Assembly (NCBI RefSeq): GCF_028335745.1
Contig: NZ_CP116477.1
Coordinates: forward strand, 3,968,001 to 4,032,000
From: Pectobacterium sp. A5351
GTDB taxonomy: Bacteria; Pseudomonadota; Gammaproteobacteria; Enterobacterales; Enterobacteriaceae
Direction: 5' to 3'
Length of the DNA: 64,000 nucleotides
Made by a program: the position numbers and the translations under genes. Every line of letters starts with the position of its first letter. Position 1 is the first letter of the stretch. Positions 1 through 64,000 of this stretch are shown piece by piece. Below the pieces are notes generated by a model. It was given only the letters and a program-made list of their open reading frames with translations. It did not search any database and was not told the DNA's origin.

Positions 1-2118
1 CTGAAATCCATCGACGATCAGGGGAAATTAACCCCACAGCTCGCTACTGCCATTAACGGCACACTGAGCAAAACCGAGCTGGAAGATCTCTACTTGCCGT
101 ATAAACCGAAACGCCGCACGCGCGGACAGATTGCGATTGAAGCGGGTCTGGAGCCGTTGGCCGACGGCCTGTGGCAAGACCCAAGCCAGGCTCCAGAGCT
201 GACGGCACAGTCTTATGTCGATGCCGAGAAAGGCGTGGCGGACGTGAAAGCCGCGCTGGACGGTGCTCGTTACATTCTGATGGAGCGCTTCGCCGAAGAT
301 GCCACGCTGCTGGCAAAAGTGCGTAACTACCTGTGGAAAAACGCCCATCTGGTTTCCCGAGTCGTGGAAGGGAAAGAGGAGGAAGGCGCGAAGTTCCGTG
401 ACTATTTCGATCATCATGAACCGATCGCTCAGGTGCCTTCACACCGCGCGCTGGCGATGTTCCGTGGCCGGAATGAAGGTGTGCTGCAACTGGCGTTGAA
501 TGCCGATCCACAGCATGAAGAAGCGCCGCGTGAGAGCTACTGCGAACAGATTATTATCGACCACCTGAACCTACGGTTGGGGAATGCGGCAGCGGACAGT
601 TGGCGACGCGCCGTGATTAGCTGGACGTGGCGTATTAAAGTGCTGCTGCACCTTGAAACCGAGTTGATGGGCAGCGTGCGTGAAAAAGCCGAAGATGAAG
701 CGATCAACGTCTTCGCCCGCAACATGCACGACCTGCTGATGGCCGCCCCGGCGGGCATGCGCGCCACGATGGGGCTGGATCCCGGTCTGCGTACCGGCGT
801 AAAAGTCGCGGTGGTGGATGCCACTGGCAAGCTGGTCGCCACCGACACCATTTATCCGCATACCGGTCAGGCGGCTAAAGCCGCGACGGTTGTGGCCGCG
901 CTGTGCCTCAAACATCAGGTTGAGCTGGTGGCGATTGGTAACGGTACCGCCTCACGTGAAACCGAGCGTTTCTTCCTCGATACGCAGAAGCAATTCCCGG
1001 ATATCAACGCACAGAAAGTGATCGTCAGCGAAGCGGGCGCATCGGTGTATTCCGCGTCCGAGCTGGCTGCACAAGAATTCCCCGATCTGGATGTGTCGCT
1101 GCGCGGTGCGGTATCCATCGCCCGCCGTTTGCAGGATCCGCTGGCAGAGCTGGTGAAGATCGACCCGAAATCCATCGGCGTTGGCCAGTATCAGCATGAT
1201 GTAAGCCAGAGCCTGCTGGCGAAGAAACTGGATGCAGTGGTCGAAGACTGCGTAAACGCCGTCGGCGTTGACCTGAACACCGCATCCGTGGCGCTGCTGA
1301 CGCGTGTTGCAGGGCTGACGCGCATGATGGCGCAAAATATTGTGACCTGGCGTGATGAGAATGGCCGCTTCCATAATCGTGAGCAACTGCTGAAAGTCAG
1401 CCGTCTGGGGCCAAAAGCCTTTGAACAGTGTGCGGGCTTCCTGCGCATCAACCACGGTAATAACCCGCTGGATGCTTCTACCGTTCACCCGGAAGCATAT
1501 CCGGTCGTGGAACGCATTCTGGCCGCGACGGAACAGGCGTTGCAAGCGCTGATGGGGAATCCAAACGCACTGCGTAATCTGAAACCTTCGGACTTCACCG
1601 ATGAGCGTTTCGGTGTACCGACAGTGACCGACATCATCAAAGAGCTGGAAAAACCGGGTCGCGATCCGCGCCCTGAATTCAAAACCGCCAGCTTCGCCGA
1701 AGGCGTAGAAACCTTAAACGATCTGCTGCCGGGCATGGTTCTGGAAGGGTCGGTCACCAACGTCACCAACTTTGGCGCTTTTGTGGATATCGGCGTCCAT
1801 CAGGACGGTTTGGTCCACATTTCATCACTGGCCGATCATTTCGTCGACGATCCGCATAAGGTCGTAAAAGCGGGCGATATCGTGAAAGTGAAAGTAATGG
1901 AAGTGGATCTGCAACGTAAGCGCATCGCGCTAACCATGCGTCTGGATGATCAGCCGGGCGAGACGGCATCACGCCGTGGCGGCGGCAATGCACGCGGCGA
2001 CAGCAACACCTTGCCGCGTCAGTCCGCAGGAAAATCACGCCCTCGTCCAGCTATTACCCCCGTCGCTGGCAATAGCGCGATGGGTGACGCGCTGGCCGCT
2101 GCCTTTAAAAAACGTTAA
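1..2118 (+). CDS. tex: Tex transcription accessory protein (5' end outside window)
   Basis: The reading frame is open from base 1, so the gene starts upstream; 705 residues are present of the usual ~770. Tex is a cytoplasmic nucleic-acid-binding protein linked to transcription and RNA metabolism. Visible in order are the Tex core start ([19 protein letters not shown]), a YqgF/RuvX-like RNase H fold beginning at [16 protein letters not shown], helix-hairpin-helix repeats around [17 protein letters not shown], and a C-terminal S1 RNA-binding domain ([20 protein letters not shown]). The tail is rich in Arg, Gly and Ser, as is common for the family. It is followed by a dispersed repeat and a hairpin with a T-rich tail. 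The identification is very secure. Confidence 0.96.
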
Positions 2119-2125
2119 TCACCTC

Positions 2126-2228
2126 ATGCCGATCGTTTAAGCATCGAGATACACGGGGCGACCACAGGGGTGAGGCCTCCTGCGGGAACCTCCCCCTGTG
2201 TTTCCCCTAATAACGGGCTTAAGTGACC
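2126..2228 (+). repeat. Dispersed ~100-bp hairpin repeat, copy 1
   Basis: It begins at ATGCCGATCGTTTAAGCATC and ends at GGGCTTAAGTGACC. The central part folds on itself: CACAGGGGTGAGG pairs with CCTCCCCCTGTG, flanked by GGGGCGAC and TTTCCCC. Copy 3 (27706-27809) is nearly identical, and copies 2 and 4 are diverged and inverted. It contains no ORF. It is not the ERIC consensus as I remember it. Confidence 0.85.
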
Positions 2229-2255
2229 TATATTCGCTAATAACCGTTCTACTAT

Positions 2256-2298
2256 TAGCCAGACCTTATTTTCATAAGGTCTGGCATCTTTCTCTTTC
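2256..2298 (+). terminator. Probable intrinsic terminator after tex
   Basis: An 11-bp perfect stem (GCCAGACCTTA / TAAGGTCTGGC, 2258-2285) with a short loop is followed by ATCTTTCTCTTT. The T run is interrupted, so efficiency is uncertain. Confidence 0.6.
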
Positions 2299-2462
2299 CC
2301 GCCAAAATACCGCTATTTTTTCCCTAATAAAACCACGCTTCATTTATATTGAAATATTCAACCATTTCGAGACTGTTTTGTCATCTGCATCCAAGTAAAT
2401 AAATTACCTTTTCGTTATTATTTCTCTATATAGGAAACCATCGTTTTATATATAGAACAACC

Positions 2463-3251
2463 ATGAATATATTCCAACAGCTCGAACACAGTAAAGCACC
2501 AGCAGCGGTTCGTTTAGTGATGATGATTGACTACATCGCCAAGCGTGACGAAGCCAGTTTCACTGATATTTGAACTGATTTGTCTATCCCCAAAAGCAGC
2601 GTGCACCATTTATTAGAGGTGCTGGTTGTTACGCAACTGCTGTGCCAGCGTGCTGACGGGCGTTATGTTTTGGAGTTAAGGCTATTCGAGCTGGTCGGTC
2701 TGGTAATAAAGAATATCGATCTGCGTAAAGACACCATTAACGTTATGCATGAGTTGGTCAAAGAGACAGAATTGACCTGCCATCTCGGTATTCTGGACGG
2801 CGACAACGGTTTCTTCCTGAGTAAAGTGGCATCGCCCAGGGCCATCGTAAAAACATCTTGGGAAGGTAAGAAAATCGTTTTTAACCGTATGTCGCTGGGA
2901 AAAGTATTATTAGCCTGGCTGCCACAAGAAAGAATTGACGCACTGATTGCCGATTGCACTTTTGAATATTTAACACCCCGGACAATTACCAAAAAAGAAG
3001 ATTTCCTACAGCATCTGAAAATCGTCAAGGAACAAGGCTGGGCAATCGACGACAGCGAAGATATAGAAGAAATCTGCTGTATATCCGCCCCGATTTTTAA
3101 CCAAAACGGTGAAGCCATCGCCGCCATTGGCGTTAACGGCATGCAATCACAATATGCTAATGGAAAGAAAGAGAAGCATCTGGCAAGCCTGATTAAAACC
3201 AGAAAAGCAATTAATACGCATATTAACAGCAGGAATACTGATAGTAGATAA
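2463..3251 (+). pseudogene. IclR-family transcriptional regulator with in-frame TGA
   Basis: From ATG 2463 the frame encodes the start of an IclR-type winged helix (KAPAAVRLVMMIDYIAKRDE). It then meets TGA at 2571-2573 (codon 37) and continues in the same frame with SIPKSSVHHLLEVL and the full effector domain to 3251. The stop falls inside the helix-turn-helix, so a product started downstream (for example at TTG 2580) could not bind DNA normally. The C-terminal part shows family signatures (MSLGKVLLAWLP, ISAPIFNQNGEAIAAIGVNG). The gene precedes kdgT-kduI and may once have regulated them. It is clearly different from KdgR, the known IclR-type pectinolysis repressor. A sequencing error or recoding cannot be excluded. 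Confidence 0.8.
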
Positions 3252-3556
3252 TATATTTATCGTGAAGAGACAGACTACATTTTAACTTATGATGCATTGA
3301 AGATAGCATCATAAAAAATCAGGAACACGGACACATTAAGACATAATTAAAAGCAAAATAATCATAATTTAAAGGCTATCATCAAGACAACGAAAAACAT
3401 TCATTATCAATTTAATAATAAGTATAGCCATATTCAATAGTTAATAAAATCAGGTAATAACCTCTTGGATTTTATCCCCCTTATTTATACGTTTTACAAA
3501 TAATCCATCTGCTTTCACTGAAATCAGGCTGAACATATTTTTAAATGAGGTCTTTT
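3252..3556. other. AT-rich intergenic region upstream of kdgT
   Basis: No gene is visible in these 305 bases. A perfect 9-bp inverted repeat, TTATGATGC at 3288-3296 and GCATCATAA at 3306-3314, could be an operator or RNA hairpin. The kdgT promoter should lie here. I looked for a KdgR box (TGAAA...TTTCA type) and found only weak resemblances. Confidence 0.5.
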
Positions 3557-4513
3557 ATGAAAATCAAGCAAGCTATTGATAAGATTCCAGGAGGATTAAT
3601 GCTGGTGCCGCTCTTTTTGGGCGCACTCTGTAATACCTTTACACCAGGGGCTGGGAAATACTTAGGTTCTTTCAGTAACGGCCTGATTACTGGCACCATT
3701 CCTATTCTGGCAGTCTGGTTTTTCTGCATGGGCGCGTCCACTGAATTTAAAGCAACGGGAACCATGTTGAGAAAATCAGGCGTTCTGGTAGTCACCAAAA
3801 TCGCCACCGCCTGGGTGGTCGCGCTGATCGCGGGCACATTCTTACCAGGAGACGGCATCCAGAACGGCTTGCTGGCCGGGATTTCCGTACTGGCGCTGGT
3901 CGCGGCAATGGACATGACTAACGGCGGTTTGTACGCCGCATTGATGAACCAATACGGTTCGAAAGAAGAAGCAGGCGCATTCGTCCTGATGTCTCTGGAG
4001 TCCGGCCCGTTGATGACTATGGTCATTCTGAGTGCCAGTGGTATTTCCACCTTCGAGCCTCGGCTCTTTGTCGGTGCCGTCCTGCCTTTCCTGATTGGTT
4101 TTATACTGGGTAACCTCGACTCGAACCTGAGAAAACTGTTTGGTAATTCCGTACAAACGCTGATTCCTTTCTTTGCCTTTGCGTTAGGCAATACGATTAA
4201 TTTGGCCGTGATCCTCCAGACCGGCTTTGCGGGTATCTTCCTCGGCCTGCTGGTGATTATCGTTACTGGGATCCCGTTGATTCTGGCGGATAAATTTATC
4301 GGCGGTGGTAATGGTACAGCGGGTGTGGCCGCATCCAGCAGCGCAGGCGCTGCCGTCGCCACACCTCTGCTCATCGCGAATATGGCGCCGGAATTCGCGC
4401 CGGTCGCTCAACAGGCGACAGCGCTCGTCGCCACCAGTGTGATCGTGACATCAGTATTGGTGCCCATCATCACGGCATTATGGACAAAACGCTTTTCACC
4501 TAAACACGCATAA
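3557..4513 (+). CDS. kdgT: 2-keto-3-deoxygluconate permease
   Basis: A proton symporter of the inner membrane that imports 2-keto-3-deoxygluconate and related pectin breakdown products. The sequence opens [20 protein letters not shown], matching the KdgT family, and has about ten hydrophobic segments over 318 residues (E. coli has 327). The start at 3557 is chosen over the in-frame ATG at 3545 because a GAGG Shine-Dalgarno lies at 3548-3551 and homologues begin MKIKQ. Only 12 bases separate it from kduI, so the two form an operon. This pairs uptake with an intracellular isomerase of the same pathway. A broken IclR regulator lies just upstream. Confidence 0.93.
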
Positions 4514-4525
4514 AAAGGTAACGAA

Positions 4526-5362
4526 ATGGACGTACGACAGAGTGTACACAGTGAGCATGCGAAAACGCTTGATACCACTGAGCTGAGAAAGAAATTTCTC
4601 ATTGAGCAGATATTTACGCCAAACCACTACACCATGACTTACAGCCACATCGACCGTATTGTGGTGGGCGGCATCATGCCGATAGATGGCGAGATCACGT
4701 TTGATGACGGTATCGGCAAACAGTTTGGCGTGAACTATTTTCTTGAGCGGCGCGAACTGGGGCTTATCAACATCGGTGGCCCGGCCAACATTGTTATCGA
4801 CGGCACAAGCTATCAGGTTGGTAATGAAGAAGCGCTCTATGTTGGAAAAGGTGCCAAAGACTTAGCATTCAGCAGCCTGGACAAAGCCAAGCCAGCCAAA
4901 CTGTATTATAACAGCGCTCCGGCGCATGCCGTTTACCCGACACGCATCATTACGCAGGATGACGCGATCAAAGCCCCGCTGGGCGATGTGAAAACCTGCA
5001 ACAAGCGGACGATTTGCAAATATCTGGTACCGGAAGTGGTGGACACCTGCCAGTTGAGCATGGGATTAACACGTCTGGCGGAAGGCAGCAACTGGAACTC
5101 CATGCCGACGCATACCCATGAACGCAGAATGGAAGTGTACTTCTATTTTGATATGACGGAAGACACCATTATCTTCCACATGATGGGTGAACCGCATGAA
5201 ACGCGCCATCTGGTGATGCATAACGAGCAGGCGGTGATCTCCCCCAGTTGGTCGATTCATACCGGTGTCGGCACGAAAAACTATGCCTTCATCTGGGGCA
5301 TGATCGGTGAAAACCTGACGTTTGACGATATGGATCATATCGCGATGTTGGATTTACGCTAA
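4526..5362 (+). CDS. kduI: 5-keto-4-deoxyuronate isomerase
   Basis: KduI is a cytoplasmic zinc cupin enzyme that isomerises 4-deoxy-L-threo-5-hexosulose uronate to 2,5-diketo-3-deoxygluconate in pectate catabolism. The 278 residues are full length. The opening [20 protein letters not shown] and the segment RIVVGGIMP match the family closely. The metal-binding stretch [16 protein letters not shown] supplies two His and a Glu, and a later His lies in [26 protein letters not shown] before the ATG gives a good ribosome-binding site. It is the second gene of the kdgT-kduI operon and is followed by a strong terminator. Confidence 0.97.
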
Positions 5363-5393
5363 TCCGCCAGCAGTTACAGCGATCGTAAAATAC

Positions 5394-5423
5394 AGCAGGG
5401 TGAGCCTCGTTCACCCTGTTTTA
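5394..5423 (+). terminator. Intrinsic terminator after kduI
   Basis: The stem CAGGGTGA / TTCACCCTG with a short loop is followed by TTTTA. It ends the kdgT-kduI operon. Confidence 0.85.
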
Positions 5424-5661
5424 ATACCGCGTCAGTAGGACGTCGCATGACGTCATTCCAGGTTACCAACACCCGTCGCCCCTCTCATCTCCTTCACTGC
5501 CGCTGCGCTCACCATTGCAGTGTAATACAGCCGCCAACGCCCCACGCGGTGCACCAAACCAAAGACTCGCCACCATTAATTAGCGGACTAATAGATAAAT
5601 ACGCATTGGTATAGAAGTTGCTTTGTTCTTGTTTTCCCATACCAAAAACAAGGACCTGTGA

Positions 5662-5862
5662 ATGCAACTCTCATCCATCGCCCGCACCATCACCGCCGCC
5701 TGTCTGATGCTGTCGTCCCATGCGCAACTGGCCGATGACGCCAAACCTGGCGTCACGATATACGCAACCGGCGGCACCATCGCCGGAAAGGCAGAATCCA
5801 ATACGGCTACGACAGGTTATACCTTTTCACAACAACGTAGGTTTTCACTATGCTCGCGTTAG
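5662..5862 (+). pseudogene. Truncated periplasmic L-asparaginase (type II) remnant
   Basis: The ORF has a good ribosome-binding site (AAGGACCTG) and starts with a signal peptide (MQLSSIARTITAACLML). The N-terminal strand of a type II asparaginase follows: PGVTIYATGGTIAG, which contains the first catalytic Thr, then TATTGYT. After about residue 54 the homology stops and eleven unrelated residues run to a stop; a full enzyme has ~330 residues. The break at ~5823 abuts the 3' end of the convergent operon on the other strand. A deletion or rearrangement therefore removed about 85% of the gene. An inverted repeat (TTGGTAT / ATACCAA) lies at 5609-5646 ahead of the start. Confidence 0.8.
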
Positions 5863-6413
5863 TAATCCAGCTCGACCGGCACGGGGTAGTCCTGCAACTT
5901 GGCGGCTCCGCCCAACGTCTCACGAATCGTGGCCGAATAGAGCGTGGTTTCCATGCCACCAACAAGGTTATCCAGTTCGCTAAATGCAAAGCGTAACGAA
6001 CGATTGTACGCCCAATCCTCCAATGAAGTCAGACGATACGTGAAGTACACCACCGTCAATTCCTGGTTCACGCGATCGATTTTCTCAATACGACTTACCT
6101 GCATACGGCCGTAGCACAGGTCACCATATTGACGCCAATTCTTCTCTCCTACAGGGGATAAACGATAGACTTTACCTGTTCCTTCAAGCGTCTCATGCAC
6201 CAACTTTGCTTCCACTAGCGCATTCAAACGTCCACTGTTCCAGGGGGAATCACCTTTAGGACTATGAACCGGCCACTACTTCTCGCCCAGACACAGCGGC
6301 GGTTCTGCATAAAAAAACTCCTGTACGCGTTGCTGGTAATCCTGCTCACTGAGCTGCGCCCATGCCCCGAGGGGCGACAATAGGCCGAACACGATTAATA
6401 CCAATGTTTTCAT
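5859..6413 (-). pseudogene. Exported protein of unknown function, interrupted by amber stop
   Basis: Starting at ATG 6413, the frame encodes a signal peptide (MKTLVLIVFGLLSPLGAWAQ) and SEQDYQQRVQEFFYAEPPLC. It then hits TAG at 6278-6276 (codon 46) and continues in frame to 5859 with SPKGDSPWNSGRLNALVEA. The total is 185 codons. The start overlaps the stop of the CarG-like gene by four bases (ATGA), so it is the third gene of that operon. The intact frame beyond the stop suggests a recent nonsense mutation, a sequencing error or suppression. I do not recognise the family; a weak recollection places such proteins beside CarG-like proteins. Confidence 0.7.
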
Positions 6414-6943
6414 TTTTCCAGCATCGCCTCATTCACTTCCTTGTAGGCCTCATCGACCGATTGGTAGGTATTTTGCGTTACCACACGCTTGCGCTCCGAC
6501 CATTCATAGAGCGGCACTCCAGGATCGTCCCGCGAGGCTTTAAAATCGTAAATCGTTAAAATGACTTTTGTCGAATCAAAGACATTTTCCCCTTGCTTCT
6601 TTGCCGTCACCAGAAAGTAATGCTTCCCAGACAAGAACAACCGATTATCCTGCACCAGAAAATCCGCGGCGGCGGACAACCGATAGTCGAACCAGGTAAA
6701 CGTATTGCTGTTGGCAACTGGCATGATGCTATGCCCACCGTCTGGACGGCGGACAAAAAAAGTCATCCCGAGATTAGGGTGTGAGGTATTGTTGTCAAAT
6801 TGGGCGACGACGACATAATCTTTCCCGCCGTCCTGATTGAGATCCACCCGATTGATGCCGTCTTTCAACGCCACGGGAGAGAGTGCAGCAGCCGAACTAC
6901 CGATCGCGCAGAGCGCCAACCACCCTATAACTTTATTGACCAT
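6410..6943 (-). CDS. Exported CarG-like protein (carbapenem self-resistance family, tentative)
   Basis: A 177-residue protein with a short signal peptide (MVNKVIGWLALCAIGSSAAA) and a mature domain. The domain contains DGINRVDLNQDGGKDYVVV, QFDNNTSHPN and FTWFDYRLSAAADF. The DLNQDG and HPN features resemble what I remember of the CarG family, the periplasmic proteins that protect Pectobacterium carotovorum against its own carbapenem. No carbapenem biosynthetic genes (carA-E) are in the window, so any such role here is unproven. The ATG at 6943 is preferred over the in-frame TTG at 6946. It overlaps the upstream SUMF1-like gene by 11 bases and the downstream gene by 4, giving a tightly coupled operon. 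Confidence 0.65.
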   Translation of the reverse strand: MVNKVIGWLALCAIGSSAAALSPVALKDGINRVDLNQDGGKDYVVVAQFDNNTSHPNLGMTFFVRRPDGGHSIMPVANSNTFTWFDYRLSAAADFLVQDNRLFLSGKHYFLVTAKKQGENVFDSTKVILTIYDFKASRDDPGVPLYEWSERKRVVTQNTYQSVDEAYKEVNEAMLEK

Positions 6944-7832
6944 CAAGTGTCCTTACTAGTCGAAAACCAATATCCGGCATGAAAAAACCGGGCGTGTGAA
7001 GATCGCAGCTCGCCAGACTGTGCGTCCGCTCGAGATAACTTCCGCCGCAAAAGTAGTACATGGTTTTGCCCCCCTCCACCACATAAGGTTCGTTCAGCCA
7101 CTCGGATACATTACCGCTCATATCGTAAATCCCCAGAGCGTTAGGGCGCTTCGACGCCACAGGCACCGTGCCGAACGAGGATGAATCAGAGGGGAAATGC
7201 GCCACACTCTCCGGCTGTTCGCTGCCAGCATAGCGCTGACCGTAAGTAGCATTCGCGAGTCCTTTCTTTCCGCCTCTGGCCGCAATCTGCCATTCCGCCA
7301 GCGTGGGCAAGCGATAGCCTGAAGCCTGCGGATTCTCGCGTATGAGTTTTTCATTATCACCGTCCGGCGCACGCTTCAGCGTTTTGCCGTCTGCCGCCAG
7401 ATAGTGAGGTTGCAGCCGTTCCCGTTCACTCAGCGCATTGGCGAAAATCACAGCATCCCACCATGAGATATTGGTGACAGGATGAAGGCCGCCATCCTGT
7501 TCAGGCGGCAGGCAATCTTCGAAGGTCGCACCATTGCAACCACCGCTTAGCTGATAGTCGTGTGCGTCCGCCCATGCTTGCAACGCATGGTATTGCTGAT
7601 AGGTGATTTCCGTTTTCGTCATGGCAAAAGACACGACAGAGGTGTTGGCATGGGCGGCATAGTCTTCCGAGCCAAAGACCGATCCAACATAGAAATGACC
7701 ACCGTTGACGACGACTTCGGTCATGCCCGTTGCCTTAACATCAGTAACAGGAAGAGACGCGCTAGTGGCGGTGATAAACGATAGTCCTAAACACAAGCCT
7801 AAAAAGATAAAACAGCTCTTAAACATAACCAT
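6933..7832 (-). CDS. Exported formylglycine-generating-enzyme-like (SUMF1/EgtB/PvdO) protein
   Basis: The protein starts MVMFKSCFIFLGLCLGLSF, a signal peptide, and has ~299 residues. The FGE-sulfatase fold is recognisable by VVNGGHFYVGS, VTNISWWDAVIFANALSER, YRLPTLAEWQIAARGG, IYDMSGNVSEWLNE and PDIGFRLVR. Members include the formylglycine-generating enzyme, PvdO and catalytically inactive accessory proteins. Without a sulfatase nearby, the substrate is unknown. The frame is open upstream to 7970, but the signal peptide argues for a start at 7832 or 7826, even though no good Shine-Dalgarno is visible. It is first in an operon with the CarG-like gene and the interrupted exported protein. Confidence 0.8.
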   Translation of the reverse strand: MVMFKSCFIFLGLCLGLSFITATSASLPVTDVKATGMTEVVVNGGHFYVGSVFGSEDYAAHANTSVVSFAMTKTEITYQQYHALQAWADAHDYQLSGGCNGATFEDCLPPEQDGGLHPVTNISWWDAVIFANALSERERLQPHYLAADGKTLKRAPDGDNEKLIRENPQASGYRLPTLAEWQIAARGGKKGLANATYGQRYAGSEQPESVAHFPSDSSSFGTVPVASKRPNALGIYDMSGNVSEWLNEPYVVEGGKTMYYFCGGSYLERTHSLASCDLHTPGFFMPDIGFRLVRTLDGQ

Positions 7833-7987
7833 CCATGTTGCGTGTACTAAAGAGAGGAGGTCGTCTGATGATTTACTGCCGAAGCAGACATTAGGAATGG
7901 AGTGAAAAGCCAAGCTTTCTGAGTGAAGACGAAAGGATGACTCTGAAACCATCATTCGATGGGGCAACACAACATTCGACAGACTCT

Positions 7988-8016
7988 ATAAAAAGACCTG
8001 CACTGACTGGCAGGTT
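7988..8016 (-). terminator. Intrinsic terminator after the higBA pair
   Basis: Read on the minus strand, ACCTGC - loop CAGTCAGT - GCAGGT is followed by CTTTTTATAG. It lies directly behind the antitoxin stop at 8019. Confidence 0.7.
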
Positions 8017-8018
8017 GT

Positions 8019-8300
8019 TCAATACAGAGGAATAACCGGCTTTTTGATGCCACAGGCGCGGGCGTAACGGGTCAGTGTATCGATGCTGGCTTTGGTAATG
8101 TTGTTTTCCAAACGGGAGATAACAGGAGGTGTGACGCCCATGCGGTCAGCAACCTGTGCTTTTGTCAGGTTGTCATGCTTACGCCATTCAGCCAATAAGT
8201 TTCTGAGTTTCTCTTTGCGTTCTTCTTCCTGCCATGCCTCGCGATACTCATCGTTCTGCATCCACTCATTATGCAGTTCTTTATGACTTACCAGTTTCAT
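8019..8300 (-). CDS. HigA-type antitoxin (XRE family)
   Basis: A 93-residue protein with a charged N-terminal helix and a Cro/C1-type helix-turn-helix: DNLTKAQVADRMGVTPPVIS, then RLENNITKASIDTLTRYA. Such proteins bind and neutralise a RelE-fold toxin and repress their own promoter. It is transcribed after the toxin gene and overlaps it by 20 bases. Toxin-first order is typical for the HigBA/Gp49-like class. It would act in the cytoplasm on its own operon. The pair lies between two decayed accessory segments, so it was probably acquired horizontally. Confidence 0.88.
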   Translation of the reverse strand: MKLVSHKELHNEWMQNDEYREAWQEEERKEKLRNLLAEWRKHDNLTKAQVADRMGVTPPVISRLENNITKASIDTLTRYARACGIKKPVIPLY

Positions 8301-8610
8301 TAAGTACCTCTGCTAACCGCTTTTTCGCAAATTCGATGTCTTTCGCTGGTGTTTTCTGTGACTTCTTGATGAAAACTCGGAGCATGATGATGGTATTGCC
8401 TGTGTGATATACCCAGATACCTCTGGCAATATCCGTCCCCATCGTGCGGATCTCAAAAAAACCATCACCTAAAGGTTTGGTATCCGGTTCTCGTAGTAAT
8501 CGGGCATCATACTCCAGTTTACTGATGAGCCGGTCAAATTTCACCCGAAGCCGCACGGGTAAAGCTGTCGCTTCTTCTCTCGCTGTTGGGTGATAAACGA
8601 CATTAAACAT
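8281..8610 (-). CDS. HigB/Gp49-like toxin (RelE/ParE superfamily)
   Basis: A 109-residue protein of the phage Gp49-like (DUF891) type. It has the N-terminal segment MFNVVYHPTAREEATALPVR, the core LREPDTKPLGDGFFEIR, then GIWVYHTGNTIIMLRVFIKK and a C-terminal basic helix. This layout is that of ribosome-dependent mRNA interferases of the HigB group. The Arg and Lys residues around FEIR and FIKKSQKTP are the expected active-site and RNA-contact positions. It is the first gene of the pair, with its promoter presumably in 8611-8700. The family is clear; toxicity is inferred. Confidence 0.87.
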   Translation of the reverse strand: MFNVVYHPTAREEATALPVRLRVKFDRLISKLEYDARLLREPDTKPLGDGFFEIRTMGTDIARGIWVYHTGNTIIMLRVFIKKSQKTPAKDIEFAKKRLAEVLNETGKS

Positions 8611-8702
8611 ATGGCCTTACATCTCCAATAAAATTAACCGATAGCGTTATTTTCAACAAGAAAAAATTAACCCATAAGCTAATAAACGGAGCTTAATCCT
8701 AT

Positions 8703-8743
8703 TTGAATCAGAAAACAGCATCTTGAATCAGAAAAACAGCATC
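8703..8743. repeat. Tandem duplication of ~20 bp
   Basis: TTGAATCAGAAAACAGCATC is repeated immediately, with one extra A. The second copy supplies the T-rich tail of the terminator read on the minus strand. Confidence 0.8.
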
Positions 8744-8769
8744 GGACGCCAAAAAGACACGTCCGATGC
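8727..8769 (-). terminator. Intrinsic terminator for the phosphatase/ABC operon
   Basis: On the minus strand a perfect 10-bp stem (GCATCGGACG / CGTCCGATGC, 8739-8769) is followed by TGTTTTTCTG. It sits just after the permease stop at 8791. Confidence 0.8.
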
Positions 8770-8790
8770 GAATACGGCTAGCGTAACAAC

Positions 8791-10170
8791 TTACTCGCCA
8801 CGCAGCGCCGTTGCGGGTGATTGACGGTAGGACAGCATTGCGGGGAGAGTGAGAACTACCGCGGCAACCAGCAACAAGAGCAGAACAAAATGGATGTCTT
8901 CCCATTCCAGCGTCACCGGCAGGACAAAGCCGCTTTTTTCGCTCATGACCACCGCAATCGCACGGGCAGCCAGGTAGCCCAGGCCAACGCCCAGCAGTAC
9001 GCCGACGCTCACCAGTGACATCAGTCCGCTCCAAATCAGCGTGAAAATCCCATAGCGCGGCGCGCCAAACGCACGGAGTGCGCCGATCTGTTTCTGCCGC
9101 TGCCGCAGGTGGATAACCGCCACCATCGCCACCGCGACGCCCACAAGCCCCTGCGTCCCCAGCGAGATATAGGTCAGCAGTTCACGAATATCGCCCAGCA
9201 TCGAGTAGAGCTTCACCAGCACTTCGCCGGGGAACACCGCCAGCGTTGTATTGCTGCGATACAGCGAACGCAGCTGATAGGCCCCCGCGATCGTTTTCGG
9301 TTTCACCACGATAGCGGGTAAACCCGCCTGATGCGCATGGCCGTGTGCTTCTGCCTCGTCGTGCTCGTCGGCGTGTGAAGCCGTTACCGGTTGAGCGGCC
9401 TCAGCATCGGCATGATGATCGTCACTTGCTGCACCTTCTGCGGGATGCGCATCATGATGATGTTCATCGGCATGCTGATCGCCTTCCGCATGCGCAGTTT
9501 CCCCCTGCCCATGTTCGTCATGATCGTGGTGTGCATCGTCCGCATCATGTGGCGGATGGATACCATGTACCCGCCATACCGCATTCACCGGCACCAGAAT
9601 CGCTTTATCCCACGCGCTGCCGTCAGCAGGCAACACGCCGACCACGGTGTAGGTGACGTCATCGTGCGCATGCGCCCCTTCCGTCCCCACCTGACCATGA
9701 ATCGGGCTGAACGTGCTCCCCACCCTCAGCCCCGTTTGCTCGCCGACTACGGCTTCAAAGTCATCGTTGAACACACGTCCGGCGATGAGCTGCCGCTTAC
9801 CGTTATCCGTCACCAGCGGTGGTGTCGTACCGACAATCGGCATTCCCTGATAGAAATCACCAAACGCGACCGGGGCCGCCCAAGCCACCAGCGGATTCTT
9901 TTCCAGATCGGCCAGCACCTGCGCAGGAATCAACGTCAGCGCGGACGGTTGCAGGAACACGGACGACAGCACCAGTTGGGTTTCGCTCCCCGGCGCGCCG
10001 ATCACCAGATCGAAACGGTCAGCGGCTTTGGCACTGCCCATGCGCAGCGCTCTTTCCTGCAAACTCACCGAAATACTTAATGCTGTCGCCATCGCGATCA
10101 GCAACACCACGACCAGCACACCCGGCCAGAGCCGACGCCAGTCGACCCAGATAAGACGCCAAGGAATCAT
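8791..10170 (-). CDS. FtsX-like ABC transporter permease with His/Asp-rich loop
   Basis: A 459-residue inner-membrane protein of the MacB/FtsX type. It has an N-terminal membrane helix (WPGVLVVVLLIAMATALSIS), a large extracytoplasmic domain, then three C-terminal helices with the family signature QKQIGALRAFGAPRYGIF. The extracytoplasmic domain carries a low-complexity stretch at about residues 200-275 packed with His, Asp, Glu and Ala (for example DADDAHHDHDEHG and ADEHHHDAHP), a likely metal-binding region. Its ATG overlaps the ATPase stop by four bases. Zinc or another divalent metal is the likely cargo or signal. The arrangement recalls zinc-regulated ABC sets of Vibrio, but this is inferred from the loop and neighbours. 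Confidence 0.85.
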   Translation of the reverse strand: MIPWRLIWVDWRRLWPGVLVVVLLIAMATALSISVSLQERALRMGSAKAADRFDLVIGAPGSETQLVLSSVFLQPSALTLIPAQVLADLEKNPLVAWAAPVAFGDFYQGMPIVGTTPPLVTDNGKRQLIAGRVFNDDFEAVVGEQTGLRVGSTFSPIHGQVGTEGAHAHDDVTYTVVGVLPADGSAWDKAILVPVNAVWRVHGIHPPHDADDAHHDHDEHGQGETAHAEGDQHADEHHHDAHPAEGAASDDHHADAEAAQPVTASHADEHDEAEAHGHAHQAGLPAIVVKPKTIAGAYQLRSLYRSNTTLAVFPGEVLVKLYSMLGDIRELLTYISLGTQGLVGVAVAMVAVIHLRQRQKQIGALRAFGAPRYGIFTLIWSGLMSLVSVGVLLGVGLGYLAARAIAVVMSEKSGFVLPVTLEWEDIHFVLLLLLVAAVVLTLPAMLSYRQSPATALRGE

Positions 10171-10859
10171 GCGCGATCCTCCTGATACGGCGTGTCCGCC
10201 ACGAGGCGTCCTTTTTCCAGTTGAATACAGCGCGACATCTGCGAAGCCAGACGCGCATCGTGCGTAATGGCGATCAGCGTGGCACGGCTATCGCGCGCTA
10301 GCGTCGCCAGCAAATCGGCAATCTGCTCGCCGCTCTGCGCGTCCAGACTGGCTGTTGGTTCATCGGCCACGATAATATCTGGCTTGCTGAGCAACGCTCT
10401 CGCCACGGCAACCCGCTGCTTCTCGCCGCGTGATAGCACGTCGATCGGGCGTTTCGCGGTATCCAGCCCCACCTGAGCCAACAAATCCGCCGCCCGCTGT
10501 TTGAGCGACACAGGTATCCGCCAGTGGTGAAACTGCGCGGGCAGTAAGACGTTTTCCAGCGCATTCAGGCCGGGGAACAGATGGAAATCCTGCATCACCA
10601 ACCCAATATGCTGCGCCCGCCAGCGGTCGCGTTCCGCTTCGTTCATCTGCCAGATATCCTGCTTTTCCCACTGTACACAGCCCGTTCCGCTGTGATCCAT
10701 CCCGGTGATGGCATTCACCAACGTGGTTTTGCCAGAACCGGAAGGCCCCATCACCGCGACCCGCTCACCAGAACGGATAGACAGTGCGGGAATATCCAGC
10801 ACGGCCTCGGACGTATCGGGGAAGGTCACACTTAGGTGTTGAATCAATAACTCCGCCAT
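10167..10859 (-). CDS. ABC transporter ATP-binding protein (LolD/MacB type)
   Basis: A 230-residue cytoplasmic ATPase with Walker A GPSGSGKTTL, signature LSRGEKQRVAVARALL, Walker B IIVADEPTASLD and switch His in AITHDARLA. This is the subfamily that powers FtsX-type permeases (MacB, LolCDE) rather than classical importers. The next gene is exactly such a permease and overlaps by four bases, so the two form one transporter. It follows the exported protein gene by eight bases. Confidence 0.92.
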   Translation of the reverse strand: MAELLIQHLSVTFPDTSEAVLDIPALSIRSGERVAVMGPSGSGKTTLVNAITGMDHSGTGCVQWEKQDIWQMNEAERDRWRAQHIGLVMQDFHLFPGLNALENVLLPAQFHHWRIPVSLKQRAADLLAQVGLDTAKRPIDVLSRGEKQRVAVARALLSKPDIIVADEPTASLDAQSGEQIADLLATLARDSRATLIAITHDARLASQMSRCIQLEKGRLVADTPYQEDRA

Positions 10860-10867
10860 CAGCGCTC

Positions 10868-11371
10868 CTAAAGGGTATCGAACGTGGCTTCACGCAATCG
10901 CAGCAGGCTGACAAAACCCGTTTCAGGATCGGTCCACGATCCGTGCTCCAGCACGCCTTCTACCTCAATCATGGTGTTGTTCTGTACGAAGGTCTGACGT
11001 TTGGCGAGATAGACAACGACAATATCTTCAGGCCAGTCCGCATCAGAGGAACAGAAGGGGCACAGCGCCATCGGCATTTTGGTTAAGACAAAGAATTGTG
11101 ACTCCGCCTTGAGCGGCGGTGCCATAAAGCCGCGCATCTTGACCCGTTTACCGGAGAGCGCTTTGACATCATTGGAGAATTCCAGACCCAACACGCCGTA
11201 AGAGGCGTACAATTTATCGAAAGAAAGTTCAGACTGCTTATCGAAAGAAAATTCAGACTGCGCGGCGTTCGCCGGAGCAATACCACCGAGAAGGAGGAGC
11301 ACCAGCACCGTGCGCAACCAGGAGAATAAAAGCGGGGTTGCCCCCGCTTTGCTGCATGTCGCATTATTCAT
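10868..11371 (-). CDS. Exported protein with CPFC motif, partner of the ABC transporter
   Basis: A 167-residue protein with a signal peptide (LRTVLVLLLLGGIAPANA) and a compact domain containing GKRVKMRGFMAPP, FFVLTKMPMALCPFCSSDAD and VEGVLEHGSWTDPETGFVSL. It resembles DUF3299-type periplasmic proteins. The two Cys of LCPFC could bind metal or form a disulfide. An eight-residue duplication (QSEFSFDK QSELSFDK) follows the signal peptide and matches a 24-bp tandem repeat in the DNA (11213-11260). It lies between the alkaline phosphatase (12 bases) and the ATPase (8 bases), so it probably belongs to the same transcript. Its function is not known. Confidence 0.75.
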   Translation of the reverse strand: MNNATCSKAGATPLLFSWLRTVLVLLLLGGIAPANAAQSEFSFDKQSELSFDKLYASYGVLGLEFSNDVKALSGKRVKMRGFMAPPLKAESQFFVLTKMPMALCPFCSSDADWPEDIVVVYLAKRQTFVQNNTMIEVEGVLEHGSWTDPETGFVSLLRLREATFDTL

Positions 11372-11383
11372 CGTGTTATCGGA

Positions 11384-13129
11384 TTACTTTTTGTCCTGAG
11401 GTTTAACCGCAAGCGCGTCCACAATCACCCGGAACAGGTCAGTGTTTTCCATGTAACCACGGATACGTTCTGCACCTGGACCGCTAGCCTGAATGACCAT
11501 ATCGTCAACGGCATGAACGCCCGTATCGGAAGAGCGTGGCAGAATCCCTTCGCGGAATACCGCACCTTCCACTTTTTCGTAGGCTTTGTTGGCAACGTAT
11601 TCATCTTTTTCGTTCTTGATAGCAGGAACGAACTGGCCATCCAGCTTCGGACGGAACGTTTCGTAATAATCAGGGAAGTTGTTGAAGAACACGGCCAGAC
11701 GCTTAGAAACATTCAGGTCATCCGGGTAGCCGTCTTTGTTGGCGTCTTTATAGTTCGGATAGCCTGCATCTTCATACACACCGACTTTCTCACGCATCTC
11801 GGTACCCGGCTTGCTGTCATCTACCGTACCGATGATAGACAGGCCGTGCGTATGGTCGCCCGCCACGATAATCATCGTATCCGGGTTTTTCTCGGCGAAT
11901 TTCTTCGCGATAGCCACAGACTGATCCAGCATGATGGTGTTAGTAAACGCGCGCTCCCAATCCAGCGGGTGAGAGGCTTTGTCGATCAGCGCGGATTCTA
12001 CCATCAGGAAGAAACCGTCTTTGTTTTTGGACAGCACATCCAGCGCCGCCTGTGTCATTTCAGTCAGGTCAGGCTGGTTAGGGAATTTCTTGGCGACATC
12101 GTTTTTCAGGAAACGACGATCCATCACGCCATCCATGTTGCCGGTGTGGAACAGCCCCAGCAGCTTGGTGGCCTGCGCCGCGTTTTTCTTCAGTGAATCC
12201 GCATCAGTCACCAATGAGTAGCCAGCTTGCTGGAATTTCTCAACGTAGTTGGTTTCGTCTTTACGTTTTGATCCCGGCGTGCTTTTCGGCAGGAAGTAGG
12301 CAGAGCCGCCACCCAGCATGACGGTAGGCTGCACGTTGTAGAACATCTCAACGATTTCAGCTTTATCCGCACGACGACGAGTATGAGAGACGACCGCCGC
12401 TGGCGTAGCATCCTGAAGTTCAGCATCGCTGACGACGCCGACAGACATCTTGGTCGAACGGGTTAACAGCTCACCCAGCGTTTCCTGCTTCGGGTGCTCC
12501 AGTGAATTTTTGCTACGGCTGACGTACACACCCAGCGCATTCACACCGGATTTGTGACCGGTCATGTAAGCGCTCATGGTGTTGGCGCTGTCGGCCGCGA
12601 TGGAGTCGGTACTGGACGTACCGGCAAACGCCATATATTGCAGGTCATCAATCGCCAGACGCCCGTCTGCCTTGCCTTCCGTCACCCCTTTGGACAGGAT
12701 ACGTGCGCCAGTGCGGTGCGCAACGGACAGGCCATCGCCGATGAACAGAATCACGTTTTTGGCTTTACGCGTACCGGACGCGGAATAAACGTCCCAGCTC
12801 ACCTGTGTTTTTTTGCCTTTAGCTTCTGCTTCGACGACATATTTGCCTGCTTCTGGCAGGTTTACGTCTCGCAGCCAGATCGTGGAGGCATTGCCGCCGT
12901 CTTCACGCTCAACAAACGAGGCCGTTTTGCCCAGCACCTGCTGGTAATCCTTGCCGTTGATCAGAATGCGGATATCTTCCGGCTTGAGTACTTCATCAAA
13001 CTCGACTTTAAAATCGAATTTCCCGCCCGCCAACATGGTGGCGCGGTCAATGGGATAAATAGCCTGAGCCTGCACCATCCCCGGTAAAGCAGTAGAAATC
13101 AGTAAAGGCAGTAACCAGCGAGCTTTCAT
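11384..13129 (-). CDS. Periplasmic alkaline phosphatase
   Basis: A 581-residue secreted enzyme that hydrolyses phosphate monoesters using zinc and magnesium. The signal peptide is MKARWLLPLLISTALPGMVQ. The first ~100 mature residues look like an added beta-sandwich domain. The phosphatase core starts at KNVILFIGDGLS (metal-binding Asp), has the nucleophile in DSIAADSANTMSAYMTG, and has metal ligands in FLMVESALIDKASHP, IIVAGDHTHG and DTGVHAVDDM. It is longer than E. coli PhoA (471) and closer to the Vibrio/Pseudomonas type. The gene heads a probable operon with the exported protein and ABC transporter. A 9-bp inverted repeat spans its ribosome-binding site. Confidence 0.93.
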   Translation of the reverse strand: MKARWLLPLLISTALPGMVQAQAIYPIDRATMLAGGKFDFKVEFDEVLKPEDIRILINGKDYQQVLGKTASFVEREDGGNASTIWLRDVNLPEAGKYVVEAEAKGKKTQVSWDVYSASGTRKAKNVILFIGDGLSVAHRTGARILSKGVTEGKADGRLAIDDLQYMAFAGTSSTDSIAADSANTMSAYMTGHKSGVNALGVYVSRSKNSLEHPKQETLGELLTRSTKMSVGVVSDAELQDATPAAVVSHTRRRADKAEIVEMFYNVQPTVMLGGGSAYFLPKSTPGSKRKDETNYVEKFQQAGYSLVTDADSLKKNAAQATKLLGLFHTGNMDGVMDRRFLKNDVAKKFPNQPDLTEMTQAALDVLSKNKDGFFLMVESALIDKASHPLDWERAFTNTIMLDQSVAIAKKFAEKNPDTMIIVAGDHTHGLSIIGTVDDSKPGTEMREKVGVYEDAGYPNYKDANKDGYPDDLNVSKRLAVFFNNFPDYYETFRPKLDGQFVPAIKNEKDEYVANKAYEKVEGAVFREGILPRSSDTGVHAVDDMVIQASGPGAERIRGYMENTDLFRVIVDALAVKPQDKK

Positions 13130-13130
13130 T

Positions 13131-13167
13131 GTTATGTCCTTGGTTGCGTCATTTAACAGGACATAAC
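13131..13167 (-). promoter_or_regulatory. Inverted repeat covering the alkaline phosphatase Shine-Dalgarno
   Basis: GTTATGTCC (13131-13139) and GGACATAAC (13159-13167) are perfect 9-bp arms. On the mRNA the AAGGA ribosome-binding site lies within the 3' arm, so folding would hide it. It may be an RNA switch or a DNA operator. Confidence 0.5.
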
Positions 13168-13253
13168 GTAGTTACCTTTTTTTACAGTTTGATGAATTTC
13201 ACCATAAATTATTGCATCTACATCTATTTTCAATAACAAATGCAATCTGGCTG

Positions 13254-14237
13254 TTACGTTTCAAATGCATTCTCCCGACGCCACTTTCCGGGCGCCATCC
13301 CCAGATGCTGCCGGAAAATGCGGCTCAGATGGCTGGGATCGGAAAAACCGGTATCTGCCGCAATTTGGGACAAAGTACGGGAAGTCCGCAGCATCAGCCA
13401 ACAGGCCTGAGCGATCCTCATGTCCATGTACGTCTGCTGGATGGTACGGCCAATGCTCTTTTGCAGCGATCTATCCAGCTGTCTCCGCGACAGGCCGCTG
13501 CGCTGGGCAATCTCTTTAGAAGTTAGCCTGCTTGCCAGACTCTGGCGCATGATAGTCAGCGCCCGTCGTACCGACGTCGGCGCGCCTTCAAGCTCAGGGC
13601 TGTTCCATGTCAGGCTGGACGGCGGAACAAACCCACCGACCAACATATCTGACAACCCCTTGATAGCCCGTTCTCTCCCTAGTTTTTTTTCCAGCAGAAA
13701 GGCGGCCAGCTCGATGGTGGCGCTGCCGCCGGGGCAAGAATAGAGGTTTCCTTCCTCCATGACGTTCCTGTCCGTAACGGGGGTAATAGACGGAAACAGG
13801 GCTTTAAACTCACCAAAGTGACGCCAGTGAACCAGAATGCGTTTGCCGGAAAATCCTGTCTCCGCGAGAAGAAAGGCGGCGTTATCGACACTCACAAGCG
13901 GGATCTTGCTGCGCCGAAGGTGCCGCAGCAAGGGGAGATAAAAGGCGGTATCAGACATGACTTTGGCGGGTGTATTCCCACCAAAAATGACGAAATAATC
14001 GCAGTTTCCGGCATGGATTTTCTGCGTTGAAACCGCGTCGTCTGGTACGAGTACGACCCCACAGCTGGCTGTCACCGGCTGGTTATCCAGCGCAGTCAGC
14101 GTCCAGGAACAGTTCATCTGACGGCTATAGTCCTCCTCATCGCCAGAGAACCGTAGCTTGTCAAGAAACCCGCCGACCGACAGCAGGGAAAACCCCGGCA
14201 TCAGCAGTAGAACAAATTTTACCTTGGGATCAGCCAT
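13254..14237 (-). CDS. GlxA-like AraC-family transcriptional regulator
   Basis: About 327 residues. The N-terminal half is a DJ-1/PfpI (class I amidotransferase-like) domain: VKFVLLLMPGFSLLSVGGF, then YFVIFGGNTP and the pseudo-nucleophile region LVSVDNAAFLLAETG. The C-terminal half has a double AraC helix-turn-helix: LTSKEIAQRSGLSRRQLDRS and LSQIAADTGFSDPSHLSRIF. GlxA-type activators usually control amine, choline-derivative or amino-acid catabolism (GbdR, ArgR and CdhR in Pseudomonas). I chose ATG 14237 over an upstream TTG at 14252. The next gene on the same strand upstream is a LysE-type exporter with a double operator in front of it, a plausible target. The ligand is unknown. Confidence 0.88.
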   Translation of the reverse strand: MADPKVKFVLLLMPGFSLLSVGGFLDKLRFSGDEEDYSRQMNCSWTLTALDNQPVTASCGVVLVPDDAVSTQKIHAGNCDYFVIFGGNTPAKVMSDTAFYLPLLRHLRRSKIPLVSVDNAAFLLAETGFSGKRILVHWRHFGEFKALFPSITPVTDRNVMEEGNLYSCPGGSATIELAAFLLEKKLGRERAIKGLSDMLVGGFVPPSSLTWNSPELEGAPTSVRRALTIMRQSLASRLTSKEIAQRSGLSRRQLDRSLQKSIGRTIQQTYMDMRIAQACWLMLRTSRTLSQIAADTGFSDPSHLSRIFRQHLGMAPGKWRRENAFET

Positions 14238-14343
14238 TTTACGCCTGCTCAAAAAACGGATCGCGACAACGCAATCCAGACAGAGATAACCCTATTTTAA
14301 CGCTCAGCGAGGGAAAGCGTCTTTTTCGCGCAAGCACCACCGT

Positions 14344-14958
14344 TTACTGCATAAACAGTACCAGCCCGCCAATCGTCATAAAGATGGCACCGCAGACCAG
14401 ACTAAAGGCTTTACCATGCACAGCAAGGTAAGCCCGGAATCGCCCCGCCGTCAGGTTGATAGCCAATTCAACCAGAAACTCTACAGCAGCAAAGGTGGCA
14501 ACCATCACGACAAATTGCAGTAATGTGTCCTTTGTCGGATCGATAAATTGAGAGAGAAATGCCCCGAAGAATAAGAAGACTTTCGGATTCGCCCCTGCTG
14601 ACGCGGCACCCTGAGTAAAAAGAGATAACCGATTTATCGATGCGGTCAATGGCGCAGACTCACCGATATTCAACGTTCTTAACCGCCACTGCCTGAAACC
14701 CAGCCAGATAAGATACAGGCCGCCGACAAATTTTAGGTAAGTCAGGAAAGAAGGGTACATGTTAAGCAACACGTCAATGCCAAACAGGGACACCGTCATC
14801 AACAGCGCGAAGGCCAGTATGCCGCCCAAAATGGTATACAGGGTGATAGCAGGCCCGAATCGAATACTGTGCGTGATGACCAGTAGCGCATTCGGCCCAG
14901 GGGTCAGAGCAAGGCCACAACAGGCAAGCGCGAAGTAAAACCACACCGTGATGTCCAT
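14344..14958 (-). CDS. LysE/RhtB-family amino-acid exporter
   Basis: A 204-residue inner-membrane protein with the family opening ALTPGPNALLVITHSIRFG (the conserved PGPN motif), six hydrophobic segments, and the mid-protein NPKVFLFFGAFLSQF characteristic of LysE/RhtB transporters. These export amino acids or related metabolites by proton antiport. It lies upstream of and on the same strand as the GlxA-like regulator gene. Its promoter region carries two dyad operators. The substrate cannot be told from the sequence. Confidence 0.9.
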   Translation of the reverse strand: MDITVWFYFALACCGLALTPGPNALLVITHSIRFGPAITLYTILGGILAFALLMTVSLFGIDVLLNMYPSFLTYLKFVGGLYLIWLGFRQWRLRTLNIGESAPLTASINRLSLFTQGAASAGANPKVFLFFGAFLSQFIDPTKDTLLQFVVMVATFAAVEFLVELAINLTAGRFRAYLAVHGKAFSLVCGAIFMTIGGLVLFMQ

Positions 14959-14988
14959 AAGATCTCCTCTTTTACAGAGGTATTAGAG

Positions 14989-15021
14989 CGAACTGTTCAG
15001 CGTGAAGAAATGAACAGTTCG
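14989..15021 (-). promoter_or_regulatory. Paired dyad operator upstream of the LysE-type exporter
   Basis: CGAACTGTTCA (14989-14999) and TGAACAGTTCG (15011-15021) are perfect inverted copies. Each is itself a dyad of the form GAAC-N-GTTC. Their centres are 22 bp apart, two DNA turns, as expected for cooperative binding of a dimeric regulator. The binding protein is unknown. Confidence 0.65.
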
Positions 15022-15104
15022 GACTAAATCGTGTTGTTTATGGACACCCAGCAAGCCACCCTTTGACGAATACCATCAGGTCGTCAGGCAATGTCGACGA
15101 TGCC

Positions 15105-18100
15105 CTACTCCAGCGTCTTCTCCTTCAACGGAAAACGACGCCGTACAACGACAAAGAACAGCGGCACGAAGAAAATAGCGAGGAAAGTTGCAGCCAGCAT
15201 ACCGCCGATCACGCCCGTTCCCACCGCATGCTGACTGGCCGAGCCCGCGCCGCTGCTGGTCGCCATCGGCAAAACACCGAAGACAAATGCCAGTGACGTC
15301 ATCAATATCGGCCGCAGTCGCTGACGGGATGCCTCCAGCGTGGCTTCAACCAAATCCTTCCCTTTCTGATTCATCTCGTTGGCGAATTCCACAATCAGAA
15401 TGGCGTTCTTCGCCGATAGCCCGACGACCGTCAGTAGCCCGACCTGAAAATAAACATCGTTTTCCAGACCGCGCGCCCAGGTTGCCAACAGCGCCCCCAG
15501 CACGCCCATCGGCACCACCAGCATGACGGAGAACGGCACCGTCCAGCTCTCGTACAGCGCAGCCAGACACAGGAACACCACCAGTAGCGAAATCGCATAC
15601 AGCGCCGGTGCCTGCGCCCCGCTCAGACGTTCCTGTAACGACATGCCCGTCCACTCTAAGCCAAAGCCTTCCGGCAACTTCGCCACCAGCGATTCCATGA
15701 TCGTCATGGCAGTACCGGTACTGATGCCCGGCATCGCTTCACCGACAATCTCCAGCGAGGAATAACCGTTATAGCGTTCGAGGCGTGGCGATCCGGTTTC
15801 CCAGACGGTTTGCGCAAACGCGCTGAAGGGCACCATGCCGCCACGGTTGTTGCGCACATACCATTTACTGACATCGTCCGGCAGCATACGGAACTTCGCC
15901 GCCGCCTGAACGTAGACTTTCTTCACCCTGCCACGGTCAAGGAAATCATTCACATAGGTCGAGCCCCAGCCCGTTTTCAGCGTGCTGTTGATGTCATCGA
16001 TCGACACCCCCAGCGACTGTGCTTTGCGCTGATCGATATGAATCCGCAGTTGCGAGCTATCGTCCAGACCGTTGTGGCGCACGCGCGTCAGTTCGGGGTT
16101 GCTGTCAGCCATGTTCAGCAGTTGATCTCGCGCTTCCATCAGCGCATCGTGCCCCAGCCCACCACGATCCTGCAACCGCATGGCGAAGCCCGCAGCGCTA
16201 CCCAAGCCGTTAATTGACGGCGGGCTACTGGCAAACACACGCGCTTCCTGAATATGACGAAAGGCTTTGGTCGCGCTTTCAATCACCGCAAACGAGCTAC
16301 TTTCCGGCGTGGTGCGTTCGCTCCAGTCTTTAAGACGTATAAACAGCCGCGCCACGTTTTGCCCATTTCCGCCCGGCCCTGAACCAATGGTGGAAAACAC
16401 GGACGTCACCGTGTCTTTTTCCTGCGTGAGATAGTACTGCTCGATCTTGTGAACCACCTGTAAGGTCTGCTGCTGCGTCGCCCCCGGCGGTAGCTGCACT
16501 TGTGTCGTGAACACGCCCCGATCTTCCTGCGGCAAAAACGAGGTCGGCAGTCGGAAGAACAGGAAAGCCATAACCCCGATGATGCCCATATACAGCAGCA
16601 GCCAGCGCCCGCTGGTAATCAATATCTTGCCGACGCCGCGCTCATACTTCAGCGACGTGCGGATAAAGCTCCGGTTAAACCAGCCGAAGAACCCTTTGCG
16701 GCCATGATGCTGCCCCTTGGCAAGCGGCTTGAGCAGCGTCGCGCACAGCGCGGGCGTCAGAATCATCGCCACCAGCACCGACAGAATCATTGACGTCACA
16801 ATCGTGATGGAGAACTGGCGGTAAATCGCCCCCGTAGTGCCGCCAAAGAAGGCCATTGGCACAAACACAGCCGACAGCACCAGCGCAATCCCGACCAGCG
16901 CGCCCTGCACCTGCCCCATTGATTTTCGTGTCGCTTCCCGTGGTGAGAGCCCCTCTTCGCTCATCACCCGTTCGACGTTCTCCACCACCACAATGGCATC
17001 ATCGACCAGCAGACCAATCGCCAGCACCATCGCGAACATCGTCAGGGTGTTCAGGCTGAACCCACAGACGTACAGCACGGCAAACGTGCCGAGCAACACC
17101 ACCGGCACCGCAATAGTGGGAATCAGCGTGGCGCGGAAATTCTGCAAGAACAGGTACATCACCAAAAAGACCAGCAGCACCGCTTCAAACAGGGTTTTCA
17201 CCACATCGGTGATCGAGGCTTTTACGAAGGGGGAGGTTTCAAAAGCGATTTTGGCTTCCAGCCCGTGCGGAAAATAGTGTGATAGTTCCTCGATGCGTTC
17301 CCTGACACGCTTATCCGTTTCCAGCTCATTCGCACCAGACGCCAGCGTCACCCCCAAACCAGAAGCGGATTGCCCGTTGAAACGACTGAGAAAATCATAA
17401 CGTTCGGCACCCAGTTCTACTTCTGCAACGTTAGCTAACGTCACGGCGGAGCCATCCTGATTGACGCGCAGCGTGATATCACGGAACTGCTGCGGCGTCT
17501 GTAGCAGGGATTGTGCATTGATCGTCGCATTCAGCGCCTGATTGTCAACCGACGGTACGCCGCCGACTTGCCCTACCGAAACCTGGCTGTTCTGCGATTC
17601 GATGGCGCGTACCACGTCGCTGGTAGTCAGCACATAATCCATCAGTTTGGCCGGATCCAGCCAAATGCGCATCGCATACTGCGATCCATACGCAGAAACT
17701 TCACCCACCCCGCTGATACGACTAATCGGTTCCTGAATATTCGTCGCGACATAATCGGCGATATCCTGTTTGTCCATGCTGCCATCGGTAGAGACAAACG
17801 CGACCATCAGGATATTGGTATCGCCCGTTTTACTCACGGTGACACCCTGCTGCTGGACGTCCTGTGGCAGCTTGCGGATAGCGGATTGAAGCTGGTTTTG
17901 CACCTGTTGGCGGGCTTCATCGGGGTCGGTACCCGCCTCGAAGGTCAACATGACGCGCGCTTGCCCGGTATTGCTGCTGTCTGAGGCCATGTACATCAGG
18001 TTATCCAGCCCGGTCATACTCTGCTCAATAACCTGCGTAACGGTATTTTCCAGCGTTTGCGCCGATGCACCGGGATAGCTCGCCGTAATCCGCACGCTGG

Positions 18101-18221
18101 GCGGAGCCAGATCGGGATACTGTTCCAGCGGTAATGACTTGATGGCTAACATACCGCACAGGCTGAGAAGGATAGCCAGTACCCACGCAAAAATAGGACG
18201 GTCGACAAAAAAATTCGCCAT
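15105..18221 (-). CDS. acrD: RND multidrug efflux pump AcrD
   Basis: A 1038-residue inner-membrane proton/drug antiporter of the HAE-1 family. The start [20 protein letters not shown] and end [17 protein letters not shown] match AcrD more closely than AcrB or AcrF. The proton-relay Asp pair is in [20 protein letters not shown], and the relay Lys in [18 protein letters not shown]. AcrD typically exports aminoglycosides and other polar amphiphiles with AcrA and TolC. No membrane-fusion protein is encoded next to it, as in E. coli where acrD is also single. A diverged copy of the dispersed repeat lies ~200 bp upstream of the start. Confidence 0.9.
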
Positions 18222-18599
18222 CGCTTCGATACTCCTCAGCCATATCTTGACGAGGCTGCTGTATGAGCAGCCTACTTATAATCGAACAGAATCGGGTTCA
18301 TTCAACCCAGAGAAAACCCTGCATACAAGGTAATGCAGATCACTTCAGCATGAATTTACTCGCCCAGTTCCTGTGCTCGCCCTGACGGGCTGCCACAAGT
18401 GGCATTTAAAATGCGTTTGCATTTTATAGGGGGAGACACGATGATGAGGTTCCCGTAGAGATGCCTCACACCGTGGTAGTCCCCCGGTATCTCGATCTTG
18501 AAACGACCGACATTATGCATACAGGGTGCCGAATTACCTTAACTGCCGACATCGGCTAAATCGTGGAGAAATTGAGGAGAAAATGTAAATTATCGTCGG
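18222..18599. other. Intergenic region between acrD start and bioH end
   Basis: It holds the presumed acrD promoter, short inverted repeats (TGCCAC / GTGGCA at 18391-18404; AAAATGC / GCATTTT at 18408-18425) and copy 2 of the dispersed repeat. I see no gene. Confidence 0.5.
18427..18513 (-). repeat. Dispersed hairpin repeat, copy 2 (diverged, inverted)
   Basis: It reads GATGATGAGGTTCCCGTAGA...GATGCCTCACACCGTGG...GGTATCTCGATCTTGAAACG. This is the reverse complement of the copy 1 pattern with substitutions and a missing outer end. It is most similar to copy 4. Confidence 0.7.
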
Positions 18600-19367
18600 C
18601 TAGGCCTGAGCGAACGCGATCACCTGCTCGGTAAAGGCATCGGGATGCGAGATAAAAGGCGCATGTGCGGCCTTTGGCATCACCACCGACGTCGAATTCG
18701 CCCACTGCTCATCCAGCAATCCAGCGACTTTGCGCGGCACCAGCCCGTCTAACGCACCATAAAGCCGCAGGAACGGCACGCCCAAGCCGGCTAACGGCTG
18801 ACGTAAATCCGCTTCACGCAATATGGCCAGTCCGCCGTTTAATACCTCGACGGACGGCATTGGCTGTTCCAGCACCACGCTTTTTAATAGTCGGGCATCC
18901 TGCCGTGCGCTCTCCGTTCCCAGCGTTTGCAGCGCCAGAAACCGCTCGACCGTACGCTGAAAATCTTCACTAAGCTGCTGCTGAAACCCCTGCAAGACGT
19001 CCGGCTTGATACCCGGCCAGCCGTCCTGTGCGCTGAAACAGGGCGACGATGCCACGGTAATCAACTTTTCCACGCGCTCAGGCGCGCGCCACGCAATCTG
19101 GCTGGCAACCAGTCCGCCCAGCGACCATCCTAGCCAGACGGCGCGTTCCGGTGCCTGCGCTAATACCTTCGCCGCCATGTCACTCAGCGACATCGGTCCA
19201 AACCCCTGACTTCTGCCATAGCCCGGCAGATCGACCCTATGCAAACGAAAATGCGGGGCGAGTCGCGCAGTAATGCTTTGCCATACCTGCGCATTCAATC
19301 CCCATCCGTGCAGCAACACAAGATCCGTATTTCCTGCGCCTTCGGTCTGCCAATACAACGCTGCCAT
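18600..19367 (-). CDS. bioH: Pimeloyl-ACP methyl ester esterase BioH
   Basis: A 255-residue alpha/beta hydrolase that removes the methyl group from pimeloyl-ACP methyl ester, ending the BioC-BioH route to the biotin side chain. The oxyanion region is [14 protein letters not shown], the nucleophile elbow is GWSLGG, the catalytic Asp is in [11 protein letters not shown] and the His is in [12 protein letters not shown]. The sequence [10 protein letters not shown] also fits the family. It is divergent from gntX with 89 bases between starts, the same pairing as in E. coli, which strengthens the call. Confidence 0.96.
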
Positions 19368-19456
19368 CAGTTATCTTCCTTCTTCAGGACACCCCTTCAC
19401 GTTTGCGTGGGGTCAATATATTTCAGGGAAAACGATCGTTATCGTTAAGGAAAACA

Positions 19457-20158
19457 ATGTTAACCATCACCGCCCGCTGCTGGCTATGTTTATTACCGCT
19501 TCATCGTAGCCAGCAAGGCATTTGCTCGTACTGCCAGCGCCATTTGCCGCGTCTGCCCGCCTGCTGCCCACGTTGTGGCTTGCCCTCCAGCGACACAACG
19601 CGTCAGTGCGGGCGCTGCCTGCAAAATCCACCGCCCTGGCAATCGCTCACCTTTATCAGCGACTATGTACCGCCGTTTAACACGCTGCTGAAACAGTTTA
19701 AGTTCCACGGTAAAACCGAGCTGGCAGCCGTGCTCGCCCGGCAGCTCTTACTGCGCTGGCAAATGACCTACCGCGATCGGAAACTCACCGGACAGGTTCC
19801 CCTGTTCCGCCCTGACCGTCTGTTCACCGTTCCCCTGCACCGAAACCGCCAGTGGCATCGTGGCTTCGACCAGACCGCGTTGCTCGCCCGTCCTCTCGCC
19901 CGCTGGTTAAACTGTGCTTACGAGCCCCGCGCATTGCAGCGCATCCGGCGCACGCCGCTACAGCAAACGCTCAGCGCCAGCGCGCGGCGGCGCAACCTAC
20001 GGGGCGCATTCTCGTGTGACATTTCGCTATCCGGGCAACAGGTGGTGTTACTGGATGATGTGGTCACGACGGGCAGTACCGCCGCTGAAATCAGCAGGCT
20101 GCTGCTGGCTCAAGGTGCGGCGGGCGTTCAGGTCTGGTGTGTGTGCCGCACCTTGTAG
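19457..20158 (+). CDS. gntX: GntX/ComFC-family phosphoribosyltransferase-like protein
   Basis: A 233-residue protein with paired Cys motifs (CWLCLLPL, CSYCQRHLPRLPACCPRCG, CGRCLQNPPPW) likely to bind zinc. A phosphoribosyltransferase-type domain follows, ending in VVLLDDVVTTGSTAAEI, the PRPP loop. It belongs to the ComF/GntX family linked with DNA uptake and use of DNA as nutrient. The start at 19457 (MLTITARCWLC) has AAGGA eight bases upstream and matches homologues; an open frame runs further upstream. It lies between bioH and nfuA as in E. coli. Confidence 0.92.
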   Translation: MLTITARCWLCLLPLHRSQQGICSYCQRHLPRLPACCPRCGLPSSDTTRQCGRCLQNPPPWQSLTFISDYVPPFNTLLKQFKFHGKTELAAVLARQLLLRWQMTYRDRKLTGQVPLFRPDRLFTVPLHRNRQWHRGFDQTALLARPLARWLNCAYEPRALQRIRRTPLQQTLSASARRRNLRGAFSCDISLSGQQVVLLDDVVTTGSTAAEISRLLLAQGAAGVQVWCVCRTL

Positions 20159-20218
20159 TTGGGGGGAGGATGGGCGTATTATAACCGACAAGTGCAGTCA
20201 ACTATTGAGCTTACTATT

Positions 20219-20794
20219 ATGATCCGTATTACCGATGCTGCTCAGGAGCATTTCCTAAAACTGTTGGCAAAACAGGAAGAAGGCACACAGATTCGCGTAT
20301 TTGTTATCAATCCAGGTACGCCAAACGCCGAGTGCGGTGTCTCGTATTGTCCGCCGGATGCCGTAGAAGCGAGCGATACCGTACTGAAGTTTGAAAAGAT
20401 TTCCGCTTACGTAGACGAACTCAGCGCACCTTATCTGGAAGACGCTGAAATCGACTTCGTAACTGACCAGTTAGGTTCTCAGCTCACGCTGAAAGCGCCA
20501 AACGCCAAAATGCGTAAAGTGGACGACAGCGCCCCGCTGATGGAACGCGTTGAGTATGTACTGCAATCGCAGATCAACCCACAGCTGGCTGGCCACGGCG
20601 GCCGCGTGACGCTGATGGAAATTACCGATGACGGCATGGCGATTCTGCAATTTGGCGGTGGCTGTAACGGCTGTTCAATGGTCGACTACACGCTGAAAGA
20701 AGGGATCGAGAAAGAGCTGCTGGAAAAATTCCCTGAGCTGAAAGGCGTGAGAGATCTCACCGAGCACCAGCGCGGCGAACACTCCTACTATTAA
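20219..20794 (+). CDS. nfuA: Fe-S cluster carrier NfuA
   Basis: A 191-residue scaffold/carrier that delivers [4Fe-4S] clusters to client enzymes under iron or oxidative stress. The N-terminal A-type-like domain begins [20 protein letters not shown] and the C-terminal Nfu domain has the cluster-binding [11 protein letters not shown]. The end [10 protein letters not shown] is diagnostic. The start at 20219 matches the E. coli protein and the upstream frame extension is discarded. A TATTAT box 42 bases before the start may be its own -10 element. Confidence 0.98.
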
Positions 20795-20819
20795 TCCCCT
20801 CTCCTGCTGATTTATTTCT

Positions 20820-20846
20820 TATTCCTCCCCAACTCGGGGGAGGAAT
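20820..20846. terminator. Bidirectional hairpin between nfuA and malQ
   Basis: ATTCCTCCCC and CGGGGGAGGAAT pair around a four-base loop between two convergent genes. There is no clear T run on either strand. Confidence 0.5.
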
Positions 20847-20863
20847 CATTGTCATTCCGTGAT

Positions 20864-22948
20864 TTAGGCTTTCTGCGTTTTCATTGGTGCGCCACGGCGC
20901 AAATCCATATCCCGAACCAGCCGTTCAAGGCAGCGGTCAGCGAAGATCGACTCCAGCGGGCGCGTAAGTTTGCGCCGCCAGTTGGGGTATTCACGATTGG
21001 TACCCGGCACATTGACCGGCGTCGCCATATCCAGCCAGTCTTCCAGTTGGAACCCGACCAATGCGCTTGCGCTATCGGCAACATACCGATGAACACCGCG
21101 ACTCAGCGGCGCACCCATCGTCGTCAGCGCCGAGTTACGCCCCACCCGCTGCGGCAATAGCCCGAATTCGTGCAACGCGTTAAGCAGCCCCTGTTTCGCC
21201 TTCTCACGCTGCTGCATTTGTTCTTGCAGTAACGCCTCCGTCGGGTACAGCCCCAATTCCCGCCCCAGCGATAAATCCACGGTTTGCCAGTAGCCGCGCA
21301 GCGTCGGGAGATCGTGCGTGGTGATCGTTGTCATCGCCTGACGTGGGTAATCTTCCGGTGCGCGGAAATGGTTCTCCTCATCCTTTTCAAAGAACAGCAC
21401 CTTGTAAGAATAGATACCGTAGTCATGCAGCTTGCTGACAATTTCCGGCGGCACCGTGCCTAAATCCTCGCCGATAATCAGGCAGCGATGGCGCTGACTT
21501 TCCAGCGCCAGCACCGCCAGCAGATCGTCAACCGGATAATGTACGTAAGCCCCGTTGCCTGCTGTCTCCGCCTTGGGGATCCACCACAGGCGCAAGAGCG
21601 CCATCACGTGATCAAGTCGCAGCGCACCACAGTGCGCCATGTTACTGCGCAGTACGTCGATAAACGGCTGATAGCCGCGCAGCTGCATCATGGTGGGGTT
21701 CATCGGCGCGAGCTGCCAGTCTTGTCCCTGTGGTCCAAGCGGATCCGGCGGTGCACCGATAGAGGCATCAAGGCAATAGAGCTGCCGTTCATCCCAGGTT
21801 TCCGCGCCGCCCTGTGCGACCCCAACGGCTAAATCGCGATACAGACCGAGCGGCAGGCCAAGCTGTTTACTGTGCGCGTAACACTCTGCAAGTTGCTCAT
21901 GCGCCACCCATTGCAGCCAGCTGTAAAACGTAATCTCATCGCTGTGTTCACGGCGGAATGATTTCACGGCCTCACTGTGCACGTCATGGTAACGGGCAGG
22001 CCATTGGTGCCAGTCTGCGTAATTCTCGCCCTGCTTTTTCAGGTAGGCCTGCAACGCATCAAACGTCGCCTGAAGTTGCAGGCTCTGCCCGCCGCTGACG
22101 ACAAACTGGCGAAAGGCGCTAATACGCGGGTCCAGCGCGCTGCGGGTCGTAAAGTAGCGGAAAGCCATCCGTAAGGCGGTCAGTTTAAGGGCTGTCACTG
22201 GTTCATAATCGACCCAGCGCCCTCCCCGTAACGCGGCAACCGCGCTTTGTGTATCCTCACGGTGCCACCATGCCTGCGCTTCCTCGCTCTGCTGAAAATC
22301 ATCAATGCGATTCACGTCGATATAAATGATGTTCAGCCAGTGTCGGGAGGAAGGACTGTAAGGACTGGCGGCTTCTGGCTGTGCGGGATACAGCGAATGC
22401 AGCGGGTTCAGCCCCACAAAGGCACCGCCGCGTCGGGCAATCTGCTCCACCAGTTGGCGCAGGTCGCCAAAATCCCCGACGCCCCAGTTATTCTGCGAGC
22501 GCAGGGTATAAAGCTGGACGGTAACGCCCCACCAGCGTTTTCCCTGCTGTAAGGCTTCGGGCTCATAGCAGCGGTGCGGCGCGACAATAATCCGGCAGCT
22601 CCAGCGCTGGTCGGCCTGCGTCAGCGTCAGGTAGTGATAACCCAGCGGCAGCACGCCCGGCAACGCCAGCGTTGATCCACCCGTTATCTGTCCTTGAATT
22701 TGACCGCCGTTTTCATACATCAGCGTCCAGAGGAATTCACCGTGACCAGCAAGCTCGATGATCGCATCCCGCCCTTGCAAAAAGACACGAACAGGCGGCA
22801 AAGGCGCATTGCCGCTATCAGAAACGTCCATCATTGCCTGAATCTGGTTTCTGATTGCGGCCGCAACAATGTGCTCTTTGCCATAGGCATCGGTATAGCT
22901 TTCCGCAATGCCTGTCTGCTGGCTTGCCAGTTTATCCACCTTGAACAC
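20864..22948 (-). CDS. malQ: 4-alpha-glucanotransferase (amylomaltase)
   Basis: A 694-residue cytoplasmic GH77 enzyme that transfers maltosyl or longer glucan units between maltodextrins, releasing glucose. Hallmarks are YTLRSQNNWGVGDFGDL, ASPYSPSSRHWLN, LRLDHVMALLRLWWIP (nucleophile Asp), IIGEDLGTVPPEI (acid/base Glu) and TTHDLPTLRGYW. The start appears to be GTG 22948 with AAGGAG close upstream; GTG 22939 is an alternative. It follows malP by 12 bases, forming malPQ. In E. coli this operon is activated by MalT, but no malT is adjacent here. Confidence 0.96.
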   Translation of the reverse strand: MFKVDKLASQQTGIAESYTDAYGKEHIVAAAIRNQIQAMMDVSDSGNAPLPPVRVFLQGRDAIIELAGHGEFLWTLMYENGGQIQGQITGGSTLALPGVLPLGYHYLTLTQADQRWSCRIIVAPHRCYEPEALQQGKRWWGVTVQLYTLRSQNNWGVGDFGDLRQLVEQIARRGGAFVGLNPLHSLYPAQPEAASPYSPSSRHWLNIIYIDVNRIDDFQQSEEAQAWWHREDTQSAVAALRGGRWVDYEPVTALKLTALRMAFRYFTTRSALDPRISAFRQFVVSGGQSLQLQATFDALQAYLKKQGENYADWHQWPARYHDVHSEAVKSFRREHSDEITFYSWLQWVAHEQLAECYAHSKQLGLPLGLYRDLAVGVAQGGAETWDERQLYCLDASIGAPPDPLGPQGQDWQLAPMNPTMMQLRGYQPFIDVLRSNMAHCGALRLDHVMALLRLWWIPKAETAGNGAYVHYPVDDLLAVLALESQRHRCLIIGEDLGTVPPEIVSKLHDYGIYSYKVLFFEKDEENHFRAPEDYPRQAMTTITTHDLPTLRGYWQTVDLSLGRELGLYPTEALLQEQMQQREKAKQGLLNALHEFGLLPQRVGRNSALTTMGAPLSRGVHRYVADSASALVGFQLEDWLDMATPVNVPGTNREYPNWRRKLTRPLESIFADRCLERLVRDMDLRRGAPMKTQKA

Positions 22949-22960
22949 CCTCTCCTTTTC

Positions 22961-25483
22961 CTAACGATGCGCCTGCCAAATGCGCGTCTGGTAATCATGG
23001 ATCGCCCGGTCCGAACTGAACATCCCCATTTTGGCGGTATTCAGCACACAGCGGCGCGTCCATTCATCCGGCTCACGGTAAAGCGCATCAACACGCTGTT
23101 GCACCTCGCAGTACGGTGCAAAATCGGCCATTAACATATAGGGATCGCCCAGCTTCAGCAGGCTATCCAACAACGGGGCGAACGCGTTTTTATCCCCCTG
23201 ACTGAACGCGCCGCTCGCAAGCTCATTCAGCACTTCACGCAGCAGCGGCGTCACGGCAAGGTAGTCAGACGGCTCATAGCCCTGCGCCTGCAACGCTTTT
23301 ACCTGTTCAACGGTGTGGCCGAAAATGAACAGATTGTCTTCACCGACCTGCTGCGCCATTTCTACATTCGCCCCGTCCAACGTGCCAACGGTCAGCGCAC
23401 CGTTCAGCGCCAGCTTCATATTGCCCGTGCCAGACGCCTCTTTGCCTGCTGTTGAAATCTGCTCAGACACATCTGCGGCAGGAATCATCCGTTCAGCCAG
23501 CGAGACGCGATAGTCCGGCGGGAAGACGACCTTCAGGCGATCGCTAACACGGCGATCCTGATTAATGACCGCAGCAACCCGGTTAATGGCGTAAATGATG
23601 TTTTTCGCTAATACATAGCCCGGTGCCGCTTTGGCACCGAACAAAAAGACGTGCGGCACTATATCCAGATGCGGATTGTCACGCAATTGACGATATAGCG
23701 CGAGAATATGCAGCAGATTCAAATGTTGGCGTTTGTACTCATGCAATCGCTTGATTTGCACATCAAACAGCGCCTGCGGATCGATGACGATGTCGTACTG
23801 CTGGCGCAGGTAGGTCACCAGTTGCGTTTTATTATCAGCTTTGATTTGTCGATAACGCTCACGAAAACCGGCATCGTCAGCATAGGGCTCCAGCCCGCGC
23901 AACGCGGGCAAATCATTTACCCACGGCGTGTGAAGCGTATCGTCGATCAGCGCGGACAGCGCCGGGTTACACTGTTTTAGCCAGCGACGTGGCGTAATGC
24001 CGTTGGTGACGTTATGGAATTTGGTCGGCCACAACTGGTGGTATTCAGGGAACAGATCTTTCACCACCAGTTCCGAGTGCAGCGCGGCCACGCCGTTGAC
24101 CGCAAAGCAACTGACGACGCACAGGTTTGCCATGCGAATCTGGCGCTGATGGCGGATGGCAAGCTTCGCCCACACCTGCCGATCGCCAGGCCACTTGTCC
24201 TCGACCTGCGCCTTAAACTGGGTATCAATTTGCCGAATGATAGACAGGTGACGCGGCAGCAGACGGCCAAACAGCCGTTCGTCCCAGCGCTCAAGCGCTT
24301 CCGGCATCAGTGTATGGTTGGTATAAGCGAAGGTGCGTCCGGTTATCAACCAGGCTTCATCCCACGGTATCTGATGCTCATCCAGCAGCAGCCGCATCAG
24401 TTCAGGGATCGCCAGCGTCGGATGAGTATCATTAAGCTGGATGACTTCGTAATCCGGCAGCGTGGACAGTGCGCGCCCCGCCTTAAGATGGCGACGCAAA
24501 ATATCGGCCACCGAACAGGCACAGTGGAAATACTGCTGCATCAGGCGCAGGCGTTTGCCCGCCGCATGATTGTCATTCGGATACAGCACGCTGGTCAGGC
24601 TGCTGGCGGAAATGCCCGCCTGGGCCGCACGCAGGTAATGCCCTTCGTTGAATAGCGTCAAATCAAATGGATCGCGATGCGTCGCGCGCCACAGACGCAG
24701 CGGCTGCGCGGCGCCGTTGTGATAGCCAATCACCGGCAGGTCACAGGCTTCGCCTCTGAAAACGGTATCCGGCAGCCAGCGCAGGGTGCCGTCCGTCTGG
24801 GGTTGCAGACGCCCGCCAAACCCGACATCCACCGCCAGTTCCGCGCGCGGTACAAACCACGGATAGGTGTCGCGCTGCCAGTCATCCGCCGTTTCCTGCT
24901 GCTGTTCTTGGGCGAAGTGCTGACGGAACAGGCCATACTGATAGTTGAGACCATACCCCGTGGCGGGCTGCCCCACCGTTGCCATCGAATCCAGAAAGCA
25001 GGACGCCAGTCGGCCTAATCCACCGTTGCCTAAACCCGGATCGGTTTCCTGCTCCAGAATATCGCTCAGGTTCAGCCCCTGCTCAGCCAGCGCGGCGGCA
25101 ACGGCGTCATACCATCCCAGATTAATCAGGTTGTTGCCCGTCAGACGTCCAGGCAGAAACTCCATCGACAGGTAGTTCACATGGCGTTGCGGCGTATTGG
25201 TCGAGGAAGACGTGGGCGATGCAGTATGCATCAGCAATTGTTCAGACAGCGCAAGGCTGACGGCGCGCCAGCACTGCACTGGCGTCATCGCATTAAGCGA
25301 GGTGACGCCAGCAAGCCGCTGCTGACGAAGCAGCGCGGCGGTAAATTCTGCGGTATCAAAAGCGATGGGGGGATAAGCGGAGGAAACGGGCTGCGTGAAA
25401 GCCTCTGGCTTTTTTGCCGCCGCTGAACGTGTTGACGAGCCTGATCGCTTTGCAGAACCCGGCTTTCTTGAAGAATCTGACAT
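22961..25483 (-). CDS. malP: Maltodextrin phosphorylase
   Basis: An 840-residue GT35 alpha-glucan phosphorylase that cleaves maltodextrins with phosphate to glucose-1-phosphate. The pyridoxal-phosphate Lys is in [19 protein letters not shown]. Other blocks are [32 protein letters not shown] and [20 protein letters not shown]. The start is ATG 25483, because GGAGGAGG lies just upstream; the in-frame ATG at 25507 lacks this. About 45 N-terminal residues are rich in Ser, Lys and Ala ([20 protein letters not shown]), an extension not usual for E. coli MalP (797 residues). Only 42 bases separate it from glpR, so it may be cotranscribed with glpEGR. Confidence 0.94.
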
Positions 25484-25525
25484 CGTGCCTCCTCCGTTGT
25501 CCGTCATGGAAAAGGCACATCGGGT

Positions 25526-26284
25526 TCAACACAACTCCAACTGTACCTTATGTTGTTCAATGATTTTCAGTACGCTGGGCGGTGGTGACTGATCGGTAAA
25601 AAGATAGTCGATCAAATCCATGTTGCCCAAATTCACCATCGCATTACGGCCAAACTTGGAATGATCCGTCACCAGCATGACGCAGCGAGAATTTTCAATA
25701 ATCGCCCGTTTTGTGCGCACTTCATGGTAATCAAACTCCAGTAATGACCCATCCATGTCAATACCGCTGATGCCCAAAATGCCGAAATCCAGGCGGAACT
25801 GAGAGATAAAATCCAGCGTCGCCTCACCCATGATACCGCCATCACGGGTGCGCACTTCGCCACCAGCCAGAATCAGGCGAAAATCCTCTTTTGCCGTCAG
25901 CAGCGTTGCCACGTTCAGGTTATTGGTCACCACGCGCAGATCCTTATGCTGCATGAGCGCATAGGCCACCGCTTCAGGCGTGGTGCCGATATCGATAAAC
26001 AAGGTGGCACCGTCTGGAATCTGGCTCGCCACCCGACGGGCAATGCGCGCTTTTTCGTCCGACCACATCATTTTGCGGTCATGGTAGGCCGTATTCACTG
26101 AACTGGACGGCAAGGCCGCGCCGCCGTGGTGGCGATGGATTTTATTCTGTTCGGCCAGATCGTTCAGATCGCGACGGATGGTCTGCGGGCTCACCGCAAA
26201 ATGATCCACCAGCTCTTCAGTACTGACATACCCCTGCCGACGCACCAGTTCAATAATGGCGTCATGCCGTTGTGTCTGCTTCAC
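25526..26284 (-). CDS. glpR: Glycerol-3-phosphate regulon repressor GlpR
   Basis: A 252-residue DeoR-family repressor inactivated by glycerol-3-phosphate. The N-terminal helix-turn-helix is GYVSTEELVDHFAVSPQTIR, followed by RHHGGAALPSSSVNT and the sugar-phosphate sensor domain (LFIDIGTTPEAVAYAL, VTNNLNVA, GEATLDFISQFRLDFGILGI). Translation begins with GTG 26284 preceded by GGGGAT. It is the third gene of glpEGR. Candidate operators are visible upstream of glpD and in the glpA-glpT gap, all in this window. Directly downstream comes malP. Confidence 0.97.
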   Translation of the reverse strand: MKQTQRHDAIIELVRRQGYVSTEELVDHFAVSPQTIRRDLNDLAEQNKIHRHHGGAALPSSSVNTAYHDRKMMWSDEKARIARRVASQIPDGATLFIDIGTTPEAVAYALMQHKDLRVVTNNLNVATLLTAKEDFRLILAGGEVRTRDGGIMGEATLDFISQFRLDFGILGISGIDMDGSLLEFDYHEVRTKRAIIENSRCVMLVTDHSKFGRNAMVNLGNMDLIDYLFTDQSPPPSVLKIIEQHKVQLELC

Positions 26285-26308
26285 ATTTATCCCCTAAGAC
26301 GCCCCGGT

Positions 26309-27142
26309 TTACCGGGGGTTGGTTTTATTATACGTGTCCCAAAAGGCCATCAATAGCCCGACAATCAGCCCAGCCACATGCGCCGCATTGGCGATCGACA
26401 TGCCTAAAATATCGAAATATCCGGCGACCAGCCACAGTAAAGCGAAAGCCATCAGACTACGCGGCATAGATAAGTAGCCGTCAGGCTCCCTTTCCCCTCG
26501 CAGCCAGACATAGCCCATCAGGGCATAAACGACGCCAGACAGGCCGCCAAAATACGTGCCGCTGAACCAGGACTGCGCCCAGCCGCTGACCAGCGCGGAA
26601 ACCAGCGTGATGACCAGCAGCTTGCCGGTCCCCAACACTTTTTCAACCGGTCCCCCCAGATACCACCACCACATCAGATTGAACAAAATGTGCAGCAGGG
26701 AAAAGTGCAACAAAGCATGACTGAACCAGCGCCACAGCTCCAGTTGCTGCCCCTCAGCCGGAAATGCCAGCCACGTCATCACGCTCTCATAGCCTGAAAT
26801 CTGCATCAGGATAAACACCGCAATCGTCACGACCATCACGGATAGCGTCAGCGGCCCTGCCTTTTGTTTCAGCGTTTGCAGGTAAGAGTAGCGTTGGTAT
26901 TGAATACCGGTGTCCATCGATCCCGTTTGCCAACTGGCCGCCAGATAACGCGGGTTTGTCGGGTCGCGCAGAAAAATCTCCAGCGCTTCCTGAACCTTGC
27001 TCAGTTGGGTTTCATCCTCCAGCCACAGCTCAGCTTCATGCCCCTGAGGCCGCATTTCCAGATGGACCTGCTGTGTACGCATGTAATCAACAAATGCCTG
27101 AGCCAGACGCGGATTGGAGAGAGCAATAACGCGAGTCATCAT
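26309..27142 (-). CDS. glpG: Rhomboid intramembrane serine protease GlpG
   Basis: A 277-residue inner-membrane protease that cleaves substrates within the bilayer. A ~90-residue cytoplasmic domain precedes six membrane helices. The catalytic Ser is in [16 protein letters not shown] and the His in [33 protein letters not shown] carries the conserved His/Asn oxyanion region. It starts [20 protein letters not shown], where ATG 27139 is also possible. It lies between glpE and glpR in the conserved glpEGR order. Confidence 0.97.
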
Positions 27143-27210
27143 AGCGGGAAGCGCCAGTGAGTAGGTTGAGTTAGGAACATGATAATAAAGGTTCTTTAAT
27201 CGTCATGCGA

Positions 27211-27585
<375 letters not shown>

Positions 27586-27705
27586 TCATTGTAACCCGCC
27601 TTCGGTGGCATAAAACCTATATGATTATAAGGTTATTTATAAAAACAGTGCTTCACTAACGTGAAGCGTGACGACAAAGCAGCACAATCCCAGCCCAATA
27701 CCCTA

Positions 27706-27809
27706 ATGCCGATCGTTTAAGCATCGGGATACACGGGGCGACCACAGGGGTGAGGCCTCCCTGCGGGAACCTCCCTCTGTGTTTCCCCTAATAACGGGCT
27801 TAAGTGACC
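27706..27809 (+). repeat. Dispersed hairpin repeat, copy 3
   Basis: Nearly identical to copy 1 (2126-2228) over the whole length, differing at a few bases such as a one-base insertion in GGCCTCCCTGCGGG. It lies between the divergent glpE and glpD. Confidence 0.85.
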
Positions 27810-27837
27810 AGTATTAGCCCAATAACCCTTATTTTAA

Positions 27838-27853
27838 TGTGACAATTATCATC
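27838..27853 (+). promoter_or_regulatory. Possible CRP site upstream of glpD
   Basis: TGTGA-CAATTA-TCATC resembles the CRP consensus in its left half and partly in its right half. Cyclic-AMP control of glpD is known in E. coli. Confidence 0.45.
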
Positions 27854-27909
27854 ATATTGTTAGCTTCATCACGCATAAATGTTTTTATTTGGTTAACCAT
27901 TGGCTGATT

Positions 27910-27949
27910 TGTTTGTTTTCGATTATTATAATGCTCGAAAACGAACATT
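27910..27949 (+). promoter_or_regulatory. GlpR operator region of glpD
   Basis: AATGCTCGAAAACGAACATT (27930-27949) is close to the GlpR operator consensus AATGTTCG-WWAW-CGAACATT. The adjacent upstream TTTGTTTTCGATTATTATAA is a weaker second site. Both lie just before the ribosome-binding site. Confidence 0.7.
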
Positions 27950-27978
27950 TTGATTTATTCGAGGGTGGAGGAAGAAAC

Positions 27979-29481
27979 GTGGAAACCAAAGATCTCATCG
28001 TTATCGGCGGCGGAATTAACGGTGCAGGCATCGCCGCAGATGCGGCTGGGCGGGGGTTATCAGTCCTGTTGTTAGAAGCGCAGGATCTTGCCTGTGCCAC
28101 GTCCTCCGCCAGCTCCAAGCTGATTCACGGTGGCCTGCGTTACCTTGAGCACTATGAATTTCGTTTGGTCAGCGAAGCGCTGTCTGAGCGCGAAACGCTG
28201 CTGAAAATGGCCCCGCACATTATTTTCCCGATGCGCTTTCGTTTGCCTCATCAACCGCACCTGCGCCCGGCCTGGATGATTCGCATCGGTCTGTTCATGT
28301 ACGACAATATTGGCAAACGCGTCAGCCTGCCAGCCAGTAAAGGATTGAAATTCGGCGCGGATTCCGTGCTTAAGCCTGAATTGAAGCAGGGCTTTGAATA
28401 TTCGGACTGCTGGGTGGACGATGCGCGTCTGGTGGTGTTAAACGCGCAGGAAGTGACAAAACGCGGCGGTGAAGTCCGTACCCGCACCAAAGTCACCCGC
28501 GCACGCCGTGAGCAAGGCGTATGGATTGTGGATGCGGTCGACTCACTGACCGGTGAAACTTTCACCTGGCGCGCCAAAGGTCTGGTTAACGCCACCGGCC
28601 CGTGGGTGAAAGAATTCTTTGATGACGGCCTGCAACTGAAATCGCCTTACGGCATCCGTTTGATCAAAGGCAGCCACATCGTGGTGCCAAAAGTCCACAA
28701 CCAGCCGCAGGCGTATATTCTGCAAAACAAAGATCACCGTATTGTGTTCGTGATCCCGTGGCAAGACGATTACTCGATCATCGGCACGACCGACGTGGAA
28801 TATAAAGGCAATCCGCACGATGTGAAGATCGACGATAACGAAGTCGGCTACCTGCTGGATGTGTATAACGACCATTTCAAACAGCAGTTGACGCGTGACG
28901 ACATCGTCTGGACTTACTCCGGTGTGCGTCCGCTCTGCGATGACGAGTCTGATTCTCCGCAGGCGATTACCCGTGATTACACGCTGTCTGTCGATGATGA
29001 TAACGGTCAGGCTCCACTGCTTTCCGTGTTTGGCGGCAAACTGACGACGTACCGTAAGCTGGCAGAGCACGCGCTGGAGAAGCTGCACAAATACTATCCA
29101 CAAGCGGGTAAAGCCTGGACGAAAGATGCAGTATTGCCGGGTGGTGATATCGCTGGCACGCGTGATGACTATGCCGCTGCGCTGCGTCGTCGCTTCAACC
29201 TGCCGGAATCACTGACGCGCCGTTACAGCCGCACTTACGGTTCAAACAGCGAACTGATTCTGGCAAACGTGAAAGGCCTTGGCGATCTGGGTGAAGATTT
29301 CGGTCATGACCTGTACGAAGCGGAACTGCGCTATCTGGTCGAGAAAGAATGGGCCGTCACGCTGGACGACGTCATCTGGCGCCGCACCAAGCTGGGCATG
29401 CGCTTCGATGACGCCCAGAAACAACGCATCAGCGACTGGTTAGCCAGCCACCGCCAACAGCAAATGGCCAAAGCGGGTTAA
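27979..29481 (+). CDS. glpD: Aerobic glycerol-3-phosphate dehydrogenase
   Basis: A 500-residue FAD enzyme on the inner membrane that oxidises glycerol-3-phosphate to dihydroxyacetone phosphate and passes electrons to ubiquinone. The dinucleotide-binding motif is LIVIGGGINGAGIAADAAGR. Other signatures are SSKLIHGGLRYLEHYEFRLV and VWTYSGVRPLCDDESDSPQA. The true start is GTG 27979 (VETKDLIVIGGG), with GGAGGAAG just upstream; the longer open frame from 27889 covers the operator and is not coding. It is divergent from glpEGR and followed by a strong terminator. Confidence 0.97.
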   Translation: METKDLIVIGGGINGAGIAADAAGRGLSVLLLEAQDLACATSSASSKLIHGGLRYLEHYEFRLVSEALSERETLLKMAPHIIFPMRFRLPHQPHLRPAWMIRIGLFMYDNIGKRVSLPASKGLKFGADSVLKPELKQGFEYSDCWVDDARLVVLNAQEVTKRGGEVRTRTKVTRARREQGVWIVDAVDSLTGETFTWRAKGLVNATGPWVKEFFDDGLQLKSPYGIRLIKGSHIVVPKVHNQPQAYILQNKDHRIVFVIPWQDDYSIIGTTDVEYKGNPHDVKIDDNEVGYLLDVYNDHFKQQLTRDDIVWTYSGVRPLCDDESDSPQAITRDYTLSVDDDNGQAPLLSVFGGKLTTYRKLAEHALEKLHKYYPQAGKAWTKDAVLPGGDIAGTRDDYAAALRRRFNLPESLTRRYSRTYGSNSELILANVKGLGDLGEDFGHDLYEAELRYLVEKEWAVTLDDVIWRRTKLGMRFDDAQKQRISDWLASHRQQQMAKAG

Positions 29482-29520
29482 TCAGCAGTTACCGCAAGCG
29501 CCTTTTACTGCCAAAAATAC

Positions 29521-29556
29521 AAAAGCGCCATAGGCAAAAACCTACGGCGCTTTTTC
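29521..29556. terminator. Intrinsic terminator between glpD and glgP
   Basis: AAAAGCGCCATAGG - loop - CCTACGGCGCTTTTT forms an A/T-flanked hairpin that can stop transcription from both convergent sides. Confidence 0.88.
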
Positions 29557-29573
29557 ATATCACCCTCATGCAA

Positions 29574-32021
29574 TCACAACCGTATCGGTTTGATATTCCA
29601 GATATCCTCTGCATATTCGCCGATAGTGCGATCAGACGAGAAATAGCCCATGTTGGCAATATTCTGGACGGCACAGCGCGCCCATTCGTCCTTTTTCTCA
29701 TACAGCTCATCCACCCGATCCTGTGTATCCACATAGCTGCGATAGTCCGCCAGTAGCTGGTAGTAATCGCCAAAATTCACCAGTGAATCAAACAGGTCAC
29801 TGTAGCGTCGGCTGTCATCAGGGCTGAAGACGCCTGTAGTAATTTGTGTCAGTACACGGCGCAGTTCTTCATCCTGATCGTAATACTGTCTCGGGTTATA
29901 ACCGCTCTGGCGCAGCGCTTCGACCTGCTCAGCCGTATTGCCGAAGATAAACATGTTCTCTTCGCCAATGTGTTCCAGCATTTCGACATTCGCCCCATCC
30001 AACGTGCCGATCGTCAGCGCGCCGTTCAGGGCAAATTTCATATTACTGGTCCCGGAGGCTTCCGTCCCCGCCAGCGAGATCTGCTCAGAGAGATCGGCTG
30101 CCGGGATGATTAACTGCGCCAGACTCACGCTGTAGTTCGGGATGAAGACCACTTTCAGCCGATCGTGCAATGCCGGATCGTTATTGATCACCTTGGCGAC
30201 GTCGTTGATCAGATTAATGATGTGCTTCGCCATGTAATAGGCCGATGCCGCCTTACCCGCAAAGATGGCAACACGCGGTACACGATCAACATCAGGGTCG
30301 TCTTTAATGCGGTTATAGAGCGTAATGATGTGCAACACATTCAGTAATTGCCGTTTATATTCGTGAATGCGCTTAATCTGCACATCAAACAGCGACTCAG
30401 GGTTAACCACAATATTCAGGTTTTCCGCCATATAAGTCGCTAAGCGCACTTTGTTCTTCAGCTTCACCTTACGGATTTTCTGCACAAACGCCGGATAATC
30501 GATGTGCTGTTTCAATTCGCTCAACTGACTCAGATCGGTGCGCCAGTTGTGGCCTATGGTGTCGTCCAGCAGTTTGGAGAGCGATGGGTTAGCCAGCGCC
30601 AGCCAGCGCCGTGGCGTCACGCCGTTGGTCTTGTTACAGAACCGATTAGGGAAAAGGCGGGCGAAATCGGCAAACAGAGATTGCACCATCAGGTCCGAAT
30701 GCAGCTCCGATACGCCGTTGACCTTATGGCTGGCGACCACGGCCAGCCACGCCATCCGCACCTTACGCCCGTTGTTTTCATCAATGATGGAAACCCGCGC
30801 CAGCAGATCGTTGTCATCGGGAACTTCTTTCTGAACGTATTCCAGAAAATGTTCGTTGATTTCGAAAATCAATTGCAGATGGCGCGGCAGAATTTTACCC
30901 AGCATATCGACAGGCCAGGTTTCCAGCGCTTCCTGCATCAGCGTATGGTTGGTGTAGGAGAACACTTTCCGCACCACCGTCCACGCCTCTATCCATTTGA
31001 ATTTGTGCTCATCGATCAGCAGACGCATCAACTCAGGGATGGCCAGCACCGGATGCGTATCGTTCAGGTGGATGGCGAACTTCTCCGCCAAATTGCTGTA
31101 CGTTTTATGCATCATCCAGTGACGGTTCAGGATGTCCTGTACCGTGGCCGAAACCAGGAAGTATTCCTGACGCAGACGCAGCTCGCGGCCTGAATAGGTG
31201 GAGTCATCGGGATACAGCACGCGCGACACGTTTTCCGAGTGGTTTTTATCTTCTACCGCTGCAAAATAGTCGCCCTGATTGAATTTACCCAGATTGATTT
31301 CATTACTGGCCTGCGCGCCCCATAGACGCAGTGTATTGGTGGCATCCGTATCAAAACCGGGAATGATTTGGTCGTAGGCGCACGCGATAACCTCTTCCGT
31401 TTCCAGCCAGCGCATTTTGCTGCCTTCCTGCTGGATACGACCGCCGAAGCGCACTTTGTAACGCGTGCTGTGACGCGGGAATTCCCACGCGTTGCCGTAT
31501 TCCAGCCAGTAGTCCGGCGATTCCGCCTGCTTGCCGTTAACAATATTCTGTTTGAACATGCCGTATTCGTAGCGAATACCGTAGCCGCGCCCCGGCAGCG
31601 CCATTGTCGCCAACGAATCCAGGAAACAGGCCGCCAGACGACCCAGACCGCCGTTGCCTAAGCCGGGGTCATTTTCTTCCTGAAGCAGATCGTCCAGTTC
31701 CAGCCCCATGCCATCCAGCGCCGCTTTTAGATCGTCGTACAATCCCATCGCCAGCAGCGCGTTCGATAGTGTTCGTCCCAGCAAAAATTCCATCGACAGG
31801 TAATACACCTGCCGCACATCCTGCGAAAGCTGTGCGCGGTTCGAGCGCAACCAGCGCTCCACCATCCGGTCACGCACGGCCAATAGCGTAGCGTTCAGCC
31901 AGTCATGTTTATTCGCAATCGAGGGATCTTTCCCCACGGTAAACATGAGCTTGTAAGCAATAGAGTGTTTCAGCGCTTCCACACTGATCGTTGGCGAAGT
32001 ATAGATAAACGGAGAGTTCAT
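29574..32021 (-). CDS. glgP: Glycogen phosphorylase
   Basis: A 815-residue GT35 enzyme, the same length as in E. coli, that releases glucose-1-phosphate from glycogen chain ends. The pyridoxal-phosphate Lys is in [19 protein letters not shown]. Further blocks are [36 protein letters not shown] and [16 protein letters not shown]. The start at 32021 ([17 protein letters not shown]) is chosen by homology; ATG 32030 and TTG 32036 are in-frame alternatives. It is the last gene of glgBXCAP, 75 bases after glgA. It is clearly paralogous to malP, which lies 4 kb away. Confidence 0.97.
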
Positions 32022-32096
32022 AATATTCATTCCCAAGTGAGTGTTACCCTACCCTGTCGTTTTCAGATTGCACGCGGATGACGCGTGGTGGGAAAA

Positions 32097-33536
32097 CTAG
32101 TGGGTATACAAGCGTTGATAGAGCGCACCATAAGCCTGAGCAGCAACCTGCCAACCAAAGTCCATCGCCATCGCCTGACGCTGCACATAACGCCATAACG
32201 TGGGGCGAGACCACAACACGAACACACGACGAATCGCGCGGGATAGCGACCCCACACTGCAATCGTTAAAGACAAACCCACTTGCCAGCCCATCCGCCAG
32301 ATTCTCCAGCGAACAGTCTGATACCGTATCTGCCAACCCGCCGGTACGGCGTACCAACGGCAACGTGCCATATTTCAGGCCATAGAGTTGCGTTAACCCA
32401 CAAGGCTCAAACCGGCTTGGCACCATGATGACATCCGCGCCGCCAATAATGCGGTGGGAGAAGGCCTCGTGGTAGCCAATCTGTACTCCAATCTGACCGT
32501 GATATTCGGCTGCTGCCGCCAGAAAGCCTTCCTGCAAATCGGCATCCCCTGCGCCCAGCACCACCAGTTGCCCGCCCTGCTCCAGCAGATCGGGTATCGC
32601 GCTTAGCGCGATATCGAGCCCTTTCTGGTTGGTAAGACGACTGACAATGGCAAAAACCGGCGCTTTCTCATCAACCTTCAGGCCCATCGCCGTTTGCAGA
32701 TGGCGCTTGTTTTCCGCTTTATTCGCCAGCGCATCACGGCTGTAATGGTTCGTCAGTAAAGGATCGTGCGCCGGATTCCAAATCATCTCGTCTACGCCAT
32801 TGAGGATACCGGACAGGCGTCCTTCCTCTTCACGCGCCTTCAGCAAGCCTTCCATACCGTAGCCATATGCCGGCAGCGTAATCTCATGGGCGTAGGTCGG
32901 GCTCACGGTCGTAATATGGTCAGCGTAGTACAACCCCGCCTTGAGGTAGGAAATCTGGCCGTAAAATTCCAGCCCGTATACCTGAAAGAAATCGACCGGC
33001 AACTGGATATCCGACATATGCCGGGCATCGAACAGCCCCTGATAGGCAAGGTTATGAACGGTAAAGACCGATTTCGCCGGGCGGTTACGCGCCGCCAGAT
33101 AGGCGCAGGTCAGCCCCGCGTGCCAGTCATGGGCATGCACGATATCGGGCCGCCAATAGTGATCCAGGCCGCACGCCATTTCGCATCCCATCCACCCCAG
33201 CAGCGCAAAGCGCAGATAGTTATCGGCATAAGCGTAAAGCGCCGGGTCGTGATAAGGGCTGCCCGCGCGTTCATACAGCTCGGGCACATCAATCAAATAA
33301 ATACCGACGCCGTTAAAATGACCGAACAGCAGCGTGACGTGCCCGGCGAAGGTATCCAGCTCACGTACAACCTGTAGGTTAGCGATGCCTTTTTTCAGAT
33401 CGGGGAAGGCAGGCAGGATGACGCGGACATCCATCCCCGCCGCAATCTGCGCGCCGGGCAACGCACCAGCCACATCCGCCAGTCCACCGGTTTTCAGCAG
33501 TGGAAAGAGCTCTGAACAAACATGTAAGACCCGCAT
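32097..33536 (-). CDS. glgA: Glycogen synthase (ADP-glucose)
   Basis: A 479-residue GT5 glycosyltransferase that adds glucose from ADP-glucose to the non-reducing ends of alpha-1,4-glucan. The ADP-glucose-binding KTGGL motif is at residues 15-19 ([20 protein letters not shown]). The C-terminal domain has [34 protein letters not shown] and [10 protein letters not shown]. The start is ATG 33536; the upstream open frame is discarded. It lies 28 bases after glgC in the glycogen operon. Confidence 0.97.
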
Positions 33537-33564
33537 TATTACTCCCGTTTCGTTCCGATGGTGT

Positions 33565-34842
33565 TTACAGCTTTTCCAACATCGATCGCGTGACCAGCAC
33601 GATCCCCTCTTCCGAGCGGTAAAAACGGCGGCTATCCTCTTCCGCGTTTTCACCAATCACCATGCCTTCCGGCAAATGGCAGGCGCGATCAATCACGCAA
33701 CGGCGTAAACGACAGGAGCGCCCTACGTTGACATCCGGCAAGATCACCGTCGAATCGATACTGCAAAATGAATTGACCCGCACACGCGGGAACAGCACCG
33801 AATGCGTGACGACAGAGCCAGACACGATGCAGCCTCCCGATACCAGCGAGTTCATCGTCATCCCATGGCTACCGGAACGGTCCTGAACAAATTTGGCGGG
33901 CGGCAGCGATTCAATCGCGGAACGAATCGGCCAGTGCTGATCGTAGACATCCAGTTCAGGCGTGACGGACGCCAGATCGAGATTGGCGCGCCAGTAGGCT
34001 TCCAGCGTGCCGACATCCCGCCAATACTGATTTTCATCTTCACCCGACGTGACGCACGACAGGGTAAACGGATGCGCCCAGGCCAGACGCTGAGAGACAA
34101 TCTTCGGGATCAGATCCTGTCCAAAGTCGTGGGCAGAGTCCGCCGCGTGATGGTCCGCTTCCAGCAATTGATAAAGATAGTCTGCATTAAAAACATAGAT
34201 CCCCATGCTCGCGAGCGCCATGTCGGGGTTATCCGGCATCGGCGTCGGGTTATCCGGCTTTTCGGCAAAATCGAGAATGCGGTGCTGTTTGTCCACACTC
34301 ATGACGCCAAAGGCGCTGGCTTCTTCCAGCGGCACGGGCAGGCAGGCAACGGTGCATTCCGCCCCCTTCTCTACGTGATCGATGAGCATACGTGAGTAGT
34401 CCATCTTGTAGATGTGATCGCCCGCGAGGATCACCACATACTCCGCACGGTAGCGCCGAATGATGTCGAGATTCTGACAAACCGCATCCGCCGTTCCCCG
34501 ATACCAGTGATCGGTAGAATGACGCTGCTGAGCGGGAAGCAAATCAACAAATTCGTTCATTTCCGCATTCAGAAATGACCAGCCGCGCTGAATATGCTGT
34601 ACCAGCGTATGCGACTGATATTGGGTAATCACACCAATACGGCGGATCCCGGAATTCAGACAGTTAGAAAGCGCGAAATCAATAATGCGAAATTTACCGC
34701 CAAAGTGGACGGCAGGCTTGGCACGCAGCGCCGTCAGCCCTTTCAGGCGCGTTCCACGGCCTCCGGCCAGAATTAATGCCACGGATTTCAGAGGGAGCTG
34801 TCTTGCCAACATCAGAGGGTCATGCTTATCGTTATTCACCAT
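33565..34842 (-). CDS. glgC: Glucose-1-phosphate adenylyltransferase
   Basis: A 425-residue enzyme making ADP-glucose, the committed and allosterically controlled step of bacterial glycogen synthesis. It has the nucleotidyltransferase motif [14 protein letters not shown], the substrate region [18 protein letters not shown], the catalytic Asp in [13 protein letters not shown], and a C-terminal left-handed beta-helix ([20 protein letters not shown]). The N-terminal [17 protein letters not shown] includes the Lys that binds fructose-1,6-bisphosphate in E. coli. It is third in glgBXCAP. Confidence 0.97.
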
Positions 34843-34878
34843 GGCTATCTCCTGATTATTCTTTTCAATGGCTTGCGC

Positions 34879-36855
34879 TTAGGCGGTCTGCTTTATCAAG
34901 ACGCACACCGCCTGCGCTTGTCCGTGCCACATTCCACCCTCAGGCGGATTCGTCTCATCAAACGGCGGTGAAACCTGCCAGTGGCCTTCTGGCAAAATGA
35001 ACGCACCGGCATGCAGGCTGGCGTTAAACAACACGAGCCAACGACCGGAAAGTAAAATCTGTAGCTGGTGCTCCCCCTGCTCCCACTGTTGCGGCGTCAA
35101 AGGCTGTCCTTCTCGGTTCAGCCACTGCACCGCGCCATCCCCTTCTTGCCACCACGTTTCCTGCTGTAATGCCGGAATCGTGCGGCGTAACTGGATCAAT
35201 CCGGCGACAAATTCGCGCAGTGCGCTATTCGCGTTTTCCCAGAGCAGCCAGGTCAATTCGTTATCCTGACAGTACGCGTTGTTGTTGCCCTGCTGGCTGT
35301 GTCCCAGTTCATCACCTGCCAGCAGCATTGGCGTTCCCTGCGACAGAATCAACGTCGTCAGCAGCGCCTTCTGGCTGGCCAGTCGGCGTTGAAGGATGTC
35401 ATCGTCCGCTTCCAGCCCTTCCGTACCGTGGTTATTGCTGAAATTGCTGTCGGTGCCGTCGCGGTTGCCCTCGCCGTTGGCATCGTTGTGCTTGTGGTTG
35501 AAACTCACCAGATCGCGCAGCGTAAAGCCGTCATGGGCCGTCAGTTTGTTGATGGAGGCGTAAGGCAGGCGGTCACGCTGTTGGAAGATGTCGCTGGAGG
35601 CGGCAAAGCGGCGGGCAAATGCGCCGAGAGAAATATCACCATGCAGCCAAAAGCGGCGCATGTCGTCACGGTAGCGATCGCTCCACTCGGCAAACGGTGT
35701 CGGGAACTGACCTAACTGATAACCGCCATGCCCGATGTCCCACGGTTCGGCAATCAGCTTGCAGCCCTGTAAGCGGCTATCCTTTTTCATGGCAGACAAG
35801 AGCGGCGCGGCGGCAGTAAAATCCGGGGTGCGCCCCAATACGGTTGCCAGATCGAAGCGGAAGCCGTCAACGTGGCAGACTTCGCGCCAGAAGCGTAGGC
35901 AGTCCATCACCCAGTCAATGACCGCCGGATGATTCAGGCGCAACACATTGCCGCAGCCAGTCCAGTTATGGTATTCCCCGTTTTCACTCAGCCAGTAATA
36001 ACTGCGATTATCGATACCGCGCTGGCAGAGTGTGGGGCCTTCGACGTCCAATTCGGCACTGTGGTTGAACACCACATCCAAAATGACCTCAATGCCCGCG
36101 TGATGCAGCGCTTTCACCGCATCCCGAAATTCATTCAGCGCGTCGTCACCTGCGGCCAGGCTGTTATCGACAGCAAACGGCAGCAGCACGTTATAGCCCC
36201 AGTAGTTACGCAGCCCCAACTGTTGAAGTCGGGGTTCATCGGCATGCTGCTGCACCGGGAGCAATTCCAGCGCCGTCACGCCCAGCGACGTCAGATAGTC
36301 AATCATCAGCGGATGGCCTAACGCCGCATAGCTACCGCGAATGTCTTCGGGAATATCGGGGTGCAACTGTGTCAGGCCGCGTACGTGCGCCTCATAAATC
36401 ACCGTCTGGCTCCAGGGCGTTTGCGGATGTTGGTCGCCCTGCCAGTCGTACTCTTCCGACGTGACCACGCACTTCGCCATGATGTCAGCGCTATCGCGTT
36501 CATCCCGCTGGTCAATGCCGCCTTGCAGGGAATCATCATCCACTACCCAGCCGTCAAGCTGGCGCGCATAGGGATCTAACAGCAGCTTATGTGGGTTGAA
36601 GCGCAAGCCTTGTGACGGCTCGAACGGCCCATCGACCCGGAAACCGTAACGTAAGCCGGGCTGCGCAGCAGGAAGGTAGCCGTGCCAGATATCGCCGCTG
36701 CGTGCGGTCAGCGCAATCCGCTGCTCCTGCTGGCGTTCATCAAAGACACACAGCTCGACCCGCTCGGCATCCGCCGAAAACAGGGCGAAATTCACGCCCT
36801 GTCCATCAAAACTGGCCCCCAGCGGCGTCGGCTTACCCGTCTGTAATTCCGCCAT
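34879..36855 (-). CDS. glgX: Glycogen debranching enzyme
   Basis: A 658-residue GH13 isoamylase-type enzyme that removes short alpha-1,6 branches left by GlgP. It has an N-terminal CBM48-like domain ([20 protein letters not shown]), the nucleophile Asp in [14 protein letters not shown], the acid Glu in [15 protein letters not shown] and the third acid in [20 protein letters not shown]. The glgB stop TGA touches its ATG directly (TGAATG), so translation is likely coupled. glgC follows after 36 bases. Confidence 0.97.
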
Positions 36856-39033
36856 TCACGCCTCCTTCACCAGATACAGCGTGGCAAGCGGCGGAATAGT
36901 CAGAACAAGAGAATGCTGACGCTGATGGCTGCCCCACTCCTCGCTGTAAATCGTTCCGGCATTGCCCAGATTACTGCCGTTGTAGTGAACAGAATCCGTG
37001 TTGATCGCTTCTCGCCAGCCACCGGGCTGGTTGATGCCGATGCGGTATCCATAGCGTGGAACCGGCGTGAAGTTGCTGACCACCAGCACCTCATTACCTT
37101 GTTCATCACGCCGGACAAAGGCGAAAACCGAGTTCTCCCGATCGTCCACCACCAGCCATTCAAAACCCTGCGGCTGAAAATCCAACTGATACAACGGCGG
37201 TTGCTGGCGATAGCAATGATTGAGATCGCGCACCAGCGTCTGCACGCCGCGGTGCCAGCCTTCCGGCTCCTCCAGCAAATGCCAGTCCAGACTGGCATCG
37301 TGGTTCCACTCACGCCCTTGTGCAAATTCGCCGCCCATGAACAGCAGCTTCTTGCCGGGATACGCCCACATAAAGCCGTAATAAGCACGTAAATTGGCAA
37401 ATTTCTGCCAGACATCGCCGGGCATACGATCCAGCAACGAGCGCTTGCCGTGCACCACTTCATCGTGAGACAGCGGCAGCACAAAGTTCTCGCTATAGGC
37501 GTACAGCATGCCGAATGTCAGCAAATCGTGATGGTATTTGCGGTGAACCGGATCGTGCTGCATATAGGCCAGCGTGTCGTGCATCCAGCCCATGTTCCAT
37601 TTGTAGTGAAATCCTAAACCATTGCAGTCTGGCGGCAGCGTCACGCCCGGATAATCGGTAGACTCTTCGGCCAGCGTGATCGCCGCGGGTGCCGCATGGC
37701 CCAGCATGTGGTTGGTGTAGCGCAGAAACGAAATCGCTTCGAGGTTCTCTTTACCGCCATAATGGTTCGGCACCCATTCGCCTTCGCTACGGCTGTAATC
37801 GCGGTAAATCATAGAAGCCACGGCGTCCACCCGCAGCCCGTCGATGCCATAGCGTTCCATCCAGAACAGCGCGTTGCCCGCCAGATAGTTACGCACTTCA
37901 TGGCGGCCATAGTTATAAATCAGTGTGTTCCAGTCCTGATGGTAGCCTTCACGCGGATCGGCGTATTCATACAGCGCGGTGCCGTCAAACTGTGCCAAAC
38001 CGTATTCGTCGCCGGGAAAGTGCCCCGGCACCCAGTCCAGCAGGACGTTGATGCCCGCGTCATGGAGCGCATCAACAAACGCCCTGAACTCCTGCGCGGT
38101 GCCGAAACGACGCGTTGGCGCATAGAGCCCCAGCGGTTGATAGCCCCAGCTACCATCAAACGGGTGTTCGTTAATCGGCATCAGCTCCACATGCGTGAAA
38201 CCCATGTACTGCACATAATCAATCAGTTGCTTCGCCAGTTCCTGATAGCTCAGCCAAAAATTGTTATCCGTATGCCGCCGCCAGGAACCGAGGTGAACTT
38301 CATAAATGGAGATAGGCGAACGCAGGCCATTCGCCTCACGCCGGGCATCGCTGGTTGGGACTTTCTCAGGCAGCGGCGTAATCAGCGAGGCGGTATCAGG
38401 ACGCATCTGCGCTTCAAACGCATACGGATCGGCCTTCAACCGGACGTTCCCGTGGCTGTCGATCATTTCATATTTGTAGAGCTGCCCCGCTTTCACATCG
38501 GGCAGAAACAGCTCCCAAATGCCGTTTTCTCTGCGCAGCCGCATCGGATGACGTCGACCGTCCCAGAAGTTGAACTGCCCCACTACCGACACGCGCTGAG
38601 CATTCGGTGCCCAGACGGCAAAACGCGTGCCTTCAACACCGTCCAGCGTTTCCAGATGGGCACCCAGCCGCTCGTAAGGCCGCAGATGGGTGCCTTCGGC
38701 CAACAGCCAAATGTCCATATCCTGCAACAGCGGGCCAAAGCGGTAAGGATCTTCAATCACCCGGGTTTCTGCACGCCAGGTCACGGCCAATTGATAACGG
38801 AAAGCGTTTTTCCGGCGCGGCACCAGGCCACAAAAAAAACCGCGTTCGTCTATACGTTCCAGCTCGACAATTTTTCGTCCATTGCTGGCATCAACCACCC
38901 AGGCGGCCTGCGCATCCGGCAGCAGTGCCCGAACTTCAAGGCCTTTAGAAGAATGATGCATACCTAACAGCGAAAACGGATCGGCATAATGCCCGGAAAT
39001 AAGTGAATTAATCGCATCAGAAAACGCTGACAT
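36856..39033 (-). CDS. glgB: 1,4-alpha-glucan branching enzyme
   Basis: A 725-residue GH13 enzyme that introduces alpha-1,6 branches into glycogen. It has an N-terminal CBM48 domain ([20 protein letters not shown]), the nucleophile Asp in [19 protein letters not shown], the acid Glu in [14 protein letters not shown] and the third acid in [19 protein letters not shown]. The start [19 protein letters not shown] at 39033 has AGAGGA eight bases upstream; two in-frame ATGs further upstream are less likely. It is the first gene of glgBXCAP. Confidence 0.97.
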
Positions 39034-39403
39034 GGTATCCATCCTCTGATTAACCATTTGAATTAAATAAATAAGTAATATAAAAGCGCATTACGTTGCG
39101 CTTATATTCCCCCGTTACTTATTTTTAACAAAAAACCAATAAAAATAACGGGTTATTAGCTTGCTAATGAATAACGGCGACGTGTAAAAATAATGAATAG
39201 TATGAAAGAGTTCTTGAGCCACGCCCCTTAATTCAGCGTAGTCAAAGAACAGAGAAATATCAGAGAACGGATGAAATTTTTCCGTTTATATTTATATGAA
39301 TAAGTTATGACACGGGATAATTAGCATCTTTTGTTTAAAGATCGATTCGTCCGCTGGCAAAAAGCAGTACAATTTGGCGATTGTGTATGTTGAGACCCCG
39401 CCC
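39034..39403. other. Shared upstream region of glgB and btsS
   Basis: An AT-rich gap of 370 bases between divergent genes. It should hold both promoters and the glg leader. A short inverted repeat (TTATTAGC / GCTAAT...ATAA, near 39155-39176) and GCGCATTACGTTGCGC near 39089 are visible. There is no ORF worth calling. Confidence 0.5.
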
Positions 39404-41122
39404 ATGGTTAGCCAGATTGATCTCATTCTTTCCCTGTTACAGCAGATGTGTGTTTATCTGGTTATCGCCTATCTGCTCAGCAAGACACCGCTGTTCATCC
39501 CGCTAATGCAGGTCACCATCCGCCTGCCGCACAAGCTGGTGTGCTATCTGGTTTTTTCCGTGTTTTGCATTATGGGAACCTACTTCGGTCTGCATATAGA
39601 CGATTCGATTGCCAATACCCGTGCGACCGGTGCCGTGCTCGGGGGCATGCTGGGCGGCCCTTCCGTTGGCTTTCTCGTCGGATTAACGGGCGGATTACAC
39701 CGCTATTCGATGGGCGGCATGACCGCGCTGGCCTGTATGCTGTCGACCATCGCCGAAGGCCTGCTCGGCGGGTTACTGCATCGCTATCTGGCACGCCGTA
39801 ATCGTATCGATCTGCTGTTTCAGCCCCTCGTCGTCGGCCTGACCGCGCTGGTTGCGGAGATACTGCAAATGGCGATTATCCTGCTGGTCGCCCGTCCGTT
39901 TGATAACGCTGTTGAACTGGTTCGAGATATCGCCTTACCGATGATGATCACCAACACCATCGGTGCCGCCATGTTCATGCGTATCCTGCTCGACAGACGC
40001 GCCATTTTTGAAAAATACACCTCCGCGTTTTCCGCCAAGGCATTGCAAATCGCCGCCCGCGCCGAAGGGGCGCTGCGCCAGGGGTTTAACCCACAAAACA
40101 GTATGCGCGTTGCCCGTGTTTTGTATGAAGAGCTGGGCGTGGGTGCAGTGGCGATTACCGATCGCGACAAACTGCTGGCCTTCATCGGGCTCGGCGACGA
40201 CCACCACAACGTCGGCGCGCCTATCACGTCATCACACACGCGCCGGGCGATAGACAACAATCAGGTGGTGTACGCCGACGGCAATGAGGTGTCTTATACC
40301 TGTTCGGTTTCATCACACTGCAAACTCGGTTCCACGCTGGTGATCCCGCTGCGTGGCGAAGATCAGCGCGTTGTCGGCACGATCAAGCTTTATGAGCCCA
40401 AGAATAAGCTATTTTCCAGCATTAACCGCACACTGGGAGAAGGGATCGCTCACCTGCTTTCCGCGCAGATTCTGACAGGACGTTTTGAACAGCAGAAACA
40501 GCTTCTGGCCCAGTCGGAAATCAAGCTGCTGCACGCACAGGTCAACCCCCATTTTCTGTTCAACGCGCTGAATACGCTGTCCGCCGTGATACGGCGCGAT
40601 CCTGCTCACGCCCGTCAACTGGTGCTGTCTCTGTCGACGTTTTTCCGTAAAAACCTCAAACGCAGCAACGATGAAATCTCGCTCAATGACGAGCTGGAGC
40701 ACGTGAACGCCTATCTCGAAATCGAGAAAGCGCGCTTTGCCGATCATCTGACGGTAGATATTTCGCTGCCGGAAGCGCTGCGTGAGGCGCGATTACCCGC
40801 GTTTTCCCTGCAACCCATCGTCGAAAATGCGATTAAGCACGGTATCTCACAGATGATTGAAAGCGGACACATCCACATCAGCGGACGCCTGCACGCCAAC
40901 ACGCTGGAGCTGTCAGTAGAAGATAACGCCGGCACCTATCAGCCTTGCAGCGGCGGCGATGGGCTAGGCATGAATTTGGTCGATCGCCGTATCAAAGCAC
41001 GCTACGGCAACCGCTATGGCATCACGGTGGTCAGCGAAGCGGATAAATTCACCCGGGTCGAAGTGCGCGTCCCGCTGATTTCACCCCGTCAGGCATTGGA
41101 ACAGCTGGATAGCGTGGCGTGA
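39404..41122 (+). CDS. btsS: BtsS (YehU)-type LytS sensor histidine kinase
   Basis: A 572-residue inner-membrane sensor kinase. The N-terminal 5TM-LytS region (LLQQMCVYLVIAYLLSKTPL, HIDDSIANTRATGAVLGGML) matches E. coli BtsS, a pyruvate sensor. A GAF-like domain follows (VGAVAITDRDKLLAFIGLGD), then the His-kinase phosphoacceptor in HAQVNPHFLFNALNTLSAV and the ATPase in LQPIVENAIKHGISQ and DGLGMNLVDRRI. The start is set at ATG 39404 by homology. In E. coli the LytTR regulator BtsR follows immediately; here the next gene is hipA on the opposite strand, so the partner must lie elsewhere or be absent. Confidence 0.9.
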   Translation: MVSQIDLILSLLQQMCVYLVIAYLLSKTPLFIPLMQVTIRLPHKLVCYLVFSVFCIMGTYFGLHIDDSIANTRATGAVLGGMLGGPSVGFLVGLTGGLHRYSMGGMTALACMLSTIAEGLLGGLLHRYLARRNRIDLLFQPLVVGLTALVAEILQMAIILLVARPFDNAVELVRDIALPMMITNTIGAAMFMRILLDRRAIFEKYTSAFSAKALQIAARAEGALRQGFNPQNSMRVARVLYEELGVGAVAITDRDKLLAFIGLGDDHHNVGAPITSSHTRRAIDNNQVVYADGNEVSYTCSVSSHCKLGSTLVIPLRGEDQRVVGTIKLYEPKNKLFSSINRTLGEGIAHLLSAQILTGRFEQQKQLLAQSEIKLLHAQVNPHFLFNALNTLSAVIRRDPAHARQLVLSLSTFFRKNLKRSNDEISLNDELEHVNAYLEIEKARFADHLTVDISLPEALREARLPAFSLQPIVENAIKHGISQMIESGHIHISGRLHANTLELSVEDNAGTYQPCSGGDGLGMNLVDRRIKARYGNRYGITVVSEADKFTRVEVRVPLISPRQALEQLDSVA

Positions 41123-41180
41123 TGGGGTGCAGGCGTCCCGGACTGGATGTCGCAGAGTATCTCTGCGACACGCCGTGATA

Positions 41181-42449
41181 CTAACGTCTTTGCAAGTAAC
41201 CCATATTGTCGTTGATACGTGCCTGAATGGTGCGGAGCGTATCCTGAGTGATACATCCAGGGAACATACCTGCGGCTCTCTTAGCGAAACTGGCTGCGAC
41301 CTCACTGTATTTATCTATGATGAGATCCATTTGTGACGGTGCCAGATCTGCCTCCTGCACACCTAGTTTATGAAGCGATTTCCGAGAGATTGCTAATGCT
41401 TCCCCCATCACGTCCATTTGATGATACCCCCCTGGGCCTTCGCAGTAGGTAACATCATAGGCTGGTGCCAGTTGCCATTGCCCAGACGATGACATGATAT
41501 AGGCGAAATTCTTCGGATGATCGTCCCGGTTATTGAAAATAATGTTGAAGACAACCCGTTCAAAGGCCAGCACTTTTTCCCTGACGTCATTGGTGCATAG
41601 CTGTGTTGCGCGCAGAAAATTGGCATAGTCCAGCGAGCCGGGACTCTGGTAGTTTGCCCCAGTAAAAGCAGCCAGACTTTGCATCGGGACACGCAGACCG
41701 TTTTGCCGATCAAATCGCCTGCTGGCAAATGCCGCCTGCCCGTTGGGCAACGCAAAATATTCGGTGTCTGGCGTGCGGATATGGCATTCTCGCAGACATT
41801 GCGCATAGACGGCTTCGATAGCACAAACTTCTGGATGTTCCTGTTTGGCCGGAAACTTAAACAGCCAAGCCTCCAGACCAGAGGTAGCCGATGTTGTGAA
41901 AATTCGAGAACCTGGGGCACGATACAATAATGCTTTTGGCCTCGCCCCTTGAGGCGATCCCCCCATCAGCAATAGCCTTTGCAGAAAAGCACCACCTTCG
42001 CCATCAAGCACTTCCTGAACTTCTGTAGACAATTGGGCAAGCTGGATATCCTCAGCCACCGCTGCGACTTCAGGCTGGGAAGGTTCGAACGACATCGCTC
42101 CCATCGCATTGCTACCGATATAGGTCAACCGTTCCAAAGGGCCTATACGTGCAGCATTGAGGCCACGGAGCTTGAACAGACGATCCATCAATAACATGCC
42201 CCAACCGTCAGGAAGCGAGTCATAAGCAGGCCCCGGCAGACCCAACTGATGCAGGGGAAAATCTCGGGATAGTCTTGGACCTTTCAGGGGCAATCTGAAG
42301 GAAGATAGCTCCAGCCCACGACGAATGGCTTCCTCACTGTACTCAAACATAATCAGTGGACGCACGGTCAGTGCAGTAGAAGAAACCAACGTTCCCCATT
42401 GCCAACGCTCTCCCCAACCTTCGTAGTAAACAGCAACTTTACTCACCAT
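41181..42449 (-). CDS. HipA-type serine/threonine kinase toxin
   Basis: A 422-residue HipA-family kinase. It has an N-terminal HipA_N subdomain (VAVYYEGWGERWQWGTLVSS), the P-loop-like GGSPQGARPKALL with the Ser subject to autophosphorylation in E. coli HipA, the catalytic loop NIIFNNRDDHPKNFAYI and the metal-binding LAPAYDVTYCEG. E. coli HipA phosphorylates GltX and promotes persistence; targets here are unknown. ATG 42449 has AAGGAG just upstream and overlaps the end of the HipB-like gene by 11 bases. The longer upstream frame is discarded. Confidence 0.87.
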   Translation of the reverse strand: MVSKVAVYYEGWGERWQWGTLVSSTALTVRPLIMFEYSEEAIRRGLELSSFRLPLKGPRLSRDFPLHQLGLPGPAYDSLPDGWGMLLMDRLFKLRGLNAARIGPLERLTYIGSNAMGAMSFEPSQPEVAAVAEDIQLAQLSTEVQEVLDGEGGAFLQRLLLMGGSPQGARPKALLYRAPGSRIFTTSATSGLEAWLFKFPAKQEHPEVCAIEAVYAQCLRECHIRTPDTEYFALPNGQAAFASRRFDRQNGLRVPMQSLAAFTGANYQSPGSLDYANFLRATQLCTNDVREKVLAFERVVFNIIFNNRDDHPKNFAYIMSSSGQWQLAPAYDVTYCEGPGGYHQMDVMGEALAISRKSLHKLGVQEADLAPSQMDLIIDKYSEVAASFAKRAAGMFPGCITQDTLRTIQARINDNMGYLQRR

Positions 42450-42756
42450 CGTTGAAACTCCTTTTGATACGCTGGCGAGTAGCACTTTTTTCGTAACGTA
42501 GCAGATCATCAAGACTGTCTATCTTTGGCATGAACAGCGCTTCCAGTTCATTACCGCGTCCAAGAACCATTGCCACTCTAACCACATTCTCAAACCCAAC
42601 ATTACGCCCGGATTCCAGATTGGACACTGTGTTGACGCCAATGCCTGAGCGGGCTGCCACATCTGACTGAGTCATCTGCTGCGACAGCCGCTCCTTACGC
42701 AATCGCTGACAGAGCAGTTTGACGATCTCGTCAGGCTTACTCATAGATAAATCCAT
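42439..42756 (-). CDS. HipB-type antitoxin (XRE family)
   Basis: About 105 residues with a Cro/C1 helix-turn-helix: QQMTQSDVAARSGIGVNTVS, then NLESGRNVGFENVVRVAMVL. A C-terminal tail follows (RYEKSATRQRIKRSFNDGE). It should bind HipA and repress the operon. The start is uncertain: ATG 42756 has GAGGT about 12 bases upstream, while ATG 42744 and 42786 are in frame. It overlaps hipA by 11 bases. The pair is inserted between the glycogen operon and asd relative to E. coli. Confidence 0.83.
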   Translation of the reverse strand: MDLSMSKPDEIVKLLCQRLRKERLSQQMTQSDVAARSGIGVNTVSNLESGRNVGFENVVRVAMVLGRGNELEALFMPKIDSLDDLLRYEKSATRQRIKRSFNDGE

Positions 42757-43014
42757 AATATGGTGAGTTACCTCGAATAAATTCACTTAACACCCAATAT
42801 TATAGATTTATTCACTGCCATTCGACAGCGAAGTGGCGTTAATTTCAGCAATAAATGCGATGCCACAATCCATCAGAACCAAAATCTGACAGAGATAAGG
42901 TAAACGAGTGCAAATTGCCGAAGACGTGACTAACAGAAGGGATTCGAGCTGAGAAATCTGACGCAACACCAACTGATGTTGCGCCAGGAAAGCAGGAGGA
43001 CTATAGCAAGATAA

Positions 43015-44118
43015 CTACAGCAGGATGCGCAGCATACGGCGCAGCGGTTCAGCGGCTCCCCACAGCAGCTGATCGCCGACCGTGAAGGCGGACAGGTATT
43101 CCGGTCCCATGTTCAGTTTACGCAGACGACCCACTGGCGTAGAGAGCGTGCCGGTTACCGCAGCAGGCGTCAGCTCACGCATAGTAATATCACGATCGTT
43201 CGGCACCACTTTCACCCAATCGTTATGGGTTGCCAGCAGTTGTTCGATTTCCGGCAGCGCCACGTCTTTTTTCAGTTTGATGGTGAATGCCTGGCTGTGG
43301 CAGCGCAGTGCGCCGACGCGTACGCAGAGGCCATCAACAGGAATGACGCTGTTGGTACCCAGAATCTTGTTGGTTTCCGCCTGACCTTTCCACTCTTCAC
43401 GGCTCTGGCCGTTGTCCAGTTGCTTGTCGATCCACGGAATCAGACTTCCGGCCAACGGCACGCCGAAGTTATCGGTCGGCAGCGAACCGCTACGGGTCAG
43501 CGCAGTCACTTTACGTTCGATATCCAGAATCGCAGAAGCTGGATCCTGTAGCTCTTTCGCCACTTCACCGTGCAGCGCGCCCATCTGGGTCAGCAGCTCA
43601 CGCATGTGACGCGCACCGCCGCCAGAAGCAGCCTGATACGTCGCGGCAGAAACCCACTCCACCAGATTGTTGGCAAACAGGCCGCCCAATGACATCAGCA
43701 TCAGGCTGACGGTACAGTTACCGCCGGCAAAGGTTTTGATGCCTTTATCCAGCCCCTGCTGAATCACCCCGTGGTTAACCGGATCCAGAATAATAATCGC
43801 GTCATCTTTCATACGCAGCGAGGACGCGGCATCGATCCAATAACCCTGCCAGCCACTTTCACGCAGCTTCGGGTAGACTTCATTGGTATAATCGCCGCCC
43901 TGACAGGTAATGATGATGTCCAGCGCACGCAGGGCTTCGATATTATAAGCATCCTGCAACACGCCTTGATGACCACCCAGCGCCGGAGCAGGTTCGCCGT
44001 GCTGAGAAGTCGAGAAGAATACCGGGTGAATCACATCAAAGTCGCGTTCTTCCACCATGCGCTGCATGAGAACCGAGCCGACCATACCGCGCCAGCCAAT
44101 AAAACCAACATTTTTCAT
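43015..44118 (-). CDS. asd: Aspartate-semialdehyde dehydrogenase
   Basis: A 367-residue cytoplasmic enzyme that reduces aspartyl phosphate to aspartate semialdehyde, the branch point to lysine, diaminopimelate, threonine and methionine. It has the NADP-binding N-terminus [20 protein letters not shown], the catalytic Cys in [17 protein letters not shown] and the catalytic His in [15 protein letters not shown]. The length equals that in E. coli. It is divergent from yhgN. The 297-base gap between them contains no gene. Confidence 0.97.
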
Positions 44119-44415
44119 GGTAACTGTCCTGCTTTGGGGGTAACAAAAAGAATTGTGGCTAACGTCGATAGCGCCTGGTTATTGCTGACTCAGTGATCTG
44201 CCGCAGAAGGTGCGCGTGTCGTGTCGTAAACCCGTAAATAATTGTGTCATTCAGCCTTACAAAATGTACATAAAGTCGCAAGTGAATTTATTCGATAGTA
44301 CGGCATTTTTCAGCAGTCATTCTAATATCATCGACCGCGTACAGGATAACAACGTTGACCAGCCCGTGAAGATGGCTCAGGTCAGGAAACAAGGTTTCGG
44401 GAGTAAAAAACCAAC

Positions 44416-45009
44416 ATGACAGAAATGATCTCCGCAACGGTGCTGCTGTTGCTCATTATGGATCCACTCGGCAACCTGCCGATTTTTATGTCCGTGCTCA
44501 AGCACCTCGACCCCAAACGCCGGCGCGTGGTGCTGATCCGTGAAATGCTGATCGCACTTGGTCTGATGCTGATTTTCCTGTTTGCGGGCGAACGCATTTT
44601 GGCGTTCCTGAATCTGCGTACCGAAACCGTGTCCATTTCCGGCGGTATCGTGCTGTTCCTTATCGCGATTCGTATGATTTTCCCCTCGCAGGAAGGCAAC
44701 AGCAGCGGTCTGCCAGCCGGTGAAGAACCGTTTCTGGTGCCCATGGCGATTCCACTGGTGGCAGGGCCGTCGATCCTGGCGGCGCTGATGCTACTTTCCC
44801 ACCAGTACCCTAATCAGCTCCCCCACCTGACGCTGGCGCTGTTTATCGCCTGGAGCATCTCTTTCATTATCCTGCTGATGTCCAATGTGTTCTTGCGTTT
44901 GCTGGGTGAGAAAGGCGTGAGTGCGCTGGAGAAATTGATGGGGTTGATTCTGGTGATGCTATCGACGCAGATGTTCCTCGACGGCGTACGCGCTTATATG
45001 AAGCTATAG
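44416..45009 (+). CDS. yhgN: MarC/NAAT-family membrane protein YhgN
   Basis: A 197-residue inner-membrane protein with six predicted helices. MDPLGNLPIFMSVLKHLDPK, ETVSISGGIVLFLIAIRMIF and LPAGEEPFLVPMAIPLVAGP match the YhgN branch of the MarC family. The function of these proteins is poorly defined and the drug-transport idea for MarC has not held up. The divergent asd neighbour is conserved with E. coli. A GC-rich hairpin follows. Confidence 0.94.
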   Translation: MTEMISATVLLLLIMDPLGNLPIFMSVLKHLDPKRRRVVLIREMLIALGLMLIFLFAGERILAFLNLRTETVSISGGIVLFLIAIRMIFPSQEGNSSGLPAGEEPFLVPMAIPLVAGPSILAALMLLSHQYPNQLPHLTLALFIAWSISFIILLMSNVFLRLLGEKGVSALEKLMGLILVMLSTQMFLDGVRAYMKL

Positions 45010-45066
45010 CCGCATCGTTGCCTCCCTGTGTCTTAGTCACATTTTTTATGCCGACTCATGTCAAAA

Positions 45067-45088
45067 CCCTCCTCCACAAGGAGGAGGG
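45067..45088. terminator. Hairpin between convergent yhgN and gluconate permease
   Basis: CCCTCCTCC - ACAA - GGAGGAGGG is a perfect 9-bp stem between convergent genes. There is no strong T run, so Rho-independent function is only likely. Confidence 0.6.
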
Positions 45089-45097
45089 CTAAACACA

Positions 45098-46474
45098 TCA
45101 GAACAAAATACTACCTATCCCTGCCAGCAGGAACGCGATGGTGCCGAGCAGCGTTTCCATCACCGTCCAGGTTTTCAGCGTCGTTTTCTCATCCATTTCG
45201 AGGAAGCGACTGACCAGCCAGAAGCCAGAGTCATTCACATGCGACAACACCGTCGCACCGCCCGCAATTGCGACCACAATAAAGCACAGGTCAAACTGGC
45301 TTAACCCTGTCGTTGCCGCCACAGTCGGTGCCATCAGCGCCGCTGTCGTCGTCAGTGCTACCGTTGCAGACCCTTGGGCAACACGCAACGCCATCGATAC
45401 CACGAACGCCGCCACAATAACCGGCATTCCGGTATCCGCCAAGGCACCAGACAACGCATTGCCGATGCCACTGGCACGCAGAACGCCACCGAACATGCCG
45501 CCAGCTCCCGTAACCAGAATAATCGAGCAAATCGGACCTAACGCCCCGTCACAAATTTTTTCAAGGTGTGAGCCACTCTTGCGGCCACTAAAGACCATCA
45601 GCGCGAAGAACACCGTAATCAATAGCGCAACCGGGGTTTTCCCCAACATCCGCAAGAACTGTACGACGCCATTGTCGCCACTCACGATACCCATCACCGT
45701 CAGCGTATTCAGCCCCGTATCAAGGAAGATCAACACCAATGGCAACAACAGGATGCTCAATACCACGGAAAAGCGCGGTGGTTTAACTGTCGAATCGGTT
45801 TCAACCGCAGACAGAAAACTTGACGGCAGCTTGATGTCGAATTTTTTCCCCGCGTACAAGCCATAGAGATAGCCGCCGAAATACCAGGTTGGCAGCGCAA
45901 TGAGGGTACCGATAATCACCAGTAATCCAATGTTAGCACCTAACAATTCGCTGGCAGCAACCGGGCCGGGATGGGGGGGAACCAGTGCATGCATTGCTGC
46001 AAACGCCCCTGCGGCAGGGAAAGCATATTTTAATGTCGAACCACCGAAGCGTTTTGCGACACTAAAAATAATCGGCAGCATCACGACCAGGCCCGCATCG
46101 AAGAAGATCGGGAAGCCAAACAATAGAGAGGCGACACCCAGCGCGAAAGGCGCACGATGTTCGCCAAATTTATTAATCAGGGTATCGGCTAAGACATTCG
46201 CCCCCCCAGTCACCTCCAGCAGTCGGCCAATCATGGCTCCCAGTCCCACCAACAGCGCGACAGATGCCAACGTACTGCCGAAACCACTGAGCAGCATAGG
46301 AACCACTTTTTCATAAGGGGTTTTCGTTACCAGTGCGGTGATCACACTGACCAACGTCAGTGCCAGAAACGCATGGATTTTAAAGCGCATAATCAGCACC
46401 AGTAACAGTGCGACTGCACCAGCGGCAATGGTCAATAACACACTGGCGCTATAGGCGGAGGTGATTTCTGTCAT
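45098..46474 (-). CDS. GntP-family gluconate:proton symporter
   Basis: A 458-residue inner-membrane transporter with about twelve hydrophobic segments. Family landmarks include FLALTLVSVITALVTKTPYE, the periplasmic loop HALVPPHPGPVAASELLGAN, RVAQGSATVALTTTAALMAP and VLSHVNDSGFWLVSRFLEMD. It sits next to gntK and gntR with GntR-type operators in the divergent promoter, so gluconate is the probable substrate. I cannot tell from sequence alone whether it is best called GntT, GntU or GntP. Confidence 0.88.
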   Translation of the reverse strand: MTEITSAYSASVLLTIAAGAVALLLVLIMRFKIHAFLALTLVSVITALVTKTPYEKVVPMLLSGFGSTLASVALLVGLGAMIGRLLEVTGGANVLADTLINKFGEHRAPFALGVASLLFGFPIFFDAGLVVMLPIIFSVAKRFGGSTLKYAFPAAGAFAAMHALVPPHPGPVAASELLGANIGLLVIIGTLIALPTWYFGGYLYGLYAGKKFDIKLPSSFLSAVETDSTVKPPRFSVVLSILLLPLVLIFLDTGLNTLTVMGIVSGDNGVVQFLRMLGKTPVALLITVFFALMVFSGRKSGSHLEKICDGALGPICSIILVTGAGGMFGGVLRASGIGNALSGALADTGMPVIVAAFVVSMALRVAQGSATVALTTTAALMAPTVAATTGLSQFDLCFIVVAIAGGATVLSHVNDSGFWLVSRFLEMDEKTTLKTWTVMETLLGTIAFLLAGIGSILF

Positions 46475-46520
46475 CGTTAATAATCTCTTTAGGGCACTCG
46501 GTCTGGATTGACTGATTGTT

Positions 46521-46536
46521 TGTGAGGTGTATCACA
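46521..46536. promoter_or_regulatory. CRP site in the gluconate divergent promoter
   Basis: TGTGA-GGTGTA-TCACA is a perfect match to the core CRP consensus TGTGA-N6-TCACA. Confidence 0.85.
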
Positions 46537-46543
46537 TCATCAT

Positions 46544-46573
46544 TTGATACCGGTAACATGATACGGGTAACAT
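46544..46573. promoter_or_regulatory. Two overlapping GntR operators
   Basis: TTGATACCGGTAACAT (46544-46559) and ATGATACGGGTAACAT (46558-46573) both resemble the GntR operator ATGTTACC-GGTAACAT. They lie 15-40 bases from the CRP site between the divergent permease and gntK genes. Confidence 0.75.
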
Positions 46574-46632
46574 GTTAAAATCAGGAACCATTAAGTACCA
46601 TTTAATTTACATTTTGAGATAGAGATCAAATT

Positions 46633-47145
46633 ATGTCAGGTCGAAGCATTATTCTGATGGGCGTATCAGGCAGTGGAAAATCCTCAGTTGGCGCTGAACT
46701 TGGCCGCGCCATTCAGGCAAAATTTATTGACGGCGACGATCTGCACCCGCGTGCGAATATCCAGAAAATGGCCAGTGGCACACCGCTAAACGACGACGAT
46801 CGCGCACCGTGGCTGGAGCGGCTCAGCGATGTCGCCTATAGCCTGGCACACAAAAACGAGATCGGCATCATCGTCTGTTCCGCGCTGAAAAAGCGTTACC
46901 GTGACCGCCTGCGCGAAGGGAACGAAAAGATGGTGTTTATCTATTTGAAAGGCAGCTTTGAGCTGGTGCTGGAACGTCACAAAGCCAGGGCAGGCCACTT
47001 TATGCCAACAGACCTGCTGAAAAGCCAGTTCGATGCGCTGGAAGAACCGGGCAGCGATGAACCGGATGTCCTGAAGGTCGATATTAACGGCACCCGCGAA
47101 GAAGTCGTACAGCGCTGTGTTGACGCACTGCGCACGGCTGGCTAA
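46633..47145 (+). CDS. gntK: Gluconokinase
   Basis: A 170-residue P-loop kinase that phosphorylates gluconate to 6-phosphogluconate. It has Walker A LMGVSGSGKSSVGAELG, the substrate region FIDGDDLHPRANIQKMASG followed by PLNDDDRAPWLERL, and the lid GHFMPTDLLKSQFDALEEP. It is the thermoresistant GntK type. It is divergent from the permease and convergent with gntR nine bases away. GntR and CRP sites lie in the upstream gap. Confidence 0.95.
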   Translation: MSGRSIILMGVSGSGKSSVGAELGRAIQAKFIDGDDLHPRANIQKMASGTPLNDDDRAPWLERLSDVAYSLAHKNEIGIIVCSALKKRYRDRLREGNEKMVFIYLKGSFELVLERHKARAGHFMPTDLLKSQFDALEEPGSDEPDVLKVDINGTREEVVQRCVDALRTAG

Positions 47146-47154
47146 CGCCGCCGC

Positions 47155-48150
47155 TTAAAGGCTTTCGCCGTCCAGCAGAGTAAATCCGACATCGATCATA
47201 TCCAGTGAGACTGGCTCGCCCCGCAGACGAGCCAGCAAACGTTCGGTGCCGACACGCCCCATGTGCTCACGCGGCGTCAATACGCTAGCCAACTTCGGCA
47301 CCATCGCCTGACCGATGTCGTGCCCGTGAAAACCCGCGACGCCGATATCTTCCGGCACACGCAATCCCTGCCGCTGGCATTCAAACATCGCGCCGACGGC
47401 TAAATCGTCATTAGTACAAAATACGCTATCGACCTGCGGGTATTCCTCCTGCGTCTGCCGCAGCAGTTCGCCACCAAGTGAATAGGAAGAGGCTCGCTCG
47501 CTCATCACGCAATAGCTCTTGAGCCCGCTTTCCCACATCGCTTGTTCATAGCCCCGGCAGCGCATGATCGTACGCTCATCCTGCCGCGCCCCGAGATAAA
47601 CGATATGGCTGTGCCCCAGTGCGACCATACGCAGCGTCATCTGGCGGGCGGCTTCAACATTATCAAATCCGACGGCCATATCCAGGCAGGGCGAAACAGA
47701 ATCCATCAGTTCCACCACCGGAATGCCGGCGACGTCCAGCATCTGACGCGTTCGCGGCGTGTGGGTACGTTCAGCCAGAATCAGCCCATCGATGTGATAC
47801 GACAGCAGTGAAGTCAGGCGCTGCTCTTCTCTGTCAGGATGATAGCCATAGTGCGCCAGCATGGTCTGGTAGCCGTGCGCTTCCGCCGTGTGTTCAATCC
47901 CGCGTAATACCTCAGCGAAAACCTGATTGGTTAATGACGGCAACAGCACCCCAATCGCCCGACTGGTGGAACTGGCAAGCATATTCGGCGCGAGATTGGG
48001 AATATAGCCCAGCTCATCCAATGCAATAGCGATCTTTTCCTGCAACGCGGCTGACACCTGCGCAGGATTACGCAAATAGCGGCTTACCGTCATTTTGGTA
48101 ATCCCAACGCGGTCAGCAACATCCTGGAGAACGGGTCTTTTCTTCTTCAT
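47155..48150 (-). CDS. gntR: Gluconate operon repressor GntR (LacI family)
   Basis: A 331-residue LacI-family regulator with N-terminal helix-turn-helix PVLQDVADRVGITKMTVSRY, hinge LGYIPNLAPNMLAS, and a sugar-binding-protein-like core (IGVLLPSLTNQVFAEVLRGI, VFCTNDDLAVGAMFECQRQG, GVAGFHGHDIGQAMVPKLAS). It matches E. coli GntR, which is released from DNA by gluconate. Its likely targets are the two operators at 46544-46573. It is transcribed convergently to gntK. Confidence 0.93.
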   Translation of the reverse strand: MKKKRPVLQDVADRVGITKMTVSRYLRNPAQVSAALQEKIAIALDELGYIPNLAPNMLASSTSRAIGVLLPSLTNQVFAEVLRGIEHTAEAHGYQTMLAHYGYHPDREEQRLTSLLSYHIDGLILAERTHTPRTRQMLDVAGIPVVELMDSVSPCLDMAVGFDNVEAARQMTLRMVALGHSHIVYLGARQDERTIMRCRGYEQAMWESGLKSYCVMSERASSYSLGGELLRQTQEEYPQVDSVFCTNDDLAVGAMFECQRQGLRVPEDIGVAGFHGHDIGQAMVPKLASVLTPREHMGRVGTERLLARLRGEPVSLDMIDVGFTLLDGESL

Positions 48151-48257
48151 CGTCGACTAAAAATGCCTGAAAAACAGTAAGCTAAGTCTAGCAAAAAAAG
48201 CATGAAGAAAGTAAAGGCAAAGGGGCAGAATCTGCATGATAACGTGAGGTTTTTAAG

Positions 48258-48292
48258 AAAATAAAAAGCCTGCGTCTTTCCTACGCAGGCTT
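48258..48292 (-). terminator. Intrinsic terminator after yhhW
   Basis: On the minus strand AAGCCTGCGTAGG - GACGCAGGCTTTTTATTTT forms a strong stem with a T-rich tail. Confidence 0.85.
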
Positions 48293-48314
48293 CTGTGTGA
48301 TGACTTAGCCATTG

Positions 48315-49010
48315 TTATACTGGCGGCAAATCAAACAGCAGGATTTCGCTGTCCTCACTGGCGTGGACGGAGATCGCCGTTTCGTCCCAGACCGCAAACG
48401 CATCGCTGGTTTCCGCTTTCTGGCCGTTAATCTCTACCGTACCGCGCACCACCTGCACCCAGACGCGGCGTTCAGCCTGAATCTGATACACCGATTGCTC
48501 CTGCGCTTTCAGCGCCCAACGCCACAACGTCATGTCCTGAAAGACTTTCAGCGAGCCTTCACGCGCATCCGGGGACAGCACCAGTTGACGCCCTTGCTGC
48601 ACATCAAAGCGCTTCTGCTCGTAGCGCGGCGTCAGCCCAGTTTTTTCCGGGATAATCCAGATTTGATACAGGTGCAGCGGTTCGTCTTTGCTGGCATTGT
48701 ATTCAGAGTGACGAATGCCCGTGCCTGCACTCATAATCTGGAATTCACCCGCTGGCACCTGCTCTTTATTTCCCATGCTATCCTGATGTTCAACCGCACC
48801 GGACAATACATAGGTCAGAATTTCCATATCTTTATGCGGGTGTGTGCCAAAGCCCTGACCACCTTCGATAACGTCTTCATTAATCACACGCAGTGCCGAA
48901 AATCCCATGAAATCAGGATCGTAATAATCGGCGAATGAGAACGTGTGCCAGCTGTCGAGCCAGCCGTGATTCGCATGTCCGCGATCTTGCGCTTGACGTA
49001 AATAGATCAT
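48315..49010 (-). CDS. yhhW: Pirin-family bicupin (quercetin dioxygenase-like) YhhW
   Basis: A 231-residue cytoplasmic bicupin of the pirin family; the E. coli homologue has quercetin 2,3-dioxygenase activity in vitro. The metal site is GFGTHPHKDMEILTYVLSG (two His) with a further His and Glu in GTGIRHSEYN. The protein is full length. It lies next to ryhB and near gntR as in E. coli, which supports orthology. The physiological substrate is not known. An imperfect hairpin, CACC-CTGTTC / GAACAG-GGTG, occurs upstream near 49081-49112. Confidence 0.92.
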   Translation of the reverse strand: MIYLRQAQDRGHANHGWLDSWHTFSFADYYDPDFMGFSALRVINEDVIEGGQGFGTHPHKDMEILTYVLSGAVEHQDSMGNKEQVPAGEFQIMSAGTGIRHSEYNASKDEPLHLYQIWIIPEKTGLTPRYEQKRFDVQQGRQLVLSPDAREGSLKVFQDMTLWRWALKAQEQSVYQIQAERRVWVQVVRGTVEINGQKAETSDAFAVWDETAISVHASEDSEILLFDLPPV

Positions 49011-49131
49011 GTTATTTCCTCCCGCGTTTTTGATAAGGAAAGTGTAACGGGCGGTGGTAAATAAGATAGCGCAAAAAACTCACCGCTCTGTTCGAAAAAT
49101 CAGAACAGGGTGAAGGGTAAAAAAGGAAGGC

Positions 49132-49270
49132 AAAAAAAAAAGCCAGCACCCGAGCTGGCTAAATAATACTGGAAGCAATGTGAGCAATGTCGTGCCTTCA
49201 CAGGGAAGCCGAATCGTCATGAACACCATCAATAACTAACACAGGCGCATGACATCGTTCCCCGGAACGC
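49132..49270 (-). ncRNA. ryhB: RyhB iron-stress small RNA, extended 5' part
   Basis: On the minus strand the RyhB target-pairing core appears: CACGACATTGCTCACATTGC followed by TTCCAGTATTA. Next comes the terminator stem TAGCCAGC / GCTGGCTTTTTTTTT, ending near 49132. I place the start near 49270, about seven bases after a TATTAT -10 box (49282-49277) that lies inside a Fur box. This gives ~139 nt against ~90 in E. coli; the extra length lies 5' of the core and contains its own hairpin (CGTTCC / GGAACG). RyhB, with Hfq, represses mRNAs of iron-using proteins when iron is scarce. The 5' end is predicted, not measured. Confidence 0.88.
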
Positions 49271-49275
49271 ACAGC

Positions 49276-49294
49276 AATAATAATCATTATCATT
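49276..49294 (-). promoter_or_regulatory. Fur box overlapping the ryhB promoter
   Basis: On the minus strand AATGATAATGATTATTATT closely matches the 19-bp Fur box GATAATGATAATCATTATC and covers the predicted -10 element. Confidence 0.85.
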
Positions 49295-49406
49295 CGCACT
49301 TGTAAAGTGCTTTTTGCGATAAATTCTTATTCTCAATACGAGTCGAAGGATTACTTGCAGGGATCTCCAAACCTGACTTCCCACTCTCATCCAATGAGTT
49401 CATCAG

Positions 49407-50606
49407 CTAGGAAGACTGAACCTGATGAATAGAACCAGATAATGACACCTGTCGATATGCCAACACCGACGAGTACAATGCCAACAGGCAACAGCAAAAT
49501 GAGAAAAGGAACATAGCAGGATAGCCAAAAACAGAAACTATGATGCCCCCGATAAATCCAGAAAATAAAATGCCAATATCAAAGCAAGATTCATAGGTAC
49601 TGAGAGCAAGACCGAGATGCTCTTCCGGCATACTTTTTAAAGCAGGAAGAGCGAGCAACGGATATACCATAGATAAACCAAATCCTGTAAGGAAAGAACC
49701 CAGCATTGCCTCATACGGATGGGATGATAAGCCGATCAACAACAGACCTACCGCCTCAATTGTCAGTGAGAATAGAGTCATTTTTAACCCCGAACTGTCA
49801 GCCTTCCAACCAAGAGTCAGCCTCGAAATAACATAGCCCACGCCAAAAAGAGCAAGCGCAACAGCCGAATCTTCTCCCCAGTCATTCTGTATGAAATAAA
49901 GAACTAAAAAAGTGGTAATAGAGGCATAACCAATATTAGCTAATGAAAAACCAGATCCGGCTTTCCATATTCTTTTAACAGCAAATAATAGTGTCGCGTG
50001 TGTCTTATTCGGATGCACAGCTACAGGCTTGACGATTAAAACGATAATAAACCCTAGGGCGGGTAAAATCGTCATTATAATCGCGGATAGGGTGATCCCA
50101 GTGTGATAATAAGACCATATGCCAAAATAATTACCAATAGCTAATCCAAGAAACATTGCTATTCCAACCCAAGACATAATTTTACCTGCATGCTCCCTTC
50201 CAACCAAGCCAATCGGCCAAGTGCCACTACAGGTAAAAATAAGACTCTCACCTATTCCCATCAATATACGTGAAATAATTATTACAGCAAAAACCGCTTT
50301 TCCTGGGTCCAGAAATGCAAATGATAGATAGCATAATAAACCAGAAAAAACAGTTAAAAATAAACCTACCACCATCCCTTTCCTCGGGCCATGATTATCA
50401 GAATATCGACCAGCGAGCGCACGTGATAGCAAGGTGGACACAGACTCAACCGCAACCACAAGACCAACATAAAATGCAGAATACTCAAGCACTTTATTAA
50501 CATATAAAGGAAGGATTGCCAGTGACAACCCTAGGCTGACAATAGCTAAAAATAGTATACTTGCAACACAGATCGCAGCAATAATATTATTTTTTATCTT
50601 GTACAT
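49407..50606 (-). CDS. MFS exporter of the island operon
   Basis: A 399-residue major facilitator protein with twelve hydrophobic segments. The conserved loop after helix 2 is RYSDNHGPRKGMVVG, and RILMGIGESLIFTCSGTWP lies in helix 4. The best start is ATG 50606 (MYKIKNNIIAAICV), which has AAGGA seven bases upstream; ATG 50621 is in frame. It overlaps the formyltransferase gene by 20 bases and is the last of six coupled genes. Similar drug/arabinose-type MFS proteins export small molecules, so it probably exports the cluster's product and gives self-protection. Base composition is AT-rich like the rest of the island. Confidence 0.87.
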   Translation of the reverse strand: MYKIKNNIIAAICVASILFLAIVSLGLSLAILPLYVNKVLEYSAFYVGLVVAVESVSTLLSRALAGRYSDNHGPRKGMVVGLFLTVFSGLLCYLSFAFLDPGKAVFAVIIISRILMGIGESLIFTCSGTWPIGLVGREHAGKIMSWVGIAMFLGLAIGNYFGIWSYYHTGITLSAIIMTILPALGFIIVLIVKPVAVHPNKTHATLLFAVKRIWKAGSGFSLANIGYASITTFLVLYFIQNDWGEDSAVALALFGVGYVISRLTLGWKADSSGLKMTLFSLTIEAVGLLLIGLSSHPYEAMLGSFLTGFGLSMVYPLLALPALKSMPEEHLGLALSTYESCFDIGILFSGFIGGIIVSVFGYPAMFLFSFCCCLLALYSSVLAYRQVSLSGSIHQVQSS

Positions 50607-51216
50607 CGGCATATCCTTCATAGCTAACTCTATTATTCACTATTTTTATTTTCCCATCCAAAAAAGCACGAATGGCGTTATATATCATTTTCTTTTCGGC
50701 CTCGACAATACTCTCTCGAAGCTGAGATTCGCTCATCCCATTAGTGATCCTAACAGGCTCTTGATCAATTATTGGACCAGCGTCAACGTCTTCATTAATA
50801 AAATGCAACGTTGCCCCAGTCACTCTCAACCCTGCTTGCAACGCTTTAAGTTGCGCTTTATCGCCAGGAAAAGCAGGGAGAAGTGATGGATGCGTGTTCA
50901 TTGTTTTGTCACCAAATCTCTCGACAAATTCGGGAGAAAAAATTCGTCTAAAACCGCCTAAAATAATCAAATCAACTTTTTCTTCTATTAATTTTTCCGC
51001 AATTTTTTCTTCAAAATCACATCGATTTTTATAATCATGATGAGTTATTTTTGTAACTGCAACACCGTCGAAAATAGGTTTACCCTCAGGAGAAAAATCT
51101 CGGTTATTTGTTAAGACAAGGCTCAACTTTGCCTGAGAGTCCGTATCCTTGATAGCATCTTGCACAGAGGTTAAAAGACTTCCTCTCCCTGAAAACAAAA
51201 AAGCGATGCTTTTCAT
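50587..51216 (-). CDS. PurN-like formyltransferase
   Basis: A 209-residue protein with the fold of glycinamide ribonucleotide transformylase. The catalytic triad region is present: Asn and His in MNTHPSLLPAFPGDKAQ and Asp in VTGATLHFINEDVDAGPII. The N-terminal loop reads FSGRGSLLTSV instead of the usual SGNGSNLQ, and the folate-side segment is LGGFRRIFSPEFVERF. These changes suggest a different acceptor from GAR. The start ATG overlaps the amidohydrolase stop by four bases. It probably formylates an amine of the pathway intermediate using 10-formyl-tetrahydrofolate. A housekeeping PurN duty is unlikely given its place in an accessory operon. Confidence 0.8.
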   Translation of the reverse strand: MKSIAFLFSGRGSLLTSVQDAIKDTDSQAKLSLVLTNNRDFSPEGKPIFDGVAVTKITHHDYKNRCDFEEKIAEKLIEEKVDLIILGGFRRIFSPEFVERFGDKTMNTHPSLLPAFPGDKAQLKALQAGLRVTGATLHFINEDVDAGPIIDQEPVRITNGMSESQLRESIVEAEKKMIYNAIRAFLDGKIKIVNNRVSYEGYADVQDKK

Positions 51217-52502
51217 ATTATGATCTTCCTTCTAATTTCAGAAAATTTTTCGTTGTTACCTTCTAAAACAGGGTCTATAAATTGACCATTATCCAGGCGA
51301 ATGTCGCCATTCACGATTACTTTACAGGGATTCTCATAGTGCAACATTTTCAGTAATGAAATAGGTGTATTGATATAATCAACATCGATGCATGTCTTAT
51401 CAAAGAAAATAAGATCTGCTTTAAAACCACGAGCAATTCTACCCACATTCATTAGACCAAGAGACTTCGCTCCCCCTTCTGTAATCATATGAAGAATTTT
51501 TCCAGCATCTACTTTCGTGTCAAAATTGGCATCACCATGATGGTATAAGGCAAAAAGCGCGTCAAAAGTAAGATCATTTCCAGGATTAACCATTGCAGCA
51601 TCGGTACCAAGCCCTAGGTCCAGATGAGACGAGAGCCGACGTAATGGTAAAGTGCCTGCGCCAACAAAACTATTACTTACTGGGCAATGGATAATATGAC
51701 ATTGTGTTGATAACAGAATATCTAGCTCACTATCTGATAGATGGCAACAGTGAATAAGCGTTGTATGTTTATCAAGAATACCCAAGCGAGCAAAACGCTC
51801 AATGCCGCTCACACCAAATATATTTCGGTGAGAATCAACCTGATATGCTCCCTCATGAATATGAAGAGTAAACTTTTTTTGATGGTGATTAGCAAGCTGG
51901 TGTAATTTTTTAAGTAAAATGTCATCGGCAGAAAGTTCAGATGCGGTAGCCGGTAGAATAGTAATTAATTCTGACTGGTATTTTTCCTCAGCAAGAAGGT
52001 ATTTATAAAAAATTGTTTCAACACTTTCATTTTCTGGGCCTTTACCATTACCTACCCACTGATTACTCTGACAAAAATTTATTACACACCGACTTTTCAC
52101 CTGTTGTATTGCACGTATATCACTTTCAATTCGGCTTGTAAAAATACCAACTGTTGTTATACCTTTCTTCATAGCCATCATTAATGATTTAAGCGAAGCA
52201 ACATACTGACCTTCAGCGTCCTCCAGCGTATTATTTCGATGCACAGAATCAAGCACCACATCAATAGGGGATGCATCTAAGATGCTTCCATAAATCTCTT
52301 TACTAGGGTGAAGGTGAGCATTGACAAGCCCAGGTAAGACGACGAATTGTTCTGATGGTATAATTACTCCTTCGACATCACCCTTCCTCTTTTCGCCTAC
52401 GTAAGTTATCACGTCCCCCATCATCGAGATATCCCCTTGAACTAACTTCATTGAAGTCGAATCAAGGTAACTTATATCCCTAAAGATAAATTCTTTATCC
52501 AT
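51213..52502 (-). CDS. TrzA/MtaD-type amidohydrolase (nucleobase/nucleoside deaminase-like)
   Basis: A 429-residue member of the amidohydrolase superfamily. Metal ligands are visible in LPGLVNAHLHPSKE (HxH), LHIHEGAYQVD, TTLIHCCHLS and LGLGTDAAMVNPGNDLTFDA. The last pattern is typical of the deaminase branch that includes S-adenosylhomocysteine/methylthioadenosine deaminases, cytosine/guanine deaminases and TrzA. The substrate cannot be assigned; a pyrimidine or purine amino group is the reasonable guess. ATG 52502 (MDKEFIFRDISY) overlaps the HAD stop by eight bases. The upstream frame extension is discarded. Confidence 0.83.
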   Translation of the reverse strand: MDKEFIFRDISYLDSTSMKLVQGDISMMGDVITYVGEKRKGDVEGVIIPSEQFVVLPGLVNAHLHPSKEIYGSILDASPIDVVLDSVHRNNTLEDAEGQYVASLKSLMMAMKKGITTVGIFTSRIESDIRAIQQVKSRCVINFCQSNQWVGNGKGPENESVETIFYKYLLAEEKYQSELITILPATASELSADDILLKKLHQLANHHQKKFTLHIHEGAYQVDSHRNIFGVSGIERFARLGILDKHTTLIHCCHLSDSELDILLSTQCHIIHCPVSNSFVGAGTLPLRRLSSHLDLGLGTDAAMVNPGNDLTFDALFALYHHGDANFDTKVDAGKILHMITEGGAKSLGLMNVGRIARGFKADLIFFDKTCIDVDYINTPISLLKMLHYENPCKVIVNGDIRLDNGQFIDPVLEGNNEKFSEIRRKIII

Positions 52503-53169
52503 TGGTGAGTTCCATAAGTGTTTTTTTAATAGGTTGAAACGAATCAAAATCACTATAATGTAGTGTTTTCATCCCCAGTTTTTTACAAGGGAGAATATCG
52601 TTATTAATACTATCCCCTATCATAATGGCATTTTCGGGTTGCACATTAAAATCCAGAAGAATTCTTGTGAAGAAATGAACATCAGGCTTACAGTCAGGAT
52701 AACGATTTCCAAAATAAAAACGACTAAAGAATGGCAAAATATTAGTATGTATAAGCTTTCGGCGCTGGACAGATTCCATACCATTACTACATATCACCAA
52801 AGGAAACCTAGAGCTTAACTGTTTAAGTAAAGGAAGCCAGTCACTGTTCAATGCACAATTTTCTACATATGCATTCCAATATGTTTCTTCAATAATTTCA
52901 TAATCAGAATCTTTAACACCGAACCAATCATATATATAGATAAATCGCTTTTTTAATAATGTAGCAATATCAATTTCACCAAATTCAAACTTTGACCAAA
53001 GTGTATGGTTTCGCGCCTCATAGCTGCAAATGAATTCACTAAAGTCATACAGAGCATCAGCATAATTTAGACGAATCATTAGACCCGAGATTCTCTGTAT
53101 AGCCTGATAAGCCCCAGTTTTATGGTCCACGAGCGTATCATCAATATCAAATAAAATTAATTTAATCAC
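52495..53169 (-). CDS. HAD-superfamily phosphatase (YjjG-like)
   Basis: A 224-residue haloacid-dehalogenase-type hydrolase with all four motifs: LILFDIDDTLVDH (nucleophile and acid Asp), VICSNGMESV, the Lys in DCKPDVHFF and IMIGDSINNDILPC. The helical cap (NHTLWSKFEFGEIDIATLL) resembles that of the nucleotidase YjjG. A nucleoside-monophosphate phosphatase role fits the cluster. The start is GTG 53169 (VIKLILFDIDD), overlapping the DUF84 stop by eight bases with AAAGGTAAG upstream; an ATG further upstream would overlap deeply and is rejected. Confidence 0.85.
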   Translation of the reverse strand: MIKLILFDIDDTLVDHKTGAYQAIQRISGLMIRLNYADALYDFSEFICSYEARNHTLWSKFEFGEIDIATLLKKRFIYIYDWFGVKDSDYEIIEETYWNAYVENCALNSDWLPLLKQLSSRFPLVICSNGMESVQRRKLIHTNILPFFSRFYFGNRYPDCKPDVHFFTRILLDFNVQPENAIMIGDSINNDILPCKKLGMKTLHYSDFDSFQPIKKTLMELTNG

Positions 53170-53719
53170 CCATCTTACCTTTCTCAAGAGCAAGTGAGCC
53201 AAATGCACATTTCAACGCGGTTTCAAACTCATGAACTCGTGTATAAAGCCCATTGGTGAGCACGCCATTGGTGCCAAGCCTATCCATATCTGCTTTTGAT
53301 ATATGTGGGTATAGATTAAGAACTACATCCGATAATCGGATATATTTTGAAAGCTTTTCCATTACATCTTCAGGTAACATGACTTTGCCACTACAACCAT
53401 AGTGATATTTATTTTTTTTCGTATCTTTAATAACCGCCCATCCATAAACAAAACTGCCAAAAGAGGTTTTTTCCGTTAGCCCCTCCAGAGCAATAATATA
53501 ATCAACATGATAATTGATGTCGCTCTCAAGATTATCAATGCGTGTATAGCATCCCTTTATAGCTTCGTCATCAGTTTCAGGTGTTTCGCTTACACCAGAA
53601 GAGACTATATGATGACTAAGCGTGAAGTTCGGGAAAAGACTACTACATATATTCTGCGTAGATGATATTTTCGCTTCGTTATTTGAAGCCAAAATAATAG
53701 TGACATTTTTATTCTGCAT
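53162..53719 (-). CDS. DUF84-family (YjjX-like) nucleoside triphosphatase
   Basis: About 185 residues resembling E. coli YjjX, the inosine/xanthosine triphosphatase. The N-terminal strand-loop VTIILASNNEAKISSTQNI, SSGVSETPETDDEAIKGCYT, YIIALEGLTEKTSFGSFVYG and the C-terminal LGTNGVLTNGLYTR are family blocks. In YjjX the Glu of AIEAGI helps bind metal; here it is ALEGLT. ATG 53719 or 53725 may be the start, both overlapping the previous gene. In this operon it may hydrolyse a modified or non-canonical nucleoside triphosphate, either as a pathway step or as protection of the cell. Confidence 0.82.
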   Translation of the reverse strand: MQNKNVTIILASNNEAKISSTQNICSSLFPNFTLSHHIVSSGVSETPETDDEAIKGCYTRIDNLESDINYHVDYIIALEGLTEKTSFGSFVYGWAVIKDTKKNKYHYGCSGKVMLPEDVMEKLSKYIRLSDVVLNLYPHISKADMDRLGTNGVLTNGLYTRVHEFETALKCAFGSLALEKGKMGD

Positions 53720-54578
53720 GAGCATGAATCCATTTCATAACGGTAGTATTTTCATTGCCTGTCAAAATATCTGACAACGTTTCGCTTGCTGACTCAATAG
53801 CAGGCATTCTCGTTATAGAAGTATAATCAGAAAAATTTTCTATAGCTTCACATGCTTTTGAAATATTCTTATCATATATTTGGGTAAACGTTGTTTTCAT
53901 TATAGTATATCCCAAATCAAGATTTTTAACTCCATTTTCAATCAAATCTTTCCAAACCAACTCGTGAATAAAAGAGAAAAAACCCATGTCGTATGGAAGA
54001 CCTGTAATTACATCTGTACTACGGGATATTGTTTCACAGAATAATTTATTATTTTTTATATAAAATTGCATTCCAAGTGTACATGGGAAATCCTTTGTGT
54101 CAGATTTATGGTAATTTTGGTTTATATTTATAATCGCTCTTCTTGAATCCCTATTTTTAAGTAAAACACTTTTCACCCAATTATACTGATTACCATATGA
54201 CTCAACCGCCTCATAAAAAACATAGTATCCATAATTAGAATTTACATTCCCATCTTCATCTACAAGTGTCATCCAAAATTTGGATGCTTTTGCAAGCCCA
54301 GTTTCAGCTTTAAGGTTCCCACTGAAATAAGCCAAAAACTCACGAGAAAGATACTTTATTGCCCCATCACGAAGATGATGAAGCCGGTTACGTGGATCTT
54401 TAAGTATATAATTTACCCCATAGGACTGTAATGCATTACCCGCTCTGGATGAAATTCGCTTTCCAGAAGTTTGAATATGATAAATTCCTTTTTTTACAAG
54501 CTCATCCACAGAAGAGCCGCTAATGGTCACAAAATCCTGAATCTCTGAAGAGGTGTTTTCTGCAATATCAAAGCTCAT
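53709..54578 (-). CDS. Thymidylate-synthase-like nucleotide hydroxymethylase (candidate)
   Basis: A 289-residue thymidylate-synthase-fold protein. Residues that line up with E. coli ThyA are Glu80 (ThyA E58, in REFLAYFSG), Arg146-Arg147 (R126/R127, NRDSRRAIININ), catalytic Cys166 (C146, DFPCTLGMQF), Arg186-Ser and Asp189 (R166, D169, ETISRSTDVI). The spacing is exactly conserved. At the position of Asn177, which reads uracil, this protein has Asp197 (TGLPYDMGFF). The Trp of YGKQW is replaced in YGYYVFYE, and His147 is Thr. Asn-to-Asp at this site is known from dCMP hydroxymethylase and MilA (CMP hydroxymethylase). The start ATG 54578 has AAGGAGAG five bases upstream. It is the first main gene of a six-gene overlapping operon. 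Confidence 0.85.
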   Translation of the reverse strand: MSFDIAENTSSEIQDFVTISGSSVDELVKKGIYHIQTSGKRISSRAGNALQSYGVNYILKDPRNRLHHLRDGAIKYLSREFLAYFSGNLKAETGLAKASKFWMTLVDEDGNVNSNYGYYVFYEAVESYGNQYNWVKSVLLKNRDSRRAIININQNYHKSDTKDFPCTLGMQFYIKNNKLFCETISRSTDVITGLPYDMGFFSFIHELVWKDLIENGVKNLDLGYTIMKTTFTQIYDKNISKACEAIENFSDYTSITRMPAIESASETLSDILTGNENTTVMKWIHAHAE

Positions 54579-54765
54579 GTTCTCTCCTTGTATCATAAAG
54601 CTTATATATCCGTAGTACGTCACCCTGTTCCCCAACTCCCCAACGAATTACTGGCACAGGCACTTGGAGAATGCTGCTGTGTAGATCGAGCACTTTAGAA
54701 TGAAGTAATATTTCAAAAACTGGAATAACGCTTAATAAGATATGTTCAAAAATAATTTTTATCAA
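54568..54765 (-). CDS. Possible small leader ORF ahead of the island operon
   Basis: A 65-codon frame starting with TTG and ending with a stop that overlaps the start of the thymidylate-synthase-like gene by 11 bases. The product is MIKIIFEHILLSVIPVFEIL followed by SSILQVPVPVIRWGVGEQGD and KLYDTRREHEL. The overlap would couple translation. There is no ATG and no clear Shine-Dalgarno for the TTG, and I recognise no family. It could instead be the remnant of a longer gene or chance. Confidence 0.3.
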   Translation of the reverse strand: MIKIIFEHILLSVIPVFEILLHSKVLDLHSSILQVPVPVIRWGVGEQGDVLRIYKLYDTRREHEL

Positions 54766-55106
54766 ATGTTTTCTAAATATTAATTAAGTGAAAATAAAAA
54801 ATTAGATAAAGATACACACATTAGAACTATAATAATTACACTATGAATAATTAGGAATACATAAATAATAAAATATAACTATTCCTCTACCATACCTTAA
54901 GTAATTCTATTCACATAAAAAAACCAATAAACTTACTTAGATCACCCCCCTGCACAATTTATTGATTTAAATGATATTTTCATAACTTCCCGCGAAAAGA
55001 GGCACATATACGGACATCGAGTAGCGCAGCAATAAAATATACAATTAATGTAGGAGAGGTAAATGATCACACCATTGTTTATATGTTCAAGTTAATGAAT
55101 CACGTC

Positions 55107-55122
55107 ACTTACCATGGTAAGT
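55107..55122. repeat. Perfect 16-bp palindrome
   Basis: ACTTACCATGGTAAGT is its own reverse complement, about 530 bp upstream of the island operon start. It may be an operator. Confidence 0.6.
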
Positions 55123-55145
55123 CGTTAGCTTATTAAAATATAGTT

Positions 55146-55204
55146 TTATACGCTAAATTCCGAGGAAAGCAGAAAGAGAGAAATTCGAATTATTTAGCGT
55201 ATAA
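55146..55204. repeat. 59-bp segment with 12-bp terminal inverted repeats
   Basis: TTATACGCTAAA (55146-55157) and TTTAGCGTATAA (55193-55204) are perfect inverted copies enclosing 35 bases. Confidence 0.6.
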
Positions 55205-55287
55205 CACGCCTTGAGGGTACTTTATTTTTAAAATAATGTGATTGAAATAAATAAGATAAGTCGCTATTACGTGAGCTTTTTATGTTT

Positions 55288-55320
55288 CGTGTTTCCGAGC
55301 GTTAAACGTTCGGAAACACG
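55288..55320. terminator. Long hairpin just after glpC
   Basis: CGTGTTTCCGAGCGTT and AACGTTCGGAAACACG pair with one mismatch. It lies 14 bases beyond the glpC stop and so may end glpABC transcripts, although no T run follows on the minus strand. Confidence 0.5.
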
Positions 55321-55333
55321 TTACTGCAGATTG

Positions 55334-56545
55334 CTACTCTGGCTGCGCTAATGACCTCGCCAACAGCGTGATCGGATGTTCACACCGTTTGCTGGTCGAC
55401 ATCTCAATCTGCCACTTACAGGTTTCGCAGTCCGTCACCACAATATCGACCCCGCTTTCTTCAATCTGCTGGAACAGCGGTGCGCCAATGCCTTGCGACG
55501 TGGCGTAATTCTCTTTCTTGAAGCCGTAGGTGCCCGCAATACCGCAGCACTGGGAGTCCAGCATCACCAGTTCAAGACCGGGGATGCGTTGCAGCAGCGC
55601 CAGGGTATACGCTGTCCACCCCATCCTCTCCAGATGGCAAGGGGTATGGTACGCCACCCGCAGCGGCAATTTACGCAGCGGCAGCGTTCTCCCCTCTTCT
55701 TCCAGCAGGCGATAGAGCTGGCGCGTCACCAGTTCGATACCCTCGCGCACGTGGCCGTTATCCACGCCCAGCAGATGCGGGTACTCGTCCCGTAGCGTGA
55801 ACGTACAGCTGGATGAGGTCGCCACCACCGGCAGGGATTTTTGATTAATCGCCTCATCCAGCGACGTAATGTTGGCGCGCGCCTGCTTTCTGGCCTTGTC
55901 GTGAAAACCATTGGCGATCAGCGGTACGCCGCAGCACTTCTCTTTATTCAGCAACTGCACACCAATACCCATCGCGTTAAAGACCTGCACCAGATCTTTA
56001 CCCAACTGTGGATGGTTGTAGTTCACATAGCAGCCGTGGAAGTAAGCCACCTGCTCATCATAGGCCTGCTGCTTTGCCGCCTGCTGACGATACCAGCGCC
56101 GGAAGGTGCCGAACGAATATTTCGGCAACTGGCGACGGTGGTCGATTTTCAACGCCTTATCCAGCAATTGGCGCACCGGCTTCAGGCTGGTAGCCGTATT
56201 GACCAGCGGCGCAAACGGTGTGGCAATCGATCCCATGAGGTCGGTATGGCTCAGAATCGCGTCGCGCAACGTCGGCTTGTGGCTGTTGTGCGTGGCTTTC
56301 GCACGCTGAATAATGTCGCCAATTTTGACATCCGACGGGCACGCGACTTCGCAGCGCTTGCAGTTGGTGCAGTATTTCAGCGCATCATCATACAGCGCCG
56401 GGTCTTTACGCCGCAGGCGTTCGCCGTCCGGGCCAGCCTGTTTCGGGCCGGGATAAATCGGGTTCACACGCGACACCGGACAGTACGTGGTACAGACCGT
56501 ACACTTGATACAATCTTCAAAACTGTTATCGCTAAGCAGGTTCAT
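55334..56545 (-). CDS. glpC: Anaerobic glycerol-3-phosphate dehydrogenase subunit C
   Basis: A 403-residue iron-sulfur membrane-anchor subunit that passes electrons from GlpAB to menaquinone. Two 4Fe-4S motifs are CIKCTVCTTYCP and CTNCKRCEVACP, followed by two CCG-type domains (NKEKCCGVPLIANGF, LDSQCCGIAGTYGF). The start ATG 56545 (MNLLSDNSFEDCIKC) has GGAGGG upstream and overlaps the glpB stop by four bases (ATGA). It is the last gene of glpABC and its 3' side borders the AT-rich island. Confidence 0.96.
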   Translation of the reverse strand: MNLLSDNSFEDCIKCTVCTTYCPVSRVNPIYPGPKQAGPDGERLRRKDPALYDDALKYCTNCKRCEVACPSDVKIGDIIQRAKATHNSHKPTLRDAILSHTDLMGSIATPFAPLVNTATSLKPVRQLLDKALKIDHRRQLPKYSFGTFRRWYRQQAAKQQAYDEQVAYFHGCYVNYNHPQLGKDLVQVFNAMGIGVQLLNKEKCCGVPLIANGFHDKARKQARANITSLDEAINQKSLPVVATSSSCTFTLRDEYPHLLGVDNGHVREGIELVTRQLYRLLEEEGRTLPLRKLPLRVAYHTPCHLERMGWTAYTLALLQRIPGLELVMLDSQCCGIAGTYGFKKENYATSQGIGAPLFQQIEESGVDIVVTDCETCKWQIEMSTSKRCEHPITLLARSLAQPE

Positions 56546-57804
56546 GGGTTGCCCTCCGTCAAAATCTGTTCGGCAACATGAAGTGCGCTGAGCAAAGAAA
56601 CGCCCGCCCCACATCCCTGTGCAATCGGATCGAAGCCTTCCATCACCGCGCCGATGGCGTACAGATTGCCGATCGTTTCACCGCCAATACGCGGGTGCAG
56701 ATGCTCATCGACAATCGCACCAAACTGCATATAGGGCTGCGGCGCAAACACATCCTGCTGGCTCCAGCCCTCGCGCTGGTCAGCGAACCGCACATCCAAC
56801 CCAAAGACCGGCTCGGTCACCCGATCGAATTGCGTCACCAGCCCGTTGCTGAAGAAACTGCCGCTCGCCAGCACCGCGTGCTTCGCCCGCAGCGGAATAT
56901 CGCGGTGATGGTGGCTATGGACGGTAATCTCCTGCGGCGATAGCGATGCGCGCACCGCGCGATCGCCCGGCATCACCATGCCACCCAGTTGGCGAAAGCG
57001 CTGCGACAGCGCCTGATGCAAACGCAACCCGAGCACTGACGGCGGTAATGTCGGCAGTAGTAATACCGGTTTACCGAGTGCATCAGCCAGTTCAGCCACG
57101 ATCGCGGGGCTATCCAATCCCAAACAGGCGGGCATGATGATGGCATCGTTACCGTTGGCCAGAAGCGACAACTCCTCCACCAGCGCCGAGCGATTTTCTG
57201 GTCGGTCGAGCACCCGGGCGATATTTACCGCACGGAATTCACTGGGGTTTTGGCGTAACCGATCCAGAACTGGCAGCTTGAGTTCATCACTGCGCGCCGC
57301 AATTCCCTGCGTCTGAAGCGTGCCAGCCACGATACGGGATTGAAAATCCAGAAAGCCTTCAATACCGGCAATCAACGGATTATCGCCAAATCGGGAATCC
57401 GGCAGACCACGCGTGACGCCATCGACCGGGCTCAGCCAGCATGAACGAAACTTACCTAGCGGCATCATGCGCCAGTGGTTCTGTTGATGATTACCTCGCA
57501 GAGTGATAGTGCTGCGCTCCAGCAATGCTTCAACCTGTGGCAACAGTGCGGCAACCGCCGCTGCTCCCATACGCGAATAAGGGTGGTGAGGAGCCTGACG
57601 CGCCAGCTCGTCTAGTGCCTCAAGCGGCTGGCTCACGGGCTGTCCGTCAGGGAGATGGGAGAGTAAATCCAGCGCACCGGAAGAAAAATGCAGCGCATTC
57701 TGTCCGGCGCTAATAATCGCGCAGCGTTTCCCCTGCTCCACTAAGCGGATACCGCAGGTCAGCCCTGCCAGCCCGCCACCGATAATCACAACGTCATAAC
57801 GCAT
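56542..57804 (-). CDS. glpB: Anaerobic glycerol-3-phosphate dehydrogenase subunit B
   Basis: A 420-residue flavoprotein subunit. The N-terminal dinucleotide fold is YDVVIIGGGLAGLTCGIRLV, and later blocks include HHPYSRMGAAAVAALLP and PVFGLDVRFADQ. The C-terminal NLYAIGAVMEGFDPIAQGCG fits the family. It forms the soluble dimer with GlpA that oxidises glycerol-3-phosphate under anaerobic conditions. It overlaps glpA by 11 bases and glpC by 4, which indicates translational coupling through the operon. Confidence 0.96.
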   Translation of the reverse strand: MRYDVVIIGGGLAGLTCGIRLVEQGKRCAIISAGQNALHFSSGALDLLSHLPDGQPVSQPLEALDELARQAPHHPYSRMGAAAVAALLPQVEALLERSTITLRGNHQQNHWRMMPLGKFRSCWLSPVDGVTRGLPDSRFGDNPLIAGIEGFLDFQSRIVAGTLQTQGIAARSDELKLPVLDRLRQNPSEFRAVNIARVLDRPENRSALVEELSLLANGNDAIIMPACLGLDSPAIVAELADALGKPVLLLPTLPPSVLGLRLHQALSQRFRQLGGMVMPGDRAVRASLSPQEITVHSHHHRDIPLRAKHAVLASGSFFSNGLVTQFDRVTEPVFGLDVRFADQREGWSQQDVFAPQPYMQFGAIVDEHLHPRIGGETIGNLYAIGAVMEGFDPIAQGCGAGVSLLSALHVAEQILTEGNP

Positions 57805-59461
57805 GGCGATCCTCCTGACTGTCGCTGGCCGTCAGGCCGCACAAGCCCTGATAAATCCAGCTGGTAAACTCGCTTTCACGCAGGGCATTGCCCCAGGCAA
57901 TCGGCCGAATGCCTTTCCAGCGTTCGTTCAAAAACTGGCTGAGCTGCGTGAGCGACTGCCCCGGCGTCGCAGTACCCAGACGGCACAACAGACCGGCCGC
58001 ACGACAGGCGCACAGTTCCCCCTGACAGGTGCCCATGCCAACGCGAGTACGCCGACGCAGGTCAATCAGGTTATTCACTTGCAACGATTCCACGGCGTAG
58101 CGCACTTCTCCCGCCGTCACGGCCTCACATTCACACACCAGGCTGCGATCAAGACGTTCACCGGACAACATTCTTCCGGCACGTTCACCGTGGCGATAAA
58201 TCGCCGACCCGCGCAGCGGTGCCGAGAGCGGTTTTGCCGCAGGATAAGCAGACAGCGCATGGGGAACGGTTTTCACTTCATCCAGTGATTCCGATCCGGG
58301 CAGCGGCGTCTGTGCCGTCGAGCAGGCCACGTCATGACCCAGCTTTTTGCAGATGGCGTCCGTCACCCACTCCGCCATCAGTCGGTAGGTCATCAGCTTG
58401 CCGCCGGTGATCGTGATAAACCCTTCCAGCCCGTCGCGGCTGGCATGGTCGAGCAGCACAATGCCGCGACTTACGCTACGCCCGCTGGGGTCACTGTCGT
58501 TGGCAACAAGAGGACGGACGCCAGCATAGGCGCGCAAAATTCGCGTGCTCGCCAGAGACGGCGCCAGCATGGAACCTTCGCGCATCAGCGTTTCCACCTC
58601 AGCAGGCGTCACCAGCATATTGTCGATTTGGTCGTAGTCGATGTGAGTTGAGGTCGTACCAATCAGCGAAATGGTATCGCCCGGCACCAGAATGTCGGCA
58701 TCCGCCGGTTTACGGCAGCGGTTGATCACCATGTTGTTGATGCGGTGCCCAAGAATCAGCAGTGCGCCTTTTGCCGGAAACATACGCACGCGCAGATCGG
58801 CATATTCCGCAATGTGTTGTCCCCAGATACCGCCAGCGTTGACGACCACCTGTGCGTATATTTCCGTTTCCACACCTTTTTTATGGTCGAAAACGCGCAC
58901 GCCGGTAACCCGATCGCCCTGACGAATCAGTCCGATAACTTCATGATAGGTCAAGACTTCCGCGCCGTGCTCGCAGGCATCGATCATGTTGGCTGCCGTC
59001 AGGCGAAAGGGATCGACAGAACCATCCGGCACGCGCACCGCGCCAATCAATGTAGGGTTTGCCGCTGGCTCCAACCTAAGCGCTTCCTGCGGATCCATTG
59101 CCTGCGCGCGAATCCCCGCCTGCTGACAGGCGGTAATAAATTGCGCCTGCCAGCCGAGATCGTCTTCTGGCAAGGTGATAAACAGGCCGTCGGTGGGTTC
59201 AATACAGTGGCGGGCGATCCGCCGGAGAATCTGATTTTCTTCAATACATTCGCGAGCAGACTCGCCATCGGTTACCGCGTAGCGGGCACCGCTGTGTAAC
59301 AGGCCGTGGTTACGCCCAGTCGCACCGGTCGCAATATCATAACGTTCAAGCAGCAGGCAGCGCAGTCCGCGCAGGGCGCAATCCCTTGCAGTACCTGCTC
59401 CCGTCGCGCCACCGCCGATGACAACCACGTCAGTTTCACGCCAGTTCCCCGTGTTTTTCAT
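57794..59461 (-). CDS. glpA: Anaerobic glycerol-3-phosphate dehydrogenase subunit A
   Basis: A 555-residue catalytic FAD subunit. The FAD motif is TDVVVIGGGATGAGTARDCA, the substrate region is GRNHGLLHSGARYAVTDGES, and a C-terminal BFD-type [2Fe-2S] domain has CECEAVTAGEVRYAV and GMGTCQGELCACRAA. The start is ATG 59461 (MKNTGNWRETDVVV); a longer open frame upstream covers regulatory DNA. It is the first gene of glpABC, divergent from glpT. An FNR-like site about 70 bp upstream fits anaerobic induction. Confidence 0.96.
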   Translation of the reverse strand: MKNTGNWRETDVVVIGGGATGAGTARDCALRGLRCLLLERYDIATGATGRNHGLLHSGARYAVTDGESARECIEENQILRRIARHCIEPTDGLFITLPEDDLGWQAQFITACQQAGIRAQAMDPQEALRLEPAANPTLIGAVRVPDGSVDPFRLTAANMIDACEHGAEVLTYHEVIGLIRQGDRVTGVRVFDHKKGVETEIYAQVVVNAGGIWGQHIAEYADLRVRMFPAKGALLILGHRINNMVINRCRKPADADILVPGDTISLIGTTSTHIDYDQIDNMLVTPAEVETLMREGSMLAPSLASTRILRAYAGVRPLVANDSDPSGRSVSRGIVLLDHASRDGLEGFITITGGKLMTYRLMAEWVTDAICKKLGHDVACSTAQTPLPGSESLDEVKTVPHALSAYPAAKPLSAPLRGSAIYRHGERAGRMLSGERLDRSLVCECEAVTAGEVRYAVESLQVNNLIDLRRRTRVGMGTCQGELCACRAAGLLCRLGTATPGQSLTQLSQFLNERWKGIRPIAWGNALRESEFTSWIYQGLCGLTASDSQEDRHAL

Positions 59462-59521
59462 TCTGTTCTCGTTCCAGGCGGAGGGTATGTATGTTGCTAT
59501 TGGGACACAGAAAGAAGGGTT

Positions 59522-59541
59522 AATGTTTGATAAAGAGCAAA
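59522..59541 (-). promoter_or_regulatory. FNR-like and GlpR-like sites upstream of glpA
   Basis: TTGAT-AAAG-AGCAA (59527-59540) matches the FNR consensus TTGAT-N4-ATCAA at nine of ten positions. The same stretch begins AATGTTTG, a GlpR half-site, and AAACGAACACTAAACG follows directly. Confidence 0.6.
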
Positions 59542-59584
59542 AACGAACACTAAACGAAAATAAAGAGGTGTCTAAAAACAATAA

Positions 59585-59600
59585 GTGTGATTAAGGTCAC
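59585..59600. promoter_or_regulatory. CRP site between glpA and glpT
   Basis: TGTGA-TTAAGG-TCACT is one base short of the perfect CRP core. Confidence 0.75.
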
Positions 59601-59721
59601 TAAAACCACACTGTGTAATTTTCCGATTCTGTTAACATGAGCGCAAAAATCGTCACAGTTTCATAAAAGTGTAACATTAGCGTCATGAATCACACTCATT
59701 TGCACGCTATCCCCTTACAAT

Positions 59722-59741
59722 AACGTTCGTAATAGAACAAA
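59722..59741 (+). promoter_or_regulatory. GlpR operator upstream of glpT
   Basis: AACGTTCGTAATAGAACAAA agrees with the GlpR operator consensus at about three quarters of positions and lies 35 bases before the glpT start. Confidence 0.65.
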
Positions 59742-59775
59742 AAAGCTATCGTTTTTTTTCGCATTGGAGATATCT

Positions 59776-61125
59776 ATGCTGAGTATTTTTAGGCCCGCAG
59801 CCCACCAGGCGCGCGTATCGCAGGATCGTGTCGATCCCCTCTATCGCCGTCTGCGCTGGCAGATTTTCATGGGGATCTTTTTTGGCTACGCCGCCTACTA
59901 TCTGGTACGTAAAAACTTCGCACTCGCCATGCCTTACCTGATTGAACAGGGCTTCTCGCGCGGCGATCTTGGTTTTGCGCTGTCCGGCATTTCCATTGCC
60001 TACGGTTTTTCCAAATTCATCATGGGTTCGGTATCTGACCGTTCCAACCCGCGCGTGTTCTTGCCTGCTGGTCTGATTCTGGCCGCTGCCGTTATGCTGT
60101 TCATGGGCTTCGTACCGTGGGCAACGTCCAGCATTGCGATTATGTTCGTTCTGCTGTTCCTGTGCGGATGGTTCCAGGGAATGGGATGGCCACCGTGCGG
60201 ACGCACCATGGTTCACTGGTGGTCACAGAAAGAACGTGGTGGCATCGTGTCCGTGTGGAACTGTGCTCACAACGTCGGCGGCGGTATTCCTCCGCTGCTG
60301 TTCCTGCTGGGTATGGCCTGGTTCAACGACTGGAAAGCCGCGCTCTACATGCCAGCCTTCGCCGCGATTCTGGTTGCGCTGATTGCCTTTGCGCTGATGC
60401 GTGATACCCCGCAATCCTGTGGTTTGCCGCCAATCGAAGAGTACAAAAACGACTATCCGGTTGATTATAATGAGAAAGCAGAAGAAGAACTGACGGCTAA
60501 GCAGATTTTCATGCAGTACGTTTTCCCGAACAAACTGCTGTGGTACATCGCTATCGCCAACGTCTTCGTTTACCTGCTGCGTTACGGCATCCTCGACTGG
60601 TCACCGACTTATCTGAAAGAAGTGAAACACTTCGCACTGGATAAATCGTCCTGGGCCTACTTCCTGTACGAATACGCGGGTATTCCGGGTACGCTGCTGT
60701 GCGGCTGGATGTCCGATAAAGTGTTCAAAGGTAACCGTGGCGCAACGGGCGTGTTCTTTATGACGCTGGTGACGATAGCGACCATCGTGTACTGGATGAA
60801 CCCAGCCGGTAATCCGGGTGTGGATATGGCCTGTATGATCGTCATCGGCTTCCTGATTTACGGCCCGGTGATGCTGATTGGTCTGCACGCACTGGAGCTG
60901 GCACCGAAGAAAGCAGCAGGTACAGCAGCGGGCTTCACTGGCCTGTTCGGCTACCTCGGTGGCTCCGTTGCCGCTAGCGCCATCGTCGGCTACACCGTTG
61001 ACTTCTTCGGTTGGGACGGCGGCTTCATGGTGATGATCGGCGGCAGCATTCTGGCGGTACTTCTGCTGATTGTTGTTATGCTGAATGAGAAAAAACATAA
61101 AGCAGAGTTAGCCAACCGCGCTTAA
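59776..61125 (+). CDS. glpT: Glycerol-3-phosphate:phosphate antiporter
   Basis: A 449-residue major facilitator (organophosphate:Pi antiporter) of the inner membrane. Almost every segment matches E. coli GlpT, for example [20 protein letters not shown] (including the substrate-binding Arg), [20 protein letters not shown] and [20 protein letters not shown]. It also imports fosfomycin. The start is ATG 59776 ([11 protein letters not shown]) with GGAGAT upstream. It is cotranscribed with glpQ and divergent from glpABC. Confidence 0.98.
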
Positions 61126-61148
61126 CCCGCTCTTGTAAGCATCCCTCT

Positions 61149-61171
61149 GGCGGCGTCATGATGACGCCGCC
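61149..61171 (+). terminator. Hairpin between glpT and glpQ
   Basis: GGCGGCGTCA - TGA - TGACGCCGCC, with perfect 10-bp arms, is followed by TTTCTCTC. It may be a partial terminator or an mRNA-stabilising stem that lowers glpQ relative to glpT. Confidence 0.7.
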
Positions 61172-61200
61172 TTTCTCTCAACAGAAAGAGGTTTGATCGC

Positions 61201-62286
61201 ATGAACGTTACCGTAACATCCCTACTCTCCGCCCTCGCACTCTCCATGTCCTTGAGTGCCTCCAGTCACGCGAGTGATCCCGCTTCATCAACCACCAAAA
61301 TCGTCATTGCCCACCGTGGCGCCAGCGGCTATCTGCCCGAGCATACGCTTCCGGCCAAGGCAATGGCCTACGCTCAGGGTGCAGATTATCTGGAGCAGGA
61401 TCTGGTGCTCACCAAAGATAACGCACTGATTGTCCTGCATGACCACTATCTGGATCGCGTGACCGACGTAGCAGAACGTTTTCCGCAACGCGCCCGTAAA
61501 GATGGACGCTTTTACGCCATCGACTTCACGCTACAAGAGATCAAATCGCTGAAATTCACCGAAGGATTCGACATCAAAGACGGCAAGCAGGTACAGAGCT
61601 ACCCGAACCGTTTCCCGATGTGGAAATCCGACTTCCGTATTCATACCTTTCAGGAAGAGATTGAATTTATTCAGGGACTGAATCATTCAACCGGCAAGAA
61701 CATCGGGCTCTACCCCGAGATCAAAGCGCCGTGGTTTCACCATCAGGAAGGGAAAGACATCGCCCGCGAAACGCTGGCTGTGTTGAAGCAGTATGGCTAT
61801 ACGAAAAAAAGCGATAAGGTCTTCCTGCAATCGTTTGATGTTGCCGAGCTAAAGCGCATCAAAACCGAATTGCAGCCGCAGATGAAGATGGATCTGAACC
61901 TGATTCAGTTGATTGCCTATACCGACTGGCATGAGACCTACGAGAAACAGGCCGATGGGACGTGGGTGAATTACCACTACGACTGGATGCAAAAGCCCGG
62001 CGCTATGCAGCAGATTGCAACCTATGCCGATGGTATCGGGCCGGACTACCACATGCTCGTCCAGAAAGGAGCGACGCCTGACAACATCACCTTTACCGAC
62101 ATGGTGAAAGAAGCCCACCAGCATAAACTTCAGGTACACCCGTTTACGGCAAGAGCCGACAGGCTACCGGCGTACGCCAAGGATATCGATCGGCTCTACG
62201 ATATTCTCTACTATCAGGCGGATGTTGACGGCCTGTTCACCGACTTTCCCGATAAAGCGGTCGATTTCCTGAAAAAACCGCGCTGA
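61201..62286 (+). CDS. glpQ: Periplasmic glycerophosphodiester phosphodiesterase
   Basis: A 361-residue secreted enzyme that splits glycerophosphodiesters into glycerol-3-phosphate, which GlpT imports, and an alcohol. The signal peptide is MNVTVTSLLSALALSMSLSA. The catalytic and calcium sites are IVIAHRGASGYLPEHTL, GADYLEQDLVLTKDNALIVL and HDHYLDRVTDVAERFP. It follows glpT by 75 bases with a hairpin in between. The supply of substrate from phospholipid turnover, with glpD and glpABC in the same window, completes the pathway. Confidence 0.96.
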   Translation: MNVTVTSLLSALALSMSLSASSHASDPASSTTKIVIAHRGASGYLPEHTLPAKAMAYAQGADYLEQDLVLTKDNALIVLHDHYLDRVTDVAERFPQRARKDGRFYAIDFTLQEIKSLKFTEGFDIKDGKQVQSYPNRFPMWKSDFRIHTFQEEIEFIQGLNHSTGKNIGLYPEIKAPWFHHQEGKDIARETLAVLKQYGYTKKSDKVFLQSFDVAELKRIKTELQPQMKMDLNLIQLIAYTDWHETYEKQADGTWVNYHYDWMQKPGAMQQIATYADGIGPDYHMLVQKGATPDNITFTDMVKEAHQHKLQVHPFTARADRLPAYAKDIDRLYDILYYQADVDGLFTDFPDKAVDFLKKPR

Positions 62287-62290
62287 AGCG

Positions 62291-62402
62291 CTAATACTGG
62301 TCGCTTAAGCATGGATTTAGAGGGAAACACGATGATGAGGCTCCCGCAGGGATGCCTCGCACCGTGGTCGCCCTCGGTATCTCGATCCTTAAACAATCGC
62401 TG
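62291..62402 (-). repeat. Dispersed hairpin repeat, copy 4 (inverted)
   Basis: TAATACTGGTCGCTTAAGC...GAGGCTCCCGCAGGGATGCC...GGTATCTCGATCCTTAAAC is the reverse complement of the copy 3 pattern, including the outer TAATACTGGTC. It lies between convergent glpQ and yigL. Confidence 0.8.
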
Positions 62403-62464
62403 AGGCTCAGCTTTCCCATCGGGCACGGTGTGCCCGATGATGCGTTGGCTCGATAACACATCGA

Positions 62465-63265
62465 TTATTTCAGAAACAGTTCACGCAGGTAATTCGGTAC
62501 CGCGCTGTCCGCGTTAGAGCCAATCACTTCGCGATCTGGCAGCATATCTTTCAGACGCTGATGCGCGTTCTGCATCACGCAGCCTTTTCCGGCCATCGAC
62601 AGCATTTCGTAGTCGTTCATGCCATCACCAAACGCCACACACTCTTTGAGTGAGAAGCCGATAATCTTCGCCACCTGTTCCAGCGCATGACCTTTAGATA
62701 CGCCGCCCGCCATCACTTCCAGACAGGTGAGCGTCGAAAAGCTCACGTTGACGCGGTCGCCCCAGCGCGCGTTGATCGCTTCTTCCAGCGGCAGCAGCTG
62801 TTCATGGGAATCGCAGGTAAAGAACACCTTGCTGACACCATCGGTTTCCAGCAGCGCAGGCTCGAACAGCTTGTATTTAAAGATCGACTCTTTGAAGAAA
62901 CGTTCTTCTTCCGCACGCGGGCGGTTCATGAACCACTCGTCATCACGATAAACGTGCGTCAGCATATCGGGGTTATTGTGCACGACGCTGTAAAGGTCGC
63001 GGGCAATGTCCTGATCCAGATTGTGGCTAAAAATCAGCTCGCCCTGCGAGTTGTGCACTCGCGCGCCATTCGAGGTAATCATAAACGCGCTGATGCCGAG
63101 ATTATCGCGGATCTGCGCAACATCCATGTGATGCCGTCCAGTAGCGAACACAAAGTGAATCCCTTTTTCCGTCAGCAGCCTGAGGGTGTCTTTCGCATAC
63201 GGGGACAGCGAGTGGTCAGGTGACAGCAGTGTGCCATCTAAATCGGAAGCAACGACATGGTACAT
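62465..63265 (-). CDS. yigL: Sugar-phosphatase / pyridoxal phosphatase YigL
   Basis: A 266-residue Cof-type (IIB) HAD phosphatase. The motifs are VASDLDGTLLSPDHSLS, FMITSNGARVH, the Lys in GGVSKGHALEQV and VAFGDGMNDYEMLSMAGKG. E. coli YigL dephosphorylates sugar phosphates and pyridoxal phosphate and helps in glucose-phosphate stress, where the SgrS RNA stabilises its mRNA. It lies downstream of pldB on the same strand, as in E. coli. Confidence 0.95.
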   Translation of the reverse strand: MYHVVASDLDGTLLSPDHSLSPYAKDTLRLLTEKGIHFVFATGRHHMDVAQIRDNLGISAFMITSNGARVHNSQGELIFSHNLDQDIARDLYSVVHNNPDMLTHVYRDDEWFMNRPRAEEERFFKESIFKYKLFEPALLETDGVSKVFFTCDSHEQLLPLEEAINARWGDRVNVSFSTLTCLEVMAGGVSKGHALEQVAKIIGFSLKECVAFGDGMNDYEMLSMAGKGCVMQNAHQRLKDMLPDREVIGSNADSAVPNYLRELFLK

Positions 63266-63367
63266 AACGATAAGATCTCACTTCTGGTGTGTTGTAGCGG
63301 CACACGCCGCAAAAAATTAACGAGGTGACTCCGCGTGTCCGTTAAGCGGTTTACCAACAGCCTACAA

Positions 63368-64000
63368 TCAATGATAACGCGCAAAATGCGCCAGAATCAG
63401 TGCGAATGCCTGAGCGCGGAGGTTATCCGTTTCAAAGAGAATTTCATGCCGCGCACCGGGGATAACCTGCAAAACATTATGCGCATTGGCGTTACCACTC
63501 TGCGCCAGCGCCTGGCAAAACGCATTCTGGCTACGGTTATCCACCACGCGTTCCTCTCCCGCCTGTAACAGCAGAAGCGGCGTAGTAACGGCACTGGCCT
63601 GAGCCTGCAACTGTTTCCCCGCCAGTATCGCTTCACGCACCCAGTGATAAGTGGGGCCGCCGACGCGTAAATCCGGTGAATCCGCATAAAAGCGAATGCT
63701 GCGCTGGTAGCGTTCACGGCTGTGTGTCAGCACATTCATCCGATAAGGCAACGGACGCCACTGTCCGGTGCCGATGGCGTAATAATCGCGAATCGCCGGG
63801 CGACGCTCTGCCCAATCAACAATCCACCCCACGACGCAATGAGGAAGCGGCAAGCGGATACCAAACATCGGCGCACACAGCGCCACGGCATCAAACATCG
63901 CGGGCTGACGAATCAGCAGTTGTGCCAGAATTGTGCCCCCCATTGAATGCGCTAACGCAAACCGACGGGTGTACCGTTTGAGACCAATGTACTGCTGACA
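63368..64000 (-). CDS. pldB: Lysophospholipase L2 (5' end outside window)
   Basis: The frame is open to the end of the window, giving 210 C-terminal residues of a ~330-residue alpha/beta hydrolase. The nucleophile elbow AHSMGG lies at 63935-63952. It is followed by PAMFDAVALCAPMFGIRLPL, VTTPLLLLQAGEERVVDN (catalytic Asp region) and IPGARHEILFETD (catalytic His). PldB is an inner-membrane-associated enzyme hydrolysing lysophospholipids. The order pldB-yigL supports the name. Confidence 0.9.
   Translation of the reverse strand, partial: CQQYIGLKRYTRRFALAHSMGGTILAQLLIRQPAMFDAVALCAPMFGIRLPLPHCVVGWIVDWAERRPAIRDYYAIGTGQWRPLPYRMNVLTHSRERYQRSIRFYADSPDLRVGGPTYHWVREAILAGKQLQAQASAVTTPLLLLQAGEERVVDNRSQNAFCQALAQSGNANAHNVLQVIPGARHEILFETDNLRAQAFALILAHFARYH

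What the first reader, a model, noticed from the sequence alone, without database searches (positions are those of the whole stretch)
49407..54578. Six-gene overlapping operon likely to make and export a modified pyrimidine nucleoside or base
The order is thymidylate-synthase-like hydroxymethylase candidate, DUF84 triphosphatase, HAD phosphatase, TrzA/MtaD-type deaminase-like amidohydrolase, PurN-like formyltransferase, MFS exporter. Every junction overlaps (11, 8, 8, 4 and 20 bases), so the products probably act together in fixed proportion. The inferred route has five steps: one-carbon modification of a pyrimidine nucleotide, dephosphorylation, deamination, N-formylation, export. The logic resembles mildiomycin (MilA) and bacimethrin (a thymidylate-synthase homologue) biosynthesis, but the gene set differs from those as I remember them. 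The product could be an antimetabolite or signal.
Basis: partly seen in the sequence, partly recalled or inferred. Interest (0 to 1): 0.88.

Follow-up and report, generated by a model that had tools for sequence, protein, structure and literature searches.

The report
Mobile operon for a modified nucleoside
A plant-rot bacterium carries a six-gene cassette, inserted whole next to a small RNA gene and related to one found almost alone on a tiny plasmid, that probably makes and exports a chemically altered cytosine building block, perhaps as a weapon against competitors.

Summary
The six overlapping genes are real, intact and at the stated coordinates. They form a 6.0 kb low-GC insertion between glpC and ryhB, present in 2 of 25 Pectobacterium genomes; the other 23 have a 44-173 bp gap there. 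The first gene is not a thymidylate synthase: the published cytidylate 5-hydroxymethylase residues are kept in 118 of 120 listed homologues, and its model is closest to MilA of mildiomycin biosynthesis. The genes travel together: TS-DUF84-amidohydrolase-MFS operons in 9 of 10 further enterobacterial loci fetched (the tenth holds only MFS pieces), including IncK2/Z-type plasmids and a 5.7 kb ColE1-type plasmid with no other annotated gene. The set is modular: HAD is missing in 5 of those 9 and the formyltransferase in 1, which has a split carbamoyltransferase gene upstream; Thermoactinomycetaceae combine TS-DUF84-amidohydrolase with amino-acid ligases and a LOG-type protein. Best reading: a mobile cassette for an exported 5-hydroxymethyl-cytidine-derived nucleoside, probably an antimetabolite. 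Deamination, acylation site, product and activity are unproven. MilA/BcmA membership is not claimed: MilA's ribose-selecting residues and an N-glycosidase gene are absent.

The parts
53709..54578 (-). Thymidylate-synthase-family protein (289 aa), predicted cytidylate 5-hydroxymethylase
53162..53719 (-). DUF84 / NTPase_I-T protein, predicted nucleoside triphosphatase acting on (d)CTP or the hydroxymethylated triphosphate
   Evidence: Pfam 114.7 bits; below the ITPase equivalog cut-offs. The genome has its own YjjX at 277.5 bits. The substrate is inference
52495..53169 (-). HAD phosphatase, YjjG-like, predicted 5'-nucleotidase; GTG start; optional in the family of operons
   Evidence: Pfam Hydrolase 67.4 bits; TIGR02254 99.5 bits, below its cut-off of 159.9; aligned
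51213..52502 (-). TrzA/MtaD-type amidohydrolase, predicted aminohydrolase of a nucleoside or base
50587..51216 (-). PurN-like formyltransferase with an altered acceptor site
   Evidence: Formyl_trans_N 136.9 bits. N107, H109 and D145 invariant in 22 of 22 aligned. L14, R90, D119 and Q122, invariant in the family, are N, M, L and H in the genome's own PurN
49407..50606 (-). MFS transporter, predicted exporter (direction is inference)
   Evidence: MFS_1 144.3 bits; NF003477 'MFS transporter' 402.9 bits against a cut-off of 374
54579..55330 (.). AT-rich upstream region brought in with the operon, no gene found
   Evidence: No ORF of 100 aa or more is listed wholly within it; Rfam finds nothing here at E up to 1; promoter-like matches are at chance level; in G405 the stretch between about 54877 and 55031 is not matched
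49341..55330 (.). Insertion: the whole cassette relative to the empty glpC-ryhB site
   Evidence: Homology to empty-site relatives ends at 55331 and resumes at 49340 in 4 of 5 fetched (55335 and 49343 in the fifth)
49134..49199 (-). ryhB small RNA gene, flanking landmark, not part of the cassette
   Evidence: Rfam RF00057, 88.9 bits

Best explanation
This is a horizontally transferred cassette for a small exported nucleoside-type metabolite built on 5-hydroxymethylated cytidine. (1) The DUF84 enzyme hydrolyses (d)CTP and/or the modified triphosphate. It would either feed the monophosphate to the next enzyme or stop the modified nucleotide from entering nucleic acid (inferred). (2) The TS-like enzyme adds a hydroxymethyl group at C5 of cytidine monophosphate, ribo or deoxy, using methylene-tetrahydrofolate and water (strongly supported by residues and fold, not assayed). 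(3) The HAD enzyme, or a host nucleotidase where the operon lacks it, removes the phosphate (inferred). (4) The amidohydrolase hydrolyses an amino group of the nucleoside or base, either as a pathway step or as self-protection (inferred). (5) The PurN-like enzyme formylates the product; related clusters carry other acylating enzymes (family supported, acceptor unknown). (6) The MFS protein exports it (inferred). A plasmid that carries little else suggests a benefit to the carrier such as an antimetabolite (inferred).
Against: No product, phenotype or enzyme assay exists. MilA's Ala176/Lys133, which select ribose, are Ser187/Arg146 here, and the sugar-contacting His216 of MilA and T4 dCH is Gln in 120 of 120, so the sugar, and perhaps the exact nucleotide, is uncertain. 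An N-formyl product is hard to reconcile with prior removal of the cytosine amine, so the order or role of steps 4 and 5 may be wrong; the phage carbamoyltransferase of PMC8670742 does not accept 5hmdUTP, which also argues against deamination before acylation. No dedicated resistance gene was recognised. In Thermoactinomycetaceae the HAD-amidohydrolase-formyltransferase block stands apart from TS-DUF84. TS-like genes also occur without the rest: 6 of 14 genomes of the species scan lack the amidohydrolase family, and 2 of the 8 loci without it have no NUDIX partner (L018, L019). L010 (Dickeya oryzae) has a short HAD ORF and a late TS start. Four Salmonella plasmids keep only an MFS piece.
Confidence: 0.6

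Rival explanations
1. The operon breaks down or salvages foreign or damaged pyrimidines: a catabolic or house-cleaning set with a permease, not a producer.
For: DUF84, HAD (YjjG-like) and amidohydrolase families are typical of nucleotide clean-up and nucleobase catabolism (the roles are general knowledge). The direction of the MFS protein is not shown; its best model is named only 'MFS transporter'.
Against: The hydroxymethylase and formyltransferase would spend two folate one-carbon units, which is biosynthetic. Amino-acid ligases and a carbamoyltransferase in related clusters look like tailoring enzymes.
Confidence: 0.15
2. The product is a pyrimidine antivitamin of the bacimethrin type (a thiamin antagonist), made from hydroxymethylated CMP after removal of the sugar.
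For: Mildiomycin and bacimethrin synthesis release 5-hydroxymethylcytosine from hydroxymethyl-CMP (PMC4081090, start of abstract in the listing). The fold is closest to MilA. A LOG-type gene sits in the Thermoactinomycetaceae version (Lysine_decarbox over cut-off; the cytokinin-riboside phosphoribohydrolase equivalog is below its cut-off).
Against: No N-glycosidase and no methyltransferase among the ORFs of 100 aa or more within the insertion. MilA's ribose-selecting residues are absent.
Confidence: 0.1
3. The operon modifies the cell's own DNA or RNA (5-hydroxymethylcytosine and derivatives) as a defence or epigenetic mark, like phage hypermodification.
For: dCMP hydroxymethylases are usually found in phages (PMC6400193, passages). 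A carbamoyltransferase acting on 5hmdC and 5hmdCTP is known (PMC8670742, passages), and a split carbamoyltransferase gene precedes the L005 operon.
Against: A triphosphatase, a nucleotidase and an exporter would drain the modified nucleotide away from polymerases. None of the six Pfam assignments is a kinase or a nucleic-acid-acting enzyme.
Confidence: 0.07
4. A sub-case of the best explanation (its odds overlap with it): the amidohydrolase is the producer's immunity enzyme, deaminating the toxic cytosine nucleoside, and the acyl group sits on the cytosine amine or the hydroxymethyl oxygen.
For: Around the TS-DUF84-amidohydrolase core, formyl-, carbamoyl- or amino-acid-transferring enzymes appear in different clusters, as if acylating one common group. 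[quoted passage not shown]
Against: The HAD-amidohydrolase-formyltransferase block in Thermoactinomycetaceae ties the amidohydrolase to the formyltransferase, more like consecutive steps.
Confidence: 0.25

Closest known systems
Mildiomycin biosynthesis, MilA (CMP 5-hydroxymethylase) and MilB (N-glycosidase)
   Different: Ser187/Arg146 instead of MilA's Ala176/Lys133; Gln in place of His216; no N-glycosidase gene; DUF84, HAD, amidohydrolase and formyltransferase as partners
Bacimethrin biosynthesis (BcmA)
   Same: BcmA is shown as a MilA homologue in an alignment figure (PMC5175136, figure legend in the passages), and bacimethrin also derives from 5-hydroxymethylcytosine (PMC4081090, abstract start)
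   Different: No glycosidase or methyltransferase in the insertion; BcmA itself was not compared here; the rest of its cluster is recalled only
Phage T4 dCMP hydroxymethylase (gp42), with a dCTP-hydrolysing partner (recalled as gp56)
   Same: Best PDB sequence match of the family profile (E 7.1e-21); all signature residues; pairing with a triphosphatase
5-hydroxymethylcytosine carbamoyltransferase beside a cytidylate hydroxymethylase in phages (PMC8670742)
   Same: A cytidylate hydroxymethylase beside an acyl-transferring enzyme; the L005 variant even has a NodU-type carbamoyltransferase gene
   Different: Those are phage DNA-modification genes; the L005 gene is in two ORFs; the window has a formyltransferase instead
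PurN (GAR transformylase)
   Same: TIGR00639 167.9 bits over the cut-off of 150.1; catalytic Asn, His and Asp kept
   Different: Family-invariant L14, R90, D119 and Q122 where the genome's own PurN (266.2 bits) has N, M, L and H

Membership tests
Thymidylate synthase (ThyA) | Asn177 (dUMP), Leu143 before the catalytic Cys, His147 | tested here: not met
   Asp in 119 of 120, Asp in 120 of 120, Thr in 116 of 120. A gene with the ThyA residues lies elsewhere in the genome
Cytidylate 5-hydroxymethylases (T4 dCH / MilA group) | Asp three before Cys, Ser-x-Tyr, Asp at 179 (PMC6400193) | tested here: met
   120/120, 120/120 and 119/120
MilA/BcmA-type CMP hydroxymethylase | Ala176 and Lys133 selecting ribose (PMC5175136) | tested here: not met
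   Ser187 in 120 of 120; Arg146 in 119 of 120
MilA/BcmA-type CMP hydroxymethylase | MilA-like fold including the C-terminal part | tested here: met
Mildiomycin/bacimethrin cluster | hmCMP N-glycosidase gene (MilB) in the cluster | tested here: not met
   Only the six genes lie within the insertion 49341-55330
T4-type dCMP hydroxymethylase | Activity on dCMP | not testable with these tools
   Needs an enzyme assay; Ser/Arg favour it, Gln for His216 does not
DUF84 / NTPase_I-T | Pfam PF01931 over its cut-off | tested here: met
   114.7 against 25 bits
Inosine/xanthosine triphosphatase YjjX | Equivalog NF003459 over its cut-off | tested here: not met
   67.2 against 175; the genome's own YjjX scores 277.5
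YjjG pyrimidine nucleotidase | TIGR02254 over its cut-off | tested here: not met
   99.5 against 159.9
PurN | TIGR00639 over its cut-off | tested here: met
   167.9 against 150.1
PurN | GAR-binding GxGSN loop (role recalled) | tested here: not met
   GRGSL invariant in 22 of 22 aligned; own PurN has GHGSN
Amidohydrolase-superfamily deaminases (MtaD/TrzA branch) | HxH, HxxE, His, Asp metal and catalytic residues (motif recalled) | tested here: met
   H63, H65, H214, E217, H251, D301 invariant in 21 of 21; nearest folds include deaminases
Amidohydrolase-superfamily deaminases (MtaD/TrzA branch) | Deaminase activity on a cytosine nucleoside | not testable with these tools
   Needs an enzyme assay

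The most novel reading that the evidence does not exclude
A 'nucleoside microcin': a mobile cassette, found even as the sole annotated cargo of a ColE1-type plasmid, that diverts the cytidylate pool through a bacterial hydroxymethylase into an exported 5-hydroxymethyl-cytidine-derived antimetabolite. The TS-DUF84-amidohydrolase core is common and the acyl tailoring (formyl, carbamoyl or amino acid) is exchangeable; by protein listings the family reaches Enterobacterales, Burkholderia, Pseudomonas, Vibrio, Pasteurellaceae, Bradyrhizobium and Bacilli.
Probability: 0.35. Interest if true: 0.85.

Novelty: new variant of a known kind. Interest (0 to 1): 0.72.

Why it matters
If the reading holds, small Gram-negative plasmids make a nucleoside natural product based on cytidylate hydroxymethylation, a step otherwise known in antibiotic synthesis from mildiomycin and bacimethrin. 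Its five or six genes are compact enough for complete in vitro reconstitution. It would also give a function to a clade of proteins labelled 'thymidylate synthase', 'inosine/xanthosine triphosphatase' and 'phosphoribosylglycinamide formyltransferase' in public records, and natural variants for asking how TS-fold enzymes choose ribose or deoxyribose.

Tried and rejected
Ordinary thymidylate synthase: rejected on residues. Housekeeping copies: rejected, the genome has separate ThyA-like, PurN and YjjX genes. Riboswitch or other known RNA upstream: none found at E up to 1. Promoters upstream: three matches, chance expects 3.5. Amidohydrolase in viral contigs, with one Xenorhabdus protein as query: no relative found. 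Prevalence in the order at E 1e-50: 1 of 394 genomes, the window's own. E. coli, near-identity search with two plasmid versions as queries: 1 and 2 of 5,426 genomes, all on plasmids; the window's own DNA gave no near match there.

YjjG substitution idea (HAD is lost where the host has YjjG): over-cut-off YjjG in 2 of 2 hosts of HAD-less chromosomal operons but also in 2 of 5 enterobacterial hosts with HAD, and in 0 of 3 Thermoactinomycetaceae. Consistent, too few to claim.

Literature: the gene-combination searches gave 0 papers; 1 paper (PMC6385640, passages read, where the terms are neighbours of prophages, unrelated); 3 papers (listing only); and 126 papers of which 25 were listed (listing only). 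No description of this operon was seen; most subscription journals are not held.

Structure searches used the second-look aligner only; a family not listed there is not excluded.

Contig-length matching is indirect: it used the longest contig per cluster, 78 or 68 of 120 listed TS rows (of 292 matches), 67 of 120 listed amidohydrolase rows (of 173) and 67 of 120 listed formyltransferase rows (of 223). The 53 remaining amidohydrolase rows and 51 of the 53 remaining formyltransferase rows (two have no contig) served only as controls.

Not examined: neighbours of the more distant viral TS hits L023-L030 (35% identity or less), and plasmid NZ_MG825371 (found, not fetched).
Full report
OBSERVATION. 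The six ORFs exist as described on the minus strand. The overlaps 11, 8, 8, 4 and 20 follow from the starts TS 54578, DUF84 53719, HAD 53169 (GTG), amidohydrolase 52502, formyltransferase 51216 and MFS 50606. The two 2 kb steps inside the operon are 36-39% GC; 27 of the 28 steps outside 48001-56000 are 51-59%.

INSERTION. In 25 of 25 Pectobacterium genomes examined, ryhB and the 3' end of glpC lie on the same contig. In 23 the two matches are 44-173 bp apart; in the window's genome and in G405 they are 6,000 and 5,830 bp apart. These two are also the only ones of the 25 with the TS-like gene. Protein listings name further Pectobacterium species (colocasium, parvum, carotovorum, polaris, brasiliense), so presence among strains is wider than among these 25. 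Five empty sites were fetched: homology to the window stops at 55331, at the glpC stop, and resumes at 49340, 67 bp after the MFS stop, in four; the fifth gives 55335 and 49343. The insertion is the operon plus about 750 bp upstream. No integrase gene is among the ORFs inside it. The G405 copy is 93-98% identical per protein; its flank beyond ryhB differs.

DISTRIBUTION. A scan of 84,980 species genomes with the TS-like profile gave 14 loci (exact-word patterns, so a lower bound, and near relatives of the window are left out). Eight of those 14 genomes also hold the amidohydrolase family; the six without it are metagenome-assembled genomes. Enterobacterial operons: Erwinia persicina L007 and Ewingella americana L011 (all six genes), Trabulsiella L008 and Edwardsiella anguillarum L009 (no HAD), Dickeya oryzae L010 (short HAD, late TS start), plasmids L003 and L004 (no HAD), Salmonella plasmid L005 (no HAD, no formyltransferase), and G405 (all six). 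So TS, DUF84, amidohydrolase and MFS, in that order, are in these 9, the formyltransferase in 8 of 9, HAD in 4 of 9. A tenth fetched locus, Salmonella plasmid L006, holds only MFS pieces; of 8 plasmid records matched by DNA, 4 hold only such a piece. With the homologous ATG the 11-base TS/DUF84 overlap is in 8 of 8 measured (G405 not measured) and the 4-base amidohydrolase/formyltransferase overlap in 7 of 7; Thermoactinomycetaceae have an 18-19 base TS/DUF84 gap instead. A divergent LysR-like gene lies upstream in L004, L007 and L011 (Pfam run on L004 only). In the wider protein catalogue the amidohydrolase family is discrete: 67 listed clusters at 36% identity or more (E 6e-75 or better), then a gap to E 4e-26 (only 7,998 candidates were scored). 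The formyltransferase family likewise has 67 clusters, with a smaller gap (E 2e-40 to 3e-36). Sources name, among others, Pectobacterium, Xenorhabdus, Vibrio, Salmonella, E. coli, Pantoea, Pseudomonas, Burkholderia, Bradyrhizobium, Mannheimia, Chelonobacter, Bacillus, Lysinibacillus and Thermoactinomycetaceae. Twenty-nine amidohydrolase clusters share the exact length of their longest contig with a formyltransferase cluster and 21 with a TS cluster, 14 with both; none of the 51 and 53 control rows do.

PLASMIDS. E. coli pSTEC2018_553-f is a 5,698 bp record whose five annotated genes are TS, DUF84, amidohydrolase, formyltransferase and MFS. It carries a ColE1-type RNAI (Rfam RF00106, 74.3 bits). 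The record is given as linear and the collection's gene table is incomplete; my ORF list adds only a 77-codon frame. Plasmids typed IncK2/Z (E. coli) and IncFII,IncK2/Z (Salmonella) carry related operons. The two E. coli plasmid versions occur in 1 and 2 of 5,426 E. coli genomes, all on plasmids. In 72,556 plasmid records the TS-like protein gave 4 matches at E 1e-20.

TRIPHOSPHATASE. Eight TS-like loci of 46% identity or more lack the amidohydrolase nearby: L015-L020 and the viral-collection contigs L021 and L022. In six of them (L015, L016, L017, L020, L021, L022) a NUDIX-type gene overlaps the TS-like gene; L018 and L019 have other neighbours. One of the six is titled Dependentiae (L016); the others carry no such name. 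Pfam NUDIX was run on L017 and NCBIfam on three, where the pyrimidine (deoxy)NTP diphosphatase model NF007834 is one of the two best hits, below cut-off; the rest are judged by visible similarity. Two unrelated NTP hydrolases coupled to one hydroxymethylase clade suggest that hydrolysing a cytidine triphosphate is part of the job: either supplying the monophosphate, as T4 is recalled to do, or keeping the modified triphosphate out of nucleic acid.

MODULARITY. Baia soyae, Thermoactinomyces sp. and Croceifilum oryzae each have two loci. One is TS-DUF84-amidohydrolase, three ATP-grasp-like proteins, MFS and LOG-like; Pfam was run for Baia: two L-amino-acid-ligase type, one D-Ala-D-Ala-ligase type, MFS and Lysine_decarbox. 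The other is a transporter (EamA in Baia), HAD, amidohydrolase and formyltransferase, then an alpha/beta hydrolase. In Salmonella plasmid L005 a NodU-type carbamoyltransferase ORF precedes TS and the formyltransferase is absent. That gene is in two ORFs, the upstream one matching the family start only weakly (E 0.079), so it may be broken; this is the only carbamoyltransferase case I saw. A characterised carbamoyltransferase, probably from phage, modifies the hydroxymethyl group of 5hmdC and 5hmdCTP but not 5hmdUTP (PMC8670742, passages). That supports the hydroxymethyl oxygen as one possible acylation site, and it sits badly with deamination before acylation.

VERDICT. Shown: a real, intact, inserted, horizontally spread operon with a cytidylate-hydroxymethylase-type first enzyme and modular partners. 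Inferred: the reaction order, export, and a competitive role. Not shown: the product. I rate it a new variant of a known kind (hydroxymethylcytidine-based natural-product biosynthesis). In four searches of this library (listings, plus passages of one paper) I saw no description of the operon.

Noticed in passing
L015 902-1882, L016 7923-8909, L017 7917-8876, L021 3605-4588, L022 3814-4803: TS-like hydroxymethylases of three metagenome-assembled genomes and two viral-collection contigs begin with a signal-peptide-like hydrophobic stretch (12-residue Kyte-Doolittle above 2.0 in 4 of 5, 1.94 in L015; window 0.87). By the same threshold 23 of 120 listed homologues do. Why a folate enzyme of this kind would be exported is unexplained.
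   Followed up: partly
L009 6164-6463 and 12707-13006: In Edwardsiella anguillarum the operon lies between two copies of a 300 nt direct repeat, 99% identical, within duplicated pieces of neighbouring genes, as if it arrived by recombination or duplication.
   Followed up: partly
L006 7926-8569: A conjugative Salmonella plasmid carries only pieces of the operon's MFS gene, possibly a relic of a lost operon.
   Followed up: no
L005 6261-7826: The carbamoyltransferase gene before the Salmonella operon is in two ORFs, either a broken gene or a sequencing error.
   Followed up: partly
window 49134-49199; G000:C2:1956130-1956192: The ryhB small RNA gene borders the insertion, and a second ryhB-like match lies elsewhere in 25 of 25 Pectobacterium genomes. 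Whether the insertion, now directly upstream of ryhB, changes its regulation is untested.
   Followed up: no
L043-L045: Thermoactinomycetaceae have a second amidohydrolase-formyltransferase block without a TS gene beside it, followed by an alpha/beta hydrolase gene.
   Followed up: partly
L010 8001-9924: The Dickeya oryzae copy has a late-starting TS ORF and a short HAD ORF, suggesting decay.
   Followed up: no
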